Assembly: GCA_022652545.1 (NCBI GenBank)
Contig: JALCRM010000002.1
Span: 1 to 64,000, forward strand
DNA: 64,000 nucleotides
Reading direction: 5' to 3'
Source: Lachnospiraceae bacterium
GTDB taxonomy: Bacteria; Bacillota; Clostridia; Lachnospirales; Lachnospiraceae
The notes beneath the pieces are model-generated. The model ran no database searches, was not told where the DNA came from, and saw only the letters and a program-made list of their open reading frames with translations. The position numbers and the translations under genes were made by a program. Of this stretch, positions 1-64,000 are shown one piece after another; the stretch's first letter is position 1, and each line of letters opens with the position of its first letter.

Positions 1-2
1 GT

Positions 3-428
3 GTGAACCTGCCGCCTGAAATGGCCGGCAAGGTGTTCGACAACGTCAGGCAGGGTGAGGCTGTCGTGGTCTACGGCGGCATGACACAGAAGGAAGCGAT
101 CGCTTATAACGAGGAAAAAGGTATCGCGTCCGTGACAGAAGATTCTTCTTCAAAACAGACCGCATCCGCACCGGCAGCGGCAGCAACAGCACCCGCAGGA
201 GATGCTTCCGGCGGCAGTGCAGGGCAGCAGGCTGCGACCCAGGCGGCAGTGACACAGGCCCTGCAGGCAGCGCAGGCCGCGCAGCAGGCAGCGGCGGAAG
301 CCATGCAGGCTTCGCAGAACGCACCGGATGATGCGGAACTCGCACAGGCCGCGAAAGCAGCCCAGGCGGCCGCGGATCAGGCAGTGGCTTACGCACAGCA
401 GCTGGCCGGTATGTCGGGAGGAGAATAG
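3..428 (+). CDS. Hypothetical protein, probably 5'-truncated by the window edge, with an Ala/Gln-rich C-terminal tail
   Basis: ORF open at the left edge; low-complexity AAQAAQQAAAEA tail; 2 bp before the next CDS. Confidence 0.5.
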   Translation: MNLPPEMAGKVFDNVRQGEAVVVYGGMTQKEAIAYNEEKGIASVTEDSSSKQTASAPAAAATAPAGDASGGSAGQQAATQAAVTQALQAAQAAQQAAAEAMQASQNAPDDAELAQAAKAAQAAADQAVAYAQQLAGMSGGE

Positions 429-430
429 GC

Positions 431-1243
431 ATGTCCGGAAACAGATACGAACCGGAACCGCGGTATGTGACATTGACGCGGGACGGTCTTACGATGCGCG
501 GCATGATGCATGTGCCGTCCGGAGCGGACGAAACACACCGCGTTCCTGTGGTGCTGATCCTGCACGGATTTGCAGGAAACCGTATCGGGACCGGTTTTTC
601 AAATGCAGAGCTGTCCAAACGGCTGGCGGCGGAAGGGATCGCCAGCGTGAGGTTCGATTTCCTGGGCAGCGGCGAAAGTGACGGCAGGTTTCAGGATATG
701 TCGGTCCTTACGGAACTGCAGGATGCGGAGAGTATCCTGGATTTTGCACGCAGACAGCCCTTTGCGGATCCCGGGAGGATCGCAGTACACGGCATGAGCC
801 AGGGAGGCCTTGTCGCGGCGCTGCTCGCAGGAAGCCATCCGGAGGAGCTGGTGTGCGAAAGTCTCTGGTCGCCGGCCTTTTCCATCGGAGATAAATGGAA
901 GAGAGGCATCGCGGAGGATCTTGACCCGGATGTCCTGCAGCGGGACGGATATGTCGATGCAGGCGGTCTCAGGCTGGGGGAGATCTATTACAGGGATGCC
1001 GTCAATACGGATTTTTACGGGATCGCCGCCGGCTTCAAAGGGGACGTTTCGATCGTACACGGCACGAAGGACAAAGTCGTACCGATCGCCTTTTCACGGA
1101 AGCTGAAGCAGGTGCTCGGCGACAGGGCGGTCCTGACCGAGATAGAAGGGGCAGGGCACGATTATGAAAAGATCGCTTATGCGGAAGCCAGGCAGGATCT
1201 GGCTGTACGCTTTCTGAAGAAGGAACTGCTCGGGAAGGAATGA
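431..1243 (+). CDS. Alpha/beta hydrolase (serine aminopeptidase S33-like)
   Basis: VVLILHGFAGNR, nucleophile elbow GMSQGG, C-terminal GAGHDY. Confidence 0.88.
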   Translation: MSGNRYEPEPRYVTLTRDGLTMRGMMHVPSGADETHRVPVVLILHGFAGNRIGTGFSNAELSKRLAAEGIASVRFDFLGSGESDGRFQDMSVLTELQDAESILDFARRQPFADPGRIAVHGMSQGGLVAALLAGSHPEELVCESLWSPAFSIGDKWKRGIAEDLDPDVLQRDGYVDAGGLRLGEIYYRDAVNTDFYGIAAGFKGDVSIVHGTKDKVVPIAFSRKLKQVLGDRAVLTEIEGAGHDYEKIAYAEARQDLAVRFLKKELLGKE

Positions 1244-1248
1244 TCTGT

Positions 1249-2067
1249 ATGAAGATAGGAATTTTTGACTCCGGTGTGGGCGGCCTGTCCGTCCTCAACG
1301 AATGCTGGCATGAACTGCCGCAGGACACGGAGTATCTTTTTTACGGCGATACGGAACATGTGCCGTACGGGCTGCGTACCGCGCAGGAGATACGCGGCTA
1401 TGCGGACAGCGCGGTAGACTGCCTGGCTTCGCAGGGTGTCGATGCGGTCATCATTGCCTGCAACACGGCGACCGCAGTTGCGATCTCCCGGCTCAGGCAG
1501 AAATACACGCTGCCGATCATCGGTATGGAGCCGGCCGTTAAACCGGCCGTGGAAAAAAATGACGGACGCCGTGTACTGGTCACGGCAACGCCTGTTACGC
1601 TGAGAGAGGAAAAACTGCGGAATCTGCTGGAACGGGTGGATGAGGAACACTGTGTGGAACTTCTGCCTCTGCCGGAACTGGTCATGTTTGCAGAGAGAGA
1701 GGAATTCGATTCCCCTGCTGTCCTGCAGTATCTGAAAAAACAGCTCGGCGACCGGAAGCCGGAAGAGTATTATGCTCTGGTGCTGGGCTGCACGCATTTT
1801 AATTATTTCAAGCCGGCTTTCCGCACGATCTTCGGAAAAGGGACAGTTCTGGTGGATGGACGGCGCGGAACGGTACGCCATCTCCGCGACATGCTCGGCA
1901 TCCCGCAGGGCGAAGGGTGCACGGATGCCCGGGCAGCTACGCCCGGGGACCTGCGTGCGCGCCGGCACACCGCGTTCCTGCTGTCCGGGCATCCGGTCAA
2001 AGATGCGGATACGCTGGGACATTTCATGCGGCTGATGAACCGTCTCGAGGATGTGAGAGAGGTGTGA
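1249..2067 (+). CDS. murI: Glutamate racemase
   Basis: IGIFDSGVGGLSVL, DTEHVPYG, IIACNTATAVAI, VLGCTHFNYF motifs; internal ATG preferred over 1240. Confidence 0.95.
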   Translation: MKIGIFDSGVGGLSVLNECWHELPQDTEYLFYGDTEHVPYGLRTAQEIRGYADSAVDCLASQGVDAVIIACNTATAVAISRLRQKYTLPIIGMEPAVKPAVEKNDGRRVLVTATPVTLREEKLRNLLERVDEEHCVELLPLPELVMFAEREEFDSPAVLQYLKKQLGDRKPEEYYALVLGCTHFNYFKPAFRTIFGKGTVLVDGRRGTVRHLRDMLGIPQGEGCTDARAATPGDLRARRHTAFLLSGHPVKDADTLGHFMRLMNRLEDVREV

Positions 2068-2073
2068 CGGCGT

Positions 2074-4638
2074 TCACTCTTCGATCAGCGGTGCCGTCCA
2101 GTACTGCTGGTCAAAACAGTCCGTAAAGCAGTAGCATACATTCAGCTTGCCGCCGTCACCCGTGATCTTCGTGTTGCTGATCTCAATATCGGCGGGATCG
2201 TCGACCGTCATTTCTTCCCCAAGGTAATAACTGTCCTGGTAGGTTCCGGAATACGTGTAGTAATCGCACAGGAAATCCAGCTTGTCTCCGGCCTGCAGGC
2301 CGGTCATGGATTTTGCCAGTGTGTCTGTTTCCCCGTTTACATAGTCGGTGCGGGCACCGGCTATATAGCCGTACGGATGGTCATTGTCAAAGACCAGGAT
2401 CAGGTTGACGCGGGTACCGTTCAGCATTGCGGGCACGCGGCCGGTGATCGTGTAACTGTCGGCAGTGCCGACGGTATCGAGATGATAGTAGGCGACAGGC
2501 TGGCTGTTGATGGAAAGCCAGGTGCCGTCGGTATCCCCGATCAGATCGCCGCTGTCGCTGAAGGAGTAGTTGTTGTCGAGCCCAAGATCCACGTAGCCGC
2601 TGCCGTCGTCGTAGAAAACATTCAGGTCCAGTTTCCGGACCTTTTCCCACTGTTCCTCGGAAAGATGCAGAAGGTGACGGCCGCCGTCAGAAGTCCAGAC
2701 GAGGGCGGACGGGTCGAACTGTGAAGAGGCAATGGACTGTACAATGGTCTCGTTGCTGACCGAACGGTCGGACAGGAAGCCGGTGTTGGAGGACGTCAGT
2801 CCGGAAACGCCGTTCACATCTCCGCCGAGGAAGGCATTCAGCAGCTCGCCGAGGGCATCGGTCGAATAGGAGCCGTAAGAGCTGCCGTCATAGCTGCCGC
2901 TGTCATAGGAAGAAGTGCCGTAGGAGGAGCCGCCGGTCAGCACGCCAAAAGGCGAAGAAGAGCCGCCGGAAGCGTACTGCCCGCTTGCTTCGATCTTGGC
3001 AAACGAAGAGATGCATTTCGAGTAGTCGGTGTCCAGGCCGAGTGTTTTATAGGAACTGATCATGGTATCGACATAGGACAGGCGCTTGTAGGGGAAATAG
3101 ATCGAGAGCCCGTAGGCGTTGGTCATGTCGTCGGAAGTACGGTTGTACTTCACCGCAGAAAGTACCGAGGCGGTTAAGGCCTTGGCACTGTCCGTGCCGA
3201 GACGGCCGGCGAGGTCCACCAGGTCCACCTGATCGATCTTCGAGGAGCTTGCAAATTCGCGCGCACCGCTGCGGGCTGCGGAGACAGTGCTGTAGCTGTT
3301 TCCGCTGATAAGCTGTGCGGTTTCCTTTGAAAAGGTGCTGAAACCGGAAGGAAATGTTTTCTGCAGCTCCGCCAGATCGATCAGGGAAAGCGTGGTCGAC
3401 TGTCCCCGGCATTTCTGGGCACTTACATCCACAAAATCGTCGATGATCGTTTTGGCCAGCGTCGTCGTGGGAACAGAGGTGTTTTTGGAAAGCTCCGTGA
3501 GCCAGTTGGTATAGTACCATCCCATGCCCGGTTCCGTCTCTTCGGAAGCAATGAGGTAATCAGCGCTTCCGGACAGGGACAGGGCATTTTCGGCAGTAGC
3601 CATCAGACAGGCGTCGAAGCCGATGAAATCGAACTTCTGCCCGGAATCCACGACGGCGGCCTTTATGCCGGAAAGGCTCATGGCACCTTCGTCGCTGTGT
3701 TTTTCGTCGTAGCCGTAACCGCTGATCGAACCGCCGCCATGGTCCCAGAGCACCAGTTCATTGCGGTCAGCAGGGAAGTTTTTCGTACAGTAATTGATGA
3801 AGGAAGTGAGTGTGGCCGGATCGGTCATGACCTTGTCGCCGACGCTTTTTACAAGCCGCTGCAGGCCTCCGTCAGCCACGCGGTAGATCTGGTTGGTGCG
3901 GCTGCTCACGACATCGTTCTGCCACTGGGTGCAGCCGCCGGTGTAAAGGATCACGTTCACGTTGTCGGACAGTGTCGCATTCGCCATTTCCGAAATGTCG
4001 GAGGTGGCCATGCCGCTCTTGGATTCAAGATCGGTGCCGCACATATAGACCATGACGGTGACCGTGTCTTTGCCGCTGCCTTTGAGTTTTGTGTATTTTG
4101 CCCGCGCGCCCTGCGCCACGTCCGTGTTCAGGGTGCCGCGGTTGTCTGCGGTGCCGCTCCAGGAAGAAGAGGTGCCGGAAAGCGTGTCCGTATAATCGCT
4201 GCCGAAAAGAGAGGAAAGCTGGCCGAAGCCGTCGGAAGCGGAGCCTGCCTGCATTGTGCCGTCGCCGGAGGGTTCTGTTTCATTACTGCCGGAGACCGAA
4301 TTATATGAGCCGGAACTGTCCGTGCCGGTGTCATAGCTGCCGCTGTCCGCGCTGCCTGTACCTGTGGTTCCGCTGAAAAGGCCCTTGCCGCCTGTCACGG
4401 CGAGTACGATCAGGGCGATCGCGATCACGAGCGGGGTAAGACACCCGCCGCCTCCGCCGCTCCGCAGGGGACCGCTTCCTCCGCCGGAACCGCCGCTGCC
4501 GCGGCCGCCGTATCCGTTCGAGCTGCCTACCGGGCCGGTGCCCAGTCCGCTGCCGCGGCGGTGCACACCGGCTCCGCCTCCCGTGACATGTTCCTGTCTG
4601 CCTAACGGCCTGTTTTCAGTCATCGTTCTCACCCTCAT
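2074..4638 (-). CDS. Clostripain-like cysteine peptidase (family C11), membrane-anchored, with Gly-rich N-terminus and Ser/Gly/Tyr-rich linker
   Basis: VMVYMCGTDLES, catalytic His in LWDHGGGSISGYGYDE, catalytic Cys in FDFIGFDACLMATAE; hydrophobic helix CLTPLVIAIALIVLAV. Confidence 0.88.
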   Translation of the reverse strand: MRVRTMTENRPLGRQEHVTGGGAGVHRRGSGLGTGPVGSSNGYGGRGSGGSGGGSGPLRSGGGGGCLTPLVIAIALIVLAVTGGKGLFSGTTGTGSADSGSYDTGTDSSGSYNSVSGSNETEPSGDGTMQAGSASDGFGQLSSLFGSDYTDTLSGTSSSWSGTADNRGTLNTDVAQGARAKYTKLKGSGKDTVTVMVYMCGTDLESKSGMATSDISEMANATLSDNVNVILYTGGCTQWQNDVVSSRTNQIYRVADGGLQRLVKSVGDKVMTDPATLTSFINYCTKNFPADRNELVLWDHGGGSISGYGYDEKHSDEGAMSLSGIKAAVVDSGQKFDFIGFDACLMATAENALSLSGSADYLIASEETEPGMGWYYTNWLTELSKNTSVPTTTLAKTIIDDFVDVSAQKCRGQSTTLSLIDLAELQKTFPSGFSTFSKETAQLISGNSYSTVSAARSGAREFASSSKIDQVDLVDLAGRLGTDSAKALTASVLSAVKYNRTSDDMTNAYGLSIYFPYKRLSYVDTMISSYKTLGLDTDYSKCISSFAKIEASGQYASGGSSSPFGVLTGGSSYGTSSYDSGSYDGSSYGSYSTDALGELLNAFLGGDVNGVSGLTSSNTGFLSDRSVSNETIVQSIASSQFDPSALVWTSDGGRHLLHLSEEQWEKVRKLDLNVFYDDGSGYVDLGLDNNYSFSDSGDLIGDTDGTWLSINSQPVAYYHLDTVGTADSYTITGRVPAMLNGTRVNLILVFDNDHPYGYIAGARTDYVNGETDTLAKSMTGLQAGDKLDFLCDYYTYSGTYQDSYYLGEEMTVDDPADIEISNTKITGDGGKLNVCYCFTDCFDQQYWTAPLIEE

Positions 4639-4731
4639 GGAATATCTTTGTCCGGAAAATCATTTATAGTATACAATAATTATTGCGCCGCGGCGCAGAA
4701 GATCAATTCGGAAGGAGCCTGCAGAAAACAT

Positions 4732-6735
4732 ATGAACATACATTTCGGAGCGGATTATTATCCGGAACACTGGCCGGAGGAAAGATGGGAAACAGATGCG
4801 CGTCTTATGCAGGAAATGGGCCTGCAGGTCGTGCGTATGGCGGAATTTTCCTGGCATAAGCTGGAGCCGGAGGACGGCCGGTTCGATTTCACATGGCTGG
4901 ACAGGGCGATAGCTTTGCTCGGGAAATACGGCATCAAAACAGTGATCGGCACACCCAGCGCCGCCCCGCCGGCCTGGATGATCGCTGCACACCCGGAGAT
5001 CCTGCCGACAGACAGGGAAGGAAGGACGCGCGGCTTCGGTGGCAGACACCATGACTGCCAGTCAAACGAAGTTTACCGTGCATATGTCCGACGCATGGTG
5101 ACGGAAGAAGCGGAGCATTACCGTGATGATCCGAACGTCATCGGCTGGCAGATCGACAATGAACTCGGCAACAGCCACGGCGATCTTTGCCATTGCGAGA
5201 GCTGCCGCAGGGCATTCGGAAAATGGCTGCAGAAAAAATACGGCTCGGTCGATGCATTGAACAGGGCATGGGGCACTGCGTTCTGGAGCCAGGAATACAA
5301 CAGCTTCGACGAGATCCCTACGCCCCGCATCACAGTCTGCGGGGAGAACCCCTCACAGATGCTGGACTGGAACTGCTTTCATTCGGACCTGATCCTGGAT
5401 TTTGCCTCCATGCAGGCGGAGATCCTGCGCAGGATCTGCCCCGGCAAATTCATCACACACAATTTCATGGGCTTTTCGGAGCTGGTGGATTACTATGACC
5501 TGGCCGAACGGCTGGACTTCGTGAGCCATGACCAGTATCCCTGCCTGCCGGACGAATTTTCACCTTCCCGGAGCGAAGCCGGCGCGGCAGCTGCCCTGGA
5601 CGTGGTGCGCAGTTTCAAGGAGCGCAGCTACTGGATCATGGAACAGCAGTCCGGGATCACGGGCTGGCAGACGATGAGCCGTGCACCGGAGCCCGGCCAG
5701 CTGTCCGCATGGACGATGCAGTCGATCGCCCACGGAGCGGACTGCGTGGTGTTTTTCCGATGGAGAGTGTACCGCTACGGAACGGAACAATACTGGCACG
5801 GGATCCTGCCGCACAGCGGGACGCCCGGCCGCAGGTACGAGGAGCTCAGGGACTGCATAAAGTCGGCAGGGCCGCTGATGGACCGTATGCAGGGCGCGGT
5901 GCCGCGGGCGCAGGCGGGCATTCTGTATTCGTTCCGACAGAACTATGCGATCACAATTCAGCCGCAGCACCCGCAGCTTTCCTACACCGGGCAGCTGCAG
6001 GCGTGGCACAGGGCTCTGTACGGGCAAAACATCCCGGTCGATTTTGTGCAGGGCGGAACGGTACACGGTGATCTGCCGCACGCTGATTTTTCGCGCTACA
6101 GGCTTTTGATCGCACCGCTCCAGTACCTCATGACGCCCGCTATGGAAGAACTTTTCACGGCTTACGTCAAAAACGGCGGCACGCTCGTGCTCACCATGCG
6201 CACAGGCGTGAAGGATGAAAACAACGTCTGCATGACGGACCGGGAACTGCCGGGCAGACTTTCCGAAGCGGCCGGTCTGGAGGTGCGGGATTACGACTGC
6301 CTGCGCGGTACGGATGTGAAGGTCACCTTCGAAGGAAAAGCTTACACTGCCGTCAAATGGGCTGATCTCATCACGCCATCCGAAGATACGGAAGTCCTTG
6401 CGGAATACGCCGGCGGCTGGTATGCGGGAACGCCCTGTATTACTTCACACCGCTTCGGGAAAGGCACCTGCGTGTACGTCGGCACGGAGCCCGGCCCCGA
6501 ACTGATGGAGGCGCTTACGGCAAAACTGTGCGCGGAGGCGGGCATACTCCCGCTGGCAAAGAGCGACCGGGGCGTGGAACTGATGCAGAAGGAGAACGCC
6601 TCCGGTTCCTGGCTCTTTGCCATCAACTTCACCGGGGAGACAAAACATTTTGAAGTGCCGGCAGGCCGCACCATGATCCTCGGCTCCGCGGCCGATACCC
6701 TGGGCCCCTATGAGACCCAGATCTTTGAGGGATAA
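4732..6735 (+). CDS. Beta-galactosidase, GH42
   Basis: FGADYYPEHWPEERWETDARLMQEMGLQVVRMAEFSW; IGWQIDNELGNS acid/base motif; RBS ggaagga upstream of ATG 4732. Confidence 0.95.
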   Translation: MNIHFGADYYPEHWPEERWETDARLMQEMGLQVVRMAEFSWHKLEPEDGRFDFTWLDRAIALLGKYGIKTVIGTPSAAPPAWMIAAHPEILPTDREGRTRGFGGRHHDCQSNEVYRAYVRRMVTEEAEHYRDDPNVIGWQIDNELGNSHGDLCHCESCRRAFGKWLQKKYGSVDALNRAWGTAFWSQEYNSFDEIPTPRITVCGENPSQMLDWNCFHSDLILDFASMQAEILRRICPGKFITHNFMGFSELVDYYDLAERLDFVSHDQYPCLPDEFSPSRSEAGAAAALDVVRSFKERSYWIMEQQSGITGWQTMSRAPEPGQLSAWTMQSIAHGADCVVFFRWRVYRYGTEQYWHGILPHSGTPGRRYEELRDCIKSAGPLMDRMQGAVPRAQAGILYSFRQNYAITIQPQHPQLSYTGQLQAWHRALYGQNIPVDFVQGGTVHGDLPHADFSRYRLLIAPLQYLMTPAMEELFTAYVKNGGTLVLTMRTGVKDENNVCMTDRELPGRLSEAAGLEVRDYDCLRGTDVKVTFEGKAYTAVKWADLITPSEDTEVLAEYAGGWYAGTPCITSHRFGKGTCVYVGTEPGPELMEALTAKLCAEAGILPLAKSDRGVELMQKENASGSWLFAINFTGETKHFEVPAGRTMILGSAADTLGPYETQIFEG

Positions 6736-6736
6736 G

Positions 6737-7918
6737 ATGGTCAAAACAGTGACGCCGGCCGAACTCGGCACCTGGGAAAGCGGGACATACAGGGTGCTGG
6801 ATGTGCGGGACAGGGAAGAATTTGAAAAGGACAGCATGAAAGGCGCGGTGAACGGAAGCCTCGCGCAGCTCCGGGAAGGTATCCTGCCGGTCGGCATGGC
6901 GAAAGATGTGCGCATCGTCGTGGTCTGCAGGTACGGAAAAGAGTCGGAGGAAGCAGCGGAACTTTTGTGCGCGGCCGGGTACGACGCCTGGAACCTGGAG
7001 GGCGGGTACGGCAGCTGGGTATGGTACCAGGCGAGGAACGCGGCCGATCCGGAACAGCGCCGTCTGGACATTGAAGACAGTATCAGGCGGAAATTCAAAA
7101 AGGACCTCTTCGGCAAATTTGTGAGTGCGATCGTGCAGTACAGGCTGGTCGAAGAGGGAGACCGCATCGCGGTCTGCATTTCCGGCGGCAAGGATTCGAT
7201 GTGTATGGCCAAGCTGTTCCAGGAACTGAAGCGGCACAACAAGTTTCCGTTCGAGCTTGTTTTTCTTGTCATGGACCCGGGATACAGCGAAGCAAACCGA
7301 AAGGTCATAGAAAGCAATGCCGCTCTTCTTGGCGTGCCCGTCACCTTTTTTGAGACGAGGATCTTCGATTCCGTCTACAAGGTCGAGAAATCGCCCTGCT
7401 ATCTCTGCGCCAGGATGCGCAGGGGGTACCTGTACAAAAAGGCAAAGGAACTGGGCTGCAACAAGATCGCGCTGGGACACCACTTTGACGATGTCATCGA
7501 GACGGCGCTCATGGGTATCCTGTACAGCGGGCAGTTCCAGGCGATGATGCCCAAACTGCACAGCATGAACTACGAGGGCATGGAACTGATCCGGCCGATG
7601 TACTTTATCCGGGAGGCGGACATCCGGCACTGGCGCGATTACAACGGGCTTCATTTCATACAGTGCGCATGCCATTTCACCGATACCTGCTCCACCTGCC
7701 GCGCAAACGGCGAGACAGGCTCCAAACGGCTCGAGACCAAGAGGCTGATCGCCGAACTGAAAAAGACGAATCCGTATATTGAAAACAACATTTTCAAGGC
7801 CACGGAGAATGTGCCGCTCAACAAGATCGTAGGCTACCGCATCGCCGGGGAGAAGCACAGCTTCCTGGAGCACTACGGGGACCGGGACGCTGATCTGTTT
7901 GAAGAAGACGGGAAGTAA
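6737..7918 (+). CDS. Rhodanese domain fused to a TtcA-like PP-loop ATPase (tRNA thiolation family)
   Basis: N-terminal rhodanese active loop VVCRYGKES; PP-loop SGGKDSM; CYLCARMRRGYLYKKAKELG; ALGHHFDDVIET. Confidence 0.88.
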   Translation: MVKTVTPAELGTWESGTYRVLDVRDREEFEKDSMKGAVNGSLAQLREGILPVGMAKDVRIVVVCRYGKESEEAAELLCAAGYDAWNLEGGYGSWVWYQARNAADPEQRRLDIEDSIRRKFKKDLFGKFVSAIVQYRLVEEGDRIAVCISGGKDSMCMAKLFQELKRHNKFPFELVFLVMDPGYSEANRKVIESNAALLGVPVTFFETRIFDSVYKVEKSPCYLCARMRRGYLYKKAKELGCNKIALGHHFDDVIETALMGILYSGQFQAMMPKLHSMNYEGMELIRPMYFIREADIRHWRDYNGLHFIQCACHFTDTCSTCRANGETGSKRLETKRLIAELKKTNPYIENNIFKATENVPLNKIVGYRIAGEKHSFLEHYGDRDADLFEEDGK

Positions 7919-7928
7919 GAGACGGCAG

Positions 7929-7970
7929 AAAAAGGGACCGCAGCGCAGTGCGCGCCTCGGCCCCTTTTTT
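7929..7970 (+). terminator. Intrinsic terminator-like hairpin, possibly bidirectional
   Basis: AAAAAGGGaCCG...CGGcCCCTTTTTT between convergent genes. Confidence 0.65.
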
Positions 7971-8011
7971 GTTCGCGCCCGGAAGGCGCACATCTTTTCT
8001 TTCCGTTTTTA

Positions 8012-8548
8012 CTATTCCGCATTGAAAAGGATCAGCCTTGCCACTTCCGACATGGGCGTCGAGGTCTCCATGCTTCGCTTCTGCAGGAAACGGTGCGCCT
8101 GGTCTTCGGTCATGGAGTTGTGCTCGATGAGATAGGCCTTGGCTTCGTCAATGGCTTTCTTGTCCTCGTCCGTACGTTCCGAAATATGTTCGCGGCTGCG
8201 CCGTTCGTCCAACTGCATGAGGATACGTACGCTGCCGCAGAGTTCATCGCTGTGTACCGGCAGGGCGACTTTGAAAAGATCCTCATTCTCCAGATATCCC
8301 AGCGTTTCCGTCCGCCCCAGTACGAGGAAATAGCAGATCCTGTCCAGGTCGTAGCTGAGTGTGTCCACGGTCATGTCCGGCAGTCTTGCCGAACAGATCA
8401 GCACGCCGCCGTCCATCTTGCGGATGGCGCGCGAGGCTTCCATTCCCGTACGGCAGGAACTCCGCACAAGGATGTTGTTCCGGGACAGGATCTGCTCGAC
8501 CGAGGTTCTGAGCTGTTCATTTGTGATGGCAATCACGATCCGGTCCAT
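8012..8548 (-). CDS. ANTAR-domain response regulator (RNA-binding antiterminator family)
   Basis: Receiver-like N-terminus and C-terminal ANTAR-type helices (DKKAIDEAKAYLIEHNSMTEDQAHRFLQKRSMETSTPMSEVARLIL); 13 bp downstream of glnA. Confidence 0.9.
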   Translation of the reverse strand: MDRIVIAITNEQLRTSVEQILSRNNILVRSSCRTGMEASRAIRKMDGGVLICSARLPDMTVDTLSYDLDRICYFLVLGRTETLGYLENEDLFKVALPVHSDELCGSVRILMQLDERRSREHISERTDEDKKAIDEAKAYLIEHNSMTEDQAHRFLQKRSMETSTPMSEVARLILFNAE

Positions 8549-8561
8549 GGACCCTCCTGGT

Positions 8562-9893
8562 TCAGTATGAGATCATGTAATGGTCAAGTTCCCACTGACT
8601 GACGGAAGTACGGTAGCTGTCCCACTCCTTGTTTTTTCCGGTAATGTACTGCGTATAGACATGCTCGCCGAGTGTATCCCTGATGAGCGGATCCTCGCCG
8701 AGTGCGGCAAGTGCGTCCGCAAGGTTCCCCGGAAGCGAATCGATGCCGTTCTTTTCGCGCGCCTCGCTGTCCATGGCGAAGATGTTTTCCGTGATCTCAG
8801 CGGGAGGCGTCAGATTGTTCTTGATGCCGTCCAGTCCGGCCGCCAGGCAGACAGCCAGCTCCAGGTAAGGGTTGCAGGCCGGATCCGGGCAGCGCAGCTC
8901 GATGCGCGTGCTCTGTCCGCGGGCTGCAGGAATACGGATCAGTGCTGAGCGGTTGGATGCGCTCCATGCCAGGTAGCAGGGTGCCTCGTAACCGGGCACC
9001 AGCCTCTTGTAGGAGTTGACCGTGGGATTCGTGATGGCGGTCATGCTCTTCATGTGCTGCAGGATGCCGGCGATAAAGCTGTAGGCTTCCTTCGAAAGCT
9101 GGTGTTCGCCGCTTTCATCATAGAAAATATTCTTTCCGTTCTTGAAGAGCGACATGTTGGTGTGCATGCCGGAACCGTTGACACCGAAGAGCGGCTTCGG
9201 CATGAAGGTCGCGTGCAGACCGTTGCGCTGGGCTGTTGTTTTGACCGTGAGTTTGAAAGTCATGATCTTGTCCGCAGTCGTCAGTGCGTCGTCGTATTTG
9301 AAGTCGATCTCGTGCTGGCCGTTGGCCACCTCGTGGTGGCTGGCTTCGATCTCGAAGCCCATCTTTTCGAGCAGCAGGCAGATCTCGCGGCGGGTATCGC
9401 TGCCGTGGTCGAGAGGAGCCAGGTCAAAATAACCAGCATCGTCCCCTGTCACCGTGGTAGGCTTGCCTTCCTCGTCCGTCTGGAAGAGGAAAAACTCCAA
9501 TTCGGGGCCGACATTGAAGGAATACCCCATTTCACTTGCCGCTTCGAGTTCCTTCTTCAGGACATATCTGGGATCGCCGACGAAGGGCGTGCCGTCCGGG
9601 TTGTGGACATCGCAGATGAGACGTGCCACCTTGCCGTGCTGCGGGCGCCAGGGGAAGATCGTGAAGGTGTCCAGATCGGGCCAGAGATACTGGTCGGATT
9701 CATAAATACGGGCAAAGCCCTCTATGGAACTGCCGTCGATCATGATCTCGTTATTTACGGCCTTTTCAAGCTGGGAGCGTGTGATGGCAACGTTCTTGAG
9801 CTGCCCGAAGATATCCGTGAACTGCATGCGGATAAATTCCACATCCTCCTCTTCGGCCATGCGTAACACATCTTCCTTCGTGTACTTTGTCAT
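8562..9893 (-). CDS. glnA: Glutamine synthetase type I
   Basis: [74 protein letters not shown] at 9893 after RBS aaaggag. Confidence 0.96.
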
Positions 9894-9981
9894 ATTGTCT
9901 CCTTTCAGACTCTTTTGGTGTTCTCTGCGCAGGCAGCCGGGGAAAACATGTACCCGTGTATCAACGTATACACACCTTGCT

Positions 9982-10027
9982 AAAAAAAGAAGAGCAGGGT
10001 TCTCTCTTGCGAGCACCCTTGCTCTTC
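9982..10027 (-). terminator. Leader terminator/attenuator upstream of glnA
   Basis: Minus strand GAAGAGCAAGGGT-GCTCGCAAGAGAGA-ACCCTGCTCTTC followed by TTTTTTT, between promoter and glnA. Confidence 0.85.
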
Positions 10028-10039
10028 TACATGCGGACG

Positions 10040-10068
10040 ATTATAAAACCGCATTCCGGGGCTGTCAA
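10040..10068 (-). promoter_or_regulatory. SigmaA-type promoter for glnA
   Basis: Minus strand TTGACA (10068-10063), 17-bp spacer, TATAAT (10045-10040). Confidence 0.88.
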
Positions 10069-10084
10069 GTGCATGTTTGAAAAA

Positions 10085-11302
10085 TCAGAGGCGCTGCAGA
10101 CGTTCGACGGCAGCCTTTGTGTTTTCGTGTGTACCGAAGGCAGTGAGCCGGAAATAGCCTTCTCCGCTGGGGCCGAAGCCGGATCCCGGCGTGCCGACGA
10201 CGCTGGCTTCTTCCAGCAGGCGGTCAAAGAACTCCCAGGAACTGAGGCCGTCCGGGGTCTGCATCCAGATATAGGGGGAATCGATCCCTCCAAAGGCGGT
10301 ATACCCGGCTGCGGCAAGGCCTTCCCGGATCGTTCTGGCATTTTCCATGTAGTAGGAGACCAGGCCGCGGATCTCGGTCTGCCCGGCTTCCGAGTAAACC
10401 GCTTCGCCTGCCCGCTGCTGAATGTAAGGCGCCCCGTTGAACTTGGTGCCGTGCCGGCGTGCCCAGAGATCGCGCAGCGCCGTACCGTCTGCGTCCTTCA
10501 GGTCCTTCGGGACGACGGTATAGCCCAGGCGCAGGCCGGTAAAGCCGGCATTTTTCGAAAAACTGCGGATCTCGATCGCGCAGGTGCGCGCACCGCTGCA
10601 CTCGTAAATGGAGTGAGGTACCTCCGGATCCGAGATGTAAGCTTCGTAGGCTGCGTCAAAAATGATCACGGAGCCATGCGCGTTCGCATAGTCTACCCAT
10701 TCCTGCAGCCGCTCCTTTTTCATGGCGGTGCCAGTGGGGTTGTTCGGCGAGCAGATATAAATGAGATCCGGAACTTCGGAAGGCAGTTCCGGACTGAAGG
10801 CATTCGCTGCGGTACAGGGCAGATAGATGACGCGGCTCCACTGCTGTTTTGCCTCGTCAAAGTCGCCGGTGCGTCCGCCCATGACGTTGCTGTCCAGATA
10901 GACTGGATAGACCGGGTCGCAGACGGCAATGCGGCAGTCCCGGGAGAAGATCTCCTGGATGTTTCCGGAGTCGCTCTTGGCGCCGTCGGAAATAAAGATC
11001 TCGTCGGCGGCTATGTCACAGCCGCGCGCCTTGAAATCGTGGGCTGCGGCGGCTTCGCGCAGAAAGCCGTAACCCAGGTCCGGCGCGTAGCCGCGGAACG
11101 TTTCGGCGTGCGCCATCTCGTCGCCGGCCTTGTGGATGGCGGCCACGACAGTGGGCGTGAGCGGCAGTGTCACATCGCCGATGCCGAGCCGGATGATCTG
11201 CCGGTCCGGGTGCGCTGCCTGGCTGGCAGCGACTTTGCGCGCCACGGTGGAAAACAGATAGGAACCGCGCAGTTTGAGATAATCAGGATTTACTTTCAGC
11301 AT
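10085..11302 (-). CDS. dapL: LL-diaminopimelate aminotransferase
   Basis: LFSTVARKVAA, IIRLGIGDVTLPLTP, FISDGAKSDSGNIQ, SFSKNAGFTGLRLG. Confidence 0.95.
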   Translation of the reverse strand: MLKVNPDYLKLRGSYLFSTVARKVAASQAAHPDRQIIRLGIGDVTLPLTPTVVAAIHKAGDEMAHAETFRGYAPDLGYGFLREAAAAHDFKARGCDIAADEIFISDGAKSDSGNIQEIFSRDCRIAVCDPVYPVYLDSNVMGGRTGDFDEAKQQWSRVIYLPCTAANAFSPELPSEVPDLIYICSPNNPTGTAMKKERLQEWVDYANAHGSVIIFDAAYEAYISDPEVPHSIYECSGARTCAIEIRSFSKNAGFTGLRLGYTVVPKDLKDADGTALRDLWARRHGTKFNGAPYIQQRAGEAVYSEAGQTEIRGLVSYYMENARTIREGLAAAGYTAFGGIDSPYIWMQTPDGLSSWEFFDRLLEEASVVGTPGSGFGPSGEGYFRLTAFGTHENTKAAVERLQRL

Positions 11303-11320
11303 GTCGGGGACCTCCTTCCG

Positions 11321-13051
<1,731 letters not shown>

Positions 13052-13127
13052 TTATATAACAGCCGGATGGACTTGAAAATAGAAAATTCCGAAAAAACAT
13101 AAAAATGCATACTTGTATACAAAACGC

Positions 13128-13156
13128 TTGACATCCTCCGGGACGGGGTGTATTTT
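13128..13156 (+). promoter_or_regulatory. SigmaA-type promoter for asnB
   Basis: TTGACA (13128-13133), N17, TATTTT (13151-13156). Confidence 0.75.
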
Positions 13157-13181
13157 CAGTACATTATTTGTGGCGCCGCTG

Positions 13182-13228
13182 ACGGGCAGAAAGTCTTTCG
13201 CATGCGAAAGGCTCTCTGCCTTTTTGTT
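13182..13228 (+). terminator. Terminator-like hairpin in the asnB leader
   Basis: GGCAGAaagtCTTTCGCATGCGAAAGgctcTCTGCC followed by TTTTTGTTTTTT, between promoter and asnB. Confidence 0.8.
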
Positions 13229-13277
13229 TTTTCGGGGCGCTCGTACAACGGAATCCCAAGGAAAGGAGGCGCCGTAT

Positions 13278-14861
13278 ATGTGTTCCATCATCGGTTTTGA
13301 GAGGAGGTCCATTCAGCGAAATCTGGCTGAAGAATGTTTTGCAGCAACGGCGTCGCGCGGCCCGGATATGGAGCGCTTCGAGGAGGCCGGAGAAGGCTGG
13401 CTCGGGTTCCAGCGCCTGTCCATCATGGGCCTGACGGAGAAGGGCATGCAGCCTTTCGTCCTGGACCGGGACAAGGTAGTCTGCAACGGCGAGATCTACG
13501 GTTTCCGTCCGCTGAAGACAGAAATGGTCATCCGCGGCTATCGCTTCAGCAGCGAGTCGGACTGTGAGATCATCCTTCCCATGTACAGGGAATTCGGCAC
13601 GGAGATGTTTTCCATGCTGGATGCCGAGTTTGCCATGATCATATATGACGGAAGCACCGGAAAACTGGTTGCGGCGCGCGATCCGATCGGTATCCGGCCG
13701 CTTTATTACGGGCAGCTGGAGGACGGCTCCACGGTCTTTGCCAGCGAACCCAAGGACATCGTCCGCATCTGCCGCAAAATCATGCCGTTTCCGCCCGGAT
13801 GCTACTGGAAAGACGGCGTATTCACGCGGTTCTGCGATCCTGCGGAGGTCACGGAGATCTCCCGCGATGATGCGGATGCCGCGGCCGGACGTATACGCGA
13901 ACTGCTCGTAAAAGCTGTTGCCAAGCGCATGGTATCGGATGCGCCGGTCGGCTATCTGCTTTCGGGAGGGCTGGATTCCAGTCTGGTCTGTGCAATTTCT
14001 TCCAGACTCCAGAGGGAGCCTGTGCGCACCTTTGCGATCGGGATGGATACCGATGCGATCGACCTCAAGTATGCCAGGCAGGCCGCGGATTTCATAGGAG
14101 CGGACCACACGGAGGTCATCATCTCCAGGCAGGATGTGCTGGACAATCTGGAGGAAGTGATCAGGATCCTCGGAACCTTCGACATCACGACGATCCGCGC
14201 CAGCATGGGCATGTACCTCTGCTGCAGATACATTCACGAACATACGGATGTCCGCGTGCTGCTGACCGGGGAGGTCTCCGACGAACTTTTCGGCTATAAG
14301 TACACTGATTTTGCTCCGTCTCCCGAGGAGTTCCAGAACGAGGCGGCAAAGCGCGTACGCGAACTGCACGAATACGACGTGCTGCGCGCCGACCGCTGCA
14401 TTTCGGTCAATTCGATCGAGGCACGCGTGCCGTTCGGGGATCTGGAATTTGAAAAATATGTCATGAGCCTTGATCCGGCGATCAAAATGAATGTGTACGG
14501 GAAGGGCAAGTACCTGCTGCGCCATGCCTTCGACAAAGGAGAATGGCTCCCCGAAGGTATCCTCATGCGGGAAAAAGCCGCGTTTTCCGACGCTGTCGGG
14601 CACTCCATGGTGGATGATCTCAAGGAGTACGCAAACGCATACTATACGGATGCGGAATTCGAAGAGAAACGCAGGCAGTACACACATGCGCAGCCTTTCA
14701 CCAAAGAGAGCCTCCTCTACAGGGAGATTTTCGAGAAGTATTATCCGGGACAGAGCGGAATGGTCACCGGTTTCTGGATGCCGAACAAAACATGGCCAGG
14801 CTGCAATGTCAACGATCCTTCGGCCCGCGTTCTTTCCAACTACGGGACGAGCGGACAGTAA
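13278..14861 (+). CDS. asnB: Asparagine synthase (glutamine-hydrolysing)
   Basis: MCSIIGF with catalytic Cys2, VVCNGEIYGF, LLSGGLDSSLVCAI, LLTGEVSDELFGY. Confidence 0.94.
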   Translation: MCSIIGFERRSIQRNLAEECFAATASRGPDMERFEEAGEGWLGFQRLSIMGLTEKGMQPFVLDRDKVVCNGEIYGFRPLKTEMVIRGYRFSSESDCEIILPMYREFGTEMFSMLDAEFAMIIYDGSTGKLVAARDPIGIRPLYYGQLEDGSTVFASEPKDIVRICRKIMPFPPGCYWKDGVFTRFCDPAEVTEISRDDADAAAGRIRELLVKAVAKRMVSDAPVGYLLSGGLDSSLVCAISSRLQREPVRTFAIGMDTDAIDLKYARQAADFIGADHTEVIISRQDVLDNLEEVIRILGTFDITTIRASMGMYLCCRYIHEHTDVRVLLTGEVSDELFGYKYTDFAPSPEEFQNEAAKRVRELHEYDVLRADRCISVNSIEARVPFGDLEFEKYVMSLDPAIKMNVYGKGKYLLRHAFDKGEWLPEGILMREKAAFSDAVGHSMVDDLKEYANAYYTDAEFEEKRRQYTHAQPFTKESLLYREIFEKYYPGQSGMVTGFWMPNKTWPGCNVNDPSARVLSNYGTSGQ

Positions 14862-14922
14862 ACTGCAGGTCTGCAGGAAAGGCAGCTGCTGCAAATTTCA
14901 TATACACATCACTTTCACCAGG

Positions 14923-14970
14923 TGGCAAAGGCGCCGAGGGATCCCAAAAAGGATCCTCCGGCGCCTTTTC
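14923..14970 (+). terminator. Strong hairpin with U-tract between asnB and amtB: terminator or amtB leader attenuator
   Basis: AAAGGCGCCGAGGGATCC-CAAAAA-GGATCCTCCGGCGCCTTTT. Confidence 0.8.
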
Positions 14971-15003
14971 ACATACAGACAACAGCACAGAGGAGGGAGA
15001 ATT

Positions 15004-16755
15004 ATGAAATATGAGATGACTACCGTAGCATGGGTCCTCATTGCTTCGGCGCTGGTCTACTTCATGCAGGCGGGCTTTGCTCTCTGCGAGGCAGGCCTCA
15101 CGAGGGCCAAGAACACAGGCAACATATTAATGAAGAATATGATGGATTTCTGCATCGGGACCCCGTGCTACTGGCTCGTGGGCTTCGGCATCATGTTCGG
15201 CGGCTTAGGGCCCATCATCGGAGGTTTCGACCCGCTGATCCGGGGAACCTACACGGCGGCCAACAGCGTCGTTCCGCAGACCATGCCGCTGTGGTGCTAT
15301 GTGATCTTTCAGACAGTGTTCTGCGCGACGTCGGCGACTATTGTTTCCGGTTCCATGGCAGAGCGCACCAACTTCAAAGCCTACTGCATCTATTCCGCAG
15401 TGATCTCCCTGTTCGTCTACCCTGTGGAAGGGCACTGGATCTGGGGAGGTGGCTGGCTCAGCACACTCGGTTTCCACGATTTTGCGGGCAGCACCTGCGT
15501 ACACATGGTAGGCGGCGTCATAGCCTGCCTGGGCGCATGGATGCTCGGCCCCCGTATCGGAAAGTATGATAAAAACGGCAAGGCCCGCGCGATCCCCGGA
15601 CATAACCTGACTGCCTGCACGCTCGGTGTATTCGTTCTCTGGTTCTGCTGGTTCGGATTCAACGGCGGTTCCACGGTCGCAATGAATTCCGATGCGGCTG
15701 CGGAAACGGCCAGTCTCGTATTTATGAACACCAACCTTGCGGCCGCAGTAGCCACGACGGTCGCCATGATCTTCACCTGGTTCCGCTACGGCAAGCCGGA
15801 TGTTTCGATGACGATGAACGCCGCACTTGCAGGCCTGGTCGCCGTTACGGCGCCCTGTGACTGCATCAGCCCCGTCGGCGCGTTCTTCATCGGCCTTGTA
15901 TCCGGGTTCCTGGTGGTACTCAGTGTGGAATTCTTTGATAATGTAGCCAAGATTGACGATCCTGTCGGCGCGGTCTCCGTCCACATGGCCAACGGCATCT
16001 GGGGCTCAATCGCAGTAGGCCTGTTCTCCACCGGCGCGGACGGCGTAGGCAAGGGACTGTTCTACGGCGGCGGTTTCCGGCAGCTCGGAATCCAGCTTCT
16101 CGGGATCGTCAGCGTGCTCGCTTATGTGCTTGTGGTCATGTACATCGCATTCAGGATCATCGATAAGGCTGTCGGTCTGCGTGTATCGCCGCAGGTCGAG
16201 ATCGAAGGCCTGGATATCCATGAGCACGGCCTGGCCTCCGCTTATTCAGGTTTTGCCATTACGGATGTCACCGATATGGGCATGGATGTAAACGACAACA
16301 CGGACCTCGGCGAGGAAAAGGTCGAGAAGGCTTCGGAAGCCCAGAAAAACGCGGCAGTCAAGGTGCGTCAGGAGGCGCCGCTTGCTCCGGAAGCGGATTC
16401 CGGCATCCACAAGGTCAGCATTATCTGCCGTCTATCCAGTTTTGACAAACTGAAAAAGGCACTGAATGAACTGGGCGTCACCGGGATGACGATGACACAG
16501 GTCATGGGCAGCGGCATACAGAGAGGCTCCACGGACCGCTACCGCGGCGCTCTCGTGGATTCCACGCTGATCCCCAAGGTCAAGGTGGAGGTCATCATCT
16601 CCAAGATCCCCGTGCAGGCGGTCGTCGACACGGCGGTCAATACGCTGTACACCGGGCATATCGGAGACGGCAAGATCTTCGTTTACAACGTGGCCCGCGT
16701 CGTAAAGGTGCGTACAGGGGAAGAAAACTTCGCGGCGCTGCAGGACGTGGAATAG
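15004..16755 (+). CDS. amtB: Ammonium transporter (Amt) with C-terminal fused PII (GlnB/GlnK) domain
   Basis: Amt helices (FMQAGFALCEAGLTRAKN, GGWLSTLGFHDFAGSTCVHMVGG, NGGSTVAMN) followed by PII motifs PKVKVEVIIS, TGHIGDGKIFV, VKVRTGE. Confidence 0.95.
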   Translation: MKYEMTTVAWVLIASALVYFMQAGFALCEAGLTRAKNTGNILMKNMMDFCIGTPCYWLVGFGIMFGGLGPIIGGFDPLIRGTYTAANSVVPQTMPLWCYVIFQTVFCATSATIVSGSMAERTNFKAYCIYSAVISLFVYPVEGHWIWGGGWLSTLGFHDFAGSTCVHMVGGVIACLGAWMLGPRIGKYDKNGKARAIPGHNLTACTLGVFVLWFCWFGFNGGSTVAMNSDAAAETASLVFMNTNLAAAVATTVAMIFTWFRYGKPDVSMTMNAALAGLVAVTAPCDCISPVGAFFIGLVSGFLVVLSVEFFDNVAKIDDPVGAVSVHMANGIWGSIAVGLFSTGADGVGKGLFYGGGFRQLGIQLLGIVSVLAYVLVVMYIAFRIIDKAVGLRVSPQVEIEGLDIHEHGLASAYSGFAITDVTDMGMDVNDNTDLGEEKVEKASEAQKNAAVKVRQEAPLAPEADSGIHKVSIICRLSSFDKLKKALNELGVTGMTMTQVMGSGIQRGSTDRYRGALVDSTLIPKVKVEVIISKIPVQAVVDTAVNTLYTGHIGDGKIFVYNVARVVKVRTGEENFAALQDVE

Positions 16756-16803
16756 TCGCCGCAGGCTGAATACGGAAGCGGTTCCGGGAATTTACGGAAC
16801 CGG

Positions 16804-16843
16804 ACAGAAAAGCGGTGCGGAGAGATCCGCACCGCTTTTCTGT
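16804..16843 (+). terminator. Intrinsic terminator, bidirectional
   Basis: Perfect stem ACAGAAAAGCGGTGCGGA-GAGA-TCCGCACCGCTTTTCTGT. Confidence 0.85.
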
Positions 16844-16883
16844 GGCCATCCGCCGAAGGCAAGCGGTTTTTTTCCTCAGAAAA

Positions 16884-18368
16884 TCAGAGAGTGATTCCGT
16901 CTTTGAAAATGGCGATACCGCGATAACCGTTCAGTTCATTCTTTGTCTTCCTGCCATCGGCAATATCCAGTGTAAAATCGAGAAGTCGCCCGGCCGCTTC
17001 TTCACAGGTCTCTTTTCCCTCCGCGATGGAACCGGCATTGAAATCGATCCACTCGTTCTTCTTTTTATACAGTTCCGTATTGGTGGATATTTTAACTGTC
17101 GGTACCGGTGCGCCGAATGGAGTTCCGCGTCCTGTTGTAAAAACTATGAGCTGGGCACCGGCTGCCACCAGATCTGTTGTGCTGACCAGATCATTGCCCG
17201 GGCCCGAGAGCAGATTCAGGCCATTTTTTATGACGGGTTCCGCATACCCCAGAACATCCGTTATCTGGGCGGAACCGCCTTTCTGCACACAGCCGCAGGA
17301 CTTGTCTTCCAGGGTAGTGATCCCGCCTGCCTTGTTGCCGGGGCTGGGATTCTCATAGACGGTCTGGCCGTGCGAGACAAAATATTGTTTAAAATCATCT
17401 GTCATTTTTACGGCCTTGCGGAAAACTGTTTCATTTTCACAGCGGGGGAACAGAATGGATTCTGCGCCGAACATTTCCGGTACTTCGGTGAGAATCGTCG
17501 AACCACCGAGTGCCACGAGAAGGTCGGAAAACCGGCCGACTGCGGGATTGGCCGTAATGCCGGACAGGCCGTCGGAGCCGCCGCATTTCATGCCTACGAT
17601 AAGCTCTGATGCAGAAATGGTTTCACGCTGCTGTTCAGCGGCAGTAGCCGCCAGTTCCTGCAGAATCTTTGCTCCGGCCTCGAATTCATCCTCCACATCC
17701 TGACAGGACAGAAAACGAATGCGTTCTTCGTCAAAGCACCCCAGCGCTTTTACAAACCGCGCGCGTGTCAGGTTTTCACAGCCAAGGCTGAGAATCAGCA
17801 CACCGCCGGCATTTGGGTGGTGGGCGAGTGCTGCCAGCAGCTTTTCAGTCTGTGCGAGATCATCGCCCAGCTGACTGCAGCCGTATGGATGTGTAAAGGC
17901 ATAGAGGCCGTCGATACTGCCGCGGACCAGATCCTGATTCCTGCGGACCAGTTCTTCAGCAATCGGGTTGACACAGCCTACGGTCGGCAGGACCCAGATT
18001 TCATTTCGTACGCCCGCGCGATGATCGCTTCTTCGGTATCCCTGAAATGTGCGCGCAGGAACGGAGGGCAGTCGGAAGGCTTCATGATGATAAACGCAGC
18101 CGCTGTTTTCCGTCAGTGCGGTGCCGGCATTGTGTGTATGTACCCAGGTCCCCGCGGGGATGGCCTGCCTGGCCAGAGCGATCGGACAGCCGTACTTAAT
18201 GACCGGCGCACCGGCGGGAATGTTCTGCAGAGCTATCTTGTGCCCCTGGGGAACGGACTCCGCCGCTGTGATGGATATACCGCCGACGTCCAGTGTTTCT
18301 CCGGCCTGAACGGGGGCAAGAGCAACGGCTACATTGTCAGATGGCTCGATCCGGATCAGTTTTATCAT
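16884..18368 (-). CDS. uxaA: Altronate dehydratase
   Basis: GVRNEIWVLPTVGCVN, HPYGCSQLGDD, GMKCGGSDGLSGITANPAVG; overlaps uxaB stop by 4 bp. Confidence 0.93.
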   Translation of the reverse strand: MIKLIRIEPSDNVAVALAPVQAGETLDVGGISITAAESVPQGHKIALQNIPAGAPVIKYGCPIALARQAIPAGTWVHTHNAGTALTENSGCVYHHEAFRLPSVPARTFQGYRRSDHRAGVRNEIWVLPTVGCVNPIAEELVRRNQDLVRGSIDGLYAFTHPYGCSQLGDDLAQTEKLLAALAHHPNAGGVLILSLGCENLTRARFVKALGCFDEERIRFLSCQDVEDEFEAGAKILQELAATAAEQQRETISASELIVGMKCGGSDGLSGITANPAVGRFSDLLVALGGSTILTEVPEMFGAESILFPRCENETVFRKAVKMTDDFKQYFVSHGQTVYENPSPGNKAGGITTLEDKSCGCVQKGGSAQITDVLGYAEPVIKNGLNLLSGPGNDLVSTTDLVAAGAQLIVFTTGRGTPFGAPVPTVKISTNTELYKKKNEWIDFNAGSIAEGKETCEEAAGRLLDFTLDIADGRKTKNELNGYRGIAIFKDGITL

Positions 18369-19855
18369 CGATTTTGTATCTCCCTCATGGCTTCATATAT
18401 GCCCAGTCTCCGGATCTCTTCCAGATCTTCCAGCACAGCTTTTTCAAAACCCGGAAGTTCCCGCAGGGCGGCCCCCCAGAAGCTTTCATTCTCTATTGCC
18501 GCAGAAGCCAGGGATTCGATCGGACTCTCTCTGTGAGCATAGAAGAAGTCAAGTACGTCAGGGCTGTCCTTTATTTCGAAGGTATCGGCGCCGCGCCGGG
18601 CGACGAGGCTGTTTTCCGTGCGCGTCTTCCCGCAATGATAAAAAGAAAGATAGGCGGCAAAAGAGAACGTAAGCACCGGCGGCAGCTTTCCATACATTGC
18701 ATAATATTCCAGTACCGTCGGCATGATCCGTGATTTCCATTTTGAAGTACAGTTGAGTGCGATGGAGAGCAGGAGGTGGTCGATGAACGGGTTATTGAAG
18801 CGATCCGTCACATCGGAGGCAAACTGCATCACTTCGTCATGCGGCAGGTCAGTCAGGACGGGGAGGATTTCATTGTAAAGCGCCCTGTTCATATAGCCGT
18901 GGATCACGGGGTCCTGCATGCATTCCCGCACGATGTTCCGGCCGGACAGATAGGCACCCGGGACCATGGAAGTATGTGCGCCGTTCAGAATCCTGACTTT
19001 TCTTTTTTTATACGGATCGACGTTATCGACCAGGGTGACCGGAAGACCGGCCTTGTCAAACGGGAGTTCCTGAAGGATCGCCCGAGGACCCTCGATCACC
19101 CAGCATGCAAATACTTCCCCTGCATCAAGGCAGCTGTCGGTATAACCAAGTCTGGCGCAGATTTCCTCGGCGTCCGCCTTCGGGTAACCCGGGACGATAC
19201 GGTCGACAAGGGAGGAACAGAAGAGATTTTCTGAGTTGACCCAGTTTTGAAATTCTTTCTGCAGGTGCCAGTACTCGATATAGCGGTCTACGCATTTTTT
19301 CAGCTCACGGCCGTTGTGGTCGATGAGCTCACAGGAAAGTATGATAAAACCGGGAAGTTTCTTTTCCCAGCGCTCGTACAGGAAGCGGGTCAGCTTTGCG
19401 GGAAACGAGGCAGGCGGTTTGTCTGCGGCGGCACAGGCGGCGTCAAAAACGATACCGGATTCCGTGGTGTTGGAAATGATAAAGCGAAGATCGGGGTTTG
19501 CCGCGCACTGCAGGAGAGCATCATAGTCGCGCAGGGGATTGAGACAGCGGGAAACGGATGAGATGACTCTGCTCCGGTCAACTTTCTCTCCGTTTTTCTG
19601 TCCGCGGACCAGCAGAGTATACAAACCGTCCTGCGCGTTGATACGATCAGCGGAAGCAGTGGTCGTACCTACGGGCTGCACCAGGACCACCTTTCCGTTG
19701 AAGCTGCACTTTTCGTTCAGCACATCGATGAAAACGTCAGCGAAGGCACGCAGGAAATTACCTTCTCCGAATTGCAGGATACGTTCAGGCGCATTCTTCA
19801 GGAGAAAACCGCTATATTGCTGTTTTTCCAGTGTGCTGTAACTTAGCTTTTCCAT
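18365..19855 (-). CDS. uxaB: Tagaturonate reductase (altronate oxidoreductase)
   Basis: ERILQFGEGNFLRAFADVFID, LRFIISNTTESGIVFD, KVRILNGAHTSM. Confidence 0.94.
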   Translation of the reverse strand: MEKLSYSTLEKQQYSGFLLKNAPERILQFGEGNFLRAFADVFIDVLNEKCSFNGKVVLVQPVGTTTASADRINAQDGLYTLLVRGQKNGEKVDRSRVISSVSRCLNPLRDYDALLQCAANPDLRFIISNTTESGIVFDAACAAADKPPASFPAKLTRFLYERWEKKLPGFIILSCELIDHNGRELKKCVDRYIEYWHLQKEFQNWVNSENLFCSSLVDRIVPGYPKADAEEICARLGYTDSCLDAGEVFACWVIEGPRAILQELPFDKAGLPVTLVDNVDPYKKRKVRILNGAHTSMVPGAYLSGRNIVRECMQDPVIHGYMNRALYNEILPVLTDLPHDEVMQFASDVTDRFNNPFIDHLLLSIALNCTSKWKSRIMPTVLEYYAMYGKLPPVLTFSFAAYLSFYHCGKTRTENSLVARRGADTFEIKDSPDVLDFFYAHRESPIESLASAAIENESFWGAALRELPGFEKAVLEDLEEIRRLGIYEAMREIQNR

Positions 19856-19873
19856 AGAGGGTATCCTCCGTCC

Positions 19874-21313
19874 TCAGAGCTCAATGTTAAAATAGCGGGC
19901 CGCATTGCGGCAGCTGACACCCTCCACGATCTTTTTCAGGGCATCCTCCTCATACGGATATTCGCCGTTGTCGACCCAGTTACCGATCAGGTTACAGAAA
20001 ATACGGCGGAAATATTCGTGCCGCGGATAAGAAAGAAAAGAACGTGAATCAGTAAGCATACCGATGAAATTACCGAGCAGGCCGAGATTGGCGAGTGATC
20101 GCATCTGTTTTTCCATGCCGTCGCGTGTATCGAGGAACCACCATGCCGGACCGACCTGCAGTTTGCCTGGCAGAGCGCCTGTCTGGAAACAGGCAATTGC
20201 CGTAGACAGCAAATCGAAATCCGAAGCCTGCAGCGAAAACAGTATCATTTTCGGAAGTTCATTTGTTTTGTCCAGTTCGCTCATGAAAGCGGCTAGCGCA
20301 TTGCCGCATGCATACTGCGCGATCATGTCGAAACCGGTATCGGGGCCTTCCAAGGAAAACATGCGCTCATTGACATTCCGAAGACAGTTATAATGAATTT
20401 CCATTGCAATATCATAGTGGCGGTACTGCTTTGCCAGATACAGGAGAAGCGCGGTCTGGTACTTTTCCACCTCTTCTGTTGTAAGTGCAGCGCCGGCAAT
20501 GGCTTTCTTAAAAACAGCATCGGCCTCCTCCATGGAACACGGGCGGTATGCCACATAGTCCAGACCATGATCGCTTGCACGGCAGCCGTGCTTTGCAAAG
20601 AAGGCCAGTCTGTTTGAAAGAGCGTTGCAGACCTCACCGGCGGTGGTGAGTTTTTCCTTTCCAACCGAGGCGGCGAGTTTTTCAATATAAGAAACAAAAC
20701 CGGTTTTGCCGATATTGATCGCCTTATCGGGACGGAAGGAAGGACAGACGAGGAAACTGACGGAAGGATCGGAGGAGATGCGTTCATGCCATTCGAGTGT
20801 ATCTGTCGGATCATCGGTCGTCCCGATGTAACGGACATTTGACCGGGCGATCAGTCCGCGGACAGACATTCCGGGGCCATTTGCGAGACGATCCGCACAC
20901 TGGTCGTAAATGCGTTTCATGCTGTTTTTCGTCAACGGCTCATGAATGTCAAAAAAACGCTTCAGTTCGAGATTGCACCAGTGATACATGGGATTGCCGA
21001 CCGCCTGCTCCAGCGTTCCGGTAAATGCGGTGAATTTGTCGTACGGATCGGCACCGCCTGTAACGGAATCCTCCGGAACACCGTTTGCGCGCATCAGTTT
21101 CCATTTGTAATGATCGCCGTAATAGCTGCCATCGTCATTGCGGCCGCCCAGCCACACCTGGGAAATGCTGTCAAAACGGCGGTCCTCATAGATCTCCCTG
21201 GGTGAAAGATGACAATGATAATCAATGATCGGCATCTTCTCTGCAAAGCGGTGATACAAGGAAGAGGCGGTCGGCGACTGAAGCATGAATTCCTCATCCA
21301 TAAATGTTTTCAT
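19874..21313 (-). CDS. uxaC: Glucuronate (uronate) isomerase
   Basis: PIIDYHCHLSPREIYEDRRFDSI, IGTTDDPTDTLEWH, GMLTDSRSFLSYPRHEYFRRI. Confidence 0.96.
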   Translation of the reverse strand: MKTFMDEEFMLQSPTASSLYHRFAEKMPIIDYHCHLSPREIYEDRRFDSISQVWLGGRNDDGSYYGDHYKWKLMRANGVPEDSVTGGADPYDKFTAFTGTLEQAVGNPMYHWCNLELKRFFDIHEPLTKNSMKRIYDQCADRLANGPGMSVRGLIARSNVRYIGTTDDPTDTLEWHERISSDPSVSFLVCPSFRPDKAINIGKTGFVSYIEKLAASVGKEKLTTAGEVCNALSNRLAFFAKHGCRASDHGLDYVAYRPCSMEEADAVFKKAIAGAALTTEEVEKYQTALLLYLAKQYRHYDIAMEIHYNCLRNVNERMFSLEGPDTGFDMIAQYACGNALAAFMSELDKTNELPKMILFSLQASDFDLLSTAIACFQTGALPGKLQVGPAWWFLDTRDGMEKQMRSLANLGLLGNFIGMLTDSRSFLSYPRHEYFRRIFCNLIGNWVDNGEYPYEEDALKKIVEGVSCRNAARYFNIEL

Positions 21314-21665
21314 TATCTGCCTCCATATTTTAATTAGTGTGTTCAAGCCAGCGTGAAATTCCGGGATGCCTGCACAGACTGATGGCAGCAGGCGCAATGA
21401 CAGAATAAATAAATTTTAATCTATAGTAGCACAAATAAACGGGGAGATTACTGCATAGCCGCTTCATTTTTAAAGAAGTTTCTCCATATGTATGTAACCG
21501 GATGGCAGCGAAAGCCGTTTCTTCATCTCCGCGTGATGTATGAGATAGTTGCACCGCCTTTCATGCGGGGCGTCCGGAGAACGGTCTGATATGATAGAAT
21601 AGCCGTAGCGGCAATGCCGCATACAGGCACCCGACATTTCGGAGCGGCGCCTCATGGAGGCTTTT

Positions 21666-23006
21666 ATGGATAAGGCAATAAAAGAAAAAGATCTTAGGCA
21701 GTTCGGCAGGGTTTTCGACAGCAGCGAGACAGCACACGTTGCCATGAATGCAGTCGTGAAAAACGGGATCAATGCATCTGCGCTGAACAGTGCAGCGGGA
21801 GCGATCTACCCCAGGGTGTTCCCGATCGAAGTAGAGGCAGGGGAAGTATGCAACCAGAAAAAGTCCGGCCGCTGCTGGATGTTCGCGTCACTGAACGTCA
21901 TGCGGATCGACGTGATGAAAAAACTGAACCTGAAGAATATGGAGCTCAGCCAGAGTTACCCGTTCTTTTACGATAAACTGGAGCGTTCCAACATGTTCCT
22001 TGAAACCATGCTTGAGACGCTGGAGGAACCGCTCGACGGCCGCCTGATGGCGTTCCTGCTGCAGGATCCCGTCGGTGACGGCGGACAGTGGGATATGTTC
22101 CGCAGTCTGATCGACAAGTACGGTGTCGTGCCGCAGGAGATCTATCCGGAATCACAGGCGTCGTCCAATTCGAGGGAACTGCACGACTGGCTCACGCGCA
22201 AGCTGCGCGGCTGGGCCTGCGAACTCAGGCAGCGTCACGAAGCCGGTGAGTCTGTGGCCGCGCTGCGCGCCTCCAAGGAGAAAATGATGGAGGATGTATA
22301 TCGCATGCTGGCCATCACGCTGGGCAGGCCGCCGATGAGCTTCACCTGGGAAGCTCGCGACAAGGATGGACATTTCGTACAGGTCGCGGATATCACTCCG
22401 CAGGATTTCTTCCGGAAATATGTAGGCTGGAACCTGGACGACCGCATCACGGTCATCAACGCGCCGACGGCTGACAAGCCGTACCACAGGACCTACACGG
22501 TGAAATATCTGGGCAATGTGGAAGGCGGGAAATATCCCGTCAAATACCTGAACCTGCCCATGGAAGACCTGAAGGCACTGGCAGTCGCACAGCTCCGTGA
22601 CGGGCAGACCGTCTGGTTCGGCTCCGACGTGGATCAGTTCTCCGACGACAAGATCGGTCATCTCGCCCTGGACGCCATGGAAGTCGGGCGCCTGTTCGGT
22701 GTGGATTTCCCTATGACGAAGGCACAGCGTCTCGACTACGGCGAGAGCCTCATGACGCATGCGATGGTCATCACCGGCGTGGATCTGGATGAAAAAGGCA
22801 ATCCGGTGCGCTGGAAGGTGGAAAACAGCTGGGGCAAGGAAGTAGGCAAAGACGGCTTCTACGTCATGAGCGACGAGTGGTTTTCCGAGTATGCATACCA
22901 GATCCTGCTGGATCGGAAATACCTTTCCGAAGAGCAGAGGGCGGAGCTGGATACAAAACCGAAGGTGCTGCAGCCCTGGGATCCCATGGGCAGCCTTGCG
23001 TTCTGA
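21666..23006 (+). CDS. pepC: Aminopeptidase C (bleomycin hydrolase family, C1)
   Basis: NQKKSGRCWMFASLNVMR, LMTHAMVITGV, KVENSWG. Confidence 0.94.
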   Translation: MDKAIKEKDLRQFGRVFDSSETAHVAMNAVVKNGINASALNSAAGAIYPRVFPIEVEAGEVCNQKKSGRCWMFASLNVMRIDVMKKLNLKNMELSQSYPFFYDKLERSNMFLETMLETLEEPLDGRLMAFLLQDPVGDGGQWDMFRSLIDKYGVVPQEIYPESQASSNSRELHDWLTRKLRGWACELRQRHEAGESVAALRASKEKMMEDVYRMLAITLGRPPMSFTWEARDKDGHFVQVADITPQDFFRKYVGWNLDDRITVINAPTADKPYHRTYTVKYLGNVEGGKYPVKYLNLPMEDLKALAVAQLRDGQTVWFGSDVDQFSDDKIGHLALDAMEVGRLFGVDFPMTKAQRLDYGESLMTHAMVITGVDLDEKGNPVRWKVENSWGKEVGKDGFYVMSDEWFSEYAYQILLDRKYLSEEQRAELDTKPKVLQPWDPMGSLAF

Positions 23007-23045
23007 AACGGAACGGCGGGCACTTGCAGGGAAAGGGAAAGCGGT

Positions 23046-24122
23046 ATGAACGAAGAGCATCAGCGCAGGCCGCATTACAGCGGCAGCCATCCTCATACAT
23101 ATGAAGAAAAATACAAGGAACTGCAGCCGGAAAAATACGCGGATACGGTGGAAAAGGTGATCGCAAAGGGCAGCACGCCGGCAGGCATGCACCTTCCGAT
23201 CGCCGTCGATGAGATACTCGATGTTCTGAAAATAAAGAGCGGGGAGAGCGGTATTGACTGTACGCTCGGATACGGCGGCCATACGCGCGCGATGCTGGCA
23301 AAACTCGACGGGCAGGGACACCTGTGCGGTCTTGACGTCGACAGTGTGAACCTTGCGCGCACTGCGGGAATGCTGCGTGAAGAAGGCTTCGGGGACGATG
23401 TTTTCACACCGCTGCACCTGAATTTTTCCGCAGTCGACGAAGCTGCGGAAAAGTACGGCCCTTTCGACTTCCTGCTTGCGGACCTCGGGGTGTCTTCCAT
23501 GCAGCTGGACGATCCGAAAAGAGGATTTTCATGGAAACGCGAAGGCCCTCTGGACCTGCGTCTGGATCCTGCCTCCGGCATGACGGCGGCGCAGCGTCTT
23601 AAGACGATGGAGTGCGATGAACTCGAAGGGATGCTTGTGACGAATGCGGATGAACCCTACGCCGCAGAGATCGCCGGCGCCATAACGGCGGCCCTGAAAA
23701 AGGGAGAGCCGGTCAATACGACTGCGCAGCTCCGGAAACTGGTGGAAGCGGGCGTAAAAAACGCACTTGCCCACGAGGAGCGTGAACTGCACGGCGACCA
23801 CCGCAGGAAAGCGGAGATCGAGGAACTGGTCCGCGGATCCTGCCAGCGCACGTTCCAGGCACTGCGGATCGATATCAACGGAGAGTACGAAGCGCTGCAG
23901 GCGCTGCTGGAAAAACTGCCCGCGGTCCTGAGGGAAGGCGGACGCGCGGCATTTCTGACCTTTCATTCGGGAGAAGACCGCATCGTAAAAAAAGAACTGA
24001 AAAGGCTGCACAGGGAAGGACTGCTTTCGGAGATCCCGGACGATGTGACGAGGCCTTCCGCTGAGGAGATGGAGCGCAATCCGAGGGCGCGTTCCGCGAA
24101 ACTGAGGTGGGCGATCAGATGA
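23046..24122 (+). CDS. rsmH: 16S rRNA (cytosine1402-N4)-methyltransferase family protein
   Basis: DCTLGYGGHTRAML, FDFLLADLGVSSMQLDDPKRGFS, RIDINGEYEALQALLEKLP, FLTFHSGEDRIVK. Confidence 0.88.
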   Translation: MNEEHQRRPHYSGSHPHTYEEKYKELQPEKYADTVEKVIAKGSTPAGMHLPIAVDEILDVLKIKSGESGIDCTLGYGGHTRAMLAKLDGQGHLCGLDVDSVNLARTAGMLREEGFGDDVFTPLHLNFSAVDEAAEKYGPFDFLLADLGVSSMQLDDPKRGFSWKREGPLDLRLDPASGMTAAQRLKTMECDELEGMLVTNADEPYAAEIAGAITAALKKGEPVNTTAQLRKLVEAGVKNALAHEERELHGDHRRKAEIEELVRGSCQRTFQALRIDINGEYEALQALLEKLPAVLREGGRAAFLTFHSGEDRIVKKELKRLHREGLLSEIPDDVTRPSAEEMERNPRARSAKLRWAIR

Positions 24123-24712
24123 AGGTGCGCTGGATACTGGCTTCTGCGTCGCCGCGGCGCAGGGAGATCCTGGAACAGATCGGCATAGAACCGGAGGTGC
24201 GGCAGAGTCATCTGGAAGAAAAAGCTGACAGTGCGGACCCGGCGGAGGTAGTACGGCAGCTGTCGCTGCAGAAAGCGGCGGATATCGCGGCGCAGCCTGA
24301 TCTGCAGACATGCGGGGCACCTATGATCGTACTGGGGGCGGACACCGTAGTCGCCGCGGGCGGGAAAATACTCGGCAAGCCCCGGGACCACGGCGAAGCG
24401 GCAGATATGATCAGGCTGCTGCAGGGCAGTACACACCGTGTACTGACCGGCGTCACGATGATCTTCCTGCGGCCGGGGAAACCGGCGGAAACAGTTGCCT
24501 TTACGGAACAGACAGAGGTAGATGTAGCGCCGATGAGCGAGGCGGAGATCACGGCCTATGCGGACAGCCCCGAACCGATGGACAAGGCTGGCGCCTATGC
24601 GATCCAGGGCGGCTTCGCCGCTTATGTGATGAGGATCCGCGGCAGTTACAGCAACGTGGTGGGCCTGCCGGCGGCGCAGGTGTATGAAACGGCACGGAAA
24701 TTCAGCTGGTGA
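24119..24712 (+). CDS. maf: Maf-family nucleoside triphosphate pyrophosphatase
   Basis: LASASPRRREILEQIG, VLGADTVVA, GKPRDHGEAADMIRLLQGSTHRVLTGV; ATGA overlap with the upstream stop. Confidence 0.95.
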   Translation: MKVRWILASASPRRREILEQIGIEPEVRQSHLEEKADSADPAEVVRQLSLQKAADIAAQPDLQTCGAPMIVLGADTVVAAGGKILGKPRDHGEAADMIRLLQGSTHRVLTGVTMIFLRPGKPAETVAFTEQTEVDVAPMSEAEITAYADSPEPMDKAGAYAIQGGFAAYVMRIRGSYSNVVGLPAAQVYETARKFSW

Positions 24713-24744
24713 CGGTCAGCAATTTTGCAAAGGAGCAGAAGACA

Positions 24745-26994
24745 ATGGCGATCACATTTGATGAAGGCAGGAAAATATTCAAGCTGGACACTGACGAAAC
24801 GACCTATCTCATAGGCGTCACACCGGAAGGCTACGTCGGGCACATTTATTATGGAAGAAAACTGTGCCGCCCCTGCGGCCTGCAGCTGCTGCGCACGGAC
24901 GAACGTCCTTTCACTCCCTCCGTTATGGCCCGTGAAAAGGCGAATTTCCTGGACTGCTTTCCGATGGAATACCCGACGGGCGGAACGGGAGATTTCCGGG
25001 AATCCTGCCTGGACGTCCTCAGCGAGAGCGGCCAGAAGGGCTGCGAACTGCTTTTCAGAAGCTGGACGGTAAGCGACGGGAAGCCGGCGCTGGAGGGCCT
25101 GCCCGCATCCTTTGAACACAGGGCGGACGAGAGCGCTCCTTCCGGAGAAGAAAGATTGCAGACTCTCACACTGACGCTGGCGGACAGCGGGCTGGGCCTG
25201 GAGGCTGACCTGCTGTATTCTGTTTTTCCTGCGGAAAACATCATCACGCGCAGCGTGCGGATCCGCAACGTGGGAACCGAAGGCGGGAAATATACGAAGA
25301 GCCAGGTGCTGCGCCTCACCAAGGTGAACAGTGCCTGCATCGATATGGAAGAAAAGAACTTTGACATGGTGACGCTGAACGGTTCCTGGGCCAGGGAGCG
25401 GCACATCGGACGCGGCAGGCTGAACCGCGGCATACAGGGCGTACGCTCGATCCGCGGTGAAACAAGTCACCAGGAGCAGCCGTTCATGGCGCTCGCGACG
25501 GCAGGAACCGACCAGGGAAACGGGGAAGTCTGGGCCATGGACCTCGTGTATTCAGGCAACTTCGAGGCGCTTGCCGAGTGGTCGCAGTTCGATTCGGTAC
25601 GCATGACGCTGGGTATCGGCGGCACCAATTTCGAGTGGCGCCTGCAGCCCGGCGAGACCTTTACAGCCCCGGAAGCTGTGCTGACGTATTCTGCGGCCGG
25701 CTTCGGGCGCATGACAAGGCAGTTCCATGACTTCTGGAGAAAACACATGATCCGGAGCCCCTGGCTGCACCGGGAACGTCCGATCCTCATCAACAACTGG
25801 GAGGCCACTTATTTTGACTTCGATACGGAAAAGCTGATCGGCCTGGCCAGGGAGGCAAAACAGGCCGGCATTGAGATGCTGGTCATGGACGACGGCTGGT
25901 TCGGGCACCGGAACAATGACGACAGCTCGCTCGGCGACTGGAAGGTGAATGAAAACAAACTGCAGGGAGGCCTGAAGCACCTGGTCGACGAGGTGAATGC
26001 CATCGGTCTGAAGTTCGGCATCTGGTTCGAGCCGGAAATGATCTCCCCGGACTCCGAGCTGTACAGGGCGCACCCGGACTGGGTGCTGCGTACGGCAGAC
26101 CGGGCACCGGCCGAATCGCGCCAGCAGTTCGTGCTGGATATCACGCGGAAGGAAGTGCGTGACTGTATCTACGACATGGTAGCCGCCATCCTGCGCTCGG
26201 CCAACATCGAATACGTGAAATGGGATATGAACAGGCAGCTGACGGATCTCGGCAGTGCGGGGCTCCCGGCTGACCGGCAGGGCGAGATCTCCCACCGCTA
26301 TGTACTGGCCCTCTATGAGATGCAGGAGCGCCTGGTCACGGATTTTCCTGAGCTGCTGCTCGAGAACTGCTCCGGCGGAGGCGCCCGCTTCGACGCCGGC
26401 ATGCTGTATTACAGCCCGCAGATCTGGTGTTCGGACGATACGGATGCGATCGAAAGACTCAGGATCCAGGAAGGGACGGAGATGCTCTACCCGCTGTCCA
26501 CAATGGGTGCCCATGTCAGCAAGTGCCCGAACGAACAGGTCGGGCGCATGAGCGGCTTCGAAACGCGCGCAGAGGTGGCGCTTGCCGGTACGTTCGGCTA
26601 TGAACTGGATATCACGAAGATGGATCCGGAGGAACGGAGCAGGATTCCGGGGCAGACGCGGAAATACCACCGTTTCCATTCTCTTATCGCAGAAGGCGAT
26701 TACTACCGCGTCCACTCCTGGAACGACAGCGCGCCGTACGACTGCTGGATCGTCGTTTCAAAGGACAGGGAGCAGGCGCTCGTCACCTTTGTGCAGGTGC
26801 TGGGCCGCCCGAATGCAAAGCGCTATATCCTGCCGCTGTGCGGACTGGATCCGGAGGCGGAATATGAAATGGAGGACGTCGCGGAAAATGCGCAGGCAGG
26901 CGTGTTCGGAGGCGACGAACTGATGCAGTGCGGCTTCACCGTGCCGATGCTGGGAGATTTCAGCAGCAGGCTGTTTTACCTGAAGAAAAAGTAG
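24745..26994 (+). CDS. Alpha-galactosidase, GH36
   Basis: RPILINNWEATYFDF, MLVMDDGWFGHRNND, YVKWDMNRQ, LLLENCSGGGARFDAGMLYYSPQIWCSDDTDAI. Confidence 0.96.
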   Translation: MAITFDEGRKIFKLDTDETTYLIGVTPEGYVGHIYYGRKLCRPCGLQLLRTDERPFTPSVMAREKANFLDCFPMEYPTGGTGDFRESCLDVLSESGQKGCELLFRSWTVSDGKPALEGLPASFEHRADESAPSGEERLQTLTLTLADSGLGLEADLLYSVFPAENIITRSVRIRNVGTEGGKYTKSQVLRLTKVNSACIDMEEKNFDMVTLNGSWARERHIGRGRLNRGIQGVRSIRGETSHQEQPFMALATAGTDQGNGEVWAMDLVYSGNFEALAEWSQFDSVRMTLGIGGTNFEWRLQPGETFTAPEAVLTYSAAGFGRMTRQFHDFWRKHMIRSPWLHRERPILINNWEATYFDFDTEKLIGLAREAKQAGIEMLVMDDGWFGHRNNDDSSLGDWKVNENKLQGGLKHLVDEVNAIGLKFGIWFEPEMISPDSELYRAHPDWVLRTADRAPAESRQQFVLDITRKEVRDCIYDMVAAILRSANIEYVKWDMNRQLTDLGSAGLPADRQGEISHRYVLALYEMQERLVTDFPELLLENCSGGGARFDAGMLYYSPQIWCSDDTDAIERLRIQEGTEMLYPLSTMGAHVSKCPNEQVGRMSGFETRAEVALAGTFGYELDITKMDPEERSRIPGQTRKYHRFHSLIAEGDYYRVHSWNDSAPYDCWIVVSKDREQALVTFVQVLGRPNAKRYILPLCGLDPEAEYEMEDVAENAQAGVFGGDELMQCGFTVPMLGDFSSRLFYLKKK

Positions 26995-27008
26995 GATGTG
27001 ACGGCAGT

Positions 27009-27040
27009 GCCCCGCGGGTTTTCTTCCCGCGGGGCTTTTT
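27009..27040 (+). terminator. Intrinsic terminator downstream of GH36
   Basis: GCCCCGCGGG-ttttctt-CCCGCGGGGC-TTTTT. Confidence 0.9.
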
Positions 27041-27066
27041 GCGCAGAGGGGCGGAGAAGGATAACC

Positions 27067-27519
27067 ATGGACTATAAAGAAATAAACGGACGCGAATCGA
27101 TCCCGGACGATGCCGGCACGCACGATCCCATCGCATTGCTTTCGAATGCGGCGGCCGTACTGAAGGAAGAAATGGAGGATGTGACCTGGGTCGGATTCTT
27201 CCGCGTGAAAGGCCGGAAACTGGTGATCGGTCCCTACCAGGGAGAGATCCGCATCTCGGAATGTCCGGTCGGTACGGGCGCGAAGGGCATCGCCGCCCGG
27301 GATGACCGCACGCTCGCGGTCCCTGACGTACACGCCATGGCGGAATACTGTATCGATGAGGAAGACACCCGGTCGGTGATCGCCGTTCCCGTGCACCGGC
27401 ACGGCAGACTCTATGCCATTCTTTTCCTGGAGAGCGGGAGCAGGGGCAGGTTCACCGATGCCGATGCCCGCGGCCTCGAGGAATTCTCTTCTATCCTGAC
27501 AAAACAGCTGGACAGCTGA
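27067..27519 (+). CDS. GAF-domain protein, free methionine-(R)-sulfoxide reductase-like
   Basis: VGFFRVKGRKLVIGPYQGEIRI, IVP-like AVPDVHA, SVIAVPVHRHGRLYAILFLESG; fRMsr cysteine pattern only partly recognisable. Confidence 0.75.
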   Translation: MDYKEINGRESIPDDAGTHDPIALLSNAAAVLKEEMEDVTWVGFFRVKGRKLVIGPYQGEIRISECPVGTGAKGIAARDDRTLAVPDVHAMAEYCIDEEDTRSVIAVPVHRHGRLYAILFLESGSRGRFTDADARGLEEFSSILTKQLDS

Positions 27520-27579
27520 AAAGCAGGACACAGAAAAAACACATTTTGAACATAGTAGATACACTGTGGGAACGCAATA

Positions 27580-27598
27580 TTTTGATGTAATATCAAAA
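27580..27598. promoter_or_regulatory. Inverted repeat upstream of the Gld-type ABC operon, candidate operator
   Basis: TTTTGAT-GTAAT-ATCAAAA. Confidence 0.45.
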
Positions 27599-27659
27599 AA
27601 TTGTGCTACGATATCCTGTTGTCAGAATACGGACACAATAACGAAAGGGGAATAAAGCT

Positions 27660-28760
27660 GTGATTGAAGTAAAGGACCTGACTAAGAAATACGGCGATCA
27701 CACCGCGGTCGACCATCTTAACTTTCAGATCGGCAAAGGAAGAGTCTATGGTTTTCTGGGGCCGAACGGCGCCGGCAAAACAACCACGATGAACATGATG
27801 ACCGGGTATATCGCCCCGACAGAGGGCACCTGCCTGATCGACGGACACGATGTGCTGGAGGAGCCTGAAGAGGCGCGCAGGAATATCGGATATCTGCCGG
27901 AGATCCCGCCTGTATATATGGACATGACGATCTCCGAGTATCTGGATCTGGCTGCGGATCTGAAAAAGGTACCGAAGGCAGAGAAGAAGCAGATGGCGGA
28001 AGAGGTCATGCAGAAGGTGCAGATCGCCGATATGCAGGGGCGCCTGATCAAGCATCTTTCCAAAGGCTACCGCCAGAGAGTAGGACTGGCACAGGCACTC
28101 ATGGGAAAGCCCGAGACGATCATTCTCGACGAGCCTACGGTGGGCCTGGATCCCCGGCAGATCATTGAGATCCGTGATCTGATCAGGGAACTCGGCAAAG
28201 AGCATACGGTCATCCTGAGCTCCCATATTCTTTCCGAAGTCAGTGAGATCTGCGACTATGTCATGATCCTTTCCCACGGGAAGATGGTCGCGAACGATAC
28301 GACTGAGAATCTGGCTAAAATTATGCAGGGCCAGAATTCCCTGGAACTGACGCTGCGTGCCGATGCCGACAGGACGGAAGCCATGCTGGCGGGCATTCCG
28401 CAGATCTCTTCCCACACGATCAGGCCGCACGGCGAGGACGCCGTAGATGTGACGCTGAAGATGGCCGGCAGCGATGACCTGCGCGAAAAGATCTTCTATA
28501 CCTGCGCCGCCAGCCAGTGCCCCATCCTTCGTATGGATTACACGCATGTTTCCCTGGAGGATATCTTCCTGGAAGTGACAGAGGACGCTCCCGCAGCAAA
28601 ACCGGAGACAGATGCTGATGATGCAGCAAAGGCCGGAGATGCAGCAGAGACCGCGGAAACGAAGGCTGCCGCGGAAGCAGAGCCTGCAAAGGCTGCAGAA
28701 GATACCGGGGCCGCGGAGAATGAGACAGTTCCCGCGGCAGATGAGGAGGGTGACAGATAA
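27660..28760 (+). CDS. ABC transporter ATP-binding protein (GldA-like) with acidic Ala/Glu-rich C-terminal tail
   Basis: GPNGAGKTTT Walker A, LSKGYRQRVGLAQAL signature, ILDEPTVGLDP Walker B; GTG start. Confidence 0.93.
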   Translation: MIEVKDLTKKYGDHTAVDHLNFQIGKGRVYGFLGPNGAGKTTTMNMMTGYIAPTEGTCLIDGHDVLEEPEEARRNIGYLPEIPPVYMDMTISEYLDLAADLKKVPKAEKKQMAEEVMQKVQIADMQGRLIKHLSKGYRQRVGLAQALMGKPETIILDEPTVGLDPRQIIEIRDLIRELGKEHTVILSSHILSEVSEICDYVMILSHGKMVANDTTENLAKIMQGQNSLELTLRADADRTEAMLAGIPQISSHTIRPHGEDAVDVTLKMAGSDDLREKIFYTCAASQCPILRMDYTHVSLEDIFLEVTEDAPAAKPETDADDAAKAGDAAETAETKAAAEAEPAKAAEDTGAAENETVPAADEEGDR

Positions 28761-29623
28761 TGAAGACCATAGCCAAAAAAGAGATCCGGACGTATATGAC
28801 CACCATGTCCGGGTATGTCCTGATCGCCTTCATGCTGTTTGCAGTGGGCATCTATTTTACCGCTTACCATCTTGCGCAGGGGTATCCCAAGTTTTCCGCT
28901 ACGATGTCCTCCTGCGAATTCATGTTCCTGATCATCATCCCTATCCTGACCATGCGTTCCCTGGCCGGTGAAGAAAGGCAGAAAACGGACCAGATGCTGC
29001 TGACGTCACCGCTTTCCATCCGGGACATCGTGCTCGGAAAATTCTTCGGCATGCTGGCTGTTTTCGCGATCGCGATCGGGATCGTCTGCCTGTATCCGCC
29101 GATCCTTACACTGTACGGAACTGTCAATCTGCGCGCTGCCTATGTAGCCATTCTGGGCTATTTCCTGATGGGCGCGGCGTGCATCGCCATCGGCCTGTTC
29201 ATTTCCTCCCTGACCTCCAATCCGGTCATCGCCGCAGTCATCACCTTCGGCGTGATCTTCCTGCTGTACATGATGAGCGGGATCAAGAGCATCTCCGATT
29301 CGACGGCGTTCACTTCCTATATTGCTTATTTTGCCATTATCGTGGCATTGGCGATCCTGATCTTCGTGCTCATGAAGGATGCGATGACGGCCCTGATCGC
29401 CGGTGCTGCCGGCGAAGCAGCGATCACCGTCCTATACTTCAAAAATCCCACGGGTCTCGAAGGCTCGGTGCAGACGATCATGGATGCCCTCGATATAACG
29501 AGCCGTTTCACCGACTTTGCGGACGGTGTGCTGGATCTGAAAAATGTGATCTACTACATCGGTGTTGCAGCACTGTTCCTTGTCCTGACGATCTTTTCGG
29601 TCGGCAAGAGAAGATGGAACTGA
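28760..29623 (+). CDS. ABC transporter permease (GldF/ABC-2 type)
   Basis: Six-helix hydrophobic pattern; EERQKTDQMLLTSPLSIRDIVLGKFFGML; TAATG overlap with ATPase. Confidence 0.9.
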   Translation: MKTIAKKEIRTYMTTMSGYVLIAFMLFAVGIYFTAYHLAQGYPKFSATMSSCEFMFLIIIPILTMRSLAGEERQKTDQMLLTSPLSIRDIVLGKFFGMLAVFAIAIGIVCLYPPILTLYGTVNLRAAYVAILGYFLMGAACIAIGLFISSLTSNPVIAAVITFGVIFLLYMMSGIKSISDSTAFTSYIAYFAIIVALAILIFVLMKDAMTALIAGAAGEAAITVLYFKNPTGLEGSVQTIMDALDITSRFTDFADGVLDLKNVIYYIGVAALFLVLTIFSVGKRRWN

Positions 29624-29641
29624 GGAGGGAGACAGGACGTC

Positions 29642-31291
29642 ATGAAAAATCCATTTGATAAAAAAGCGAAAGACAGTACGGCATCCCAGACAAAACAGGT
29701 GGCCGGACAGAAAAAGCTGCCGAAGCTGACAATTGCAAGAGGCAACAGAATACATATCCGCAAGGGCTCCTATGCCCTGCTTTTCGGCGCGGTCACCCTG
29801 GCGATCGTCGTCGTGGTGAACCTGCTGGTCATGAAGATCCCGTCGCAGTACCGGAGCGTGGATGTCAGCGATTCCGACGTGACGGGGATCTCCGATACGA
29901 CGAAGACGCTGGTCAGCGGCCTGAAGGACGATGTGACGATCTATCTGCTGGCTCAGAGCGGCCAGGAGGATTCCACACTGCAGAAGATGCTTGAGCACTA
30001 CAGCGATCTCTCGAGCCATATCAAGGTGAAGACGGTCGATCCCGTGCAGCATCCTAATTTTGCCAAGGATTATACATCGGACAGCCTGGACAATAATTCC
30101 CTGATCGTAGTCGGGCCGAACAGAAATAAAGTCATTGCCAACTCCAGCATCTATGAGACAAGCATTGATTATCAGACCTACCAGGAGCAGACCACAGGGT
30201 TTGACGGAGAAGGTCAGCTGACCGCCGCCATCAGCTATGTGACATCCGACAATATGCCGACCGTTTATACACTGACCGGCCATTCGGAGACAGCCATGAC
30301 AAGTTCCATGACAACGGCTCTGTCCAAGGACAACATCACCACGGCAGATCTGAGCCTGCTTACGGCAGGTGCCGTGCCGGACGATGCCAGCGCGGTCATT
30401 GTCAATGCACCGCAGACGGATCTCTCTTCCGATGAAGCGGACGAACTGATCGCCTATCTGAAAAAGGGCGGCAAATTGTTCATGGTGACGAATTACTCCA
30501 CGACGGCCATACCCAATCTGCAGAAGGTGCTGAATGAGTACGGTATTTCCACTATGGACGGCGTTGTCGTCGACGTAGGGGCTGACCATTATGCAAACCG
30601 CAACCCGCTCTATCTTGTGCCTACGATCGGGACAGCGGAAGCACTCGGCGATCTTGCAAACGGCGGCTATTATGTCCTTATGCCGGTGGCACAGGGAATC
30701 AAAACACTGGATACAAAGCGCGATACGGTCACGGTCAGTTCATTGCTGTCATCTTCCAGCGACTCGTATATCAAAACAGATGTGAACTCTTCCCTGGAGA
30801 AGGCGGACGGAGATGCGGCAGGTCCCTTTGATCTGGGCGTTGTCGTTACCGAGACGGTGAGCGGGACAGCTTCCTCAGACAGCTCAGCGGCTTCTTCCGA
30901 TGCTTCGTCGGATACGGCGGTTTCGTCGGATACGGCAGCATCGACAGATACGGCGGAATCGGCAGATACGGCGGCTTCAACGGCTGCCGCGGCAACGTCA
31001 GAGTCGGCGGAAACGCGGATCGTGTATCTCACTTCCGAGAATCTGTTCAATGACCAGGTCGATTCTATGGTGTCCGGAAGCAATATGAAGCTGCTGGCGA
31101 ATACCATGAACTGGCTTGTCGGGTCTTCTTCCGATGTCAGCGTTTCCATCCCCAGCAAGAGCCTTTCGGTCACATATCTGACGGTCACCGAAGCGGCGGT
31201 GCGTACATGGGGCTTCCTCACGGTCATTCTGCTGCCGATCGCTTTCCTGGTCTTCGGCGGGGTGCTCGTGTACAGGAGATCCAAAGCCTGA
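29642..31291 (+). CDS. GldG-like ABC-associated protein with extracytoplasmic domain
   Basis: N-terminal TM, DVTIYLLAQSGQEDSTLQKMLEHYSDLSSHIKVKTVDP, C-terminal TM; contains Ser/Ala/Asp/Thr linker. Confidence 0.85.
   Translation: MKNPFDKKAKDSTASQTKQVAGQKKLPKLTIARGNRIHIRKGSYALLFGAVTLAIVVVVNLLVMKIPSQYRSVDVSDSDVTGISDTTKTLVSGLKDDVTIYLLAQSGQEDSTLQKMLEHYSDLSSHIKVKTVDPVQHPNFAKDYTSDSLDNNSLIVVGPNRNKVIANSSIYETSIDYQTYQEQTTGFDGEGQLTAAISYVTSDNMPTVYTLTGHSETAMTSSMTTALSKDNITTADLSLLTAGAVPDDASAVIVNAPQTDLSSDEADELIAYLKKGGKLFMVTNYSTTAIPNLQKVLNEYGISTMDGVVVDVGADHYANRNPLYLVPTIGTAEALGDLANGGYYVLMPVAQGIKTLDTKRDTVTVSSLLSSSSDSYIKTDVNSSLEKADGDAAGPFDLGVVVTETVSGTASSDSSAASSDASSDTAVSSDTAASTDTAESADTAASTAAAATSESAETRIVYLTSENLFNDQVDSMVSGSNMKLLANTMNWLVGSSSDVSVSIPSKSLSVTYLTVTEAAVRTWGFLTVILLPIAFLVFGGVLVYRRSKA
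30905..30976 (+). repeat. Degenerate 18-bp tandem repeat, about 4 units, in the GldG-like CDS
   Basis: TCGTCGGATACGGCGGTT / TCGTCGGATACGGCAGCA / TCGACAGATACGGCGGAA / TCGGCAGATACGGCGGCT encoding about (SSDTAx)n. Confidence 0.8.
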
Positions 31292-31326
31292 AAGAAGCGG
31301 CGGTTCTCTTCATGGAGGTTTATCAG

Positions 31327-32028
31327 ATGAAAAAGACAAAAGGCTTAGGCCTGATCATTGCGGTCATCATACTGGCTGTACTGATCGCAGCATATTAAAT
31401 TATTACCGGCATATCCAAAAAAGAGGACACGAAGAAAACGGAAGCCGCGGAAGCAGCCAGTTCGGCCGCACAGGCGGCTCTGCCCTGGGCAGTTTCGGCA
31501 GATGATATCGCATCGTTTTCCGTGACCAATACGAACGGGACCTTCACCTTTGAAAAGGATGGGACCAGCTGGAAACTGAAGGAGGATCCCACATTCGAAC
31601 TGAACCAGGATACTGTGACGGCCAAAACAACGACCATCAGCGGCATTGCGGCTGCCAGTACGATCGACACTCCCGATGCACTTGCGGATTACGGCCTCGA
31701 CAAACCCACAGTCACGCTGACCGTCACAAGGACGGACGGCGGTTCCTACACCCTGCTGTTCGGCAGCGAAAATACGGCAGCATCCGTGTATTATATGATG
31801 TATCAGGGCAAAGAGGACAAAGTCTATACGGTGTATGCCGTGACGGAACAGACCTTTGAATTCCAGGAAAGTGACCTTGCGCCTGCGTCGGATGCTTCCA
31901 CTTCCGGCTCGGCAGCGGCGGTCACGGCATCTTCTGCGGAAGCGGCTACATCCGCCGCTGCATCCGCAGCGACATCTGCCGGTGCGGAAACATCCTCTTC
32001 GGATGCGGCGGCCTCAGCAGCGGAATAA
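31327..32028 (+). pseudogene. DUF4340-like protein gene with an in-frame TAA at 31396-31398 in its N-terminal TM segment
   Basis: Same-frame reading MKKTKGLGLIIAVIILAVLIAAY*IITGISKKEDTKKTEAAEAASS...WKLKEDPTFELNQDTV; both parts share one frame. Confidence 0.8.
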
Positions 32029-32099
32029 AGCTACCAGGCAAAACAGAAACAATAAACAGCATACAGTTGCTGCAGACAAAATGCAGACAAAAAACGAGA

Positions 32100-32141
32100 G
32101 CAGATCGTGCACGGGCTGAAGGTGCACGATCTGCCTTTTTT
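32100..32141 (+). terminator. Intrinsic terminator of the Gld-type ABC operon
   Basis: GCAGATCGTGCAC-gggctgaag-GTGCACGATCTGC-cTTTTTT. Confidence 0.92.
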
Positions 32142-32302
32142 CGGCAAAACGTGTGTGGCGATTCACATAAAGATGCGGATCGCAGCATTCTTTTGACTGC
32201 TGTATACCGCAGGTGATGTGCTTTTTAAATTGCGAAGTATGCTTCAGCAGGCTTACGGATTCAAGAGATTGTCAAATTCAGGAGATAAGCAAATTCAGGA
32301 GA

Positions 32303-32331
32303 TTGACAATTGTCGGCTGCCCGGCTACAAT
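32303..32331 (+). promoter_or_regulatory. SigmaA-type promoter of the TrpX-like substrate-binding protein gene
   Basis: TTGACA (32303-32308), N17, TACAAT (32326-32331). Confidence 0.8.
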
Positions 32332-32336
32332 AACGA

Positions 32337-32376
32337 CATTGATACTTTAACAGCACAAAGCGTTAAAGCATCAATG
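32337..32376 (+). promoter_or_regulatory. 15-position inverted repeat just downstream of the promoter: operator or 5'UTR hairpin
   Basis: CATTGATaCTTTAAC-agcacaaagc-GTTAAAGcATCAATG. Confidence 0.7.
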
Positions 32377-32509
32377 CAATAAAGAGAACCGTGACCGGCA
32401 AAACAGTATCGGGAGACCGTTGCTGCCGGCACCGGCTGCAGCATCGGCAGACAGTGCCGCCGATGTTTATTTCGGAGAATCAGAAGATTCTTCTCAGGGA
32501 GGGATTATT

Positions 32510-33607
32510 ATGAAAAATGTCAGGAGATTCATTTCTGCAGGCATGGCCGTCATGATGGCTTTCGGCCTGGCAGCCTGCGGCAGTTCCACTTCCACAGGCG
32601 CAGCATCGGCAGATGCGTCAGCTTCTGCAGCGGCATCCGCCTCTGCGGGGAGTGCCGTATCGACGGCGGCAACTTCTGCCGCGGCTTCCGCGACATCCGC
32701 GGCATCTGCGGATGCAGGGGACAAAAAGTATACGGTAGGTATCTGCCAGCTTGTACAGCACGTGGCGCTGGATGCGGCAACGCAGGGATTTGAAGATGCG
32801 CTCAAGGCAGAGTTTGGTGACAATGTAACGTTCGATCTGCAGAACGCGGCAGGAGATTCCGCAACCTGCACCACGATCTGCAATAACTTCGTTTCGGAAG
32901 GCGTGGATCTGATCCTGGCCAATGCAACACCGGCCCTGCAGGCGGCAGCTTCTGCCACCAACAAGATCCCGATCCTGGGCACTTCGATCACCGATTACGG
33001 CACGGCGCTGAGCATAGACAATTTCAGCGGTACAGTCGGCGGGAACATTTCCGGCACATCGGATCTTGCTCCTCTTGACCAGCAGGCAGCCATGGTATCG
33101 GAGCTGTTCCCGAACGCCAAGAAGGTCGGTATTCTCTACTGCTCAGCAGAAGCAAACTCAGTTTATCAGGCAAATGAAGTGAAGAAGGCACTGGAAGCCG
33201 GCGGCCTTACGGTAACGGTATACACCTTTGCCGATTCCAACGATGTCGCTTCCGTCACGCAGACAGCCTGCTCCGAAAATGAAGTTCTGTACATCCCGAC
33301 GGACAACACAGCAGCTTCCTGTACGGAAGCCATCAACAATGTGGCACAGCCTGCCGGAATTCCGATCATCTGCGGAGAAGAAGGAATCTGCAAGGGCTGC
33401 GGTGTGGCTACACTTTCCATCAGCTATTATGAACTCGGCAAGACGACCGGCGCCATGGCAGCCAAGATCCTCAAGGGAGAAGCGGATGTCTCCACGATGC
33501 CTGTCGAGTATTATCAGAATCCGGTCAAAGAATACAACCCGACGCTTGCCAAGGCACTCGGCATTACCATCCCGGACAGCTACACGGCTATCGATATGAG
33601 CAAGTAA
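32510..33607 (+). CDS. ABC transporter substrate-binding lipoprotein (TrpX / ABC_sub_bind family)
   Basis: Lipobox LAACG; Ser/Ala linker; YTVGICQLVQHVALDAATQGFEDAL, EGVDLILANATPALQAAA, IPILGTSITDYG. Confidence 0.92.
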   Translation: MKNVRRFISAGMAVMMAFGLAACGSSTSTGAASADASASAAASASAGSAVSTAATSAAASATSAASADAGDKKYTVGICQLVQHVALDAATQGFEDALKAEFGDNVTFDLQNAAGDSATCTTICNNFVSEGVDLILANATPALQAAASATNKIPILGTSITDYGTALSIDNFSGTVGGNISGTSDLAPLDQQAAMVSELFPNAKKVGILYCSAEANSVYQANEVKKALEAGGLTVTVYTFADSNDVASVTQTACSENEVLYIPTDNTAASCTEAINNVAQPAGIPIICGEEGICKGCGVATLSISYYELGKTTGAMAAKILKGEADVSTMPVEYYQNPVKEYNPTLAKALGITIPDSYTAIDMSK

Positions 33608-33650
33608 CAGGTAAAGAAAGACATTTTGTCACAATGGCATGGCAGCAGGA

Positions 33651-33678
33651 AGAGGTGCCGCAGCGCGGCGCCTCTTTT
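33651..33678 (+). terminator. Intrinsic terminator after the substrate-binding protein gene
   Basis: AGAGGTGCCGC-AGC-GCGGCGCCTCTTTT. Confidence 0.8.
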
Positions 33679-33808
33679 GCTGTAAACAATCTGTTTCGTA
33701 TGTGTAATGCATGTATCTTTGCTGTAAACGGTTTGTTTCGTACGTATAATGCAGGTGTCTTTCGCTGTAAAACAGTTTGTTTCATACGCATAATGCAGGT
33801 ATAATCGG
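33679..33808 (+). repeat. Three imperfect tandem repeats (period 42-43 bp) between the substrate-binding protein and permease genes
   Basis: GCTGTAAACAATCTGTTTCGTATGTGTAATGCATGTATCTTT / GCTGTAAACGGTTTGTTTCGTACGTATAATGCAGGTGTCTTTC / GCTGTAAAACAGTTTGTTTCATACGCATAATGCAGGTATAAT. Confidence 0.9.
33777..33805 (+). promoter_or_regulatory. Candidate promoter for the permease/ATPase genes in the third repeat
   Basis: TTGTTT (33777-33782), N17, TATAAT (33800-33805). Confidence 0.6.
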
Positions 33809-33835
33809 AGAGAAAGTTATCCGGGAGGACTGATC

Positions 33836-34807
33836 ATGAATTTTGCGGCATATTTTGGATCACTCAATCCGGCGGGGCTGCTCGGCAGATTTCCCGCAGG
33901 TATCGCACAGGGCATCATCTGGGGCATCATGGCGCTGGGTGTGTATATTACATTCCGGCTGCTGGACATCGCGGACCTTACCGTAGACGGTACGTTTACT
34001 ACAGGCGGCGCCGTTACGGTCATGCTGATCCTGGCTGGCTGGAATCCGTGGGCGGCCATGCTGATCGCTCTGCTGGCCGGCATTGCCGCAGGCGCTGTCA
34101 CAGGACTGCTGCATACGATCCTGGGCATACCCGCGATCCTGGCCGGGATCCTGACACAGTTTGCACTGTACTCGATCAACCTGGCGATCATGGGGATGAA
34201 GGCCAACCAGGCGATCAGCGTCGACCGGTTTTACCTGGCCGTCACATCGCGCAATGTGCCGATGGCGATCCTCGTCTCCGGCATCGTTGCAGTTGCCGTC
34301 GTTGCGCTCCTGTACTGGTATTTCGGCACCGAGCAGGGCTCCGCGATCCGGGCCACCGGCTGCAATCCGGAAATGAGCCGTGCGCAGGGCATCAATATCA
34401 ATACAATGAAAGTCATCGGCCTCGCTCTGTCAAACGGCCTCGTTGCGCTGGCCGGCGGCATGATGGCGCAGTTCCAGGGCTTTGCCGACATCAATATGGG
34501 CCGCGGCTCCATCGTCATCGGCCTGGCGGCGGTGATCATCGGCGAAGTGCTCGGGGAAGCCATTCTCGGAAAACACCTGAATTTTGCGGGCAGGCTGCTG
34601 TTCGTCATCCTGGGCGGCGTCATCTACTATATGATCGTCATCATCGTCCTGTGGCTGAAGCTGGATTCCAACATGCTCAAACTGTTTACGGCCATTATCG
34701 TGGCGGTGTTCCTGGCGGTGCCGAACCTGAAGGCGCACAGGAAAAACTCATTCGGTCGGGCAGCCAGAAATGCCATGGCCGAAACTTCCGGAAAGGAGGA
34801 GCAGTGA
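33836..34807 (+). CDS. ABC transporter permease (TrpY-like, BPD_transp_2 type)
   Basis: IAQGIIWGIMALGVYITFRLLDIADLTVDGTF, MSRAQGININTMKVIGLALSNGLVALAGGMMAQFQGFADINMGRGSIVIGLAAVIIGE. Confidence 0.93.
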   Translation: MNFAAYFGSLNPAGLLGRFPAGIAQGIIWGIMALGVYITFRLLDIADLTVDGTFTTGGAVTVMLILAGWNPWAAMLIALLAGIAAGAVTGLLHTILGIPAILAGILTQFALYSINLAIMGMKANQAISVDRFYLAVTSRNVPMAILVSGIVAVAVVALLYWYFGTEQGSAIRATGCNPEMSRAQGININTMKVIGLALSNGLVALAGGMMAQFQGFADINMGRGSIVIGLAAVIIGEVLGEAILGKHLNFAGRLLFVILGGVIYYMIVIIVLWLKLDSNMLKLFTAIIVAVFLAVPNLKAHRKNSFGRAARNAMAETSGKEEQ

Positions 34808-34808
34808 T

Positions 34809-35612
34809 ATGGCTGCAATGCTTTCTCTCATAAATGTACGGAAGACGTTCAATCCCGGCACCATCAACGAAAAGAAGGCGCTGAAGGGGATCAGCCTGAA
34901 TCTTGAAGAAGGCGATTTTGTCACTGTGATCGGCGGCAACGGGTCGGGAAAATCCACCATGCTGAATGCAGTGGCCGGCGTCTGGCCGATCGACGGCGGA
35001 AAGATCGAGATCGCGGGACAGGATGTGACCGGACTTCCGGATTACCGGCGGGCCAGTCTCATCGGACGTGTTTTCCAGGATCCCATGACAGGCACGGCCG
35101 CAACGATGCAGATCGATGAAAACATGGCCCTCGCCGACAAGCGAGGCCGTTCCCGCGGGCTCGGGTGGGGCGTCACCGCAGAGGACCGTGACCGTTTCAG
35201 GGAAAAACTGAAGCTCCTGGATCTGGGTCTGGATGACCGCATGACCGCCAAGGTCGGCCTGCTGTCCGGCGGGCAGAGGCAGGCCCTGACACTGCTGATG
35301 GCTACGCTCAGGAAACCGAAGGTACTGCTGCTGGATGAACATACGGCTGCCCTGGATCCCAAGACGGCAGAGAAAGTGCTGGCCGCGACGGAAAGAGTTG
35401 TAAACCGGGACAACCTGACGACGCTGATGATCACGCACAACATGCGCGATGCGATCACACACGGCAACCGCCTGATCATGATGAATGAGGGACATATCAT
35501 TCTGGATATAGCAGGCGAAGAAAAGAAGAAACTTACTGTAGAGGATCTGCTGCAGAAGTTCAGCGTTGCGTCCGGCGAGGAGTTCGCCGATGACGGCGCT
35601 CTGCTGGGATGA
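34809..35612 (+). CDS. ABC transporter ATP-binding protein (TrpZ-like)
   Basis: IGGNGSGKSTMLNAVAG, LSGGQRQALTLLMA, LLLDEHTAALDP. Confidence 0.95.
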   Translation: MAAMLSLINVRKTFNPGTINEKKALKGISLNLEEGDFVTVIGGNGSGKSTMLNAVAGVWPIDGGKIEIAGQDVTGLPDYRRASLIGRVFQDPMTGTAATMQIDENMALADKRGRSRGLGWGVTAEDRDRFREKLKLLDLGLDDRMTAKVGLLSGGQRQALTLLMATLRKPKVLLLDEHTAALDPKTAEKVLAATERVVNRDNLTTLMITHNMRDAITHGNRLIMMNEGHIILDIAGEEKKKLTVEDLLQKFSVASGEEFADDGALLG

Positions 35613-35618
35613 GAAGCT

Positions 35619-36107
35619 ATGGAAGAGAACAAAAGAGAGGAACGGCCGGTCAGTTATTCGGCGACGGAGAGTACGCACGTCCTCAAATATGAAGATATCA
35701 ACGGGCAGGGCCGACTGTTCGGCGGGCGTCTTATGGCCTGGATCGACGAAACAGGAGGCATGGCCGCCATGCGTCATTCGGGCTGTCACGTTACGACGGC
35801 GGCGGTCGACAATCTGCAGTTCAAACGGGGAGCCAGGCTGAATGATACCGTGGTGCTCGCTGCGCGGGTGACCTACGTGGGCAACACGTCCATGGAAGTG
35901 CGCGTCGATTCGTATCTTGAAGAAAACGACGGCAGGCGGTATCCGATCAACCGCGCTTTTCTCATTTATGTGGCGGTGGACGAAAACGGGGATCCCGTAC
36001 GCGTTCCCTATCTTCTGAAAATAGAGTCAGAGAGCGAAAAGGCTGACTGGGAGGGCGCGATGCTGCGCAAGGAGAACCGCAGGATCCGCAGGCAGGAGGG
36101 CTTTTGA
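35619..36107 (+). CDS. Acyl-CoA thioesterase (hotdog fold)
   Basis: STHVLKYEDINGQGRLFGGRLMAWIDETGGMAAMRHSG...VTTAAVDNLQFKRGARLNDTVVLAARVTYVGNTSMEVRV. Confidence 0.88.
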   Translation: MEENKREERPVSYSATESTHVLKYEDINGQGRLFGGRLMAWIDETGGMAAMRHSGCHVTTAAVDNLQFKRGARLNDTVVLAARVTYVGNTSMEVRVDSYLEENDGRRYPINRAFLIYVAVDENGDPVRVPYLLKIESESEKADWEGAMLRKENRRIRRQEGF

Positions 36108-37009
36108 CAAGGAGGACTTCGGGTATTGTACTGGCGATCAGCGGCGGTACCTGCTGGGGACTTTCAGGCGCCATGGGACAATACCTGTTTACAAGAGAGG
36201 CGATGGACAGCCGCTGGCTCGTGCCGATCAGGCTTGGGCTGGCAGGCTGTCTGCTTTTTGTATACTGCCTGTTTCGCTACGGGCGGAAGACTTTCGAGCC
36301 GCTGCGTCTTGGCAGGGACAGGCGCGAACTGCTGATCTATGGCATTCCAGGGGTCAGCCTATGCCAGTTTCTGTACTTTCTTACGATCCAGCAGGCGGGT
36401 GCCGGAGTCGGCACGATCCTGCAGGATCTTTCGCCGGTACTGATCCTGCTGTACACCTGCAGAAAAGAAAAGCGTCGGGCGGGTCTGCGTGAGGTCATCT
36501 GTGTACTGCTGGCTTTCTTCGGCGTATCGCTGATCACGACACACGGCACTTTCGGGGCTCTGGCTGTACCTCTGGGGGCGCTCGCGACCGGCATATTGAG
36601 CGCCGTCTGCGTTACGGTCTACAATGTGGAGCCCGAAAGACTGCTCACAAAATACCCGGTCGTCATGCTCCAGGCCTATGCTTTTCTGATGGGAGGGGCG
36701 CTTCTCGGACTGCTGTTCCATCCCTGGACCTGGGGGTATATTCCTGACAGCCGCGGATATTTCGGCATAGCTTTCGTGGTACTGGTCGGAAATGTGCTCG
36801 CCTTTACAGCCTATATGTCGGGCGTGAGCAGGATCGGCCCTGAAAAGGCCATCCTCTACGGATTTGCCGAACCGGTCACCGCCGCGATCATCGGGACAGT
36901 GCTGCTCGGCAGCAGGTTCACCATATGGGACGGCATAGGCTTTGCGGCGATCTTTATGATGATGTTTCTGATTTCCTGTCAGCCGAAGTCTGCACAAGGC
37001 GGACGGTAA
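36104..37009 (+). CDS. DMT-superfamily (EamA) transporter
   Basis: Ten-helix repeat pattern; SGGTCWGLSGAMGQYLF; TTG start overlapping the upstream stop. Confidence 0.87.
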   Translation: MTRRTSGIVLAISGGTCWGLSGAMGQYLFTREAMDSRWLVPIRLGLAGCLLFVYCLFRYGRKTFEPLRLGRDRRELLIYGIPGVSLCQFLYFLTIQQAGAGVGTILQDLSPVLILLYTCRKEKRRAGLREVICVLLAFFGVSLITTHGTFGALAVPLGALATGILSAVCVTVYNVEPERLLTKYPVVMLQAYAFLMGGALLGLLFHPWTWGYIPDSRGYFGIAFVVLVGNVLAFTAYMSGVSRIGPEKAILYGFAEPVTAAIIGTVLLGSRFTIWDGIGFAAIFMMMFLISCQPKSAQGGR

Positions 37010-38162
37010 ACCATACATAGGCTGCAAAATAAACGGCAGACGCGATGAAAAAGAGTTCGTCGGAAATATCATAGGAAAACAAGTAATAGCCGTAGTGGAG
37101 AAGGGAACAGCAGACCGCTGCGGCTGCGGCCGGGATCAGGGCAGGCTGGAGGCAGCAGGAAATTACGAGCAGCGCCTCTGGCAGGTAGCCGTAGCGCTCG
37201 TGCATGGACGGGAGAAACATGACGCATGTCCAGGCAGTCCAGGCAGCAGTCGGAAGAAACAGCGTCGGCGAGGAGGCCTGTTTTGACGGGATGCGCAGCA
37301 GGCGGAACAGGCCGCAGCCCAGCAGCACGACGGTGAGCATTTCAGCAGGACCGGACAGGATCTTATAGCTGTCATCCGGACAGACCAGAACCCAGAAACT
37401 TTGGAAATTCAGGTACATATAGGGATAGACGCCGGCCTGGTCCGCATAAATGGTGATCGGGTCGGCCAGACTGCGCCCGCAGAGGAACGCGGGAATGGAA
37501 AGGATATACTGCACGGCCGGCAGCCACAGAAAGTTCAGAAGGCTGAAACGGCGGTCCGCTGCCCAGCGGTAGAGAAAGAAAGGCAGAATGAACACTGCCT
37601 GCAGCTTGAATGCAAAAGCGATGCCGAGCATGATGAAAGCAGCGCGGAACCGGTCTTCATAAAGGAACAGCAGCGCGAGCAGGATGAAAGCGGAAAAAAT
37701 AGCGTCGCACTGCGCCCATTGCGCCGAATTCATGATGACGGTGGGCAGGAACAGGAGCGAGCAGTAGGCCGCGATCCCCGCAGCCATACGCTTATCGTAC
37801 TCCAGATGGGCAGAGAGCCCGAAGACCAGCTTCCCCGAGGCTGCGGCCATGATGAAATCGCAGATGCAGGATATGATCTTGTAGGCGTAGAGAGGCTTGA
37901 TCGGAAGCAGCGTCAGGATCCAGATCATCGTCTGGTAGGGAATGTTGTAATTGCCGACAGCTGTTGCCAGGGCTTCGCGGCCGGACAGGGAACGTATTTT
38001 CTCATACCACGGCAGCAGATAGATATTGTAGTCCCGGGAAGTGAAGTCAAAGAGACCGATCCTGACGACTACCGCCAGCACACTCATGACGACTGCAAAA
38101 AGGAGAAAGAGATTCTTCTGTATGCAGTCCAGCAATCTTTTTTCCACAGCTGTTATTTTCAT
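36954..38162 (-). CDS. Polytopic membrane GT-C/DUF2029-like glycosyltransferase family protein
   Basis: FTSRDYNIYLLPWYEKIRSLSG..., MNSAQWAQCDAIFSAFILLALLFL, AFKLQAVFILPFFLY, MHERYGY; 3' end overlaps the DMT gene by 56 bp. Confidence 0.75.
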   Translation of the reverse strand: MKITAVEKRLLDCIQKNLFLLFAVVMSVLAVVVRIGLFDFTSRDYNIYLLPWYEKIRSLSGREALATAVGNYNIPYQTMIWILTLLPIKPLYAYKIISCICDFIMAAASGKLVFGLSAHLEYDKRMAAGIAAYCSLLFLPTVIMNSAQWAQCDAIFSAFILLALLFLYEDRFRAAFIMLGIAFAFKLQAVFILPFFLYRWAADRRFSLLNFLWLPAVQYILSIPAFLCGRSLADPITIYADQAGVYPYMYLNFQSFWVLVCPDDSYKILSGPAEMLTVVLLGCGLFRLLRIPSKQASSPTLFLPTAAWTAWTCVMFLPSMHERYGYLPEALLVISCCLQPALIPAAAAAVCCSLLHYGYYLFSYDISDELFFIASAVYFAAYVWFTVRLVQTSADRKSETSS

Positions 38163-38264
38163 TCCGTTTACCTTCCATGTTTCTTGTATTATAATACTTA
38201 ATAGTGTTTTTTGCGGGATATTCAGCGGATTTAGCGCGGTTTTCAGGCTGCGGAGGTATTGGGA

Positions 38265-38672
38265 ATGAAAGGATTCTTTAAAGAATTCAGAGAATTTGCC
38301 CTGAAGGGCAATGTGATGGATATGGCGATCGGCGTCATCATCGGCGCAGCGTTCCAGAATATCATCAAAGCGCTGACGGACAATATCATCAGCCCGCTTC
38401 TGGGCCTCATTTTCCAGATGGATTTCAGCAGTGTGGTCATCCATCTCACACCGACGGTGGATCTCGGGATAGGCGCCTTTATTTCAGCGATCATCAATTT
38501 CTTTCTCATGGCTCTTGTACTGTTCCTTATTGTAAAAGCGATCAATAAGATCCAGGAGCAGGCCGAAGCACTGGAAAAGAAAGATGCTCCGGCGGCGGAG
38601 GAGGCTCCGGCTGCACCGACGTCCGAGGAACTTCTCACCCAGATCCTGGCGGAACTGAAAGACCGGAAATGA
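38265..38672 (+). CDS. mscL: Large-conductance mechanosensitive channel
   Basis: MKGFFKEFREFALKGNVMDMAIGVIIGAAFQNIIKALTDNIISPLLGLI. Confidence 0.97.
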   Translation: MKGFFKEFREFALKGNVMDMAIGVIIGAAFQNIIKALTDNIISPLLGLIFQMDFSSVVIHLTPTVDLGIGAFISAIINFFLMALVLFLIVKAINKIQEQAEALEKKDAPAAEEAPAAPTSEELLTQILAELKDRK

Positions 38673-38775
38673 TTTTATTGCGGAGAAGAAAAATGATCCG
38701 GTGCGGAATGCCGGTGAAAGTATAGACAGAAAAACAACACTACTGAAGCAGTAAAAACTTGAGGAGGGTCGGAAT

Positions 38776-39198
38776 ATGAAGTGTCCTAATTGTGGTTATG
38801 AGAATCCGGAAGGTGCCAATAACTGTGCGCAGTGCGGTGCACCGCTCGCGCCTGCGGCAGGTCAGCAGTTCCAGCAGAGTCAGGCACAGCAGACGCAGCA
38901 GAGTCAGCCCCAGCAGCCGCATTACACGCAGGCAGCATTCGATCCCAATACGATCCCGGAAGAGTACAAGCCGATCAGCATGTGGGGATATTTCGGCTAT
39001 GAGCTCCTTTTCTCCATCCCGATCGTAGGCTTTATTCTTCTGATTGTCTTTTCGGTCGGCGGCACCAGGAACAACAATCTTAAAAACTTTGCGCGTTCTT
39101 ATTTCTGCTTCCTGATCATTGCAGTGGTCATTGCCATCATTATCATTGCAGCAGGTGCAGGTGCAGGCATCGCGGAGTCGTTCAGCAATATGCGCTGA
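38776..39198 (+). CDS. Zinc-ribbon membrane protein
   Basis: MKCPNCGYENPEGANNCAQCGAPL zinc ribbon, Gln-rich linker, two TM helices. Confidence 0.8.
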   Translation: MKCPNCGYENPEGANNCAQCGAPLAPAAGQQFQQSQAQQTQQSQPQQPHYTQAAFDPNTIPEEYKPISMWGYFGYELLFSIPIVGFILLIVFSVGGTRNNNLKNFARSYFCFLIIAVVIAIIIIAAGAGAGIAESFSNMR

Positions 39199-39256
39199 TC
39201 CGTGGGAAGTACGATTTTTCTGCCGCGTACATGCACACGGCAGAAAATAAAGAGCA

Positions 39257-39303
39257 ATAAAAAAGAGGCACAGCCGCTGTTGAAGGCTGTGCCTCTTTTT
39301 TTT
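39257..39303. terminator. Bidirectional terminator between the zinc-ribbon gene and galK
   Basis: AAAAAAGAGGCACAGCC-gctgttgaa-GGCTGTGCCTCTTTTTTTT. Confidence 0.92.
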
Positions 39304-40546
39304 ACTGTACTTCCACGGCACCGGTCTGTCGGATGCCCATGACATATATATTCTTTTCACCGGCGAAGGGAGTCATGTACTTTACGAAGCCGGCTGTCTC
39401 CTTCTTGGGAAGCACGCACATCACGACGCCGGCGAATCCGCCGCCGTGGATGCGGCAGACGCCGGAGCCGATCTTCTTCATATAGATCTCCGCCAGCGCC
39501 AGTGTGAGCGGAATCGACTGCTCCTTCGGGTCGCGGGCGATATAGCAGTTCTGCAGCCATTTCCAGGAGGAATTCCCGGATTCGCGGATGATGCCGGGAA
39601 TCCGGTCCGCATGGCCTTCCCTGAGTGCGGCGGCTGCTTCGTCCACGCGCTTGCACTCTTCGAAATAGTGGAGCGCGCGCAGAATGGCACGGTCATTTCC
39701 GAGGGCAGAACGGATCTCCGGGAGCCTTGCCAGCAGTGTTTCCTCGCTGGTTTCACAAAGGTTCCCGACTCCCAGCAGCGCTGCCACCTCGCGCATTTCG
39801 TTCGGTACGGAAGAGTACTCTGCGCTGAGATCCGCATGGCCTTTTCCGGTATTGACGATGATCAGGTCGTAGCCCAGGCTGTCAAAGGAAAAGTCCACCT
39901 TCTCGAATTTCACGCCGTCGGAGAAATCCAGCAGGATCGTGCCGCCCACGGCGCAGGCCATCTGGTCCATGAGGCCGGAGGCTTTGTCCCAGAAATGATT
40001 TTCGGCGTACTGGCCCATCCGTGCATAGTGGGCGCAGTCGATCGTGCCGTTGTTGTAGAAACTGTTCAGGATCGTGCAGATCAGCATTTCAAAGGAAGCG
40101 GATGAACTGACGCCGGCAGAGCTGATCACCTGCGTGGATACGCAGGCGTCGAAGCCGCCGATCCGGAAACCGAACTCCAGGGCTGCCTTGCAGATGCCTG
40201 CGACGAGAGAAGTACTGTCCGTTCTGTGAGGGACGGAGTCGAGCGCGTTTGTATCGACGATGATCGCGTTGTCATAGCCGCTGCTGTAGATGGTGATCAC
40301 GCCGTCTGTGTTCGGACGGGCGGCAGCGATCGTATCCATCGTGATGCTCGCAGCAAGGATCTTACCGCCGTTGTGGTCGGTGTGGTTGCCGATGATCTCA
40401 GTGCGTCCGGGCGCGGAAAAACAGGATGCGCAGTTTCCGCCGAATTTTTCACCGAAGGTCGCGGAAAGGCTTTCGAAACGATCTGCAGCCTCCGCAGCTT
40501 TGTCGCCGTAGATCTTTTTCAGAGCTTCCTCAGAAGGCATAGCCAT
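39302..40546 (-). CDS. galK: Galactokinase
   Basis: SAPGRTEIIGNHTDHNGGKILAASI, GVSSSASFEMLI, GGGFAGVVMCVLP. Confidence 0.94.
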   Translation of the reverse strand: MAMPSEEALKKIYGDKAAEAADRFESLSATFGEKFGGNCASCFSAPGRTEIIGNHTDHNGGKILAASITMDTIAAARPNTDGVITIYSSGYDNAIIVDTNALDSVPHRTDSTSLVAGICKAALEFGFRIGGFDACVSTQVISSAGVSSSASFEMLICTILNSFYNNGTIDCAHYARMGQYAENHFWDKASGLMDQMACAVGGTILLDFSDGVKFEKVDFSFDSLGYDLIIVNTGKGHADLSAEYSSVPNEMREVAALLGVGNLCETSEETLLARLPEIRSALGNDRAILRALHYFEECKRVDEAAAALREGHADRIPGIIRESGNSSWKWLQNCYIARDPKEQSIPLTLALAEIYMKKIGSGVCRIHGGGFAGVVMCVLPKKETAGFVKYMTPFAGEKNIYVMGIRQTGAVEVQ

Positions 40547-40670
40547 TTTTATCTCCTTTTCGGGCAAAACATGTTGCAGCCCGTACATTGTTTTGACAGA
40601 TCCATTTTACTCTGTGACACCCGGAAGACAGGCCGATGTTCGTGCAGATAAATTGCATTTCTGACCTGTT

Positions 40671-41819
40671 TCAAAGCCCGAAGACAGAGGCGGCCTTTTT
40701 CATGTTGCTGCGGACGGGCACTTCAAACGGACAGCGTGTCTCACAGGCGCCGCACTGCACGCATTCCGACGCGTGGTGCGGAAGCAGCGCGTAGTGTTCC
40801 CGGACGGTTTCCGGGACTGCCTCATGCGCTGCGGCAAGGCTGAGAAATTTCGTGACATTCGCGACGTCGATGCCTGCAGGGCAGGGTGCACAGTGGCCGC
40901 AGTACATACAGTGCCCCTTCCAGCTGATCTTCGGGAAGGAAGCCAGCGCCGAAGCATAGTCTTTTTCGTCTTCTCCCGCCTCTTCGTAAGCCAGGCAGTC
41001 CTGCAGCTCCGGGGCGGTTCTCGCACCGGCCATGACAGATGCCACGGCAGGGCGCGTGAGGGCGTAATGCAGGCACTGGAGGGATGTGAGTGCCGCACCG
41101 GCAGGAGACTGGTCCGCGGAAAGCAGGTCGCCGCCTCCGAATGCCTTCATGACCGTGATCCCGACTCCGAGACGCTGACAGGTCTCATACAGTTCGCTGC
41201 GCTGCGGATCCATGTTGAGCAGGGGCTTTTCATAGGCCTCGTCTGCCCAGAGCTTTTCCACATCCTCGCCGGCAGGCTGCAGGTCGTAGCAGGGGTTCAC
41301 GGAAAACATCAGCACGTTCAGGGCACCGCTTTGTACGGCCGCAAGTGCGACTTCCGGATTGTGGCTGGACATGCCGACAGCTTCTATGACGCCGTGCTTT
41401 TTCAGCTCCTGTGCATACTGCAGAACGCCGTTTCTGCGGATCGTCTCCCAGTCATCGAGCGAATCGCAGTAATGGATCATGCCGATCTCGAAGTGGTCGG
41501 TCCCGAGCCTGCGCAGTTCGTCGCTGAAGCCCTCGCGCACTTCGGACAGTTTCCGGGTCCGCTTATACTGTCCGTCTTTCCATACCGAGCACAGATGGGC
41601 CTGCAGTATAAAGTGTTCCCGGCGGCCTTTCAGCGCAGTGCCGAGGGCGGAGCGGAAGCCGGGATCCGGCGCGTACATGTCGATGATGTTCGCGCCGCCG
41701 CTTTCCATGATATCCAGAAAGGAAGAAACTTCGGACTGTGTTTTGCCAAGGAACCCCTCACAGCCCATCCCGATCTCCGAGACGCGCAGACCGGTATTTC
41801 CAAGATCGCGATAGTTCAT
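40671..41819 (-). CDS. Aldo/keto reductase with C-terminal 4Fe-4S ferredoxin-like domain
   Basis: MNYRDLGNTGLRVSEIGMGCEG; CMYCGHCAPCPAGIDV and CVQCGACETRCPFEVPV. Confidence 0.92.
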   Translation of the reverse strand: MNYRDLGNTGLRVSEIGMGCEGFLGKTQSEVSSFLDIMESGGANIIDMYAPDPGFRSALGTALKGRREHFILQAHLCSVWKDGQYKRTRKLSEVREGFSDELRRLGTDHFEIGMIHYCDSLDDWETIRRNGVLQYAQELKKHGVIEAVGMSSHNPEVALAAVQSGALNVLMFSVNPCYDLQPAGEDVEKLWADEAYEKPLLNMDPQRSELYETCQRLGVGITVMKAFGGGDLLSADQSPAGAALTSLQCLHYALTRPAVASVMAGARTAPELQDCLAYEEAGEDEKDYASALASFPKISWKGHCMYCGHCAPCPAGIDVANVTKFLSLAAAHEAVPETVREHYALLPHHASECVQCGACETRCPFEVPVRSNMKKAASVFGL

Positions 41820-41938
41820 CTGGTTTATGTCCTCCTGTGATTGTATTTTAGCAGGAAACAGATATACTGTGTGATGGATTTTCTGCAGATGTCACGCCGC
41901 GGCAGGAAACGGAAACTACTATCGGGGGATAACTGAAC

Positions 41939-43417
41939 ATGACAGAGGTCTCGGATGATCTGTATGAGGAATTGAAGGAAGACTGCCGTAAATACTATCC
42001 GCTCCATATGCCGGGGCACAAACGCAGGATCTCGCCGGCGGAAGGCTTTCCGGTCGAAATTGACACGACAGAGGTGGAGGGCACTGACAACCTGCACAAT
42101 GCGGAAGGGATCCTGAAGGCGGCCATGGAACGCACGGCGGCTCTGTACGGGGCTGCACATACCTGGTATCTTGTGAACGGCAGCACGGTGGGCAATCTTG
42201 CCGCCATCCGGGCAGCCGCGCCGCACGGCAGCGAGGTCATCGTGGCCCGCAACTGTCATAAATCCGTTTATCACGCAATAGAACTAGGCGGCCTGCGCGC
42301 GCATTACCTGGTGCCCGACACGGATGCGGCGTTCGGGATCTACGGCAGCGTGCCGCCCGAAAAGGTGCGGGAACAGCTTGTTAAACACCCGGATTCCCGC
42401 GCGGTCATCCTCACCAGCCCCACATATGAGGGCGTGGTCTCCGACATCGCTTCGATCGCCGAGATCTGCCACGCGGCAGGCGTACCGCTCATTGTGGACG
42501 AGGCGCACGGCGCGCATCTCGGACTGCCCTGCGCGGAGAAATACGGCTTCCCGAAGGGGGCGGTCATGGGCGGCGCGGACCTGGTGATCCAGAGCGCGCA
42601 CAAGGTCCTTCCGAGCTTCACGCAGACCGCCTGGCTGCACCAGAACGGCAGCCTCGTACGCCCCGATGAAGTGGAACGGCAGCTAGAGATCTTTGAGACG
42701 ACTTCTCCTTCCTATCCGATGCTGGTTTCCCTGGATTTCTGTACGACCCTTATGCGCGAGCACGGGGATGAACGTATGGCCGGCTGGCAGCGCATGCTGG
42801 AGGATTTCGATACCGCAGCGGCCGGTCTTCACAACCTGCGTACGCTCTGCCACGGCAGCGACAGGACAGGAAAAGGCGGCACCGGCGCACATCCTTCGTT
42901 TTTCGCCCACGATCCGGGGAAGATCGTTGTGAACGCAGCCGGTGCGGGCATGACCGGGCGGGAACTGGCCGATGTCCTCCGGGAAAAATATGCTTTCGAG
43001 ACAGAGATGAGCTGCGGCATGAACATGCTGGCCATGACCTCCAGCGCAGACGATCCGGCGCAGATCGCCCGCTTTGCAAAGGCGCTTCTCGAGATCGACG
43101 CTGCCTGCGAGAAACCGGCGCTCCGTACAGAGGCAGCCATTCTGCCGCCTCCCGGCTGGGCAGCATTCACGATCGCCGAGGCTCTCGAAAGGCCGTCCGG
43201 GATGGTGCCGGAAGAAAGGGCGGCCGGCAGGGTGCTGGCCGAGTATATCTGGGCATATCCGCCGGGAGTGCCGCTCGGCGCACCGGGGGAGATCGTAACG
43301 CCCGAGCTGCTGCATACGATCAGGATGCTGCTTGAAAGCGGTACCCGCGTCTACCACCGCGGCAGCGGTTATCCTGCGGGAGCGATTGACAAACAGGACT
43401 TCCGCTGTGTATCATAG
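41939..43417 (+). CDS. PLP-dependent Orn/Lys/Arg decarboxylase family protein
   Basis: LHMPGHKRR, YLVNGSTVGNLAAI, LIVDEAHGAHLGLP, QSAHKVLPSFTQTAWLH. Confidence 0.92.
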   Translation: MTEVSDDLYEELKEDCRKYYPLHMPGHKRRISPAEGFPVEIDTTEVEGTDNLHNAEGILKAAMERTAALYGAAHTWYLVNGSTVGNLAAIRAAAPHGSEVIVARNCHKSVYHAIELGGLRAHYLVPDTDAAFGIYGSVPPEKVREQLVKHPDSRAVILTSPTYEGVVSDIASIAEICHAAGVPLIVDEAHGAHLGLPCAEKYGFPKGAVMGGADLVIQSAHKVLPSFTQTAWLHQNGSLVRPDEVERQLEIFETTSPSYPMLVSLDFCTTLMREHGDERMAGWQRMLEDFDTAAAGLHNLRTLCHGSDRTGKGGTGAHPSFFAHDPGKIVVNAAGAGMTGRELADVLREKYAFETEMSCGMNMLAMTSSADDPAQIARFAKALLEIDAACEKPALRTEAAILPPPGWAAFTIAEALERPSGMVPEERAAGRVLAEYIWAYPPGVPLGAPGEIVTPELLHTIRMLLESGTRVYHRGSGYPAGAIDKQDFRCVS

Positions 43418-43469
43418 GGTTGCTGCAAACAAAACACAGATTCAGATCATACGAAAGAGGGTAATTCCG

Positions 43470-43619
43470 ATGAAACATATTGAAACGCTCAATACACGTG
43501 ATATGGCTGAAAGCCTTGAGAACGGCGGCTGCGGCGAGTGCCAGACATCCTGCCAGAGTGCATGCAAGACCAGCTGCGGCATTGCAAACCAGAAGTGCGA
43601 GAAGGCCGACAAGAACTGA
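43470..43619 (+). CDS. scfA: SCIFF RiPP precursor peptide (six cysteines in forty-five residues)
   Basis: MKHIETLNTRDMAESLENGGCGECQTSCQSACKTSCGIANQKCEKADKN: 49 aa, six Cys, next to a radical-SAM/SPASM gene. Confidence 0.96.
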   Translation: MKHIETLNTRDMAESLENGGCGECQTSCQSACKTSCGIANQKCEKADKN

Positions 43620-43671
43620 GCTGCAGCAGCAGGTCAGCGGGAAATCAGGAAATACGGAACGGCTAAACGCG

Positions 43672-43702
43672 GCCGGAACGCCGGAAGGCGCTCCGGCTTT
43701 TT
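43672..43702 (+). terminator. Terminator/attenuator between the SCIFF peptide and its maturase
   Basis: GCCGGAaCGCC-GGAA-GGCGcTCCGGC followed by TTTTT. Confidence 0.8.
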
Positions 43703-43769
43703 CATATTATGAAGAAGGCCGGTATCGCAGGCCGCATATCACATTTCGGGCAAAGGCAGGGAATTTTTC

Positions 43770-45188
43770 ATGATACATCAGTATAAAATGAACGGATACA
43801 ATATTGTTTTGGACACCTACAGCGGCAGTGTGCACGTGGTCGACGATCTCGCCTACGATGCGATCGCGCTGCTCGACGCGGGCCGCAGCCCGGAGGAAGC
43901 AGGAGAGATACTGAGATCCGGGATCGCACAAAAGGCTGCGTCCGGCCATACGGAGGGCCTTCCGAAGGAGAGCGACGTGGACGACGTGCTCTCGGATATC
44001 GCGGAACTGACCGCGGCCGGAAAACTGTTTTCCAAAGATATTTTTGAGCCGCACGCCTTCGACTTCAAGAAACGGGGCACCGTGGTCAAGGCGCTGTGTC
44101 TGCATGTCGCGCACACCTGCAACCTGAGCTGTGCCTACTGTTTTGCCGCGCAGGGCAGATTTCACGGAAAGGCCGGCCTCATGAGCTTCGAGACCGGAAA
44201 GCGGGCCCTGGACTTTCTCGTGGAGAACTCCGGCACGAGGCACAATCTCGAGGTGGACTTTTTCGGGGGCGAACCCCTGATGAATTTCGGCGTCTGCAAG
44301 GAACTTGTGACCTATGCGCGTTCCATCGAAAAGGAACGGAACAAGAACTTCCGCTTCACGCTCACGACGAACGGGATAGGGATCACCGACGAAGTCATCG
44401 AATGGGCCAACCGCGAATGCTACAATGTCGTGCTCAGCCTGGACGGAAGGCAGGAGGTCAACGACCGCTTCCGCAAAGACATCGAGGGCAACGGCAGCTA
44501 CAGCCGTATCGTGCCGAATTTCCAGAAGTTCGTCAGGGCACGCGGCGACAGGAACTACTATATCCGCGGAACCTTCACACACTACAATCCGGACTTTACG
44601 AAGGATCTTTTCCACATGGCGGACGACCTGGGCTTCACACAGCTGTCCATGGAGCCTGTCGTGGCAAAACAGGGGGATCCCGTGGCACTCACGCCGGACG
44701 ATCTGAAGATCGTGTGCGAACAGTATGAGATCCTTGCAAAGGACATGCTGCGGCGCGAGAAAGAAGGCCATCCCATAACGTTCTACCATTACATGCTCGA
44801 TCTCACCGGCGGCCCGTGTGTCTACAAGCGCATTTCAGGGTGCGGCTCGGGTACGGAGTACATGGCTGTGACGCCGTGGGGCGACCTGTATCCGTGCCAC
44901 CAGTTCGTCGGCGATGAAAAGTATAAACTCGGCGATATCTGGCATGGTGTGACCAACACTGCGCTGCGTGATGAATTCAAGCTCTGCAATGTGTATGCGC
45001 GCCCGGACTGCGCGGATTGCTGGGCCAGGCTGTACTGCTCCGGAGGCTGCGCGGCGAACGCACTGCATGCGACCGGCGACATTCACGGCATTTACGAAGC
45101 AGGCTGCGAGGTCTTCCGCAAACGCATCGAGTGCGCGGTCATGATGAAGGCTGCCGAGGCGGAGATGGCAAAACATCCGGAGGCCTGA
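43770..45188 (+). CDS. scfB: Radical SAM/SPASM thioether-forming SCIFF peptide maturase
   Basis: HVAHTCNLSCAYCFAAQGRFHG (CX3CX2C), FFGGEPLMNF, C-terminal SPASM cysteines CADCWARLYCSGGCAAN; downstream of SCIFF peptide. Confidence 0.96.
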   Translation: MIHQYKMNGYNIVLDTYSGSVHVVDDLAYDAIALLDAGRSPEEAGEILRSGIAQKAASGHTEGLPKESDVDDVLSDIAELTAAGKLFSKDIFEPHAFDFKKRGTVVKALCLHVAHTCNLSCAYCFAAQGRFHGKAGLMSFETGKRALDFLVENSGTRHNLEVDFFGGEPLMNFGVCKELVTYARSIEKERNKNFRFTLTTNGIGITDEVIEWANRECYNVVLSLDGRQEVNDRFRKDIEGNGSYSRIVPNFQKFVRARGDRNYYIRGTFTHYNPDFTKDLFHMADDLGFTQLSMEPVVAKQGDPVALTPDDLKIVCEQYEILAKDMLRREKEGHPITFYHYMLDLTGGPCVYKRISGCGSGTEYMAVTPWGDLYPCHQFVGDEKYKLGDIWHGVTNTALRDEFKLCNVYARPDCADCWARLYCSGGCAANALHATGDIHGIYEAGCEVFRKRIECAVMMKAAEAEMAKHPEA

Positions 45189-45214
45189 ACTTCCGGCACG
45201 GGAAAGAAGAAAAT

Positions 45215-46402
45215 ATGAAATTTAAAAGAGTATTCCTTATCGTAATGGACAGCTTCGGGATCGGCGAGGAGCCGGATGCCGCGGCATTCGGTGACGAGGG
45301 CGCAAATACGATCAGGAGCTGCGCGGAGAGCCGGTATTTTGTCTGTCCGCATCTGGCCTCTCTCGGCCTTTTCCATATAGAAGGCGTGGAGGCGGGGAGC
45401 CGTGCATACCACGAAATACCGCAGAAAGGTGCCTGCGCGCGTCTCAGGGAAATGAGCGCGGGAAAGGATACGATCATCGGCCACTGGGAGCTGGCGGGGC
45501 TCGTGAGCACCACACCGATGCCTGTTTTTCCTTACGGCTTTCCGCAGTCCTTCCTTGACCGCTATGAAGCGGCAGTCGGAAGAAGATGCATTGTGAACAG
45601 GCCCTATTCGGGGACCAGAGTGCTTCGCGATCACGGAGAAGAACAGCTCAGGAGCGGTGCACTCATTGTGTATACCAGCGCCGACAGCGTGTTCCAGGTG
45701 GCGGCAAACAAGGCGGTCGTGCCGCTCGACGAACTGTACCGCGACTGTGAGATCGCAAGGAAAATGCTTACCGGCGACCTGGCGGTAGGCCGGGTGATCG
45801 CTCGTCCGTTTATTGGCGATTTGCCGGAGAACTTTACGCGCACTTCCGAGCGCCGCGACTATGCTCTTTCACCTTTTGCCCCCACCATGCTCGATCTTCT
45901 CCGGGAGGCCGGACTGGATACGATCGGCGTCGGGAAGATCGGCGATATTTTCAATATGCAGGGTCTTGAGGAATCGACACATACGACAGGTAACGCGGAT
46001 GGCTGCAGGCTCACGAAATCGATCCAGGAAAGAACGGACTGGACAGGCCTCTGCTTTACGAATCTGGTCGATTTTGACATGCTGTACGGCCATCGCCGCG
46101 ACGTCGACGGCTATGCGCGTGCGGTCGCGGATTTTGACGCATGGCTGCCGTCTTTCATGGCAGATATGCGGGAAGACGATATGCTCATGATCACGGCTGA
46201 CCACGGCTGTGACCCGGCATTCACGAAAACAACGGACCATACCAGAGAGTACGTGCCTCTCCTGCTTTACGGGAAGCATATCGGAGCGGAAAACCTGGGC
46301 TCCGTGCAGGGCTTCTCCTGTGTGGCAAACACGGTCTGCGAAGCACTCGGCGTGCCTTCACACTTTTCCAGCCCCGGACTGCTTTCCGGCATTGTGCGCT
46401 GA
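45215..46402 (+). CDS. deoB: Phosphopentomutase
   Basis: FLIVMDSFGIGEEPDAAAFGDEGANTI, KDTIIGHWELAG, ITADHGCDPAF. Confidence 0.96.
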   Translation: MKFKRVFLIVMDSFGIGEEPDAAAFGDEGANTIRSCAESRYFVCPHLASLGLFHIEGVEAGSRAYHEIPQKGACARLREMSAGKDTIIGHWELAGLVSTTPMPVFPYGFPQSFLDRYEAAVGRRCIVNRPYSGTRVLRDHGEEQLRSGALIVYTSADSVFQVAANKAVVPLDELYRDCEIARKMLTGDLAVGRVIARPFIGDLPENFTRTSERRDYALSPFAPTMLDLLREAGLDTIGVGKIGDIFNMQGLEESTHTTGNADGCRLTKSIQERTDWTGLCFTNLVDFDMLYGHRRDVDGYARAVADFDAWLPSFMADMREDDMLMITADHGCDPAFTKTTDHTREYVPLLLYGKHIGAENLGSVQGFSCVANTVCEALGVPSHFSSPGLLSGIVR

Positions 46403-46425
46403 CAGGGTTTCGAAGGAGGAACGCG

Positions 46426-47313
46426 ATGGACAGGGAAACGGAGATGCGCATCACGCATACCGCAGCAAAGAGCGGCAGGCCGGAATACACAGCCGGCTGC
46501 GGGGAGGTCAGTCTCGGCACGATCGCGGACAGCGGGCAGTGCTTCCGCTGGCAGCTCAAGTGCGGTTCTCCGTCGCTGACTTATCGTATCATCGCCTTCG
46601 GAAGGGCAGTTGAAGTGTCGCAGACCGAAGACGGGAAAGGCCTCGTTTTTCACTGCACGGAAGAAGAATTCAAAACCGTCTGGGAGAATTATTTTGACAT
46701 GAAAGAGGATTACGCCGCCATCCGGGCGATGGTGGATCCCTCGGACACCTGTATGAAGGCAGCAGCCGAAGCCTGCCGCGGACTCCGTATCCTGCGGCAG
46801 GATCCCTTTGAGACGCTGATCACTTTCATACTTTCCCAGCGCAAGAACATTCCAGCCATCCGGGGCGTTGTGGACGCACTTTGCTGCGCAGCCGGCGAGA
46901 AGATCACAGTGAACGGCCGGCGCACCTCCCTCTGCGCTTTCCCCGCGCCTTGGGCAATCGCGGCGCTGAGCGGCGAACAGCTTGAAGCCTGCCGCTTCGG
47001 GTACCGCGCGCAGTATGTGCGTGCAGCGGCGGAAAGCTTTGCCTCCGGGAAATATAACATCGAAGAAATGCAGAACATGAACGATGCGGATCTGTCCTTA
47101 CTTCTGAACGGTATGCTCGGCGTGGGACCGAAGGTCGCGGCCTGTACGATGCTGTTCGGCTTTCACAGGATGAACGCCTTCCCGAAGGACGTCTGGATCC
47201 TCCGTGCTCTGAAGGAGCACTATCCCTGCGGGTACGATGCGGAAAGATACAGCCCTTACAACGGTGTCATGCAGCAGTATCTCTTTATGTACGAACGGCT
47301 GAAACATCAATAA
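46426..47313 (+). CDS. 8-oxoguanine DNA glycosylase-like HhH-GPD protein
   Basis: QDPFETLITFILSQRKNI; HhH plus catalytic Lys/Asp GVGPKVAACTMLFGFHRMNAFPKDVWI. Confidence 0.9.
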   Translation: MDRETEMRITHTAAKSGRPEYTAGCGEVSLGTIADSGQCFRWQLKCGSPSLTYRIIAFGRAVEVSQTEDGKGLVFHCTEEEFKTVWENYFDMKEDYAAIRAMVDPSDTCMKAAAEACRGLRILRQDPFETLITFILSQRKNIPAIRGVVDALCCAAGEKITVNGRRTSLCAFPAPWAIAALSGEQLEACRFGYRAQYVRAAAESFASGKYNIEEMQNMNDADLSLLLNGMLGVGPKVAACTMLFGFHRMNAFPKDVWILRALKEHYPCGYDAERYSPYNGVMQQYLFMYERLKHQ

Positions 47314-47362
47314 GTAATTGTTGATTATGCGGATGCAATTATTTATATGAAAGAAGGTAATA

Positions 47363-48871
47363 ATGGCTGAGATACGAATAGATACAGACAGAGAGACCGG
47401 AAAAAGAAGTGATATGATATACGGTCACTTTCTGGAACATTTTCACAGGCAGGTATATGGCGGTTTATATGATCCGAACAATGCTTTATCAGACGATGAA
47501 GGAATGCGGGAAGATGTAATTGAGGCTATGCGCAGGATAAAAGTTCCGATATTGCGCTGGCCCGGCGGCTGCTTTGCATCCGCATATCACTGGAAGTATG
47601 GCGTGGGACGGAAACGTCAGACGGTATTTGATAAAGCGTGGAGAGTGGAAGAGCCGAATTTATTCGGTACCGATGAATATATCAGCTTGTGCAGAAAAGT
47701 CGGATGTAAGCCATATATTTGTACAAATGCCGGCACTGGTTCCGCTGAGGAAATGTCAGATTGGGTTGAATATTGTAATCTGGCATCGGAAGGAAAGTAT
47801 GCCGGCTGGCGTATAGAAAACGGTAACCCTGACAGCTTTGACGTTAAATACTGGAGCATCGGAAATGAAAATTACGGCAGTTGGGAAATAGGTGCGAAAA
47901 GAGCTGAAGAGTGGCCTTCACTTGTAAAAGAATCAGCAAAAATGATGAAACATGTTGATCCTACGATTGAACTTTCGGCAGCGGCAATCACGGATGTTGA
48001 CTGGACATTGAATCTTATACGTGCATGTGCGCCTTTTCTCGACTGGATTTCTATTCACGAGTATTGGGATATGATGGCGGAAGAGCACAAACCGGCTTCA
48101 TACGACGTGTGTATTAAGTATTGCGAGGATGTGGGACATTCGGTACGAAAGATACGGGGGATATTGGAAACGCTCGGATTGGAAAAGCAGATAAAAGTTG
48201 CTTTTGACGAATGGAATCTTCGAAGCTGGCATCATCCCAATGTTTTGACTGTAAAGCAGGGTATAACGAAAGAAGAGTATATCCTGCCGAGGGATAAAAA
48301 TGATGATAACAGCACCTATACGATGGCAGATGCTGTTTTTGCCGCATGTTTTCTGAATGAAATGAACAGAAACTGTGATCTGGTAGGCATGGCAAATTTT
48401 TCGCCGATCGTCAATACCACCGGCTGCATATACAGCTATCCGGACGGTATCGTGTTAAGAAGCACTTATTATGTATTTGAACTGTATGTGCGCCATCTGG
48501 GCGACATTGTCTTAAATTCATGGACAAAAGACAATGAGGAAGCCGGAATCTGCTGCGCCGATAAAAAGGCTGAAACAGGTGCAATAGATGCGATAGCAAC
48601 AAAATTCAGCGGAAGTGACGGTATAGCGATAGCTGCCGTAAACAAAAGCAAAACAGAACACATTAAAATAGACATAAATATAACTAATAAAAATGAAAAG
48701 ACAGAGAGCAGAAGCGTCCTGCTGAATTATCTCAATGGACCTTCAGCAGATTCCTACAATGATGTCGGAAGAACTGAAATTGAAATAAAGCAAAAATCTT
48801 TTGGAATATTTAAAAATGGCATGAGCATTACATTGGAACCGCATTCTGTCAATATTATTGAAATAAGGTAG
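47363..48871 (+). CDS. Alpha-L-arabinofuranosidase, GH51
   Basis: MIYGHFLEHFHRQVYGGLYDP, ILRWPGGCFASAYHWKYGVG, WSIGNENYGSWEIG acid/base, IKVAFDEWNLRSWHH nucleophile. Confidence 0.96.
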   Translation: MAEIRIDTDRETGKRSDMIYGHFLEHFHRQVYGGLYDPNNALSDDEGMREDVIEAMRRIKVPILRWPGGCFASAYHWKYGVGRKRQTVFDKAWRVEEPNLFGTDEYISLCRKVGCKPYICTNAGTGSAEEMSDWVEYCNLASEGKYAGWRIENGNPDSFDVKYWSIGNENYGSWEIGAKRAEEWPSLVKESAKMMKHVDPTIELSAAAITDVDWTLNLIRACAPFLDWISIHEYWDMMAEEHKPASYDVCIKYCEDVGHSVRKIRGILETLGLEKQIKVAFDEWNLRSWHHPNVLTVKQGITKEEYILPRDKNDDNSTYTMADAVFAACFLNEMNRNCDLVGMANFSPIVNTTGCIYSYPDGIVLRSTYYVFELYVRHLGDIVLNSWTKDNEEAGICCADKKAETGAIDAIATKFSGSDGIAIAAVNKSKTEHIKIDINITNKNEKTESRSVLLNYLNGPSADSYNDVGRTEIEIKQKSFGIFKNGMSITLEPHSVNIIEIR

Positions 48872-49077
48872 CATGGTATTTATGGGGTGCTACTTCAAAG
48901 AAGCCGGATCATTGCTGGATGATTTATAACAATATACAGCGTATAGGGGCTCTCATTAAAGGTGCAGATTATTGCGTCAGAGTGGATGCATTTAATGAAA
49001 ACGGGATTACAGAGGGCACAATTACCCATATTGGCTATGCAGTGACGAATACTGGCTTAGACAATAATAAATACTAA
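48862..49077 (+). pseudogene. Remnant of a C-terminal glycoside-hydrolase-associated domain
   Basis: Open frame without plausible start: NKVAWYLWGATSKKPDHCWMIYNNIQRIGALIKGADYCVRVDAFNENGITEGTITHIGYAVTNTGLDNNKY*. Confidence 0.5.
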
Positions 49078-49376
49078 GCTGAGTTAATCTTAACGATTGT
49101 TTGAAAATGAAATTACATTAAGCCCTCATGATGGATTAGTCAGATCCTGATTCACAGAGATGTTATTTACAGAAAAACAGTGATATAAGAAACACCTTAT
49201 ATGATTGGAAAATAAAGAATTGACAGCAAGGATGTAATATAGTTCGGTGAAGCTGAAAATAACCCTTTAAGGATGAAAAATATTCTTGACACATTAGGGT
49301 GGTAAATGTACAACTATAGTAAGTTAAGATAATTAAGTAAGTCAATGAGACAACATCGCTCAAGAAGGAGGAATAA

Positions 49377-50546
49377 TTGAATAGTTTTTCATATTATGCT
49401 CCCACTAAGATCTTATTTGGTTTGGGATCAGTCAATCAGATAGGAAAAGAAGCTAAAGCATTCGGGAGAAAGGCACTTTTAGTTCACGGGAGTAATAAGT
49501 CCTCGCATTCTTCAATATATGAAAATATAAAAAAGGTACTTGTGGATAGTGGAATAGAAGTGTCTGATTTTGATGGCGTACTTCCAAATCCCACAACAGA
49601 AGTTGTAACTGCAGGTGCCCTAATTGCTAAAGAAAATAAGGCGGATATGGTAATTGGCATAGGCGGCGGATCGGCCATGGATACTGCAAAAGCAATTGCT
49701 GTAGAATCGACACATCGTGGCACGGCATTTGATTATCTGTTTTATACGGATGGGCCTACCTGCAAGACGCTGCCAATTATTGCAGTCGGAACAACTGCTG
49801 GGACAGGATCACAGGTAACACCGTGTTCGGTAATTACAAATACAAAAGATAAAAACAAATCAGCGATATGGAATGCTAACATATTTCCAAAAGTTGCAAT
49901 AGTAGACCCGGTTTTGACAGCCTCTATGCCCGTAAATGTAACAGCGCAAACTGGATTTGATGCATTTTGCCATAATTTTGAGGCCTATATTTCAAGAAAT
50001 ACGAATCCCCTTGTTGAGGCAATGGCAATTGATGCAATCAAAATTATAGCTAAACAGCTTCCAATTGTGATAAGAGACGGCCAAAATATGGAAGCACGAT
50101 CTCAAATGGCATGGGCAGATACACTCGGCGGATTGACCAATGCTTCCGGAGGCGTAACATTGCCCCACGGGCTTGGAATGCAAGTGGGAGGACATTGCCC
50201 GAATGTCACACATGGACAATCGCTTGCTATTATATATCCACAATTCATGAGATTTACTTGGAAAGCATCAATTCAGAAATTCGCAACTGTCGGACGTATT
50301 TTTAATCCGAAATTGTGTCAGGAACCAGATGAAGTTGCTGCAGAAATGAGCTGTATAGCCATAGATGATTTTTTAAAAGAAATTGGATTGTGGATTGGTT
50401 TCAAAGATCTCGGCGTTTCAAATGATGAAATATATGAGATTGCTGAATGCGGTCATGTTTTAAACGATTATAAAAACAATCCAAGAGTAGCAACTATTGA
50501 AGAAATGCATGAACTTTTAAAAGCGTGTTATGAACGAACTGAGTAA
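49377..50546 (+). CDS. Iron-containing alcohol dehydrogenase
   Basis: PTKILFGLGSVNQIG, GIGGGSAMDTAKAIA, AVGTTAGTGSQVTP, HGLGMQVGGHCPNVTHGQ; TTG start after AAGGAGG. Confidence 0.93.
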   Translation: MNSFSYYAPTKILFGLGSVNQIGKEAKAFGRKALLVHGSNKSSHSSIYENIKKVLVDSGIEVSDFDGVLPNPTTEVVTAGALIAKENKADMVIGIGGGSAMDTAKAIAVESTHRGTAFDYLFYTDGPTCKTLPIIAVGTTAGTGSQVTPCSVITNTKDKNKSAIWNANIFPKVAIVDPVLTASMPVNVTAQTGFDAFCHNFEAYISRNTNPLVEAMAIDAIKIIAKQLPIVIRDGQNMEARSQMAWADTLGGLTNASGGVTLPHGLGMQVGGHCPNVTHGQSLAIIYPQFMRFTWKASIQKFATVGRIFNPKLCQEPDEVAAEMSCIAIDDFLKEIGLWIGFKDLGVSNDEIYEIAECGHVLNDYKNNPRVATIEEMHELLKACYERTE

Positions 50547-50556
50547 TGAAATGAAA

Positions 50557-50606
50557 TAAAAAGATTGCAATCTATACCGTAATGGTATAGACTGCAATCT
50601 TTTTTA
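50557..50606. terminator. Bidirectional terminator between convergent ADH and ROK genes
   Basis: AAAAAGATTGCAaTCTATACC-gtaat-GGTATAGAcTGCAATCTTTTTT. Confidence 0.92.
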
Positions 50607-50608
50607 TA

Positions 50609-51820
50609 TCAGCGGATCATTTCTCCACCCTTTTTAATCAACTCATCAAGAAGAAAGGTTGCAGCACCGATGGAAGCACAGTAAATTCCTAACTTAGAGA
50701 TCACTATATCACACTTCTTAACGGGCATCACATGATGGTTGACTTCTTCAATTAGAGGGCTCAAAAGCAGATCACCTGCACGACTGACACCACCTTCAAG
50801 GATAATAATTGCTGGATCAATAAAATTAATGGCGCTTCCTATAGCAGAGCCTAAATATACAATAGCCTGGTGCAGTATGGTATTTGCCAACGGGTCACCA
50901 GCGGCAGCAGCTTCAAAAATTATTTTCGCGTCAATCTTTTTCAAATCTCCCTGGACCATAGAAGATATCATTGATACCGCACCGCTTTTTATGGCTGCTT
51001 GAGCTTGCTTTGAGATAGCGTTTGCTGAAGCAACAGCCTCAAGACAACCATAGTTTCCACAACTGCATTTGGGACCATTCTGCTCAACTATTACATGTCC
51101 CAATTCTCCGCTTGCGCCACTGTCACCATTATATATTCTGTGGTTAATTACTATTGCTGATCCGATGCCATAGCCAAGATTAACGCAAATATAGTTATTT
51201 ATATTATGCCCTAATCCAAAATACAACTCACCCATGGCCATTGATTTCGTAACATTGTTTATACGCATCGGAAGATTGAAGTGCTGTCTTAACTCTTTTA
51301 GAAGATCCTTATCTTTCCAGCCAAAGGCCGGCGAGAGGAGAATCTTACCACTTTCGGGTGATATAACTCCGGGCATGCCAATCCCAATTCCCAAAATCTG
51401 AGCGATATCAATCTTTGATGTAGCTATAATCTTATCTATACAATACACAACCTGTGCAACGACCTCATTAAAATGTCTCTCAGCGGAGGTCGGCTGTTGA
51501 TAGGAGCTTAGCATATTTGCATCCAAGTCCATTAAAATGACGTTGATATTGGTTGTTCCAATATCGATTCCAATTATGTACATTGAGTCACCGGCAAAGG
51601 ATAGAAGACGAGGCGGTTTGCCGCCTGTAGACTTGGCAATTTCACCTTCTATAACAAGACCTTTAGAGATTAGGCTATCAGTAATCTTCATAACCGTAGG
51701 AATGCTGAGATTGGTTATGCGTGAAATTTCTGCTCTATAGATTGGCGATTTCTCTCTTATTATATCCAGAATAGTGCTTTTATTTACTAGAGACATAATA
51801 GACTTATCCATGCGGTCCAT
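50609..51820 (-). CDS. ROK-family transcriptional regulator (NagC/XylR type)
   Basis: HTH IYRAEISRITNLSIPTVMKITDSLISKGLV; GIDIGTTNINVILMDL; ROK motif CSCGNYGCLEAVAS. Confidence 0.94.
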   Translation of the reverse strand: MDRMDKSIMSLVNKSTILDIIREKSPIYRAEISRITNLSIPTVMKITDSLISKGLVIEGEIAKSTGGKPPRLLSFAGDSMYIIGIDIGTTNINVILMDLDANMLSSYQQPTSAERHFNEVVAQVVYCIDKIIATSKIDIAQILGIGIGMPGVISPESGKILLSPAFGWKDKDLLKELRQHFNLPMRINNVTKSMAMGELYFGLGHNINNYICVNLGYGIGSAIVINHRIYNGDSGASGELGHVIVEQNGPKCSCGNYGCLEAVASANAISKQAQAAIKSGAVSMISSMVQGDLKKIDAKIIFEAAAAGDPLANTILHQAIVYLGSAIGSAINFIDPAIIILEGGVSRAGDLLLSPLIEEVNHHVMPVKKCDIVISKLGIYCASIGAATFLLDELIKKGGEMIR

Positions 51821-51949
51821 TTCACGAACACCTCACCTTTTTTTAAAAATAATACATCAGAATATAAGCAATATCAGTCATATGCCAGCAATATTGTTTA
51901 CAATGTTTAGCTTCCGAAGGTATGCATTTACACGCTAAGCTGTTTGAGG

Positions 51950-53521
51950 TTAATGTTTGTTCCTGAATGTGGATGGTGTACATCCAACAATCTTTTTGAA
52001 TGTAGTATTGAAATAGGCAAGGGAATTAAACCCCACTTTTTCTGATATTTCATATAACTTTAAATTTGTGTTAAGGAGATATTCCTTGGCTTTTCCAATA
52101 CGATACTGATTAATATAATTTGGAATGCTTGTTCCGACATTTTTATTAAAAATGCGGCTAAGGTATGTTTCGCTTACCTCCAAAGAATCTGCAATATTAC
52201 TGACGGAAATATCATTCACATAGTTTTTGTTAATAAATTGAATCGTCTGCTTGGATAAGTAATCAATTTGTTCGATCTTGTCTAGCTGAAAGCTATAAAA
52301 TATTTCTGAATCAAATAGTTTATTTAGGGCTTCAAAAGTTTCACAGGAATTTATTTTTTCTATTGTAAGCTTATCCACTGTCTGATTATTAGTGTGGATG
52401 CTTCTTGCAATTCCAATATATAAGCTCTTTATCTGTTCCGGGAATAGCAGAGGAAGTTTTTTGTATTTTAGGCATAAATCAGGAATATCCGATAGATAAT
52501 TGCGTAAGCTCTTATAACCATTTATATCGCAATAGAGGAATAACTGATTTGCAATATTATTGTATTGCTCTTGCGTACAAAAATCATAACATTTATCTTT
52601 GTAAAAAATAATTTCTTCTTTTGGATTATAAAAATAAACGATCATGGCATTGATAGCCTGTCGATATGATTCATCAAGAGAAGAAAGACTGTGGAACGGT
52701 GATCCAATGCCAAAGATGATAGAAATATTTAGATAGGTTTTTCCCAATTCGGATAATTTTTCAATTTTCTCTGAAATCATATCCTGGATTTTCCGAGACT
52801 CATCAATATTGGAAAAACTAAGCAATAATATAAACTCGTTTTCTTTATTTCTGAATAATTCTTTAGCTGGGATATCTGAAAGAGCATTTTCAAATATTGT
52901 ACACATAGAAGAAACCAGAAAAGAAATATCATTATTCTGATATCTCCTGATAACGTCACTGAAGTGGGAAATTGCAAAAACAATGCAACAACAGTTTTTT
53001 TCATCAATTGAGATATATTGTGAGAGTTTGACATTCTTATCTATAGTTCCGTTTATTATATGCTTTAGAATATCTTCATGGTAAATAGTGCTTATCTTTT
53101 TGAGATCTCCGGAAATATTTTCGAGATTTAGATTTTTGTTGTCTGTTTGTATTTTGCTTCTTAGCTTGTTGAGGGAATTGATAAGGTTATCATGATTCAG
53201 TGTGTTTTTCAGAATATAATCATCCGCACCGTTAATTAACGCTTCTTTCACCAAATTAAATTCGTCGTGACAACTAAGAACTAGTACTTTTGGAGGATGT
53301 GCCATATCCTTCAGCTTCTTTAGCATCGTGATTCCATCCATTACCGGCATGGTTAAATCAAGGAGAATAATATCAGGCTTGCTCTTCCCTATCAGAGACA
53401 GCGCTTCTTCACCGTCTTCAGCGGAGCCGCACACATGATAATCTGTTGCATTTTCAAGTAAATGCACTATTTCGACGCGCATAAGTAATTCATCGTCTAC
53501 TACTAAAATGCGAGTTGCCAT
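51950..53521 (-). CDS. Response regulator with C-terminal AraC-type DNA-binding domain (YesN-like)
   Basis: RILVVDDELLMRVEI, DIILLDLTMPVMDGI; VSNIADSLEVSETYLSRIFNKNVGTSIPNYINQYRIGKAKEYLLNTNLKLYEISEKVGFNSLAYFNTTFKKIVGCTPSTFR. Confidence 0.95.
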   Translation of the reverse strand: MATRILVVDDELLMRVEIVHLLENATDYHVCGSAEDGEEALSLIGKSKPDIILLDLTMPVMDGITMLKKLKDMAHPPKVLVLSCHDEFNLVKEALINGADDYILKNTLNHDNLINSLNKLRSKIQTDNKNLNLENISGDLKKISTIYHEDILKHIINGTIDKNVKLSQYISIDEKNCCCIVFAISHFSDVIRRYQNNDISFLVSSMCTIFENALSDIPAKELFRNKENEFILLLSFSNIDESRKIQDMISEKIEKLSELGKTYLNISIIFGIGSPFHSLSSLDESYRQAINAMIVYFYNPKEEIIFYKDKCYDFCTQEQYNNIANQLFLYCDINGYKSLRNYLSDIPDLCLKYKKLPLLFPEQIKSLYIGIARSIHTNNQTVDKLTIEKINSCETFEALNKLFDSEIFYSFQLDKIEQIDYLSKQTIQFINKNYVNDISVSNIADSLEVSETYLSRIFNKNVGTSIPNYINQYRIGKAKEYLLNTNLKLYEISEKVGFNSLAYFNTTFKKIVGCTPSTFRNKH

Positions 53522-53535
53522 CTTCTACCTCTTTG

Positions 53536-55317
53536 TCATGAAATAAGTTCACATGGAAGGACGACTGTTATGGCCGTATACTCATTTATCTTGCTTTCTA
53601 TCGATATGCCATAATTTTCTCCGCACATCATCTTAATCCGGTTATTAACATTTTCCAGACCAATATGCTTATGAGCTCTGAACTGCGAGTTTCCTCTTTC
53701 CTGCAGCAATGATTCTTTTACATTTTCTGGTATTCCAATCCCATTGTCTTTTACAGTAATTCGGATTTCATTGCTGTCTGACTCAAAGCCAATGACAATT
53801 TGCTTTTGCCCATCCTTTTTAGAAAATCCGTGAATTATTGAATTCTCTATCAGCGGTTGAAGGATGAAGCGGGGAATTTTTTTCGCCTTTAATTCTTCGG
53901 GGCATATACATTTATAATCGATTTCATTCATATATCGAAAGTTCATGATTGCCATGTAATTATCGATACCGTGGATTTCATCTTCAAGAGGAACAATTTC
54001 AGAGCTCGTATTTAAGCAATATCTTAAAAAGGAAGCAAACTTACCGATTATATTAGAAATAGACAGGGATCCTTGAATTTCTGACATGATTTTTATTGAA
54101 TTCAAGGTGTTATAGATAAAATGAGGGTTGATCTGTGCCTGCAACGCGGACAATTCGGCTTCTCGTTTTTCTTTCTCATTTACTTTGATTTTTGAAATCA
54201 GTTCTCTTACCGATTCACTTAACTGATTGAATGAATGTGCGAGTTGACCGATTTCATCATTACCTTCTTCAGCGTGAATATTGAGGCCGTTCTGCTCTGC
54301 ATCAGAAATGGATTTTTGCAGACTAAGGATTGGAATGGTAATGTACTCGGATGCCTTTTTGGCAGCAAAAGAGATTAATATAAGAGTTAGACAAACAGTA
54401 ATTACACCAGTTATCAATATCATTTTTTGCTCAGAGATAATCTCGTCAACTGGTATTACATTGATTATTCTTATTCCATATTTATCCGGAGCAGTAACAT
54501 TGATTAAGTAAGGACGAATTTTCTGCCAGGATATAAAACGAAAAGAGGCTTTAACGGTCTTTGATTCATTTACGATTCTTTCTTTTACTTTTAAATCAGG
54601 ATCAACATTGTCATGCTGAAAGAAAATATTGTTTTCGCACATAAGAAGATGATAGCTATTATGAGTGATTTGTCCATCATCCCACAGTTCCTGAATTTTA
54701 TCGTTCGTCATATTAATTATAAATACTCCTAATAATTTATCATTATCAAGAGGATCGACCAACGATCTTCCCACAGAAATCGTATCGCTATTGGAATTAA
54801 TTGCAGGATTATTCTGAATACCTATGACAACTATTTTTCCTTTGCTATTTGCAATTTCATCATAAGCGGTAATTTCTTTCGGGCTGTGCTTGCTATAGGG
54901 ATTGCTTGCCACCTGATAAATATAGCCAACATTTTCCGGTATCAAAAATAGAGAATTGATGGAGTCACTTAGGTGGTAGAAGACAGACATGACTTGAATA
55001 ATGTCTCGATAATCCTGATATTTTTCCAATTCTTCTTTGGCACCATAGTCGCTATAATCTTTGCGCAAGTCTGTGGAAATTGATTTATCCAATGTAAAAT
55101 AATTTGAAAGAGAACAGAGAGAATCGATGGAATACTCAACATTTTTCATCGCCTGAGTGTCATTAGAATTGATTAAATTTATTACATGATCTCCAATATA
55201 CCTGATATCAAGGAATAGCAAAATCAGAACAGTTATTACTGATGGAATCAGGACATACCTAAGGATTGCTTTATAGAATTTTGTTTTGATAGATACAAAA
55301 TCGCCGCTGTTTGTCAT
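53536..55317 (-). CDS. Sensor histidine kinase (YesM-like, His_kinase domain)
   Basis: HAMP-like region, LQAQINPHFIYNTLNSIKI phospho-acceptor motif, FILQPLIENSIIHGF, VKDNGIGIPE. Confidence 0.95.
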   Translation of the reverse strand: MTNSGDFVSIKTKFYKAILRYVLIPSVITVLILLFLDIRYIGDHVINLINSNDTQAMKNVEYSIDSLCSLSNYFTLDKSISTDLRKDYSDYGAKEELEKYQDYRDIIQVMSVFYHLSDSINSLFLIPENVGYIYQVASNPYSKHSPKEITAYDEIANSKGKIVVIGIQNNPAINSNSDTISVGRSLVDPLDNDKLLGVFIINMTNDKIQELWDDGQITHNSYHLLMCENNIFFQHDNVDPDLKVKERIVNESKTVKASFRFISWQKIRPYLINVTAPDKYGIRIINVIPVDEIISEQKMILITGVITVCLTLILISFAAKKASEYITIPILSLQKSISDAEQNGLNIHAEEGNDEIGQLAHSFNQLSESVRELISKIKVNEKEKREAELSALQAQINPHFIYNTLNSIKIMSEIQGSLSISNIIGKFASFLRYCLNTSSEIVPLEDEIHGIDNYMAIMNFRYMNEIDYKCICPEELKAKKIPRFILQPLIENSIIHGFSKKDGQKQIVIGFESDSNEIRITVKDNGIGIPENVKESLLQERGNSQFRAHKHIGLENVNNRIKMMCGENYGISIESKINEYTAITVVLPCELIS

Positions 55318-55449
55318 TTTTCTCTCCTCAAGCTACCCATTATAACTGCTCCCCGAAAAAATGTGTATACTGTGCAAAATTGCCGCTTCTAATCCGGCAT
55401 ATGATGACTTAATTTCCAAACGGTCATGACGGAGAGCAGAAAAATTAAA

Positions 55450-55507
55450 AAATTAGCACGAAATTAGAACTTTATGTCCCTAAGAAGTTGCTATATTTTC
55501 TATAGCA
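55450..55507 (+). promoter_or_regulatory. Putative promoter/operator region of the sugar ABC operon
   Basis: Direct repeats AAATTAG at 55450-55456 and 55461-55467 (11-bp spacing); inverted repeat TGCTATA-TTTTC-TATAGCA 55489-55507; weak -35. Confidence 0.45.
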
Positions 55508-55543
55508 CTTATTTTTATTCTCGAAGGGAGGAAGGTACAAAAT

Positions 55544-56869
55544 ATGAAGAAATATTCAGCGGTTTTATTATCAATGGCGGTTGTTGTTTCGTCAATTACT
55601 GGATGCGGGGCTGGGTCAACTGGGCAGGCGACGACCACAACAACTTCTGAAGCAGTGACATCAACGGCAGCAACCTCATCGGAGGCAGCAGTTGCTGCAA
55701 GCACAACGACAAGTGGCGATAGCGGTGATGGTGTAACAATTACTTTCGGTTCATGGGGAAATGATTATGAAATTGAATCATATAAAAAAATGGCCGAAGG
55801 TGTTTCAGATGCTGTTCCGGGAGTAAAAGAAGTCAAGTTTATTACATATGCCAGTACTGACGACTTTTGGAACAATATACCTTCGCAGATGGCGGCAGGG
55901 ACAGCACCGGATCTGATATATCCTACTGATGAAAATGCATATGAGTATATTAGGGGCGGCCTTTATGATGCTATTGACACAAGTTCAATTGATTTGAGCG
56001 ATGTATCAAAAGATGCTCTGAAGGTGTGGACAATAGATGACAAGCTCTATGGTATTCCGCTGACAATGCAGCCTACCTGCTTACTTCTTAACCTTGATCT
56101 GTTTAAACAGTACGGTTTTACAGAAGCAGATTACCCGAAGTCCTGGGATGATGTCAGGAAAATTGCCGAAAAGGTAAGCGATCCGAAAAATAATTTCTAT
56201 GGGCTTTGCTTATACATGGAGAACCCCTTCCACTTTACGCAGGTGCTGCAGGGATTCGGCGGAAGCTGGGGAAACGGCAAGACAATTGACAGCGAGAAAA
56301 ATGAAGAGGCCCTTCAGTGGGCTATTGATATGTTTAAAGATGGACTTGCTGTGAGTCCGACGCAGCTTGGTGATCATTGGGACGGTGAAACCTTTGCGGC
56401 AAATAAGTGTCTTATGACTACTGGCGGTGTTTGGTATTATGGACAGATGCAGTCTGCTGCTCCAAAAACCAATTATATAGCTCTTCCGATTCCGCAACAG
56501 GATTGGGATACTCCAGCTTGCTCTCTTCATTCCAGCGCATTAGTGATATTAAAGAATTGCCAACATAAAGACTTAGCATCAAAGGTAGCGGCATATATGG
56601 CCAGAAAAGACGCACAGAAAATTAACACGGACGCTTCAGGAGCAATACCGTCTAATCCGGAATTAAAGGAGGAGTACTTTAAGTCACATACTCAGTTTAC
56701 ACAATTGGATGGGGCGGAAAAATATGCTGTATCTTTCGGGTATCCTTCAAAAACGACAGAGTTTGAAACAGATTTTGTAAATGCGGTAACTGCCGTAATC
56801 TATGATTCCACGAATAATACATCAGCTAAGGATATTTTGTCACAGCTTCAGTCGCAGTATGGCGAATAA
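55544..56869 (+). CDS. CUT1 sugar ABC transporter substrate-binding lipoprotein
   Basis: Lipobox SITGCG, TITFGSWGNDYEIESYKKMAEG, IPSQMAAGTAPDLIYPTDENAYEYI. Confidence 0.93.
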   Translation: MKKYSAVLLSMAVVVSSITGCGAGSTGQATTTTTSEAVTSTAATSSEAAVAASTTTSGDSGDGVTITFGSWGNDYEIESYKKMAEGVSDAVPGVKEVKFITYASTDDFWNNIPSQMAAGTAPDLIYPTDENAYEYIRGGLYDAIDTSSIDLSDVSKDALKVWTIDDKLYGIPLTMQPTCLLLNLDLFKQYGFTEADYPKSWDDVRKIAEKVSDPKNNFYGLCLYMENPFHFTQVLQGFGGSWGNGKTIDSEKNEEALQWAIDMFKDGLAVSPTQLGDHWDGETFAANKCLMTTGGVWYYGQMQSAAPKTNYIALPIPQQDWDTPACSLHSSALVILKNCQHKDLASKVAAYMARKDAQKINTDASGAIPSNPELKEEYFKSHTQFTQLDGAEKYAVSFGYPSKTTEFETDFVNAVTAVIYDSTNNTSAKDILSQLQSQYGE

Positions 56870-56881
56870 CGAATACTAATA

Positions 56882-56917
56882 CAAAGGCTCATTCTATTTA
56901 GTACGAGTGAGCCTTTG
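56882..56917 (+). other. Intergenic hairpin between substrate-binding protein and permease genes
   Basis: CAAAGGCTCA-n16-TGAGCCTTTG, no U-tract. Confidence 0.7.
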
Positions 56918-56939
56918 CGAGTTTTATGAGGGACAAGAA

Positions 56940-57841
56940 GTGAAAAAGAAGATTGGAAGAAACGATAAAAAAAGATGGTTGACTGCATATCTGTTCATTT
57001 TACCAGCAGCGATATTTTGGACTTATTGGTTTTTTATACCGGCGTGTGAGTCATTCGGGCTGAGCTTTTTTGAATATAATTATGTTATGCCATTAAACAA
57101 TCATTTTGTTGGATTGAATAACTATATCAAACTGTTTTCAGATAATAATTTCCTTAGGGCAATTCAACACTCACTTACAATAGTCGCGGTTGCAGTTCCT
57201 ATACAAACAATTATATCCTTACTGATGGCTTTGATTATTAATAAAAATTTTAAAGGAAGAGGATTCTTCCGTACATTATTCTATTCTCCATATGTTATTT
57301 CTTCTTTAGCCGTTGCAACAGTATTTATGTATTTGTTTGCTCAAAACCAGCCATTAACAAATTTGTTTTCAAAATTATTTGGGATGGAAAATTCTGCATG
57401 GGCCGTAAATGTAAGATATGCACTTATACTTGTAATACTGATGTACGTTTGGCAACAAGTTGGGTTTTACATGGTTATGTACCTTTCTGGTCTTCAAACA
57501 ATACCAGGGGAGATCAATGAATCAGCCAAGATAGATGGCGCAAGCGGCTTTCAAATTTTTTGGTATATTACGCGCCCCTTATTAAAACCGACAACTTTCC
57601 TGGTCATTACATATGGCGTGATTTCAGCTTTTCAGATATTTGATCAAATTTCTGCAGTTGCCGGTACTGGTGTTTTAGGTACTCCAGGGGGGGGGCACTT
57701 AATACAGTTGTAACCTATTTTTATCTGAATTCCTTTAGATATGGAGAAGTGGGATATGGAAGTGCAGCAGTAATGATATTGTTCTTTGGAATACTTCTGG
57801 TGACGATGGTTCAAAAAAAGTTACTTGATAAGGAAGAATGA
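56940..57841 (+). pseudogene. CUT1 sugar ABC permease (MalF type), frameshifted at a G9 tract
   Basis: ORF ends GTPGGGHLIQL* just after CCAGGGGGGGGGCAC (57687-57695); the +1-shifted frame continues ALNTVVTYFYLNSFRYGEVGYGSAAVMILFFGILLVTMVQKKLLDKEE* to 57841. Confidence 0.88.
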
Positions 57842-57851
57842 AGGTAGGAAT

Positions 57852-58661
57852 ATGAGATTAATTAGAAGAATATTATTTATTATTGTTCTACTTCTGTTTT
57901 CTGTGATTTTTCTTTATCCTCTTATCTATACTGTACAAAATTCGCTTGTTGATTTGAGCGATCTGGGAAAATTCGTTCCTTTGTCAAGACTGACACTAGA
58001 TAACTATATTCTTTTGTTTACTCAATATCCAGTCACCAGGTGGTTTATGAATACGTTAGTCGTAACGATATGCTGCGTGATTAGCCAGATACTTGTTAAC
58101 ACGCTTGCAGGATACGCTTTAGCAAGATTTGATTTCCCCGGGAAAAATGCAATTTTTATTATTGTGCTAGCTTCAATGATGATTCCTTTCCAATTTATTT
58201 TAACACCGGTCTATATCAGGCTGGCACAGTTTAAGTGGAACGATCATTTGATTTCACTAATCGTACCATTTATCTTTCAAAGTTTATTTGTTTTTATGTC
58301 GAGGCAATTCTTTTTGACAATTCCGAAAGAACTCGAGGATGCTGCCAGGGTCGATGGGCTTGGATACGCTGGAACTTTTTTCAAGATCGTACTTCCGATT
58401 TCAGGCCCATTGATTACCTCGATAACTATATTAGCGTTTACTGGTACATGGAATTCATATATGGCGCCATCTACTTTTATGATGACGAGGGAGAGATTCG
58501 TTTTATCTGTTGGCTTGAAAACGGTCCGAGATTTCCAATTTGTAAAAATGAACGTAACGCTCGCCGGAGTAGTATTATTATCTCTTCCAATTTTGGTTAT
58601 GTTTCTATGCCTGCAGAAGCATTTTATGGAAGGTATCGCAACAACCGGTATAAAAGGTTGA
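57852..58661 (+). CDS. CUT1 sugar ABC permease (MalG type)
   Basis: NTLAGYALARFDFPGKNAIF, EAA loop ELEDAARVDGLGYAGTFFKIVLPISGP. Confidence 0.94.
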   Translation: MRLIRRILFIIVLLLFSVIFLYPLIYTVQNSLVDLSDLGKFVPLSRLTLDNYILLFTQYPVTRWFMNTLVVTICCVISQILVNTLAGYALARFDFPGKNAIFIIVLASMMIPFQFILTPVYIRLAQFKWNDHLISLIVPFIFQSLFVFMSRQFFLTIPKELEDAARVDGLGYAGTFFKIVLPISGPLITSITILAFTGTWNSYMAPSTFMMTRERFVLSVGLKTVRDFQFVKMNVTLAGVVLLSLPILVMFLCLQKHFMEGIATTGIKG

Positions 58662-58748
58662 TCTATATGCAATATGCGTCTGATTTAAATTAAGTGCCTG
58701 AGGAAAAATAGGTAGCTTGATCAAAACCACTATTCTCTATAAGACAAA

Positions 58749-61145
58749 ATGGGACGAATGATGAGTAATTCGATTTTATGGTATAAAGAACCAGCACAAT
58801 TCTGGAATGAAGCTTTACCTTTAGGTAATGGGATAATGGGTGCAATGATCTATAGTGACCCAGTTAATGAGAAGATTATGCTTAATAATGAAACTTTATG
58901 GTCAGGATTTCCCAGGGACTACCATAATAATGAGGCATACTCAAATCTTACTAAAGTAAGAGGACTAATATTAGAAGGAAAAGAAAAAGAAGCACAAAAT
59001 ATTATGGAAGCTCACATGCAGGGGAGATTTAATGAATCCTTTTTGCCAATGGGAGAAATTACTATCGGATATGATAAAGAAAAATCGTATACAGGGTATA
59101 AAAGAAAACTTGATTTAGAAACAGCAGTAATATCAAGCTCGTGGACTACATCTAGCGGTGAGAACAGACAAGCGTTATGTTTCATAAGCCAACCGGATAA
59201 TGTTTTGATATATCGTATATCAGGTAAGAGTTTATCATTGAGAATCAATTTAAACAGCTCACTAAAAAATACCGTGTTTTCCGAGGATAATGGATTGTTT
59301 TTGTGTGGGGAAGCGCCGTCTCATGTTGTTCCTCATTATTGGCCTTCTGATAATCCAATTGAATATGGAGATGATTCGCATAAGCACGGAATGAATTTCG
59401 GAATATATGCCACAGTAAATGCAGGACACGGAGACGTGCAAATTGACAATGGAAGTTTATTAATTGCGAATTCTTCAGAAGTCACTGTATCTGTTTATAC
59501 GGAAACAGGATTTGTTGCTTATAACAAATATCCGGGAACCGGTTGGAATGATATATCAAAACAGTTAATTGAACACTGCCAAAAAGTAAATCAGCATAAT
59601 TACGATTCCGTTTTGAAAAATCATATTCGTGAATATCAAAAATACTATTTTGCAAATCAGCTTGTTATTCAAGAGGATTCTATTGAGGAAATACCAACAA
59701 ATGTGAGAGTTATTCACTACCGTGAAACAAAAAAGGATAATGGGCTTATTGCACTTTTATATAATTATGGTAGATATCTATTATTATCTTCCTCGAGAAA
59801 ATGCAATGAACCGGCGAATCTACAAGGAATTTGGAACAAGGAGAATAGACCATATTGGAGTTGTAATTACACTTCTAATATCAATCTTCAGATGAATTAT
59901 TGGCCCGCTGAAGTCTGTAATTTATCAGTTTGCACAATGCCGTTGATTAATTTGATAGAGCAGGTGAGCAGAGACGGTAAAATGACAGCGAATATTCATT
60001 ATGGCTGCCATGGTTGGACTGCGCACCACAATATTGATTTATGGAGACAGGCAATACCGGCAGGAGCTAAAGAAGCTACAACGGGGCTTGCTACCTCTCT
60101 GTTCTGGTGTATGGCAGGTGGTTGGCTTTGCAGGCATCTTTGGGATCATTATTTATTTTCGCTTGACGTGGATTTCCTTCAAAATGAGGCAATGCCTATT
60201 ATTATTGGTGCGGTTGACTTCTATCTGGATTGGATGGTTTTGCTGAAAGACGGCACATATACTACTATTCCGGCATTCTCCCCGGAAAACAGTTACTATA
60301 CAGATAATAAAGAACGTTGCAGCGTATCAGCTGGCAGTACAATGGATCAGCAGATTATTACAGATACATTCAATTATTTTTTGGAAGCTTCAAAAATCTG
60401 TAAATTTGAAAATGGCTCTCAGGCAGGGCAAGAACAAGATAATAGAATCAATAGAGTCAAAGAACATCTTAATAGGATGCGCCCGATTTTATGTGATGAT
60501 CACGGTAGAATATTAGAATGGGAAAAAGAAAGGTTACCGTTTGAGCCGGGGCACAGGCATCAATCTCCTCTATATGGACTTTTTCCGGCATGTTTAATTA
60601 ATGAAAATACTCCGGCACAATTTGAAGCATCAAGAAAATTTTTGGATTGGAAGACGAATAACCACAGCAGTGATTTTGGATGGAGCTTAGCTTGGGTTAT
60701 CTGTTTGTATTCACGTTTGAAAGATAAAGATAAGGTAAATGAAAAAATAAAAATGTTTATTAGTGGTTCAATATATCCAAATCTGTTTACACTTTTCCCG
60801 CCGCTGTCTAAAGAAGAAAAAGAGGTATTTCAGATTGATGCTATTTTTGGCTTTACTGCAGCAATCGCTGAGTGCCTTTTACAGAGCCAAAATGGAGAAC
60901 TCGATGTTCTACCTTGTCTTCCGGCATGCATGAATAGCGGTAAGGTTTTTGGCCTATGTGCCAGAGGCGGATATGTGGTTGACATTGCATGGAAAGATCG
61001 AATGTTGATTAGCCTTTCTATAATGAGCAAGAGCAACAGCATTGTTAAGATCAGGTACCGGGAGATGAAAAAGGAAATTAAGATTAATAAAAATGAGACG
61101 AAAACGATGGATAATAAATTGAAATTGATTAATCGTGATGTATAG
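58749..61145 (+). CDS. GH95 glycoside hydrolase (alpha-L-fucosidase / alpha-L-galactosidase family)
   Basis: WYKEPAQFWNEALPLGNGIMGAMIYSDPVNEKIMLNNETLWSG; NLQGIWNKENRPYWSCNYTSNINLQMNYWPAEVCNLS; GWTAHHNIDLWRQ. Confidence 0.95.
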   Translation: MGRMMSNSILWYKEPAQFWNEALPLGNGIMGAMIYSDPVNEKIMLNNETLWSGFPRDYHNNEAYSNLTKVRGLILEGKEKEAQNIMEAHMQGRFNESFLPMGEITIGYDKEKSYTGYKRKLDLETAVISSSWTTSSGENRQALCFISQPDNVLIYRISGKSLSLRINLNSSLKNTVFSEDNGLFLCGEAPSHVVPHYWPSDNPIEYGDDSHKHGMNFGIYATVNAGHGDVQIDNGSLLIANSSEVTVSVYTETGFVAYNKYPGTGWNDISKQLIEHCQKVNQHNYDSVLKNHIREYQKYYFANQLVIQEDSIEEIPTNVRVIHYRETKKDNGLIALLYNYGRYLLLSSSRKCNEPANLQGIWNKENRPYWSCNYTSNINLQMNYWPAEVCNLSVCTMPLINLIEQVSRDGKMTANIHYGCHGWTAHHNIDLWRQAIPAGAKEATTGLATSLFWCMAGGWLCRHLWDHYLFSLDVDFLQNEAMPIIIGAVDFYLDWMVLLKDGTYTTIPAFSPENSYYTDNKERCSVSAGSTMDQQIITDTFNYFLEASKICKFENGSQAGQEQDNRINRVKEHLNRMRPILCDDHGRILEWEKERLPFEPGHRHQSPLYGLFPACLINENTPAQFEASRKFLDWKTNNHSSDFGWSLAWVICLYSRLKDKDKVNEKIKMFISGSIYPNLFTLFPPLSKEEKEVFQIDAIFGFTAAIAECLLQSQNGELDVLPCLPACMNSGKVFGLCARGGYVVDIAWKDRMLISLSIMSKSNSIVKIRYREMKKEIKINKNETKTMDNKLKLINRDV

Positions 61146-61222
61146 GGGATGCTTTAGCTTACATAATAATATGAATTCATTCACTAATTATTGAATACGA
61201 GTTATAGAAGAGGGAAATATAT

Positions 61223-62275
61223 ATGAGAAATAAAATGAAAGTGGCGATTATGACTGGCCTCATGAAAATGGATTTTACGGAAAGCCCGATTCCTCAACCG
61301 AAAGATGATGAGGCATTGGTGAAAGTTGAGTATGTAGGTGTCTGTGGGTCTGATCTACACTATTATGAGCAAGGAAAAATTGGAAATTATATTGTAAAAC
61401 CTCCCTTCGTACTCGGACATGAAGCAGGTGGCGTTGTCGTAGAAGTTGGTAAAAAGGTGACGAATGTGAAGGTGGGGGACAAGGTTGCTCTGGAACCAGG
61501 TAAAACCTGTGGGCATTGCGAGTTTTGCAGGACAGGCAGATACAATCTTTGTCCGGACGTGCAGTTCTTTGCAACACCACCTGTAGATGGCGTTTTTCAG
61601 GAGTACGTGGCACATGAGGCGGATCTGTGCTTTAAGGTACCAGACAATATGGATACGATGGAGGCGGCTCTTATTGAACCGCTGGCCGTAGGATTCCATG
61701 CTGCGCGCCAAGGAGGCGCCACGGTCGGACAGACAGCAGTCGTTATGGGCGCTGGCTGTATCGGCCTTGTTAGCATGTTAGCAATGAAAGCTATGGGCGT
61801 TAATAACATTTATGTTGTCGATGTCATAGATAAAAGACTCGCAAAGGCAAAGGAACTCGGAGCTACGGAAATAATCAATGGCAAAAATAAAGACGCCGTG
61901 GAGGAAATCATGCGCCTGACAGGCGGAGCAGGAGCGGATCTGATGATTGAAACGGCAGGTACGGAGGTCACATCAAGACAGACTGTTTTTATGGCAAAGA
62001 AGGGCGCGACCATTGTCTTTGTGGGATATTCAAAGTCCGGAGAAATCACATTGCCGATGAGCACGGCACTTGATAAGGAACTGACATTCAAGACAGTTTT
62101 TCGCTATCGACACATTTATCCGCTGGCAATCGATGCCGTGGCCTCAGGTAGAATCAACCTCAAGGGCATTGTGACGAATATCTTTGATTTCGAAGATATC
62201 CAGAATGCCATGGATACCAGCGTGAAAGACAAGGCAAATGTCGTAAAAAGCATTATTAAATTCAGTAAGCAGTGA
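61223..62275 (+). CDS. Zinc-dependent MDR alcohol dehydrogenase, sorbitol/xylitol dehydrogenase-like
   Basis: GVCGSDLHYYEQGKIGNYIVKPPFVLGHEAGGVVVEVG, CGHCEFCRTGRYNLC structural Zn, GAGCIGLVSMLAMKAMG. Confidence 0.94.
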   Translation: MRNKMKVAIMTGLMKMDFTESPIPQPKDDEALVKVEYVGVCGSDLHYYEQGKIGNYIVKPPFVLGHEAGGVVVEVGKKVTNVKVGDKVALEPGKTCGHCEFCRTGRYNLCPDVQFFATPPVDGVFQEYVAHEADLCFKVPDNMDTMEAALIEPLAVGFHAARQGGATVGQTAVVMGAGCIGLVSMLAMKAMGVNNIYVVDVIDKRLAKAKELGATEIINGKNKDAVEEIMRLTGGAGADLMIETAGTEVTSRQTVFMAKKGATIVFVGYSKSGEITLPMSTALDKELTFKTVFRYRHIYPLAIDAVASGRINLKGIVTNIFDFEDIQNAMDTSVKDKANVVKSIIKFSKQ

Positions 62276-62400
62276 AGGTAATTGCAGCAATAATTTGCGT
62301 TTGTCTAAAAATCATCGTAAGTATCAAGGTATCTTGAAACTAGCATAAAATCCCCAGTCATACCAGATATCTGTCATAAAAAATGGGTGCGGGGCCCCGG

Positions 62401-62745
62401 TCAGTCTTTGACGATCAGGGCCATAAACACGATCGGATCTCCGTCGACGGGAGTCAGTGCGTGTCCCTTTCCATCCGGGGTATAGGTCACATCGCCGGGC
62501 ATGACGATTCTCTTTTGACCGTTGTCGTCATATTCGCCCTTCCCGGACAGAATATAATAGGTTTCGCTTTCTCCGTGATGTTCGTGATATCCCAGGGATG
62601 AACCGGGATTGATGGTTACTTCCGCATATAATCCGCAGTTGCCGTGCAGTTCCTTTTCCCCGAGAATATGTTTGATGATCACTTCACCTTTTCCACCGCA
62701 CATGTTGCGAATCACTTCACTTGACAGGCCCATGTCAAACTTCAC
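62401..62745 (-). CDS. Cupin-domain protein
   Basis: INPGSSLGYHEHHGESETYYILSGKGEYDDNG...VMPGDVTYTPDGKGHALTP; probable GTG start overlapping the AraC gene 3' end. Confidence 0.88.
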   Translation of the reverse strand: MKFDMGLSSEVIRNMCGGKGEVIIKHILGEKELHGNCGLYAEVTINPGSSLGYHEHHGESETYYILSGKGEYDDNGQKRIVMPGDVTYTPDGKGHALTPVDGDPIVFMALIVKD

Positions 62746-63919
62746 CTGCTTTTCTGCGGTATTCACGCGGGGAGGCCCCGTATCTGCGTCTGAAGGTCCG
62801 GGAAAAGTGGTCAGTGCTCTCATAGCCTACGGCCGCCGCAATGTCTTCCACTTTCATATGGGTCTGGCGCAGCAGTGTCTCCGCACGTGACAGGCGAAGG
62901 CTCTCCTTCAGTTCCCCCAGCGTCTGGCCTGTTTTGGCCCGGATCATCCGGCTGAGATAGGACGGATTGTAGTGAAACCTTGAGGCGAGCGTCGAAAGAT
63001 CCGCCGTCCGGTAATGGCGCTGCAGGTACTGCAGAACGCTGATGAGATCCGTGTGAGCGTCCGGACCATTTGCACTGCCGAACAGCTGGATGCTGTCGCT
63101 GTACCCGCGCAGGAGCTGGCTGAAAAAAAGCAGGACCCGGCTGACGATGCAGGTGCCGGAAAAAGGATCGGAAAGATAGCTTTCCATAAAAATGTTCTTT
63201 ACCGCATCGCGCAGATCCCGGCTGTTGTCGGTCTCAAACAGAATGTAATTGGCGCTCCGGTGTCCCGCGTACAAAGTTGTGCGGAAGAAAGAGGACAGCG
63301 GATTTTCCTGGGACAGCAGGGCAAAAAACGTGTTTTCAAACATATTCCGGCGCAGCATAAAGGATACGACGGTGCTGTCGTCACTGACTGTCAGGTCGTG
63401 CATGGAATCGGGAGCGATGATAGCGATCTCGCCCTCGTTCAATACCCGTCTTTCATTTTCAAATAACATCTGACATTTTCCTGACAGCACATAATCGATC
63501 TCAAAAAAGTTGTGTACATGCAGTTTTTCGAGGATGTCCCGCGTATACAGGATGGCGTAGACTTCCAGAAATGACGGCATGATCTGTTCTGCGGCGATTT
63601 CGTTCGGGACCTTTTCCGGCTGGAGTTCAGGATCCAGAATACGCACGGGAAGTTTATAGAGCAGTGTCTTGAAAGCAGTGTCGTCGAGCATGCTCCAGAG
63701 CGAGACCTTCGGAAATGCGATCCGGTCTTCATGATACAGATTTTTACGGAACAGGATCTCCACGATCTCCCGAAAACCGGTCTTGCTGCCATATCTTTTA
63801 TAATACTGCACGGCCTGGTTTTCGACCTGCCGATAGGTAACGTATGCTCCCGGATGCAAGGTTTCTCCTTCCTGCCGGCGCTGTACGGAGGAACGCACCG
63901 TCGAAATATTATCCCACAT
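62735..63919 (-). CDS. AraC-family transcriptional regulator with N-terminal cupin-like sensor
   Basis: LHVHNFFEIDYVLSGKCQMLFENERRVLNEGEIAIIAPDSMHDL; ADLSTLASRFHYNPSYLSRMIRAKTGQTLGELKESLRLSRAETLLRQTHMKVEDIAAAVGYESTDHFSRTFRRRYGASPREYRR. Confidence 0.94.
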   Translation of the reverse strand: MWDNISTVRSSVQRRQEGETLHPGAYVTYRQVENQAVQYYKRYGSKTGFREIVEILFRKNLYHEDRIAFPKVSLWSMLDDTAFKTLLYKLPVRILDPELQPEKVPNEIAAEQIMPSFLEVYAILYTRDILEKLHVHNFFEIDYVLSGKCQMLFENERRVLNEGEIAIIAPDSMHDLTVSDDSTVVSFMLRRNMFENTFFALLSQENPLSSFFRTTLYAGHRSANYILFETDNSRDLRDAVKNIFMESYLSDPFSGTCIVSRVLLFFSQLLRGYSDSIQLFGSANGPDAHTDLISVLQYLQRHYRTADLSTLASRFHYNPSYLSRMIRAKTGQTLGELKESLRLSRAETLLRQTHMKVEDIAAAVGYESTDHFSRTFRRRYGASPREYRRKAGEV

Positions 63920-64000
63920 GGAACAGGTAAAAAAAAGTCGGAAATCGGAAAAACCAGGACATGTTGAAACCAGGTCCGCGGTCTTATGATAGTTCAGGAA

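Follow-up and report, generated by a model that had tools for sequence, protein, structure and literature searches.

The locus considered here raises the question of whether a run of nine G residues, which breaks the reading frame of a sugar permease gene, serves a Lachnospiraceae bacterium as a switch for glycan import, or whether the break has a more ordinary origin. The window (the whole stretch of DNA analysed) comprises the first 64,000 nucleotides of contig C2, from an assembly of 2.67 Mb in 27 contigs that is estimated to be 81% complete. The original prediction for this DNA was phase variation at the run. The features surrounding the tract are given below, with identities to homologues in L015, the nearest relative.

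50609–51820, minus strand: ROK-family regulator/kinase (PF00480, E=1e-64).
51950–53521, minus strand: response regulator with an AraC-type HTH (PF00072, PF12833).
53536–55317, minus strand: divergent sensor histidine kinase (PF06580, PF02518, HAMP), syntenic in L015–L019, L021 and L025.
55544–56869, plus strand: extracellular solute-binding lipoprotein of the same transporter, intact (PF13416, E=5e-29; 59% identity to L015).
56940–57713, plus strand: MalF-type (CUT1) sugar ABC permease, truncated (PF00528, E=1e-16, profile positions 2–139 of 184; 71% identity to L015 over 252 residues).
57695–57841, plus strand: displaced permease C-terminus (tblastn, 68% identity to L015 over 47 residues, E=6e-19).
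57852–58661, plus strand: MalG-type sugar ABC permease, intact (PF00528, E=2e-13; 63% identity to L015).
58749–61145, plus strand: GH95-family glycosidase (alpha-L-fucosidase family), intact (PF22124, E=1e-134; PF14498).
61223–62275, plus strand: zinc-type sugar-alcohol dehydrogenase, intact (PF08240, PF00107).

All genes of the operon other than the MalF-type permease were intact, and the kinase, AraC-type regulator, binding protein and two permeases occur in the same order in L015. Given that a GH95 glycosidase accompanies sugar transport in the operon, the imported substrate is probably a fucosylated glycan. The GC content at 48–60 kb was 0.35–0.39, compared with about 0.54 for contig C2, and an AT-rich glycan-utilisation island spans window positions 48000–62300. 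No tRNA was found in the 64-kb window.

Direct reading of the window placed the frame break at a G9 homopolymer (57687–57695, plus strand). In its context (CCA GGG GGG GGG CAC TTA ATA CAG TTG TAA), translation meets a stop at 57711–57713 and the truncated product ends ...PGGGHLIQL; the position and codon reading of the original prediction, including the TAA, were exact when re-read. From 57695, a second frame (GCA CTT AAT ...), which is −1 relative to the truncated part, remains open until a TGA at 57839–57841. It encodes ALNTVVTYFYLNSFRYGEVGYGSAAVMILFFGILLVTMVQKKLLDKEE, a stretch of 48 residues that includes the last membrane helix and aligns with the C-termini of homologous MalF-type permeases, as anticipated in the proposal that the permease goes on to 57841 in another frame. 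The GTG start at 56940 was chosen by alignment. Upstream of the break, a PF00528 domain and an EAA-type loop (ESAKIDGAS...ITRPLLKP) identify the gene as a CUT1-type permease. The truncated product lacks the complete domain with its last helix, the remainder (after profile position 139 of 184) being in the other frame. Runs of either 7 or 10 Gs rejoin the two frames, again as predicted, and homologue lengths fit 7. The tract lies about 83% of the way along the permease reading frame, in its 3' part and away from the 5' end. Given no prior hint, a frame-aware HMM that had learned the codon usage of this genome placed the switch of coding frame at 57688/57689 and called 57689–57838 as coding over the displaced C-terminus. 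Because the switch was found unaided, the permease frame break is not due to chance.

The run itself was less exceptional than the break. Across the whole window, 0.58 G9 matches were expected and at least one was present in 31 of 100 dinucleotide shuffles; G9 on its own is therefore unremarkable window-wide. The claim that the run stands out in its AT-rich surroundings holds for the island, where the first-order expectation was 0.02, but not for the window as a whole. At the genome scale, G/C runs of at least 7 were depleted about 20-fold relative to a first-order Markov model (11 observed against 211 expected over 1.95 Mb scanned). Only four runs of at least 8 occurred in the 2.67-Mb assembly: the permease G9, a G12 on contig C1, a G8 in lpd (C4:156424, in frame) and a G8 in a kinase gene. 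The G12 (C1:255671–255682) is the longest run in the assembly, where the same model expects 0.2, and is located between divergent genes for an MFS-type transporter and a solute-binding protein. This run may influence the spacing of promoters, or it may be an artefact of repeats.

We assessed the ancestral length of the tract from homologues. The best homologue came from a Lachnospiraceae bin (family sample of more than 330 genera). In L015 the loop reads GSPGNALNT, which matches GTPGGALNT in the window once the run is set at 7 Gs, and other close homologues are spaced alike. Judged by this spacing, the G7 equivalent is the family length, and the G9 reads as a gain of two, or as a loss of one from a G10 form that encodes an extra glycine. 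The loop that holds the site precedes the last helix, and related permeases have a Gly-rich element there (MTGGGP in L024). Comparison of tract conservation at homologous loci had been proposed as a check on phase variation, and it went against that reading: none of the 12 homologues carried a G-tract at the permease site, and a search of 397 family genomes for the MTGGGP loop with 8 or 9 Gs found none. A protein search of those 397 genomes for a close orthologue reached 51% identity at best, and among 61 other genomes of the genus we found neither the same DNA in other species nor a close orthologue. Identity to L015 was similar on the two sides of the break (68% over the displaced 48 codons downstream, 71% upstream). 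Changes at codon positions 1/2/3 numbered 14/5/27 downstream and 59/35/171 upstream, a small sample in which third positions dominate. As the C-terminal frame is stop-free, conserved and changed mostly at third positions, the comparison suggests that the break is young and does not suggest decay of the displaced codons.

We questioned whether the permease was the only gene of its genome broken in this way. The scan for frame switches covered 1.95 Mb of the 2.67 Mb (73%) and recovered three clear homopolymer breaks, each with extra Gs at glycine codons: the permease G9, a PAS/hybrid histidine kinase split at a G8 (C5:22051–22058, minus strand; in frame with 7 Gs, PEGGKVDF) and a GH3 beta-glycosidase split at a G6 (C2:275217; in frame with 5 Gs, AFTKG-VQGKVID). 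The kinase fragments carry HisKA on one piece and HATPase/receiver domains on the other. A further candidate at C1:494737 was rejected, its translations indicating an overlapping gene start. With extra-G breaks at G6 and G8 as well, the permease tract is not distinct from the general homopolymer breaks of this genome, and since the GH3 break at G6 is unlike a contingency locus, the three together suggest a generic G-insertion bias, through slippage or G over-calling, rather than a special switch. None of the 298 A/T runs of at least 7 in the scanned 1.95 Mb broke a gene. The difference between G/C and A/T runs of at least 6 (Fisher p=0.0004) was computed post hoc and, with A/T runs more often intergenic, serves as a guide only.

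The over-calling side of this bias leads to the alternative that the tract is really G7 (or G10), the permease is intact and the G9 is an assembly or sequencing error, which we regard as a credible, if lesser, possibility. The assembly is incomplete and in pieces, and its three homopolymer breaks all carry extra Gs. In the GeneTack study, lone frame breaks in genes with homologues were attributed to sequencing errors or indel mutations (PMC3711429). Artefact-like breaks also occur within the genus. A run of at least 9 Gs was present in 40 of 62 genomes, and 84 such tracts were classified from fetched stretches: 48 were intergenic, 20 lay inside coding calls (in some cases short, doubtful ones), 10 at gene edges and five at frame switches, and one was unclassified. 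All five frame-switch tracts (L086, L119, L121, L122, L123) were in one assembly, G001, where four of the five adjoin N gaps and the genes hit include the essential-type ffh and dxr. With ffh and dxr broken beside scaffold gaps, that assembly is unreliable at poly-G, and its breaks probably form a class of assembly artefacts. The genome under study is cleaner, which argues against error: the scanned 1.95 Mb had no Ns, was 94% coding and showed hardly any further frame breaks, its long A/T runs were undamaged and the lpd G8 is in frame. The three broken genes are accessory rather than core. Moreover, an error would have to be a two-base over-call, or one-base under-calls combined with +1 over-calls elsewhere. 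Within the 73% of the genome covered by the scan, we saw no homopolymer break in an essential gene.

Evolved phase variation would make the tract a contingency locus, with the glycan importer on at G7 or G10 and off at G8 or G9 through slipped-strand mispairing. What recommends it is that a long G-run sits exactly at the frame break, that its length alters the frame (out at G9, in at 7 or 10) and that the alternative frame is preserved. Reversible homopolymer breaks are also documented in metabolic and transport genes, among them glpK 7C (described in PMC9765434) and p78 (cited in PMC2831843). In G001, a sugar-binding protein gene (L086) is broken at a G9 with no adjoining gap, a parallel that the quality of that assembly undermines; we set it aside as an independent second sugar-ABC case on account of the gap-adjacent breaks in ffh and dxr. 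A contingency gene is expected to show its tract conserved or recurrent in orthologues, with varying length, but we saw no such tract in the 12 homologues, no 8- or 9-G MTGGGP loop in the 397 family genomes and no close orthologue in the 61 other genomes of the genus, and frame switches at G9 or longer across the genus were confined to G001. The tract is located towards the 3' end of the permease gene, the G6 run of the sister break is too short for a switch and the mismatch-repair genes are intact. Overall, a contingency locus is unlikely here. The frameshift with its intact alternative C-terminal frame stands from the original prediction; the switching mechanism is not supported, given the tract-free homologues, the 3' position, the G6 and G8 breaks elsewhere, the rarity of breaks in relatives and the presence of mismatch-repair genes. 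A broader version is more doubtful still: in it, a commensal bacterium would phase-vary the import of a fucosylated host glycan through the permease poly-G, and the kinase G8, the GH3 G6 and the intergenic G12 would also act as contingency loci. In the GeneTack survey, singleton breaks were put down to probable indel mutations or sequencing errors, and phase variation or other conserved mechanisms were considered for clustered ones (PMC3711429); in those terms the permease break is a singleton.

Recoding, whereby −1 ribosomal (or transcriptional) slippage on the G-run would let the G9 allele yield some full-length permease, could in principle reconcile the two frames, since the displaced frame is −1 and G GGG GGG is formally slippery. 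However, the downstream RNA fold was ordinary (z = −0.97, with 28 of 200 shuffles folding equally well or better), and all 12 homologues read in one frame, with no programmed or other shift kept among them. The family-conserved pairing of slippery site and stimulatory structure that marks programmed −1 frameshifting is therefore absent from this site and these homologues. With no downstream structure and no shifted homologue, recoding is the least likely of the explanations and very improbable.

The explanation we favour, at about even chances, is a recent, lineage-specific G-insertion frameshift in a glycine-coding G-run of the CUT1 permease, with slippage as the most likely cause. Two adjacent glycines of a conserved loop (Pro-Gly-Gly-Ala), both encoded by GGG and followed by GCA, would have produced a G7, which replication slippage may have extended to G9. 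Translation would then end five codons past the run, removing the last transmembrane helix, and the importer is expected to be non-functional in the sequenced lineage. As only the tract length would have changed, the defect could revert by further slippage. This account agrees with the G7 length of homologues, the conserved, stop-free C-terminal frame, the intact operon neighbours, the extra-G breaks at glycine codons in the kinase and GH3 genes and the accessory status of the broken genes, as expected of real, tolerated mutations. Against a simple mutation, G9 needs a gain of two (or a loss of one from G10), which is less simple than a gain of one, and G over-calling in the assembly could give the same extra-G pattern. 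The mutS and mutL genes are present with open reading frames intact, so slippage should be rare; for the same reason a mutator effect through loss of mismatch repair was rejected as the cause. We saw no sign that the tract is maintained as a switch.

Should the allele be a real, revertible slippage mutant, glycan uptake would vary between individual cells of a single species. An assembly slip would be a warning that G-runs give rise to false pseudogenes in metagenome-type assemblies. In either case, the recurrence of extra-G breaks in the genome, together with poly-G breaks that hit unbreakable genes in the sister assembly, provides a useful control.

The frame break is real in the assembly, and it is ordinary and already known in kind. 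Like CUT1 importers with a divergent two-component regulator (such as L015), the locus has a binding protein, two permeases, a kinase and an AraC-type regulator in the same order; those homologues differ in having an intact permease and no G-tract, whereas the window operon adds a GH95 enzyme. It resembles the GeneTack singletons (PMC3711429) in being a single-genome break with intact homologues, but here the genome has two other extra-G breaks, which point to a common G-insertion bias. Poly-A phase variation of p78, in an ABC transporter operon of Mycoplasma fermentans, is experimentally established (cited in PMC2831843 and PMC3711429). There a gene of an ABC transporter operon is likewise inactivated by a change in homopolymer length, but p78 encodes a surface lipoprotein and has its poly-A close to the 5' end, while the present poly-G lies towards the 3' end in a permease gene. 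The glpK 7C tract of Mycobacterium tuberculosis is reversible and occurs at several lengths in cultures and clinical strains (Safi et al. 2019, as described in PMC9765434), unlike the permease, which is known from one assembled allele. The two are alike in that a frameshift set by homopolymer length inactivates a gene for carbon-source uptake or metabolism, in a genome that is not specialised in contingency loci.
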